From the IMG/VR virus record IMGVR_UViG_3300013126_000294, positions 1 to 21,430 of that record: a DNA stretch of 21,430 nucleotides, one strand, 5' to 3'. Made by a program: the position numbers and the translations under genes. Positions 1 through 21,430 of this stretch are shown one piece after another. The DNA is from a virus. The stretch's first letter is position 1; the number at the start of each line of letters is the position of its first letter. Under the pieces are notes generated by a model, which was given only the letters and a program-made list of their open reading frames with translations, made no database searches and was not told the DNA's origin.

Positions 1-861
1 CCGACTAAAACCTCAACACCTACTAATACTGCAACCCCAACAAAAACTCCAACTCCAACAAATACGGCAACTAATACACCTACGCCATCAAACACACCAG
101 GTGTTTGTAAAACCTATCAATTGAATGGTGGTAACTCAGGAAGTTCATTTGTTTTGATTGATTGTGATGGAAACCCATTGACTGTAATTGTTGGCACAGG
201 TTTATCATCTGTTAGATGTGCAACATTTGTAAGTTTGATAAGTGGTAACGGGTCTGTAACTACTTTAGGTTCTTGTCCTTTACCATCTTCAACTCCTACA
301 CCAACACCATCAATTACTCCAAGTAACACAGTAACTCCATCAGTAACACCGACTAACACAACAACTAATACTCCAACACCGACTAAAACACCAACCAATA
401 CACCAACAAACACTTCAACCCAAACACCTACTAAGACATCAACACCAACAAATACACCATCAATTACTGCGAGTAATACTTCGACTAACACCCCTACACC
501 AACCAAAACACCAACCAATACTGCAACTAATTCACCAACACCAACTAATACTGCAACTAATTCACCAACACCAACTAATACCGCAACTAATACACCGACA
601 AACACCGTAACTCCAACAAATACTTCAACACCAACTCCAACACCTACACCATTTGGTGTATTTGACGTGGACGGTATTTATGATTACGGAACCGGTCAAA
701 CAGGAAGTTTCAGTGGTGGAACTTGGGAGTCACCTCCATTCCCTCTTGAACCTCCTCACCCATCTGATTGGGTTCCATTCGGAGCTGACGGAGAAAGACA
801 AGGTGTTGTTGTAGACTTGAGTGCAATTCAAATCGGTGGTTTCAACGGCCTAAACAATTAA
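1..861 (+). CDS. Pro/Thr-repeat virion or adhesin-type protein, C-terminal part (5' truncated by window)
   Basis: The reading frame is open from base 1, so the gene starts upstream of the window; 286 C-terminal residues are visible. The order is: a Pro/Thr/Asn linker (residues 1-34), a compact Gly/Ser-rich domain with four cysteines (about 36-95, motifs LIDCDGNPLTV and SSVRCATFV), a second linker of about 120 residues made almost only of P, T, N, S and K in a TPTNT/TPTKT rhythm, and a 69-residue Gly/aromatic-rich C-terminus ending GGFNGLNN. There is no catalytic motif. Small domains joined by Thr/Pro linkers are typical of secreted or virion-displayed proteins, and the place next to head and tail genes suggests a fibre or surface decoration protein. 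That role is inference; the family is not identified. The Val/Gly-rich frame on the opposite strand is only a mirror of the repeat. Confidence 0.8.
   Translation, partial: PTKTSTPTNTATPTKTPTPTNTATNTPTPSNTPGVCKTYQLNGGNSGSSFVLIDCDGNPLTVIVGTGLSSVRCATFVSLISGNGSVTTLGSCPLPSSTPTPTPSITPSNTVTPSVTPTNTTTNTPTPTKTPTNTPTNTSTQTPTKTSTPTNTPSITASNTSTNTPTPTKTPTNTATNSPTPTNTATNSPTPTNTATNTPTNTVTPTNTSTPTPTPTPFGVFDVDGIYDYGTGQTGSFSGGTWESPPFPLEPPHPSDWVPFGADGERQGVVVDLSAIQIGGFNGLNN
511..600 (+). repeat. Three tandem 30-bp units in the Pro/Thr linker
   Basis: Positions 511-540, 541-570 and 571-600 are near-identical 30-bp copies, each encoding about PTNTATNSPT, with only a few substitutions. They lie inside a longer degenerate (ACN-CCN)-rich tract, about 286-651, with a second stretch at 1-102. 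The period is a multiple of three, so copy-number change would lengthen or shorten the linker without a frameshift. Confidence 0.9.
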
Positions 862-883
862 AAAAAATAATCAAACAAATACT

Positions 884-2083
884 ATGTCAAAACTTAAACC
901 TATCGGTAGTGAAAAACTAACAGGAACCGACAAAATCAAAAGAATCATTGAGATTGCCAATTTTAACAATTCTCAATCATCTTTAAAAGAAGGTGTATCT
1001 GATTATTCTATCAATTTAGTTGATGGATTCCAGTATCACATTGTTAAAGAAAAACAAGGTTATATAATCAAAAAAGGTATCAATGAAAGTACTGCCGACT
1101 ATATCGAACCTATGAAAAATAGAAAGTATTATAATTCCTATAGTCAGGCTTTAAAAAGATTGAACCTTATAATTAAGGAAGTGAATGTTACTAACGGTAA
1201 CGAAGAAGGTACTTCATTGTTTGGTGAACAGAAAAAATTTGTAATCAAATCTAAATCAACACCTGCTGCTGAACCTATGATGGATGAACCGGCTCCTGCT
1301 CCTGTAACTCCACCAGCAGTTCCTGAACCTGAATTACCTGCAGCACCTATGGCTGACGATGAAATGGGTGATATGCCCCCTGTTGATGACGTAGCACCAG
1401 AGGGAGATATCGAAATGGATGCTGAAATGGATATAGAGGCTCCTGATATGGAAGATGAAGAGGAAGTTGTAACTTTTAAATCAATCCAAAAATTAACAGG
1501 TAAGTTAACTCAAAAAATGAGAGCACTTGAATCACAGGAAGGAATGACTTCTGAAGACATCAAGTATGTTATCAATATGGTTATATCTGCAACAGATTTA
1601 ACAAAGTTAACTGAGGAAGATATGGAAGACATTATGGATAAGTTGGAAAACGTTGAAGCTGAGGCTGATATGGATACAATAGGTCCTGATGAAATGGGTA
1701 TGGAAGACGAAATGGATATCGAAACAGACGTTGAAATCCCTATGGCACCTGAAGAACCTACAGAATCATACAAACCTACTATGGGTATGAAAGAATCAAA
1801 GATAGATAAAGTTCTGAGTAACTATTTTGAAGTTTCTGATTCTGAAATCGAATATGCAAAGAGATTGAGTGAAGAAAGAAAAAGAGAAAAGGATTTAAAA
1901 GTTTCTGTAGATTTTGAAAAAATCGAAAAAATTTCTGAGACAATTGAACAAGAAATGTCTGCTAAGAAGTTTTTAGAAGAAAATAAGTTTTTCCATTTGG
2001 TTGGTAAAACCAATAAGAAAAATTTGGTTTTTGAATTCAAAAATAAATTGGTTAAAATCAGTCAAGAAGGTCAGGTTTTATGA
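884..2083 (+). CDS. Acidic, Pro/Ala/Met-rich protein of unknown function
   Basis: 399 residues. The N-terminal 110 residues form a mixed alpha/beta region (DGFQYHIVKEKQGYIIKKG). Then comes a low-complexity Pro/Ala and Asp/Glu/Met tract (about 125-195), a helical acidic middle (about 195-300), and a lysine-rich helical C-terminus (ESKIDKVLSNYFE onwards) ending in a short beta-like stretch, KKNLVFEFKNKLVKIS. The ATG follows an A-rich leader with no Shine-Dalgarno sequence; the leader's CAAATACT just before the ATG is shared with the capsid gene. The stop overlaps the next start (ATGA), so the two are probably co-translated. The acidic, Met-rich style resembles the scaffold protein encoded further downstream, but I see no homology that would justify calling it scaffold. 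The late-gene setting suggests a virion or assembly role. Confidence 0.8.
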   Translation: MSKLKPIGSEKLTGTDKIKRIIEIANFNNSQSSLKEGVSDYSINLVDGFQYHIVKEKQGYIIKKGINESTADYIEPMKNRKYYNSYSQALKRLNLIIKEVNVTNGNEEGTSLFGEQKKFVIKSKSTPAAEPMMDEPAPAPVTPPAVPEPELPAAPMADDEMGDMPPVDDVAPEGDIEMDAEMDIEAPDMEDEEEVVTFKSIQKLTGKLTQKMRALESQEGMTSEDIKYVINMVISATDLTKLTEEDMEDIMDKLENVEAEADMDTIGPDEMGMEDEMDIETDVEIPMAPEEPTESYKPTMGMKESKIDKVLSNYFEVSDSEIEYAKRLSEERKREKDLKVSVDFEKIEKISETIEQEMSAKKFLEENKFFHLVGKTNKKNLVFEFKNKLVKISQEGQVL

Positions 2084-2475
2084 GTTATCTAATTTATATT
2101 AATGGACTTGGTCCTGACTATAAAGGAGATAATTTATATGAATTTATATTTTCTGATACCAAAGAGGTATGGGGTGAGTCTTGGGACAATCAACCAGCCG
2201 CGGGTTATCCTCACCCACCTGAATTAGATTATATAAAAAAAGTTGGAATTCTTAGAAACACTGAAATCAAGTTAGAACTGATACAAAATTCTGATTTATT
2301 TTCTTTGGTGGACTCAATGGATGGAGTAGTTGCATTGGGATGGGAACCATCAGACAGAGATAGAGACAAAAGATTAGTATTTTCATTTGGTGAGCCAGAA
2401 AAAACTGTTAAAGATAAACTCTACGAGATGGATTTGATTCTCGAATTTGAAAAAGACGTTGTATATGAAAACTAA
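2080..2475 (+). CDS. Conserved-looking phage protein of unknown function
   Basis: 131 residues. It is soluble and looks globular, with an aromatic-rich N-terminal half (YEFIFSDTKEVWGESW, then YPHPPELDY) and a beta-rich second half (GVVALGWEPSD, RLVFSFGEPE). It has no signal peptide, membrane segment or recognisable catalytic motif. It starts inside the stop codon of the upstream gene (ATGA overlap) and its 3' end overlaps the next gene by 11 bp, so it belongs to a tightly packed operon that runs into the terminase gene. No family assignment is possible by eye. Confidence 0.75.
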   Translation: MSYLIYINGLGPDYKGDNLYEFIFSDTKEVWGESWDNQPAAGYPHPPELDYIKKVGILRNTEIKLELIQNSDLFSLVDSMDGVVALGWEPSDRDRDKRLVFSFGEPEKTVKDKLYEMDLILEFEKDVVYEN

Positions 2476-3268
2476 TTCTAAAGCACTTAAACTTATCGAA
2501 ATGGGTCTTAGTGCTAATACCGTGGGCAAATTGACTGAATCTCAATTAGATTTATTGTATAATAAATTTATGATTCAAGAACAAGGTATTGTGATGATGT
2601 CGGCAGATAAAGCCTCAAGAGAACCTCAAAAACTTAAAGATTTAACATCTAAAGGAATCAACGTAAAAGTTGAAACTGAAATGACGGAAGATGAGGTTGA
2701 CCCTATGGATGTTTTCAAAGGACAAGTTACTCAACAACCACACCAAGTTGGTGCGTCAACTGATATGGATGACCCTTCAGGGGCAGTGGACGGAATGCCA
2801 ACAGAAGGTGAACTTGGAGAAAAAAAGAAGGAATACAATCCTTGGGCGATATGTACCTCAACAATGGGAAAAGAATTTGGGACCACTGAAAGAAGTGATT
2901 GGAGCAAATCTGAGACTAACAAGTACGAGAGATGTGTTAAAGACGTTAAAAAATCAATCAAGGAAGGAAAAAACCCTTACCATTGGTTAATTGAAAAAGA
3001 AATCGTATCTTTGGTGGAAAGAAACTTAACACCCAAGATGACAAAGAGAGATTTTATCAAAACGATATTTGAAGCTCCAACGGAAGCTCCAACAAAACCT
3101 AAAACTAAGCCAGGTGTAAAACCTGATACAAAACCCCAAAGACCACCACACCCTGGTAAAAATCCAAACCCAGGAGAAAATCCTGCACCCAAAGCTCAGG
3201 ATTTAGAAAGGGCTAAAGAAGATGTGTTGAACGCAATTAAAAGTTTACTAAGTAATGGCAAGAAGTAA
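2465..3268 (+). CDS. Small structural-type protein with Trp-Cys motif and Pro/Lys tail
   Basis: I take ATG 2465 as the start (267 residues); a TTG at 2447 would add six residues but lies deeper in the upstream gene. The N-terminal 36 residues form a helical segment (SKALKLIEMGL, then LTESQLDLLYNKF). Residues 80-120 are low complexity. Residues 125-170 hold NPWAICTSTMGKEFG followed by KYERCVKDVKKSIKEGKN, a two-cysteine unit (C130, C157) of a kind seen in many environmental phage proteins. Then come amphipathic helices (VSLVERNL, KRDFIKTIFE), a Pro/Lys/Thr-rich linker (about 204-245) and a final helix. Unknown function. The IFE-APT junction resembles a T4-type prohead-protease site, so an internal head protein is possible. 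It overlaps the next gene by 14 bp. Confidence 0.75.
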   Translation: MKTNSKALKLIEMGLSANTVGKLTESQLDLLYNKFMIQEQGIVMMSADKASREPQKLKDLTSKGINVKVETEMTEDEVDPMDVFKGQVTQQPHQVGASTDMDDPSGAVDGMPTEGELGEKKKEYNPWAICTSTMGKEFGTTERSDWSKSETNKYERCVKDVKKSIKEGKNPYHWLIEKEIVSLVERNLTPKMTKRDFIKTIFEAPTEAPTKPKTKPGVKPDTKPQRPPHPGKNPNPGENPAPKAQDLERAKEDVLNAIKSLLSNGKK

Positions 3269-4544
3269 AAAAATTCAGGAACAAATCGATTATGGTGATT
3301 ATCCTGAAAGGATGGACCCATCTTTGGAGAGAAAAATTTCTAACCCTCAAAGTCCATATGCACAGAATCCTGCACTTCCTCGTCGTGAACAGGACGTACA
3401 AAGATTAATCACAAATAGATTTAAACAAGTTGTTGATAAGTTAAGAAGTGCTACCTCTAATCAAACACTTGTTACTCCAAGAAATCTTGCAATGATGATT
3501 AAATCTGAGGCTTATGGTAAAATTATGCCAACTTGGCAAATTGAGCAACGGCACCTTGAAGAGTTAAAAGACTTGGCTCTGAGGGCTTGTCTCGAAGAGT
3601 CTGAAGTTCCTGAAAATTGGTTCAATTTTGATTTACACTTAGGGGAACAAATCAATGTACAAAATTTCCGAAACGAATCTGAGGAATTAGAAGATGAAAC
3701 CGAAGAAGAAATAAAAGCAAAGGCTTTGATGGATGGTGATGAACTTACTCGGAAGGAATTGGTTGAACTTGAAATTCATAAGAGAAATATCATCAACGCA
3801 ATTATTCAGGGGACAGCCAAAAAAGGACACTACGTCTTCCAAAAACCAAGTGTTAGAAGAGAACTTAACAGGATTAACCCAAATCTCTATGACAATTACT
3901 TATTGATTATGGCTTTGAATGACTTCAATTATTTTACTGATGAGGCTTCGATAGAATATATGTCTGAAACAGGACAAGGTGTTGGTGGAAAAGTAGAACT
4001 CCAAGCCAACAACAACAACGATGATGAGGGCGAAGGTGAAGAAGGTGAAGAAAAACCTGATACAACAATCTCTGCTTGGGGTATGTTATTTCCAATCTTG
4101 TGTCACGAAATTTTGAAAGGTTTGGAAGAGGCTAAAGGTAGATATGGTTTACCTGAAGACCCTGTTATAAGACAACAAGTTATGGGTCAAACGGACACTT
4201 TACCTATGGAGGCCTGGTCTTTGAGAATTGGTCCGCCAGTTGTTGAAAAATTACGATTTGCTCTACCCGATGAGATTTTTGAAGATGAAAATAAAGGTTT
4301 AATAAATTGGTTCCAAATGGAACTTTATAAACTTCCTGCTGCTGAGGTAATAAAACTTACGGGAGACGCAATTTCAGAGGATAAATCTCGTGTTTCTAAA
4401 GCAACCGATAGGTTCCGCGAGATTATGAAAAGGGCGAACCAACTCAAAACAGATTATGAAAATTTCAAACCAGAGAAAGAAGACTCTGGTGAAGATGGTT
4501 TTGACGACTTGTTGGCAGGACTTGGTATAAGTCCCTCCAAATAA
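3255..4544 (+). CDS. Conserved phage protein immediately upstream of terminase, unknown function
   Basis: 429 residues, soluble. The N-terminus is basic. Residues about 45-115 are helical (QDVQRLITNRFKQVVDKL, then LAMMIKSEAYGKIMPTWQIE). A Glu-rich stretch follows (about 140-165, EELEDETEEEIKAKA), then a helical region that includes RNIINAIIQGTAKKGHYVFQ. About residues 250-270 there is an Asn/Asp/Glu/Gly low-complexity loop, and then a folded C-terminal part (ISAWGMLFPILCHEILKGLEEAKGRYG). The start lies within the upstream gene and the stop overlaps the terminase ATG by one base (TAATG), so translation is probably coupled. The position directly before the large terminase raises the small-terminase question, but the length is far above the usual 150-200 residues and no DNA-binding motif is visible. 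I leave the function open. Confidence 0.8.
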   Translation: MARSKKIQEQIDYGDYPERMDPSLERKISNPQSPYAQNPALPRREQDVQRLITNRFKQVVDKLRSATSNQTLVTPRNLAMMIKSEAYGKIMPTWQIEQRHLEELKDLALRACLEESEVPENWFNFDLHLGEQINVQNFRNESEELEDETEEEIKAKALMDGDELTRKELVELEIHKRNIINAIIQGTAKKGHYVFQKPSVRRELNRINPNLYDNYLLIMALNDFNYFTDEASIEYMSETGQGVGGKVELQANNNNDDEGEGEEGEEKPDTTISAWGMLFPILCHEILKGLEEAKGRYGLPEDPVIRQQVMGQTDTLPMEAWSLRIGPPVVEKLRFALPDEIFEDENKGLINWFQMELYKLPAAEVIKLTGDAISEDKSRVSKATDRFREIMKRANQLKTDYENFKPEKEDSGEDGFDDLLAGLGISPSK

Positions 4545-6313
4545 TGAGTCTAACAAAAGAACAACTTTTAATAGAGTATAAGAAGTGTATGACTAATACG
4601 CCATACGCTCTTAAAACCTATCTCCAAACTTATGACAACACTGTTTCCAAGTACGTACCGCTGGAGTTATTCCAAGACCAAGTTCAATTAATTAACGATT
4701 ACGACAATCACAATGAAAACATTGCCCTGAAGTATCGTCAGGCGGGGGTATCAACAGTCTCTGCTGCTTGGTCAAGTAAAAGATTGGCATTTGCCCGTAA
4801 AGAAAAACCTGAAAAAATATTGATTATTGCCAACAAACTTGAAACATCTGTTGAATTTGCAAACAAAATTCGAGCATTTACAGAACAATGGCCAAGTTGG
4901 GTTGGTATTGGTTTCTCAGGTGAAAAAAACTCTGCAAGACATTTCAAACTTTCAAATGACTGTGAAGTAAAGGCCGTAGCAACATCAAAAGATGCACTTC
5001 GTGGATATAGCCCCACGGTCTTAATCTTTGACGAGGCTGCGTTTATTGAGGCCGACAGTGATTTTTGGGCTGCTTGTATGGCATCACTTTCTACAGGTGG
5101 TAAAGTGATAGTTATTTCTACTCCAAATGGTTATGACCCAATTTATTATGAAATCTATGACCAAGCCTTGAGGGGTATGAATGATTTCAAAATCACAGAA
5201 ATGTTTTGGTATAGAGACCCCCGTTATACAAAAGATTTGTATATGGTCAAAACCAAAGATATCGTTCATTATTTACTCAACAAAGAAGAATATACTGCCG
5301 AGGATATTATAAGTTTGAAAGACATAGACATTCGGGAAAGAAGTTTAACAAGTCTTCAAGTTTACCTTTCTGATGGTTACAAACCTTGTTCAACTTGGTT
5401 CGAGGCTATGGTAAAAAAACTTAAGTACGACCGAAGGAAAGTTGCTCAGGAATTGGAATGTAATTTCTTGGGTTCAGGTGATAACGTCTTTGACTCTAAC
5501 ACACTACAGGACATTTCCCAAAACTACATAAAGGAACCAAATGCAAAGTTGATGGCTAATCAATTATGGATTTGGAAAGAACCTGAAAACGGACATAGAT
5601 ACGTAATGGGTATAGACGTGTCACGAGGTGACTCAGAAGACTTTTCGAGTATACAAATCATTGACTTTGACGCTCGTGAACAGGTATTGGAATTTGTTGG
5701 TAAAATTCCACCCGATGTGTTAGCTGAAATTGCGTTTAAGTGGGGTAATATGTATAGTGCTCTTTGTATTACAGATTTGACTGGTGGTATGGGTGTGGCA
5801 ACATCAAGAAAATTACAAGAATTAGGTTATGAAAACTTTTACATTGAGGGAGTCGATTTTGCAAATAAATGGAAGTACGACCCCAAGTTAAAAGAAAAAA
5901 TTCCAGGTATAAACTTCAACGCAAAAAGGGTTCAAATTATTGCATCTTTTGAGGAAGCAATTAGACACAAATTCCAAATTCGTTCGAGTAGACTTTTAAA
6001 TGAAATGGGTACTTTCGTTTACATAAACGGAAGACCTGACCACCAAAGAGGCCATCACGATGACTGTATTATGGGAATCTCAATGGCTTGTTTTGCAGCC
6101 GAGGCGGCATTTCCCTCACTAAGTAAAGTTGAAAATCATACCAAGTCTATGTTAAATTCTTGGACAACTATGGTTTCCGAAAACAAAGACCAATCAAAAT
6201 ACTTTAATCCATCATTACCTCAGACACCAGGGTCAATGACAAAAAATAGTAAATATTACACTCCTACTCGTAATGATTATGAACAATATAAATGGTTGTT
6301 TGGTCCGAAGTAG
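4544..6313 (+). CDS. Terminase large subunit (T4 gp17-like DNA-packaging ATPase/nuclease)
   Basis: 589 residues, close to T4 gp17 (610). It is the motor that docks on the portal, hydrolyses ATP to pump DNA into the prohead and cuts the concatemer. The N-terminal ATPase shows a gp17-type Walker A variant, RQAGVST (65-71), Walker B VLIFDEAAF (159-167; D163, E164) and coupling motif STPNG (192-196). The C-terminal RNase-H-like nuclease shows the metal-binding acids in GIDVSRGDSEDF (D358), ITDLTGG (D411) and GHHDDCIMG (D506/D507), matching the gp17 triad D401/E458/D542 in spacing. The Trp/Tyr-rich C-terminal tail (YKWLFGPK) could contact the portal. The start overlaps the upstream stop by one base and the portal gene follows after 38 bp. 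All key residues are present, so it should be active. Confidence 0.96.
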   Translation: MSLTKEQLLIEYKKCMTNTPYALKTYLQTYDNTVSKYVPLELFQDQVQLINDYDNHNENIALKYRQAGVSTVSAAWSSKRLAFARKEKPEKILIIANKLETSVEFANKIRAFTEQWPSWVGIGFSGEKNSARHFKLSNDCEVKAVATSKDALRGYSPTVLIFDEAAFIEADSDFWAACMASLSTGGKVIVISTPNGYDPIYYEIYDQALRGMNDFKITEMFWYRDPRYTKDLYMVKTKDIVHYLLNKEEYTAEDIISLKDIDIRERSLTSLQVYLSDGYKPCSTWFEAMVKKLKYDRRKVAQELECNFLGSGDNVFDSNTLQDISQNYIKEPNAKLMANQLWIWKEPENGHRYVMGIDVSRGDSEDFSSIQIIDFDAREQVLEFVGKIPPDVLAEIAFKWGNMYSALCITDLTGGMGVATSRKLQELGYENFYIEGVDFANKWKYDPKLKEKIPGINFNAKRVQIIASFEEAIRHKFQIRSSRLLNEMGTFVYINGRPDHQRGHHDDCIMGISMACFAAEAAFPSLSKVENHTKSMLNSWTTMVSENKDQSKYFNPSLPQTPGSMTKNSKYYTPTRNDYEQYKWLFGPK

Positions 6314-6321
6314 TATTTATA
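6314..6321 (+). promoter_or_regulatory. TATTTATA element upstream of portal gene
   Basis: TATTTATA lies in the 38-bp gap between terminase and portal, 30 nt before the portal ATG and on the coding strand. It is one of eight such elements in the window, each before a gene start, so a phage promoter core is plausible. No partner -35 box is evident. Confidence 0.45.
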
Positions 6322-6351
6322 AAAGACGATTGATAAGTAAATTTATAGATA

Positions 6352-8208
6352 ATGAGTGATAAGAATTTTACCATATGGCAACGATTAGGTAGGGCAATGG
6401 GTCCTGATGCTCTTATGAGTCAGGATTTTCCTATATACAAGTTCGACAAAAAAGAACTTTTAAGAACTACCGATAAAGCTGAATATGAAAAAGAAAAATT
6501 ACAAGCTCGTCAGACATCTTACTTAGCAGGTCAATTTGCGAAGGTTGAAAGTAACTTATACACACAAGCGGTTTACTATGAACCAAACAGATTGGCGTCG
6601 TATTACGATTATGAATCGATGGAATATACTCCTGAGATTTCTGCGGCACTTGATATCTACGCTGAAGAATCTACCACACCAAATGAGGATGGTTTTGTTC
6701 TCCAAATTTATTCTGAATCTAAAAGAATTAAATCTGTCTTGGCGGATTTATTCAACAATAACTTAGATATCAACACAAACTTACCTATGTGGACTCGTAA
6801 CACTTGTAAGTATGGTGACAATTTTATTTATCTCAGATTGGACCCTGAAGGGGGTGTTATCGGTTGTCAACAATTACCAAACGTTGAAATCGAAAGAATT
6901 GAGAGAGGTTTGATGAACGGGTCAAACTACGAAATCAAAAAAGAGGACGACCAAAAAGGTTTGAAATTCTATTGGAAAGCAAGAAATATGGAATTCCAAC
7001 CTTGGGAAATAGGTCACTTCAGACTATTGGGTGACGATAGAAAATTGCCGTATGGTACATCAATGTTGGAAAAGTCCCGTAGAATTTGGAAACAACTTCT
7101 ATTATCGGAGGACGCGATGTTGATATATCGTACTTCAAGAGCCCCAGAACGTAGAGTATTTAAAGTCTACGTAGGAAATATGAACGACGACGACGTTGAG
7201 GCGTATGTACAACGTGTTGCAAACAAGTTCAAAAGAGAACAAATTGTTGACAGTAAAACAGGTCAGGTTGATATGAGATTCAACCAAATGGCTGTTGACC
7301 AAGATTATTTTATTCCTGTTCGTGACCCCGCAGCACCAAATCCAATTGATACTTTGGCAGGTGCTCAGAATCTTTCTGAAATTGCGGATATTGAATATCT
7401 TCAGAAAAAACTTGTAACTGCTCTTCGTATACCTAAGGCGTTTCTTGGTTTCGAAGACGTAGTTGGAGATGGAAAGAGTTTAGCTCTTATGGATATTCGT
7501 TTTGCAAGAACCATCAATAGAATTCAAAAATCTATGGTTCAGGAATTAAATAAGATTGCGATTATCCACTTGTTTTTGTTGGGATTTGAAGAAGAAATTT
7601 CAAACTTTACTTTGGGATTAACAAACCCCTCAACTCAGGCAGACCTTCTTAAAATTGACATTTGGAAAGAAAAAATGTTATTGTACAAAGATATGGTTTC
7701 TGACCCTGGCTCAGGTATTGCAGCAACTTCATCAACGTGGGCTAAGAAGCATTTATTCCAATGGTCTGACGATGAAATCAGAGTTGATTTATTACAACAA
7801 AGAATTGAAAAAGCTGTTGGTGAAGAACTCAAACAAACACCAACTGTAATTGTTAAGACAGGTATATTCGATACAATCGATAAATTGTATGGTACGGGTA
7901 AAGCACCTGCAGGTACACCAGCACCAGGAGGAGAAGAGGCCGGAGCACCAGCTGAGTTAGGTGGAGCATTCGCTGGTGGAGATTTGGGAGGAGAGGTACC
8001 AGCATCACCTCCACCAGGTGGAGAGTTAGGAGGGGGTGAACCACCGACACCACCACCGGGTGAAATTACACCAGAAAGTATTTCAAATCGTGATATGAAT
8101 ATCCTTTTGGAATCAGATATGTTTGGTAAAAAGTTTTTAGATTTGGGAGTTGGACAACAAAGTTTAGGAAAAATCGAGGAAGAACTGGATAAGTTACTTG
8201 GTTCCTAA
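6352..8208 (+). CDS. Portal vertex protein (T4 gp20-like)
   Basis: 618 residues. It forms the dodecameric ring at the packaging vertex, initiates prohead assembly and later joins the tail. The N-terminal part has the gp20-type pattern: a basic start, YYDYESMEYTPEISAALDIYAEE (about 84-106), then MWTRNTCKYGDNFIYLRLDP, LLGDDRKLPYGTSMLEKSRRIWKQL (wing and stem region) and IYRTSRAPERRVFKVYVGNM. The long clip and stem helices follow (EYLQKKLVTALRIPKAFLGFED, FARTINRIQKSMVQELNKIA). Residues 514-571 are an unusual Gly/Pro/Ala/Glu low-complexity insert, followed by a 47-residue helical tail. The core is long enough to be complete. It sits directly after terminase, whereas in T4 genes 18 and 19 lie between them. 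Confidence 0.95.
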   Translation: MSDKNFTIWQRLGRAMGPDALMSQDFPIYKFDKKELLRTTDKAEYEKEKLQARQTSYLAGQFAKVESNLYTQAVYYEPNRLASYYDYESMEYTPEISAALDIYAEESTTPNEDGFVLQIYSESKRIKSVLADLFNNNLDINTNLPMWTRNTCKYGDNFIYLRLDPEGGVIGCQQLPNVEIERIERGLMNGSNYEIKKEDDQKGLKFYWKARNMEFQPWEIGHFRLLGDDRKLPYGTSMLEKSRRIWKQLLLSEDAMLIYRTSRAPERRVFKVYVGNMNDDDVEAYVQRVANKFKREQIVDSKTGQVDMRFNQMAVDQDYFIPVRDPAAPNPIDTLAGAQNLSEIADIEYLQKKLVTALRIPKAFLGFEDVVGDGKSLALMDIRFARTINRIQKSMVQELNKIAIIHLFLLGFEEEISNFTLGLTNPSTQADLLKIDIWKEKMLLYKDMVSDPGSGIAATSSTWAKKHLFQWSDDEIRVDLLQQRIEKAVGEELKQTPTVIVKTGIFDTIDKLYGTGKAPAGTPAPGGEEAGAPAELGGAFAGGDLGGEVPASPPPGGELGGGEPPTPPPGEITPESISNRDMNILLESDMFGKKFLDLGVGQQSLGKIEEELDKLLGS

Positions 8209-8216
8209 TATTTATT
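8209..8216 (+). promoter_or_regulatory. TATTTATT element between portal and next gene
   Basis: TATTTATT overlaps the bases just after the portal stop and ends 16 nt before the ATG at 8233. It is the same element as upstream of the portal, protease, scaffold and other genes, on the coding strand. Its position argues that the downstream gene starts at ATG 8233 rather than at TTG 8215, which would lie inside the element. Confidence 0.4.
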
Positions 8217-8232
8217 GGAAAATCCCCACGTA

Positions 8233-8943
8233 ATGACCTTTGGACAAATAAAATCTGTTGTAGAAAAAAACCTTGTAGAGTCCTACAATGACTCTGCTCA
8301 ATTCAAGAAAACCTTAAGAGAATTTAAACACAACATTCTCGAAAATAAAAATTTTTCGAAGTTATATTCTTTGTATGATGACTTGTATAAACCACAAGGT
8401 TTATCATCAGAAGATGCCGAGTTATACCTAAACGAAGGTATTGAATTAATCAGACATTTGATAGAAAATGTTAGTTTACCAAAAGGGGGAGAAAAGGTAA
8501 AAAACAACTATCAAGATTTGGATAATTTAGTGTATTTCAAAAACATCAACTTGAAGGAAAGAATTGTTTCAAAAAAGAAGATTTTAGAAACTTTAAAAAG
8601 TAATAACATTACTATAAAGGAATCAATTGAAATTCCGTTAAAGTCTATGGTTAGTATTGCAAACCAAACAATTCAAAGTTATTTAGAAAATTTAGATGAG
8701 TCAACCAAAAAAGAAGTGTTTCACATTTTGGCTAGTAGACCAGAGGATTTGGAAAAAGAATTTGTTCAACTAAAAGAATCTGCAGTTTTGAAATTAGAGA
8801 ATCTTCTTGAAAAAGAAAATGAAGATGAAATGAAACAGAAATTGGCCGAGACAATCGAAAAAATTAAAATAGAAAACTTCGAACAAGTTAACTACATCAA
8901 ATTAAAACATTTGGAAGAATCTATTTCTCAGACTGAGTCTTAA
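8233..8943 (+). CDS. Helical protein between portal and prohead protease, unknown function
   Basis: 236 residues from ATG 8233. A TTG at 8215 in the same frame is rejected because it falls within the TATTTATT element and ATG is the normal start here. It is almost entirely alpha-helical and rich in Lys, Glu, Leu and Asn. The N-terminus is amphipathic (FGQIKSVVEKNLVESYND), and long charged helices or coiled coil follow from about residue 120 to the end. In T4 the small prohead core genes 67 and 68 occupy this slot between 20 and 21. A core or scaffold-accessory role is therefore a positional guess; this protein is much larger than gp67 and I see no sequence match. Its 3' end overlaps the oppositely oriented bS21 gene by 23 bp. 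Confidence 0.75.
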   Translation: MTFGQIKSVVEKNLVESYNDSAQFKKTLREFKHNILENKNFSKLYSLYDDLYKPQGLSSEDAELYLNEGIELIRHLIENVSLPKGGEKVKNNYQDLDNLVYFKNINLKERIVSKKKILETLKSNNITIKESIEIPLKSMVSIANQTIQSYLENLDESTKKEVFHILASRPEDLEKEFVQLKESAVLKLENLLEKENEDEMKQKLAETIEKIKIENFEQVNYIKLKHLEESISQTES

Positions 8944-9109
8944 GAAATTGTAGATGTTTTGCAACTTTCATTTGTTCTCTTTTTCTAACAGATTTCTTTT
9001 CAAATTCTTTTAATTCAACCAATCTTTGGTTTTGTTTTGTTTTGATGACCTTTGATTTTAAGGTTTTCAGGGCTTTTTCTATATTTGAGTCAACTTTTAC
9101 TACTAACAT
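8921..9109 (-). CDS. rpsU: Phage-encoded ribosomal protein bS21
   Basis: 62 residues, the normal size for bS21, a small-subunit protein bound near the 3' end of 16S rRNA and the mRNA exit. The pattern fits along the whole length: MLVVKVDSN (the N-terminal strand, as in M-x-x-x-x-V), IEKALKTLKSKVIK (first helix), then KEFEKKSVRKREQMKVAKHLQFLK, matching the family F-x-K-x-S-x-x-R-R/K core and basic second helix. The F-x-K-x-S-V form resembles the Bacteroidota version. It is oriented against its neighbours, converges on and overlaps the preceding gene, and has neither a Shine-Dalgarno sequence nor a TATTTATW element in its leader, so it may be expressed on a different schedule from the head genes. 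Phage-borne bS21 is known from cultivated and metagenomic phages. The likely role is to replace or compete with host bS21 on ribosomes. Confidence 0.82.
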   Translation of the reverse strand: MLVVKVDSNIEKALKTLKSKVIKTKQNQRLVELKEFEKKSVRKREQMKVAKHLQFLKTQSEK

Positions 9110-9132
9110 ATATCATACATATATTTGGATTG

Positions 9133-9157
9133 AGTAAAAATCTTTACTATTTTTTTC
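9133..9157. other. Inverted repeat AGTAAA-N4-TTTACT followed by T-run
   Basis: A six-base perfect inverted repeat with an AATC loop is followed on the + strand by A and seven Ts, in the 76-bp gap between the divergent bS21 and 9186 genes. It could be a weak terminator for + strand read-through or an operator for the divergent pair. The stem is AT-rich and thus weak, so I hold this loosely. Confidence 0.3.
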
Positions 9158-9185
9158 AAAAATAAACTAAGTAGTAATCTACCCT

Positions 9186-9635
9186 ATGAAGAAGGGAAAA
9201 ACAATTAACATCAATCAATACGACTCACTCAAAACATTTTACGGTACAGTTGATTCAAAAGAACTTAAATCAATTTACATAAACATTCAAACTTGGGTTA
9301 CTCCTTTAGAAGATAAAGAAAATTGGAATAACGTAGTCAATACTTTGACCCGTTCAATAAAACACTCTGTATTTGGGTCTTTAGACAGAGAACTTTTCAA
9401 AGAAAACTTTATTGTCGATTTGGACCTCAGAACAAGTGGGATAAGAAAAGATAAGAAGTCATTTATGAATTTAGAAATAAATATTTTTACAACCACTCCC
9501 CAAGATTTTAAATCAAATGAAATCAAAGAATCAGTAAAAAAAATCATCAAAAAAATCTACAGGGAGAATATTGTCAACAATCGACATTTTAATTTTTCAT
9601 CCTCCAAAAACTCTGAAATCTACCAAACTATCTAA
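9186..9635 (+). CDS. Small unknown protein upstream of prohead protease
   Basis: 149 residues, basic. It looks alpha/beta: KTININQYDSLKTFYGTV, KSIYINIQTWVTP, a helix NVVNTLTRSIKHSVFG, then strands NFIVDLDLRTSGI and SFMNLEINIFTT, and a final helix SNEIKESVKKIIKKIYRENI. It has no signal or membrane segment and no catalytic motif I can name. It lies between the divergent bS21 gene and the protease gene, with a 33-bp gap to the protease that holds a TATTTATT element, so it is probably transcribed separately from the protease. Unknown function; an accessory head-assembly protein is only a positional guess. Confidence 0.75.
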   Translation: MKKGKTININQYDSLKTFYGTVDSKELKSIYINIQTWVTPLEDKENWNNVVNTLTRSIKHSVFGSLDRELFKENFIVDLDLRTSGIRKDKKSFMNLEINIFTTTPQDFKSNEIKESVKKIIKKIYRENIVNNRHFNFSSSKNSEIYQTI

Positions 9636-9642
9636 AGAAGTA

Positions 9643-9650
9643 TATTTATT
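9643..9650 (+). promoter_or_regulatory. TATTTATT element upstream of prohead protease
   Basis: TATTTATT ends 18 nt before the protease ATG, in a short A/T-rich gap, on the coding strand. The spacing is compatible with a -10-like box, a start site 5-8 nt downstream and a very short leader. Confidence 0.45.
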
Positions 9651-9668
9651 GAGAAATAGAAAACTGAT

Positions 9669-10376
9669 ATGAAGATTTTAGGACCTAATCAGACGGGTAA
9701 AGGTATTCTTATTGAAATGGATGCTGGTTTCGTAAACCCGAAGGATAGATTGAATGAAGATTTTATTAAAGAACAAAAAGAGATAGATTATAGAAATCCT
9801 TTTGAGTTTTATGCCGTTTTACAAAAATATGGTGTACCAAATAGAAATGGTCGTGTCTACCCTGAAAGAATTTTGAAAAGAGAAGCTGATAGATATAAGA
9901 CGGCAATCAAAAAAGGTTTATCAACCTCTGAATTAAACCACCCTGAATCTTCTCTAATTGATTTAGACAGAGTTGCTCACATAATCACTGATGTGTGGTG
10001 GGATGGAAATATCTTGATGGGAAAACTAAAATTGTTAACTTCACCAGGTTTCCACGAAAGTGGTTTTGTATCAACAAAAGGTGATATCGCAGCTAACTTG
10101 ATGAGACAAGGTGTTACTATGGGTGTGTCATCTCGTGGAGTTGGTTCATTAAAAAAAGTTGGTGAACAGAATGAAGTTCAGGATGATTTTGAATTAATTT
10201 GTTTTGACCTTGTATCGTCACCATCAACACCTGGAGCTTATCTATTTACAAACCCTGAGGATAGAAACAACTACGAAGAAAACCTCGATGAGGAAAGAAA
10301 AGTTCGTCAAGAAGAAAAAGGTTTGGACAAGTCAGTTGATTTAATGAAAAGATTAACCGATTATTTGGGTAAATAA
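9669..10376 (+). CDS. Prohead core protease (T4 gp21-like serine protease)
   Basis: 235 residues, near T4 gp21 (212). It is the maturation protease that sits in the prohead core and cleaves scaffold, capsid and core proteins after Glu. The assemblin-like fold signature is clear: an N-terminal strand and loop with GVPNRNGRVYPERIL (55-69), the catalytic histidine in SELNHPESS (H91), and the nucleophile serine in GVTMGVSSRGVGSL (S154 or S155), followed by a conserved acidic stretch FELICFDLVSSPSTPGAYLF that probably completes the active-site region. The charged C-terminal tail (about 200-235) may be removed on activation, as in related proteases; that is inference. It is followed after 10 bp by the DUF4494-like gene and then by a terminator. 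Confidence 0.93.
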   Translation: MKILGPNQTGKGILIEMDAGFVNPKDRLNEDFIKEQKEIDYRNPFEFYAVLQKYGVPNRNGRVYPERILKREADRYKTAIKKGLSTSELNHPESSLIDLDRVAHIITDVWWDGNILMGKLKLLTSPGFHESGFVSTKGDIAANLMRQGVTMGVSSRGVGSLKKVGEQNEVQDDFELICFDLVSSPSTPGAYLFTNPEDRNNYEENLDEERKVRQEEKGLDKSVDLMKRLTDYLGK

Positions 10377-10386
10377 ATTAAAACAT

Positions 10387-10596
10387 ATGGATGAAAAATA
10401 TTTTGTAGCGAAAGTTGTTTATGAGTTACCCGATGAAAACTCAGGAAGATTAAAGAAAATGAGGGAAGAAAAACTTGTTAAAGGTTACTCTCCGACAGAT
10501 GTTGAGGCTAAAGTGACCAAAAAATATACAGGGTTTCAACACGATTGGCGAATAACGGCAATTGTTGAAAGTAAAATTGATGAAGTAATTGAATAA
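10387..10596 (+). CDS. Small DUF4494-like protein
   Basis: 69 residues. The layout YFVAKVVYELPDENSGRLKK, then EEKLVKGYSPTDVEAKVTK and WRITAIVESKIDEVIE resembles DUF4494, a small Bacteroidota family built as strand, Gly turn, strand, 'teaEa' helix and an 'I-x-x-I-x-x-S-K-x-x-E-V' end. The match is by eye, so moderate. It is the last gene of the protease unit, starting 10 bp after the protease stop and ending 7 bp before a strong terminator. No catalytic residues are apparent. If the family call holds, it supports a Bacteroidota host. Confidence 0.7.
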   Translation: MDEKYFVAKVVYELPDENSGRLKKMREEKLVKGYSPTDVEAKVTKKYTGFQHDWRITAIVESKIDEVIE

Positions 10597-10603
10597 TTAA
10601 ATT

Positions 10604-10628
10604 GGGGAGTTTTACTCCCCCTTTTTTT
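10604..10628 (+). terminator. Rho-independent terminator after protease unit
   Basis: The GC-rich stem GGGGAGT / ACTCCCC with a TTT loop is followed by C and seven Ts. It lies 7 bp after the stop of the small protein and separates the protease unit from the scaffold gene, which has its own TATTTATA element. Confidence 0.9.
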
Positions 10629-10678
10629 GCTATTAAAAATTGTAACCTCATAAATTTAATTTTTTGTGGTTTGTGCAG

Positions 10679-10686
10679 TATTTATA
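10679..10686 (+). promoter_or_regulatory. TATTTATA element upstream of scaffold gene
   Basis: TATTTATA ends 13 nt before the scaffold ATG and lies about 50 bp after a strong terminator, so a promoter is needed here. This is the best contextual support in the window for the element being a promoter core. Confidence 0.55.
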
Positions 10687-10699
10687 GTAAAAAAATTCT

Positions 10700-12295
10700 A
10701 TGTCGCAAAAAGATTTAGTAGAAGAGGCTTTGCTCCAAATGAAGAATGTGGAGAATGTTATAGCCGAAAACGCAAAAGGAATACTTGCTTCAACTATGAA
10801 GGAAGAAATCAGTCAGTTGGTAAAAGAGTCTCTATCTGAGCAAGATGAGATTGAGCTTGATGCAATGGCGGACGTTGATGTCGATGACGACTCGATGGAA
10901 GTTGATGTTGATGAACTTGAAATGGATTCAGACGAAATGGATTCAGACGAAATGGATTTCGGTGATGAAGATGAAACCATCGATTTGACAGATGCTTCTG
11001 ATGAGGAAATTCTGGCGATTTTCAAACGTATGGGAGATGAAGACGGAATTATCGTAAAGAAAGACGGTAATGATGTACACATCAAGGATACTGATGAAGA
11101 CGTTGAATACCTTGTGAAAATGAACGAGGAAGAAGAGTACGAATTAGAAGAAATGCAAATGGATATGGAAGAATCAGATTTAGAAGAAAAAGACACAGAC
11201 TTGGAAGCAGTGTTGGACGCATTGTACGCTGAAGGCGAATACAATGAAGAAGATGATGAAGAAGAGGAAGAGGTTGACGAAATTATGTATGAAATCGTTA
11301 TGGATGAAGAAGATGAAATGGAAGAAAGTTCACACGAGGAAATGGAAGAATCTTACGATGAAATGGAAGAATCTTACGATGAAATGGAAGAATCTTACGA
11401 TGAAATGGAAGAAGGTTCTGAAGACTACAACCTCGAGGAAGCTAAAATGACTGTAAAACCTAAAGGCGTTGGTATGGGTAATCCTAAATTTAAATACGGT
11501 AGTTCACTACCTAAGAAAGGATTCGATGACCACAAGAAACAGGGACCTACAAAAATGGGTACTGGTAAAGCTAAGTTCGAGTTCAAGGAAGGTGAAATGG
11601 AAGAAGGCAAGGATAAAAACTACGGCTCTAACAAACACGAGTACAAACGTAAGGATGTAAGAGGTGTTGAGAAGAAAGCTGGTGACAAAGACGGACACTA
11701 CAAAGACTACGAAGGAAAATTCGGTGGTAACAAAGGTGATAAGTCTAAGACACATCCTGGCAAGAAAGACTACGAAACCAAAGAAGAAACGAAAGAAGCT
11801 GCTAGAACTTATGGATTTGGTTCAAAAGAAGGTAGAGGTTTAAGAAAAGGAATTACAAATAACCGTAATTACAATTACACAGACAATGGTGTTAAAGTTG
11901 AGTCTATCGACGCAGAAATGAAAATGCTAAGAGAGAAAAATGAAGAATACAGAAAAGCTTTGAATGTTTTCAGAGAAAAATTAAATGAAGTTGCTGTATT
12001 CAATTCAAACTTGGCTTACGCTACACGTTTGTTTACTGAACATTCTACTACGAAAAAAGAAAAGATAAACATTCTTAGAAGATTCGACTCTGCAGAAACT
12101 TTGAAAGAATCAAAACAACTCTACAAAACAATGAAAGATGAACTTTCAAAGGTAGAGACACAAGGACTTAATGAAAGTGTTGAGAGAAAAATCAACAACC
12201 AAGCAAGTTCAGGTTCTTCAACAAGTTTAATCGAATCTAGAGCTTATGAAAATCCTCAATTCTTGAGAATTAAAGATTTAATGGCAAAACTCTAA
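10700..12295 (+). CDS. Prohead scaffold core protein (T4 gp22-like)
   Basis: 531 residues, about twice T4 gp22 (269). It forms the internal core around which the capsid shell assembles and is then degraded. The gp22-like part is the C-terminus: a coiled-coil helix (about 400-430, EMKMLREKNEEYRKALNVF) and REKLNEVAVFNSNLAYATRLF followed by TEHSTTKKEKINILRRFDSAE, a signature of gp22 relatives, ending in ENPQFLRIKDLMAKL. The N-terminal helix (DLVEEALLQMKNVENVIAE) leads into an extremely acidic Asp/Glu/Met region (about 45-245) with exact tandem repeats, then a Lys/Gly-rich basic region (about 250-385). The acidic-then-basic expansion is unlike T4 and may serve as extra core mass. It precedes the capsid gene by 38 bp with no terminator between. 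Confidence 0.88.
   Translation: MSQKDLVEEALLQMKNVENVIAENAKGILASTMKEEISQLVKESLSEQDEIELDAMADVDVDDDSMEVDVDELEMDSDEMDSDEMDFGDEDETIDLTDASDEEILAIFKRMGDEDGIIVKKDGNDVHIKDTDEDVEYLVKMNEEEEYELEEMQMDMEESDLEEKDTDLEAVLDALYAEGEYNEEDDEEEEEVDEIMYEIVMDEEDEMEESSHEEMEESYDEMEESYDEMEESYDEMEEGSEDYNLEEAKMTVKPKGVGMGNPKFKYGSSLPKKGFDDHKKQGPTKMGTGKAKFEFKEGEMEEGKDKNYGSNKHEYKRKDVRGVEKKAGDKDGHYKDYEGKFGGNKGDKSKTHPGKKDYETKEETKEAARTYGFGSKEGRGLRKGITNNRNYNYTDNGVKVESIDAEMKMLREKNEEYRKALNVFREKLNEVAVFNSNLAYATRLFTEHSTTKKEKINILRRFDSAETLKESKQLYKTMKDELSKVETQGLNESVERKINNQASSGSSTSLIESRAYENPQFLRIKDLMAKL
11336..11413 (+). repeat. 21-bp tandem repeat, about 3.7 copies, in scaffold gene
   Basis: Copies at 11336-11356, 11357-11377 and 11378-11398 plus a 15-bp partial at 11399-11413 encode EEMEESY and then D-E-M-E-E-S-Y units. 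The DNA copies are identical apart from one base in the first, which indicates recent slippage or unequal exchange. A shorter 15-bp duplication (DSDEM) occurs at about 10926-10955. Confidence 0.92.
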
Positions 12296-12333
12296 AAAAT
12301 AAATAAACTAAAAAAAACAAAACAAATACTAAA

Positions 12334-14121
12334 ATGGGAGCATTATTAGAATCAGGTCTTGTTGGTAACATTGGTCTTAAGCACCTTAAAGTTATCAAAG
12401 AAGATACTATTAACAAATGGGAAAAATTAGGTTTCCTAGAAGGCTTAAGAGGCCACCTAAAAGAGAACGTTGCTCAGTTATATGAAAACCAAGCATCATA
12501 CCTCATCAACGAAGCTGCGTCTACTGCTGACTCAGGTTCTTTCGAAACTGTTGTGTTTCCTATCGTTAGACGTGTTTTCTCAAAACTTTTAGCTAACGAT
12601 ATCGTTTCAGTACAAGCTATGAACTTACCAATCGGTAAATTATTCTACTTTGTACCTAACATTCAGTCATACACAGGTGCAGACGCTAACGAGCACTGGG
12701 CTCCTTACGGTTCACCAAACGCTGCGGCTGGTCAAACTCCTAACAGTGGTTACGACTATAACACACAAAAAGACCTTTACGATAGATTCTACGAAGGTAA
12801 CGAACCTGCATTGGACCCACCAGGACTTTATGATTACTCTAAAGGTCAATTCTCAGCAATCACAGGTGGTAACAGAACTGTAGTATGGGTTGCTGACCAA
12901 TTAGTAGTTTCAGGTTACGGTACAGATTCTTACAGAAAAGTTCTTCTTGTTATGTCAGGTTTTGCATCTGACGGTGCTGGTAAACTTATCGGTCCTAACG
13001 GTCAACCTATGGACACTGAAGAATTCTTGGCAGACTTGACAATTAGAGGTGCTGCGGCTAACGCAACAACTTCAGCTAACACAACAAATAACTACTTGTT
13101 CAGAGTTGTAACTCAAAGATACGGTAAAGGTATTGTTCAGTACGGTCAAAACGAAACGTTAGCTTTCCCAAATTCATTGACTGATGGTGGTACTTACTAC
13201 GACGTTTGTGATGCTGAAGGTAAAATTTACTTAGAAGTTGATTTACAAGTTCCTGCTGAAGTAGGTGCTAACACAATCGACGGTTACACAGGTGCAACAT
13301 TCTCTTCTACGTCAGCAAACGCACAAGCGTTCACAACTACGTACAGAATCTACAAGAATCTTGAATTTGAGGATAAAATTGGTGAAGTTTCTTTCGACCT
13401 ACAGTCAGTAACTGTATCTGTAACAGAAAGAAAACTTAGAGCTCAATGGTCTCCTGAAATGGCTCAGGACGTTGCAGCATTCCACAACATTGACGCTGAA
13501 GCTGAATTGACAGCTTTGTTGTCTGAACAGGTGGCTGCAGAGATTGACCGTGAAATCTTGAGAGACTTGAGAAAAGCGGCAGCTTGGAATCTACGTTGGG
13601 ACTACAACGGATGGAAGAGATTAGGTTCGAATGCAGTTCCTTACACTCAGAAGGACTGGAACCAAACTCTTATCACAGCAATCAACCAAATCTCAGCTCA
13701 AATCCACAAGTCTACACTTAGAGGTGGAGCTAACTGGATTGTAGTATCTTCTGAGGTATCTGCTATCTTTGATGACTTGGAGTACTTCCACGTATCAAAC
13801 GCAGCTCCTGAGCAAGACCAATACAATATGGGTATTGAGAGAGTTGGAACATTGGCTGGTAGATATCAAGTTTACCGTGACCCTTACTTCCCAGCAAACC
13901 AAGTGTTGTTAGGACACAAAGGAACATCGTTACTTGATACAGGTTACATTTACGCACCGTATGTACCTCTACAATTAACTCCTACAATGTACAACCCATT
14001 CAACTTCACACCAATCAAAGGTATTATGACAAGATACGCTAAGAAGGTGGTAAACAACCGTTTCTACGGTAGAATTACAGTTGATGGTGTAAGAACATTC
14101 GACTTGAGAGAATTGAGATAA
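12334..14121 (+). CDS. Major capsid protein (T4 gp23-like)
   Basis: 595 residues. It is the main shell subunit with an HK97-type fold. The N-terminus is a helical delta-like domain (LKVIKEDTINKWEKLGFLEG, then HLKENVAQLYENQASYLINE). The junction LINE-AAST at residue 60/61 fits the hydrophobic-x-Glu cleavage rule of gp21-type proteases and lies where T4 gp23 is cut (65/66). Gp23 hallmarks follow: FPIVRRVFSKLLANDIVSVQAMNLPIGKLFY, later RKLRAQWSPEMAQDVAAFHNIDAEAELTALL, WNQTLITAINQISAQIHKSTLRGGANWIV, and the C-terminal PYVPLQLTPTMYNPFNFTPIKGIMTRYAKK. The 38-bp leader is A-rich, lacks a Shine-Dalgarno sequence, and has ATAAATA rather than TATTTAT. A strong terminator follows 23 bp after the stop, so this is probably the end of a highly expressed unit. 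Confidence 0.96.
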   Translation: MGALLESGLVGNIGLKHLKVIKEDTINKWEKLGFLEGLRGHLKENVAQLYENQASYLINEAASTADSGSFETVVFPIVRRVFSKLLANDIVSVQAMNLPIGKLFYFVPNIQSYTGADANEHWAPYGSPNAAAGQTPNSGYDYNTQKDLYDRFYEGNEPALDPPGLYDYSKGQFSAITGGNRTVVWVADQLVVSGYGTDSYRKVLLVMSGFASDGAGKLIGPNGQPMDTEEFLADLTIRGAAANATTSANTTNNYLFRVVTQRYGKGIVQYGQNETLAFPNSLTDGGTYYDVCDAEGKIYLEVDLQVPAEVGANTIDGYTGATFSSTSANAQAFTTTYRIYKNLEFEDKIGEVSFDLQSVTVSVTERKLRAQWSPEMAQDVAAFHNIDAEAELTALLSEQVAAEIDREILRDLRKAAAWNLRWDYNGWKRLGSNAVPYTQKDWNQTLITAINQISAQIHKSTLRGGANWIVVSSEVSAIFDDLEYFHVSNAAPEQDQYNMGIERVGTLAGRYQVYRDPYFPANQVLLGHKGTSLLDTGYIYAPYVPLQLTPTMYNPFNFTPIKGIMTRYAKKVVNNRFYGRITVDGVRTFDLRELR

Positions 14122-14144
14122 TCTATCTCTTATTAAATAAGAAA

Positions 14145-14168
14145 GGGGACCAATGGTCCCCTTTTTTT
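14145..14168 (+). terminator. Rho-independent terminator after major capsid gene
   Basis: The stem GGGGACC / GGTCCCC with an AAT loop, extended by AAA/TTT, is followed by seven Ts. It ends the scaffold-capsid unit. The minus-strand gene ending at 14167 reaches into its T-run, so the same hairpin may slow converging transcription as well. Confidence 0.92.
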
Positions 14169-14355
14169 ATTTTCTATATTTGGGTTTACAGAACTGAGGG
14201 TTGTAATCAAAGTAGATGCAACGAGACGACTCAACCTCATCCCTAATTTTTTGAAATTTATCGCTTTCAGATGATTTAAGACCTTTTGAAATTGCCTCCA
14301 ACATAATCATTTCACCACGAACAATAATTTTCAATAATTCTCCTCTATATGTCAT
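14167..14355 (-). CDS. Small unknown protein, second gene of a minus-strand pair
   Basis: 62 residues. A helix (MTYRGELLKIIVRGEMIMLEAISKG) is followed by a charged segment with two cysteines (C46, C56) and a basic end, CKPKYRK. The start overlaps the upstream gene's stop as ATGA, a strong sign that the pair is real and co-translated. AAGG lies 8 nt upstream of the ATG but inside the upstream coding region. It ends in the capsid terminator. Function unknown. Confidence 0.6.
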   Translation of the reverse strand: MTYRGELLKIIVRGEMIMLEAISKGLKSSESDKFQKIRDEVESSRCIYFDYNPQFCKPKYRK

Positions 14356-14594
14356 AATTTTACCTTATGAATCTTCCTAATAGATTTTAATAATATTTCA
14401 GTTTCTTCCGAGGTATATATACCTGAGTACAGAGCTTTTTCACAGGCTAATTTCATCATTAAAAAAGCCTGTTCTTCTTGAATATTATCAATTAAATCAT
14501 CCAAATGTTCGGTACTGTAATAGAATAAAGTACCAAATAATTGACCAACGGGTTCTTGATTACCCTGATTGTCAGTTTCGTTGTTTCCGTTCAT
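14352..14594 (-). CDS. Small unknown acidic protein, first gene of a minus-strand pair
   Basis: 80 residues. A polar Asn/Gln-rich N-terminus (NETDNQGNQE) is followed by a helical body (LFYYSTEHLDDLIDNIQEEQ, AFLMMKLACEKALYSGIYTS, then EETEILLKSIRKIHKVKL). It has no membrane segment or known motif. The 26-bp gap to the divergent 14621 gene holds the only possible promoters for both. Such small charged proteins are common phage accessory genes; I cannot assign a role. Confidence 0.6.
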   Translation of the reverse strand: MNGNNETDNQGNQEPVGQLFGTLFYYSTEHLDDLIDNIQEEQAFLMMKLACEKALYSGIYTSEETEILLKSIRKIHKVKL

Positions 14595-14599
14595 AAGAC

Positions 14600-14607
14600 T
14601 ATTTATT
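14600..14607 (+). promoter_or_regulatory. TATTTATT element in divergent gap
   Basis: TATTTATT ends 13 nt before the ATG at 14621, on the coding strand of that gene, inside a 26-bp divergent intergenic gap. The same A/T tract reads AATAAATA for the minus-strand pair, so the direction is less certain here than elsewhere. Confidence 0.4.
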
Positions 14608-14620
14608 AATATAGTAAATT

Positions 14621-15370
14621 ATGAATAAAAAACAAATCAAAGAAGCTTCAACCTCTGGTGTTGTTGGTAACTATAGGATACCAATAAATTTAGCACCCGC
14701 CATTTGGCAAAAAGACTCTTTGGCTCCATATGATATTCCTGTCTCTGATTATATTAGTGCTGACTTGACGTATGACAGTTACGATGGACATATGGAAAGG
14801 ACACCACAACAAATTAAAAAAGAAACGAGAAGTGCCGAAAAATTAGCTAAAATGGGAAAAAAAATGTTTCAACAAAATGATGAAGAAGGTAACCCTTTTA
14901 ATGGGTATAATCCCTCCGAGGTTCAGGAACCTGGTACACCTGACTATATTAAAAAATTAGCCAATTTACCCAAGAAAGACTATGAACCAGTTTTAGAACA
15001 ATTAATGACTGAGGATTTGGCAGTATGGTTTGGGACAAAAAAGAAACCTAAAGGGAGTAAACAACCTAAAGGACCTTGGGTTAATATATGTAGAAAAAAA
15101 GAAGGTGGCGGCCATCCACCTTGTGGTAGACCTGATGCTGACTCTAAAGGATACCCAAAATGTAGAGCCGCGGGTGTTGCATCAAAAATGTCAGATTCAC
15201 AAAAAAAGGCCGCTTGTGCACAGAAAAGAAAGGCAGAGAAGAAAGACCCTAAGGTAGGTAAGGGGAACAAACCCACAATGGTTTCGTACAAACCCAAGAA
15301 AAAAAATGAGAGTTTGAAAGATACTATTTTGAGAGTGCTTAAGGAGTCTTTGTCGAATCTACAGTCTTAG
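14621..15370 (+). CDS. DUF5872-like Cys/Lys-rich phage protein
   Basis: 249 residues. The N-terminal 120 residues are mixed, with Pro- and Tyr-rich segments (IPINLAPAIWQKDSLAPYDI). Residues 151-205 carry GPWVNICRKK, CGRPDADSKGYPKCR and ASKMSDSQKKAACAQKRKAEK, with cysteines at 157, 168, 181 and 199. This resembles DUF5872, a small basic Cys-containing domain found in phages and large DNA viruses and of unknown function; a metal- or nucleic-acid-binding role is conceivable but unproven. A basic linker and a terminal amphipathic helix (LKDTILRVLKESL) follow. That last helix ends in a hydrophobic-x-Glu motif like T4 capsid-targeting peptides. The gene stands alone on the + strand among minus-strand genes, and its 3' end overlaps the next gene by 32 bp. 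Confidence 0.8.
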   Translation: MNKKQIKEASTSGVVGNYRIPINLAPAIWQKDSLAPYDIPVSDYISADLTYDSYDGHMERTPQQIKKETRSAEKLAKMGKKMFQQNDEEGNPFNGYNPSEVQEPGTPDYIKKLANLPKKDYEPVLEQLMTEDLAVWFGTKKKPKGSKQPKGPWVNICRKKEGGGHPPCGRPDADSKGYPKCRAAGVASKMSDSQKKAACAQKRKAEKKDPKVGKGNKPTMVSYKPKKKNESLKDTILRVLKESLSNLQS

Positions 15371-15668
15371 TGAATGTCAAAGTATCTTTGACCGTATCAC
15401 GGGGTTGTGATTTGATGATTGGTTCTACTTTTTTTGGTTTGTTTTCCTTAAGGTAAACAGTGTCAGTATGACGAATTGTTTCTTTTTTTTGTTGGTTCAA
15501 AGTAGCCGTATCCAAGACGTATTCTACATCGGATTTGTTTTCAACCTTTTTAGTAATAATTTTTCCTGTAATGAAAGAATATAAATTGAAGGTGAATAGT
15601 AAGATTACAAAACCTAAGAATAGGTAAATTCCCACACCAGCCAAGAAGAGTTGTTTGAACATTTTCAT
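15339..15668 (-). CDS. Single-helix membrane protein, unknown function
   Basis: 109 residues. A hydrophobic segment at about residues 8-32 (LFLAGVGIYLFLGFVILLFT) follows MKMFKQ, giving an N-terminal anchor. The rest is polar and rich in Lys, Thr and Asp (DTVYLKENKPKKVEPIIKS). No lipobox is visible and there is no holin-like second helix. A spanin- or envelope-associated role is possible for a late-region protein of this form, but nothing proves it. Its start shares one base with the upstream stop (TAATG), so the two are co-translated, and its 3' end runs 32 bp into the converging DUF5872-like gene with no terminator between. Confidence 0.7.
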   Translation of the reverse strand: MKMFKQLFLAGVGIYLFLGFVILLFTFNLYSFITGKIITKKVENKSDVEYVLDTATLNQQKKETIRHTDTVYLKENKPKKVEPIIKSQPRDTVKDTLTFTKTVDSTKTP

Positions 15669-16069
15669 TATATACTTTTGTAAATTGTTTGTAAGGAGTG
15701 TTTTATGTTTTCAGTAATTTCTTTTTCAAAAATTTCTCTACGTCTTTCCACTTCCAAATCAAATATTGATACAACTTTTAACCAAGATTTGTCTTCCAAA
15801 AAAACTGTGTAGGAATAGATGTGATTAATTACTTTGATGGTACGACCTTCTAAGATAACTGAAATACCTAAATCATCATTTTTGATATATCGTTTACCTG
15901 ACAAAGGGGTTAACAACAAAGTTGTGTCTTGTTTAAGAATTAATTTTTTACAAATATTAACTGCGTCACGTTCATACTCGGATTTTTCTTGCGGAGGAGT
16001 ACTGAGACGAATGGCTTTTATTGTAGATTTTTGGAGAAACCTTTTGAGTTTGTGTAATAATGGATTCAT
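15668..16069 (-). CDS. Unknown protein upstream of the membrane protein
   Basis: 133 residues from ATG 16069; a GTG at 16075 would add two residues, but ATG is used elsewhere. A basic N-terminus (LLHKLKRFLQKSTIKAIRL) is followed by an alpha/beta body with DAVNICKKLILKQDTTLLL, SVILEGRTIKVINHIYSYTV and a C-terminal helix (DLEVERRREIFEKEITENI). The layout of strands around VILEGRTIKVINH suggests a small globular fold. No catalytic motif is recognised. It is followed directly by the membrane protein (1-bp overlap), and a functional link is possible. It begins 32 bp after the endonuclease stop. Confidence 0.7.
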   Translation of the reverse strand: MNPLLHKLKRFLQKSTIKAIRLSTPPQEKSEYERDAVNICKKLILKQDTTLLLTPLSGKRYIKNDDLGISVILEGRTIKVINHIYSYTVFLEDKSWLKVVSIFDLEVERRREIFEKEITENIKHSLQTIYKSI

Positions 16070-16101
16070 AGTCACGTGTTATCGTCTACAAAGATAAAAA
16101 A

Positions 16102-16587
16102 TTATTTATCATTAAACAATAGGTCCAAAAAGTTTTCCCAAGTATCTAAATCGGTTTCATTTCGACCTATGTTTGCAGAATAACAACTTAACACAACATT
16201 ATCTTTAGTATAACCTTTATTTGAATCTAATCTTTCTAAAGAGGGTTGTTGAGGATGTTTTTTGTGGTCCGAAGGTATTAATGCAATTTTGAACCAATAA
16301 CATAAACCTTTTTGTCTAATGAACATTTCATTTATATCGTCAACAGTGAGCGTATTTTCAAGTTTACGGTGTTTGGAATCGTTTATTAAGGTGTTTTGCC
16401 AAAGCCTAACCCTTCTTTCTTTTTGTTTAATACCCTCCATTTTTCTATGTTCGGGGTCTAACCTTAATTTTTTCTTATATTTTCTAGTTTCGATTAAAAT
16501 ACACTCCTTACATCTATTACCTCTCTGTGTTTGGTAGAAATCATTATTTGATTTAAACTCACCACATTTACTACATTCTCTATCCAT
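16102..16587 (-). CDS. HNH-type endonuclease with N-terminal zinc ribbon (free-standing)
   Basis: 161 residues from the second in-frame ATG (16587); the first (16611) would put the TATTTATT element inside the gene. The N-terminus is a zinc ribbon, C5-x2-C8 and C26-x2-C29 (ECSKCGEFK, RCKECIL), with a pattern common in phage HNH proteins (C..C...KP...F). A Lys/Arg-rich helical linker follows. The C-terminal module has QKGLCYWFKIAL, PSLERLDSNKGYTKDNVVLSC and NIGRNE, the phage HNH layout in which PSL(D/E)R(I/L)D and KGYTKDN carry the metal- and DNA-binding residues (N130 is the HNH Asn). The first conserved His is hard to place, so activity is uncertain. Such genes are often homing endonucleases inserted between phage genes. 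A strong terminator lies just upstream. Confidence 0.8.
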   Translation of the reverse strand: MDRECSKCGEFKSNNDFYQTQRGNRCKECILIETRKYKKKLRLDPEHRKMEGIKQKERRVRLWQNTLINDSKHRKLENTLTVDDINEMFIRQKGLCYWFKIALIPSDHKKHPQQPSLERLDSNKGYTKDNVVLSCYSANIGRNETDLDTWENFLDLLFNDK

Positions 16588-16590
16588 ACT

Positions 16591-16598
16591 AATAAATA
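16591..16598 (-). promoter_or_regulatory. TATTTATT element upstream of HNH gene (minus strand)
   Basis: On the minus strand this reads TATTTATT and ends only 3 nt before ATG 16587. If it is a promoter core, the transcript would start inside the coding sequence, so either the true start is further in or this copy is chance. It is the weakest of the series. Confidence 0.25.
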
Positions 16599-16620
16599 TA
16601 TGGATAGACATTTAAATACA

Positions 16621-16645
16621 AAAAAGAGACATTAAGTCTCTTTTT
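16621..16645 (-). terminator. Perfect-hairpin terminator of the baseplate-side operon
   Basis: Ten perfect base pairs, AAAAAGAGAC with GTCTCTTTTT, enclose the loop ATTAA, giving T-runs on either strand. It begins just after the stop at 16646 on the minus strand and so should end the long minus-strand structural operon before the HNH gene. Confidence 0.85.
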
Positions 16646-17125
16646 TTAACAGTAAGGTGGTGAACATCTTTTTTTACCATCAAGACCTTTTATCTTCCCT
16701 TTACAAACTTGTACTCCGTGTCCATTACTATACGCACTTGGAAATACGTCGTACCTCGCCTTGGCAGCGGCTTTACCCCTTGCACAAAGTTTGGTACCCG
16801 TTTTTTTTCTCCCTTCTTCCATCACTTCCACGTCAACATCTATTGTCCTGATATCTTCACCGTGAATTTCGTTCATCATAAAATCGAAAACTTGGTCCAA
16901 GTTATTTTTTGCCTCACTTACGTGGTCATCAGCCCAATCGTGTCCATTATCCAATATTTGGGACACGGTATGTTCATCTAAGTTTAGTAATAAATCACAC
17001 TGTCTTTTCATTTGTTCTAAGTTTTGAAAAAACATATATCTATTACTTCTACCCTCGTGGTCTTCTTTGAGGACTTTAGCAACCAAATTGGCTAATTCTG
17101 TTTCTGTTATTTTAACTACTTTCAT
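16646..17125 (-). CDS. Cys-containing phage protein with KAAAKARYDVFPSAY motif
   Basis: 159 residues. The N-terminus is an amphipathic helix (ITETELANLVAKVLKED), a form seen at the ends of several phage proteins and like a capsid-targeting peptide. The middle is helical and acidic. The C-terminal 55 residues hold TKLCARGKAAAKARYDVFPS, AYSNGHGVQVCKGKIKG and KKRCSPPYC, with cysteines at 114, 141, 154 and 159. This 'LCARGKAAAK-R-DV-PSAYANG' unit recurs in many marine and freshwater phages and often sits in virion gene clusters. I recall it from such proteins but cannot name a Pfam entry. Basic residues and spaced cysteines suggest metal or nucleic-acid binding. It overlaps the upstream gene as ATGA and also has a TATTTATA element 34 nt upstream. 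Confidence 0.78.
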   Translation of the reverse strand: MKVVKITETELANLVAKVLKEDHEGRSNRYMFFQNLEQMKRQCDLLLNLDEHTVSQILDNGHDWADDHVSEAKNNLDQVFDFMMNEIHGEDIRTIDVDVEVMEEGRKKTGTKLCARGKAAAKARYDVFPSAYSNGHGVQVCKGKIKGLDGKKRCSPPYC

Positions 17126-18636
17126 TTTTTGTTTACGATTGAGAATTGTAATGTCTGTTTATAAATATCTTTCTCACCACTTGTGTCTACTTTTAAATCA
17201 ACAAAATATTCATTAGGGATTTTATCTCTCATATCAAATATGAAATAGTATTCGTTTGGTGTTCTATTGACACGAGTCCAATCTTGTACCTGAACCTCAG
17301 TAGTCCCTTCCATAACATAAACTCGGTAGTACAATTTGATATCAGTAAGTTGAATTTGTGATGACCATTGTTTCTTTACGTTGACACCAATCTTTCTAAT
17401 TTCAGTATTCAGAATCTGTTCGTTCTGTAAAATACCGTAATAATTGAATCCAAACTTGGATGGTTCCTGAGATTGTGTTCCAATTTGGATTCCTGCGGTG
17501 TATGGTTGTAATATAAATTGATTTGTGACGTTTGGTATTGATTGACCATTAATATTCAAATTTGACCAAACATCGTAGTAAGCACAAGGTGTTGGGGAAC
17601 CTGTGAATACATTTGGGATAGTTACTTCATAGACACCTTTTGTAACCAAACAAGTAGTCAAACCTGTGGTGCCAGATACAAAGTCTCCATTAGCATCCTC
17701 AACACTTACTGTTGGTAGATTATCTAAATTAACGAAATCACCATCTTGGTAGATGTAAAGATATAGTTTGTTAGTTTGATTCTTTAAGAATACATTTCTA
17801 TCATCATTAATCAAATCGTCGTAGGTTGTTTGTAGATAAGGTTGATAAAAAGTTTGTGTATACTGAGAAAAGAATCCTACACTGTAGCTTTCTGTGAGAC
17901 CTGTAATCAATTCAATATCTGGTTTGTAAGCAATACCCCAGCCTGTCACACCTGTTAGAGAACCATCCAAAATACTATTAATTTCGTTGGTCATATCAAA
18001 GTTAATATCCTCATTACCTAATTCAAAATGTTGAGTATCAACAATTGTGATAGCGGAGTAATTAAGTCCTGTCAAACCTGTAAGACTGTTTGTATTGTTG
18101 TAGATTCCTGGTGTTGACCAATTTGTTGTTGTGGTAGTTTGATACCAATTTGAAGGTCTTGTTGAGAATGCTGCGTCGTTATACTGTTGTACGACTGACA
18201 GTCCCCCCGATACACCATTCGAAGTTAAACCATATGGGTTATAGTCGTATCCTACACCTTCATCCCAAGATTGAGGTGCTCCTGTTGTTCCTGAAAATTT
18301 TGGAATTCTGAAAAGTATTAAATCAAAAGAAGCTGCCCTTTTTCTTCCATTTGACATATTCGTGTTAATCAAATCGTCCTCAAACGATGAAGTATTAACC
18401 ATATTCAGAGTGTGTGTCATAGCACTTGTACACCCTGTAGAAATAACACCACTGGCAATTTGTTGTTGTAAATAAGTTAAGTCTAAATCGAAAATAAATC
18501 GAGTATATCCATAATTTGGTACAATCAATTCTGAGAAACCAAAATTCAATTCAACAACGGGATTTCGTGCCGTATTTGTGTATAGGTTTGAAATGATTGT
18601 GTTGTTTCTCGAAAAATATGACCTTAATATTGACAT
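17122..18636 (-). CDS. Large virion structural protein, probably tail or surface associated
   Basis: 504 residues, rich in Thr, Asn, Tyr and Gly and strongly beta-predicted. The N-terminal half has long strands and a Gly/Asn loop region (GVGYDYNPYGLTSNGVSG) and ITIVDTQHFELGNEDINFDM, which resembles the end of a jelly-roll-like domain with a WGIAYKPDIE stretch; this is reminiscent of DNRLRE-type virion domains. The C-terminal half has repeated Ig-like strands (LYLYIYQDGDFVNLDNLPTV and SGEKDIYKQTLQFSIVNKK). There are no enzyme motifs. Composition and position next to the OB-fold baseplate gene support a virion protein on the tail or baseplate, but the exact part is unknown. It begins 26 bp after the baseplate gene's stop, with a TATTTATA element just upstream, and its stop overlaps the next start (ATGA). 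Confidence 0.8.
   Translation of the reverse strand: MSILRSYFSRNNTIISNLYTNTARNPVVELNFGFSELIVPNYGYTRFIFDLDLTYLQQQIASGVISTGCTSAMTHTLNMVNTSSFEDDLINTNMSNGRKRAASFDLILFRIPKFSGTTGAPQSWDEGVGYDYNPYGLTSNGVSGGLSVVQQYNDAAFSTRPSNWYQTTTTTNWSTPGIYNNTNSLTGLTGLNYSAITIVDTQHFELGNEDINFDMTNEINSILDGSLTGVTGWGIAYKPDIELITGLTESYSVGFFSQYTQTFYQPYLQTTYDDLINDDRNVFLKNQTNKLYLYIYQDGDFVNLDNLPTVSVEDANGDFVSGTTGLTTCLVTKGVYEVTIPNVFTGSPTPCAYYDVWSNLNINGQSIPNVTNQFILQPYTAGIQIGTQSQEPSKFGFNYYGILQNEQILNTEIRKIGVNVKKQWSSQIQLTDIKLYYRVYVMEGTTEVQVQDWTRVNRTPNEYYFIFDMRDKIPNEYFVDLKVDTSGEKDIYKQTLQFSIVNKK
17160..17167 (-). promoter_or_regulatory. TATTTATA element within 3' end of virion gene
   Basis: On the minus strand it reads TATTTATA, 34 nt before ATG 17125 and inside the last codons of the upstream virion gene. 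It could give the small Cys-containing protein its own transcript in addition to translational coupling. Confidence 0.35.
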
Positions 18637-18653
18637 TAGAATTGTTTTTCTTT

Positions 18654-18661
18654 TATAAATA
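18654..18661 (-). promoter_or_regulatory. TATTTATA element upstream of large virion gene
   Basis: On the minus strand it reads TATTTATA, 17 nt before ATG 18636, in the 25-bp gap after the baseplate gene. The flanks (GATATTTATAAAAG) closely resemble those of the element before the portal gene (GTATTTATAAAAG) on the other strand. Confidence 0.5.
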
Positions 18662-20164
18662 TCAATTCAAACGAATATTTTGGTTCAATACCTTTTCATA
18701 AGCTTCATTCAACAAAGTGGTTAATTGTTGTACATTAGTACCCCCACCTACAGCAACAGGGTTAACACTTTCACCAGGGTAATCGTGGGTGTGGGAAATT
18801 AAAAATCTTACAATATAACTTAAAAGTTGCATCAATTCCTCACCTCTAACCATACTTGATGTTGCTGGTAATACAATCTCTGTAAAATCTTTTTCTGTGA
18901 AACCGTAAAGATTGTTTCTGAAATTTATTTTTGGTTTACCTGGCACCTGTGAATTTTGAGATAATAAGTAAGTCCTATTGCCCACAAGTGCTGCGTAAGT
19001 TGTTGGAACAGAGGTTGTCTTAACTTCATTAAAGACTCTTTTTAATATTTCTATTGGAATACCGACTTTACCATTTTCATAAATCAAACCCGACCCACCT
19101 TTCTCATTACCAAACGGTTTGATTTTTTGATTTATCAGTGTTAAATTATTCTTTGATTGAGAACTATCAGATTGGAGCAAATTATAGTTGTTTAGAGTCG
19201 GTCTGAAAAATATTGGAAACCGTTCTTCTAATGGGTTGAATAGTTCTGTACCATCTGCTAATTTTCGTTTTGAATTACAGGTTTTGATAAACTTATTAAT
19301 AAAATCTTCAGTCTCCGTAATTCCTGATGTATTGAATTTTTGTTGTGTTACCAAAACTTTATATAATTCAACATTGTTAGTTACATCTTTGGTAAAGGCT
19401 TGAGACAGAGTTTGGGGGTTTGGTATAAGTCTATAAAGAGAACAATTACCATTAAAAATTTGGAATTGATTTTCGGGGTTGCCAATGTGCCATTCAATCA
19501 AAAATTTAACCTGTGGGTTGTTTGTTTTAACATCAAATACAGTTTGGTTAGGTTGAGTCGTTCTTGAATAATCAAATTTTGAAAGTTGTAGGAACGCTCT
19601 ATTTGGATTACCAACAGGGTCTGTATCACCAATTAAACTCCCTTGATACTTACCAGCCCTTAGAAGAACTTCATTTTCTTTTAACACCAAATCTGTGGAA
19701 CCTCTACCCATCACCGCAACATCGCCTGGGTCAGGAAATACACCTTCGGGGTCAGGATTTTTAAAAGTACCATCAGGGTTTTTTAAATTCTGTGCAGCTT
19801 TTTGTCTTATACCCTGAATATCTCCAAGTCTTTGTGATTGAAGGTAGTTTTCCAAAACGATATTTTGTACTCTCGAGAATGGTCCCTGTATGTAATAAGC
19901 GTTTAAAAAGTGACTTGTAGTTTCCTCGTGGTAATAGATTTGTACTAATTCTTCGACTTTGGGTACTGCATAGATGTATAGTGGTAATAATCCGTTGAAC
20001 ACATACGGGTCTTTTTCACTCCAAGCGTCAGTCAGAGGATTGAAATCCTCTACAGATTGACTAATCGCACTTGAATCTGTTGACAAGTCTTGTGCACGTA
20101 TACGACCAAGATTTAAAGGGTCCTGATTGTCAATAACTTTACCATAAAACCAAATTCTACCCAT
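18662..20164 (-). CDS. Baseplate protein with gp5/VgrG-like N-terminal OB fold
   Basis: 500 residues. The N-terminus MGRIWFYGKVIDNQDPLNLGRIRAQ has the typical start of baseplate OB folds (G-x-V-x-D-x-x-D-P-x-x-x-G-R-I-R), as in T4 gp5 and related spike or hub proteins, and continues with LPLYIYAVPKVEELVQIYYHE to about residue 115. The middle includes long loops and beta segments (DVAVMGRGSTDLVLKENEVLL, RAFLQLSKFDY). The C-terminal part has SSMVRGEELMQLLSYIVRFL, HTHDYPGESVNP (His-x-His at 458-460) and a final helix (LTTLLNEAYEKVLNQN). No lysozyme domain is present, unlike T4 gp5. It therefore most likely belongs to the central baseplate spike or hub, but which T4 part it equals is unclear. Its start overlaps the small upstream gene by 8 bp. 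Confidence 0.75.
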   Translation of the reverse strand: MGRIWFYGKVIDNQDPLNLGRIRAQDLSTDSSAISQSVEDFNPLTDAWSEKDPYVFNGLLPLYIYAVPKVEELVQIYYHEETTSHFLNAYYIQGPFSRVQNIVLENYLQSQRLGDIQGIRQKAAQNLKNPDGTFKNPDPEGVFPDPGDVAVMGRGSTDLVLKENEVLLRAGKYQGSLIGDTDPVGNPNRAFLQLSKFDYSRTTQPNQTVFDVKTNNPQVKFLIEWHIGNPENQFQIFNGNCSLYRLIPNPQTLSQAFTKDVTNNVELYKVLVTQQKFNTSGITETEDFINKFIKTCNSKRKLADGTELFNPLEERFPIFFRPTLNNYNLLQSDSSQSKNNLTLINQKIKPFGNEKGGSGLIYENGKVGIPIEILKRVFNEVKTTSVPTTYAALVGNRTYLLSQNSQVPGKPKINFRNNLYGFTEKDFTEIVLPATSSMVRGEELMQLLSYIVRFLISHTHDYPGESVNPVAVGGGTNVQQLTTLLNEAYEKVLNQNIRLN

Positions 20165-20363
20165 TTCGTTTCTTGTGTTCTTTCAAAAAAACATTATACA
20201 CTTCTTCAGTTTTGTCCAAGTGAAGTGTGAGATTAATGATGAGATTTTTTGTTTTTTCAAACTCATCAGCCAATAAATCCATATTGGATTCTAAAATTGT
20301 GTTTTGTAATTTATCTACGTTTTTACAAGACTCAACTATTAATTCGAATTCTTCTTTTGTCAT
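20157..20363 (-). CDS. Small coiled-coil protein, unknown function
   Basis: 68 residues, acidic then basic and all helical (KEEFELIVESCKNVDKLQNT, then ADEFEKTKNLIINLTLHLDK and VYNVFLKEHKKRNG), with hydrophobic spacing that suits a coiled coil. It is tightly packed: its start overlaps the upstream stop by 4 bp (ATGA) and its stop overlaps the baseplate gene by 8 bp, so it is co-translated with both and probably assembles with one of them. A chaperone-like or linker role is a guess. Confidence 0.65.
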   Translation of the reverse strand: MTKEEFELIVESCKNVDKLQNTILESNMDLLADEFEKTKNLIINLTLHLDKTEEVYNVFLKEHKKRNG

Positions 20364-21430
20364 CGCGCTTTTCCTATTGGTAAACCTGTTAATGCACCTA
20401 ACGCAATGTCCACCACACCGTTCTGAGCATCTTCGATACTCATACCTTTTTGTGTTGCTAATTGGTATAATAACATTTTATTTGGACCCCCATCTGGCAT
20501 AGGACCTGTTGGTACTCCTGAGGCTTGTAATATTTCTGTGGCATTGATTGCCGCTCTCTCAGGTGAAAAACCAGGTAATATTTCGGCGAATGCAATCAAG
20601 GTCTTGTTGACTGCCGGAATACCTGGTAATTGTTTATTTATCAACTTCAGAATTTTTTGTATAGCACTAACAAGTGATTTACACTCTCTGTAATTAACAG
20701 CTGTTTGAACCACAAATTCACCAACTTCAATTAAAGTTTTGATAATCAAGGCTCTTCGGTCTTTTGTTGACCTATAGATGTCTTGTAAAATCACTTTGAT
20801 TATTTCAAGAAGATTTTTCTTTAGTGTATCAAATAAAACCTCCAAGAATTTTTCGGCAATTTTACCTACAACTCCAAAAACAAATTTTTTGAATTTACGT
20901 ATGAAATCCACACCACTACCTATAATTTGGTTGGCTATATTGTTGATGCTATTACCTGATGTAACACCACTATTAACAATATTAATAATAGTATTTCCAC
21001 TTACAATTAATTGATTGGCTAAACCAAAAACTTGATTTTCCAAGAAAGACCTAAACATAAAAATTGGAAATAATACTTTGGGGGATGCAAACAGTGACTT
21101 CGCCATAGCTGTAGGTATTTTGGAAAGTACATCCTTATTGAATGGATTTTGGAACCCTACATTAGGGAAAAGTTGTTCCCAATTCTGAGGTATACTGTCA
21201 AGCAAGTTTTCTACAATTGCAACTTGTTCATCAGCGGGCATATCATTTGTGATACCTGTCAAAGAACTAACAATTTCTTGACGGTTTACTGGTAAATCGA
21301 TATTATCACACTCAACATATTGTACAACACCCCTTTTGGAGTTGTTGATGAACTGGTCTAAATTTCTTTTATCCGCTTCGTTTAAATCAAAGAAACTATC
21401 ATTTACGTTGTCAAATGGTGATATTTTTGC
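20360..21430 (-). CDS. Large hydrophobic structural protein, C-terminal part (5' truncated by window)
   Basis: The minus-strand frame is open to the right edge, so the start lies outside; 356 C-terminal residues are visible. A TTG at 21262 is not the start, because the frame continues upstream without a stop (SPFDNVNDSFFDLNEADKRN, then LDQFINNSKRGVVQYVECDN). The protein is helical, with a hydrophobic middle: LFASPKVLFPIFMFRSFLE, QVFGLANQLIVSGNTIINIV, RKFKKFVFGVVGKIAEKFLE and LLEIIKVILQDIYRS. The C-terminus is Gly/Pro-rich (GVPTGPMPDGGPNKMLLYQL) and ends LTGLPIGKAR. The position in the baseplate operon and the long amphipathic helices suggest a tail or baseplate component, with tape-measure-like or membrane-interacting properties possible. 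No family is recognised. Confidence 0.75.
   Translation of the reverse strand, partial: AKISPFDNVNDSFFDLNEADKRNLDQFINNSKRGVVQYVECDNIDLPVNRQEIVSSLTGITNDMPADEQVAIVENLLDSIPQNWEQLFPNVGFQNPFNKDVLSKIPTAMAKSLFASPKVLFPIFMFRSFLENQVFGLANQLIVSGNTIINIVNSGVTSGNSINNIANQIIGSGVDFIRKFKKFVFGVVGKIAEKFLEVLFDTLKKNLLEIIKVILQDIYRSTKDRRALIIKTLIEVGEFVVQTAVNYRECKSLVSAIQKILKLINKQLPGIPAVNKTLIAFAEILPGFSPERAAINATEILQASGVPTGPMPDGGPNKMLLYQLATQKGMSIEDAQNGVVDIALGALTGLPIGKAR

Follow-up and report, generated by a model that had tools for sequence, protein, structure and literature searches.

Both Chen et al. 2022 (PMC9723584) and McNutt et al. 2023 (PMC9976891) state that, of all genes for ribosomal proteins, the one for bS21 is found most often in phages. 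Chen et al. described a bS21 gene lying on the reverse strand, together with its neighbours, in phages to which Bacteroidetes hosts were assigned, and defined clades a-e. They reported divergence at positions 21-28 and a Tyr, His or Phe at position 54, as well as late transcription in relatives, and hypothesised that the phage protein substitutes for its counterpart on host ribosomes. A word search of that article found promoters, leaderless mRNA, ribosome binding and autoregulation unmentioned. On the bacterial side, McNutt et al. 2023 established experimentally an autoregulation in which bS21-less ribosomes translate rpsU of Flavobacterium johnsoniae by way of its very strong Shine-Dalgarno (SD) sequence, and their discussion links phage bS21 with autoregulation.

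We analysed a 21,430-nucleotide stretch of viral DNA, hereafter the window (IMG/VR record IMGVR_UViG_3300013126_000294, positions 1 to 21,430). Its bS21 is of a kind already published for phages; the gene, its context, its host and the substitution idea have been known since 2022. What is new here is that the phage gene is SD-less, that a TATTTATA motif occurs in these phages and leads to the prediction of a near-leaderless mRNA, that bS21 loss is nested, and that loci whose TerL sits on long branches have bS21 at this position too.

The bS21 gene, its surroundings and its loss

The sequence-only reading of the window had described a 62-residue bS21-like gene on the opposite strand amid head genes, and this description was accurate: an ORF of 62 codons with an ATG start sits exactly at 8921-9109 on the minus strand, in the order portal(+), gA(+), bS21(-), gB(+), protease(+) (Table 1). 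From the window sequence alone, the bS21 call would be borderline by Pfam, since the protein scores 24.5 bits (E=2.3e-5) against Ribosomal_S21 (PF01165), slightly under the gathering cut-off of 27, which several of its relatives exceed. The identity was settled because profile searches match where the single sequence is borderline. A profile built from 15 phage homologues matched the bS21 of F. johnsoniae (7JIL) at E=1e-14 and a second solved bS21 (9i5v) at 2.5e-13, and an hhalign comparison of the phage and host bS21 alignments gave a probability of 99.3% (E=1.3e-20). At the level of sequence profiles, the window ORF is confirmed as a bS21 nearest to those of Bacteroidota, as had been proposed. 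AlphaFold2 modelled helices at residues 8-35 and 39-61 (pLDDT 81, pTM 0.37); Foldseek found no match for this model in the PDB, a search that a two-helix model of 62 residues makes uninformative. The ORF is under strong purifying selection, with a dN/dS of 0.03-0.08 between the window gene and its three nearest comparable relatives. This estimate was taken from window-clade pairs only, and the all-pairs value, in which 27% of pairs lay above 1, was set aside because indels have probably spoiled the alignment of many pairs of equal length.

The window protein keeps the general signature residues of the bS21 family and also bears the phage-clade signature S21 V23 I24 K27 Q28 (F. johnsoniae numbering). 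V23, I24 and Q28 were present in 62/62 distinct phage proteins, and positions 21-28 are fixed otherwise than in hosts. At position 54, where F. johnsoniae has the Tyr whose stacking on A1534 of 16S rRNA characterises Bacteroidia-type bS21, 51 of the 62 phage proteins have Tyr and 11 have His, the window protein being one of the latter; H or F occurs there in 4 of 77 host proteins, His in 3. In a tree of 64 columns the phage bS21 sequences form a single clade with respect to the sampled hosts (support 99/96), both sets having been gathered through their similarity to the query sequence. That these phages acquired bS21 more than once was considered and rejected, as the distinct phage proteins make up one clade under that similarity-biased sampling.

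The Terminase_6N, Portal_T4, Peptidase_S77 and Gp23 proteins were all strongly scored in the window, which by these matches is a fragment of a T4-like myovirus; a T4-like jumbo myovirus infecting Bacteroidota is the best explanation for the source virus. A Bacteroidota host, which the sequence-only reading had also favoured, is well supported by sequence comparison; with the profile-profile hit to bS21, neither of the two outcomes which that reading had named against itself, no such hit or a host outside Bacteroidota, was encountered. The closest bacterial bS21 genes in genome contigs all come from Bacteroidota, a result somewhat biased by the two Bacteroidota sequences held in the query alignment, and the DUF4494 family was found in Bacteroides only, among 14 control genomes; both point the same way as the hosts assigned in PMC9723584.

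Of 122 related IMG/VR loci that cover the stretch from portal to protease, 115 share one arrangement: portal, gA, bS21 (reverse), gB, protease. The bS21 gene runs opposite to the head genes and is not part of their operon; its 3′ end overlaps that of gA by 23 nt, and the intergenic region between bS21 and gB measures 76 nt. gA is a conserved neighbour in relatives both with and without bS21; gB may correspond to what Chen et al. 2022 (PMC9723584) called 'bS21_CN'. Elsewhere in the window, positions 1-861 encode a long T/P/N/S-rich repeat protein (PTNTATNTPTPT...) that is cut by the window edge, and an Endonuclease VII/HNH-like gene at 16102-16611(-), present in just one related locus, looks like a free-standing mobile endonuclease insertion.

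Table 1. Features of the window, with positions counted from its first nucleotide.
Feature	Positions	Strand	Remarks
Terminase large subunit, T4 type	4544..6313	+	profile match
TATTTATA, phage promoter-like motif	6314..6321	+	30 nt before portal ATG
Portal protein (Portal_T4)	6352..8208	+	profile match
gA	8215..8943	+	242 aa, unknown function, listed with TTG start
Phage bS21 (rpsU-like)	8921..9109	-	62 aa, ATG start; Pfam and profile matches
25 nt upstream of bS21	9110..9134	-	best SD pairing -4.6 kcal/mol, no SD
TATATGTA	9116-9123	-	poor match to TATTTATA: 2 mismatches, 6 nt from bS21 ATG
gB	9186..9635	+	149 aa, unknown function; divergent from bS21
Prohead core protease (Peptidase_S77)	9669..10376	+	profile match
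DUF4494 protein	10387..10596	+	host hint
TATTTATA	10679..10686	+	13 nt before ATG of 531-aa gene at 10700
Major capsid protein (Gp23)	12334..14121	+	profile match
TATTTATA	17160..17167	-	34 nt before ATG of 159-aa gene 16646-17125(-)
TATTTATA	18654..18661	-	17 nt before ATG of 504-aa gene 17122-18636(-)

bS21 is missing in the other seven of the 122 loci (L112, L114, L117, L118, L137, L139 and L145). Judged by eye, their bS21 slot holds an inverted repeat, then a T run and a TTGACA-type sequence, before gB is reached, that is, a terminator-like repeat and a promoter-like sequence. In a quick, midpoint-rooted TerL tree these seven loci make up a single clade (SH-aLRT 99) that lies within the phages with bS21, and the TerL of the window groups with bS21-bearing IMG/VR contigs. 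Since all seven sit in this one nested clade, the simplest reading of the tree is a single loss of bS21 in that sublineage. No PF01165 match was found anywhere in one bS21-less contig of 309 kb; the function of bS21 is thus dispensable for some phages, because a whole sublineage lost the gene and this member has no copy elsewhere.

Shine-Dalgarno pairing and gene starts

SD pairing was calculated in the same way for host and phage, as the pairing of the 16S tail GGAUCACCUCCUUUCU with the 25 nt upstream of a gene. For Bacteroidota rpsU (n=80) the median was -17.6 kcal/mol and 52 genes (65%) fell below -13, leaving 28 of the 80 sampled host genes without an SD below that value. In contrast, a strong SD was absent upstream of 51 distinct phage bS21 genes, where the median was -2.0 and the minimum -8.8, with 0/51 below -9, as against -1.8 for shuffled sequences. 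The extended SD of the autoregulated rpsU of Bacteroidia was not found at the window bS21 either (-4.6 kcal/mol). Although its product is a bS21 protein, the window gene is no rpsU of the SD-autoregulated type. Among bacteria, we observed that some Flavobacteriaceae have two bS21 genes, one of them diverged and without a strong SD (L183, L233 and L184, in genomes G002, G006 and G005), and that in Psychroflexus (L165, G001) the sole bS21 copy is diverged and SD-less.

It had further been claimed that gene starts across the window lack a convincing SD, and the calculation agrees: no SD signal was found for 19 window ORFs, whose median was -2.5 kcal/mol compared with -3.0 after shuffling. In five phage contigs the SD medians of the genes equal those of shuffled sequences. 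Two of the five have a slight excess of genes below -8 kcal/mol (0.085 vs 0.030 and 0.065 vs 0.020 in shuffled sequences), and a few SD-bearing genes could still be present in those two. SD enrichment at phage genes is thus slight or absent.

The promoter-like motif TATTTATA is the commonest upstream octamer, and strongly enriched, in both contigs for which a ranking of octamers was made; over five contigs it occurs within 60 nt upstream of genes at 16-40 sites, when 0.4-2.7 would be expected from genome density. With contig gene starts assigned mechanically as the first ATG, its distances to the ATG fall into two classes, one of 3-5 nt (40 sites) and one mainly of 9-22 nt. T4 late-type sites (TATAAATA) lie 14-28 nt from annotated starts, with 0 at 3-5. 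In F. johnsoniae a distance of 4-5 nt separates the host -7 element from the transcription start, and 87% of leaders are longer than 10 nt (PMC6847099); the host element TAHHTTTG peaks at exactly 4 nt from the ATG in the phage contigs, and few host genes have that spacing. Many genes of the five contigs (L254-L301) have their ATG 3-5 nt past TATTTATA, and these phages, unlike their hosts, may use many leaderless mRNAs. That such usage is a consequence of bS21 was rejected, as contig G014, which lacks bS21, has the 3-5 nt spacing class as well.

The bS21 gene itself has TATTTNTA exactly 4 nt from the ATG in 25 of 54 distinct upstream sequences. The base at -1 is T in 48/51 phage bS21 genes, and A at -3, the favourable base in F. 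johnsoniae (PMC6847099), is depleted (14/51 against 426/780), the sequences being related so that p-values overstate their independence. Because about half of the bS21 upstream sequences fall in the 3-5 nt TATTTATA class, the phage bS21 mRNA is predicted to be near-leaderless; this prediction rests on the relatives, since the motif of the window gene is weak (2 mismatches, gap of 6 nt). As for the factor that might read TATTTATA, the five contigs all encode a conserved protein of 248 residues (L262, minus strand; homologues L281, L289, L298 and L259) that is weakly similar to gp55, the late sigma factor of T4 (phmmer 6e-4 against a small set; E=0.043 for phrog_234, 'late sigma transcription factor'), and is a candidate for a gp55-like late sigma factor.

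A proposed role for phage bS21 and competing explanations

We propose that, late in infection, phage bS21 would be made from a near-leaderless, SD-less mRNA, and that its synthesis would thus be independent of the bS21-deficient ribosomes with a free anti-SD that drive host rpsU. On host 30S subunits the protein would occupy the bS21 site in place of host bS21, and the aromatic-type residue at position 54 (His here, Tyr in most relatives) would keep the anti-SD in its pocket. Once the bS21-deficient ribosomes were filled, SD-driven translation of host rpsU would stop, and the filled subunits would stay competent for SD-less mRNAs, as nearly all the phage genes are. To this proposal as a whole, comprising SD-less synthesis outside host feedback, replacement of bS21, an anti-SD kept sequestered and repression of host rpsU, we give a probability of roughly 0.5. 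It builds on what was observed: which family the protein belongs to and how well it is conserved, the absence of an SD, the pattern of residues and the scarcity of SD sequences at phage genes. Against it count the effect of Y54A in F. johnsoniae described below, with His at this position in the window protein, the weak upstream motif of the window gene, the sublineage without bS21, the slight excess of SD-bearing genes in two contigs and the 28 host rpsU genes with no SD below -13. The near-leaderless start, the incorporation into ribosomes, the repression of host rpsU and the benefit to phage translation are what we infer, the ribosome steps by analogy with the biochemistry of F. johnsoniae and with the incorporation of another phage's bS21 in E. 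coli (PMC9723584). A further preference for phage mRNAs, brought about by the changed N-terminal half, is conceivable. Two of the mechanisms suggested from the sequence alone, that host bS21 autoregulation is shut off and that bS21 is restored on host ribosomes, are compatible with the data and not mutually exclusive. More tentatively, the system could act as a one-way takeover switch, in which a feedback-blind phage bS21 silences host rpsU and ribosomes progressively carry the phage version.

In the model of Chen et al. 2022, phage bS21 with its altered first helix would create a specialised ribosome that favours phage over host mRNAs. The single phage bS21 clade (99/96) and the fixation of positions 21-28 unlike in hosts, likewise reported in PMC9723584, argue for such a function. 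However, no bS21-dependent shared feature was found at phage gene starts, and leaderless-type spacing is also seen in G014, which lacks bS21; we hold this model to be rather doubtful. Phage bS21 could instead be a supply, topping up bS21 for 30S assembly or for damaged ribosomes at high late output while leaving the choice of mRNA unchanged. Such a role would fit the constant pairing of bS21 with late structural genes, the late transcription in relatives (PMC9723584) and the retained family signature, yet it leaves the different fixation of positions 21-28 unexplained, and the loss of bS21 in one sublineage also tells against it; we judge it unlikely.

The sequence-only reading had also suggested that the phage protein changes anti-SD availability. 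If phage bS21 freed the anti-SD, SD-bearing phage mRNAs would be translated, and the His54 of the window protein, in place of Tyr, could be taken as a hint of this, as the F. johnsoniae mutation Y54A is reported to free part of the anti-SD and to raise SD-dependent translation (PMC9976891). But Tyr or His stands at position 54 in 62/62 phage proteins, His54 is also found in the 3/77 host proteins mentioned above, and SD signal is scant or absent at phage genes whether residue 54 is His or Tyr; the data disfavour this suggestion, which seems very unlikely. A role away from the ribosome, such as that of a virion component or a protein binding RNA, would suit the location among head genes and the virion packaging raised as a possibility in PMC9723584, but it is highly improbable given that the family residues are kept and that the gene lies antisense to, and outside, the operon of the head genes.

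For the proposal of SD-independent bS21 replacement, the contrast of host and phage gene, the one controlled by its SD and the other lacking any, provides a reporter-testable account of how bS21 could be displaced without triggering its replacement. The same contrast also argues against anti-SD unmasking by these phages.

Comparison with known systems

In the INPHARED phage set, from which near records may be missing, we found no close relative of the window bS21, and only uncultured huge phages matched. These phages of 634-735 kb (LR756501, LR756502 and LR745206) resemble the window in encoding a bS21, but two of the three have a host-like first helix (KRKFDK, KAKYNK), and no window genes were detectable within 3 kb. 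In addition, the bS21 of the 735-kb phage LR756501 (L304) keeps an SD-like AAAGGAGG (-12.1 kcal/mol), which sets it apart from the window group. The bS21 of Pelagibacter phage HTVC008M (Mizuno et al. 2019, cited in PMC9723584) was reported to enter E. coli 70S ribosomes; this phage, likened here by description, differs from the window phage in having a host of another phylum.

The phages of Chen et al. 2022, also likened by description, share with the window a reverse bS21 between two conserved hypothetical genes, in a context of TerL, portal, protease and MCP. The bS21 of F. johnsoniae (7JIL) belongs to the same protein family as that of the window, and residue 54 is expected to touch the 3′ tail of 16S rRNA in both. 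The passages of PMC9976891 on phage bS21 do not treat the upstream regions of phage rpsU, and it is there that the two genes part: F. johnsoniae rpsU has an extended SD and feedback control, whereas the phage gene is without an SD.
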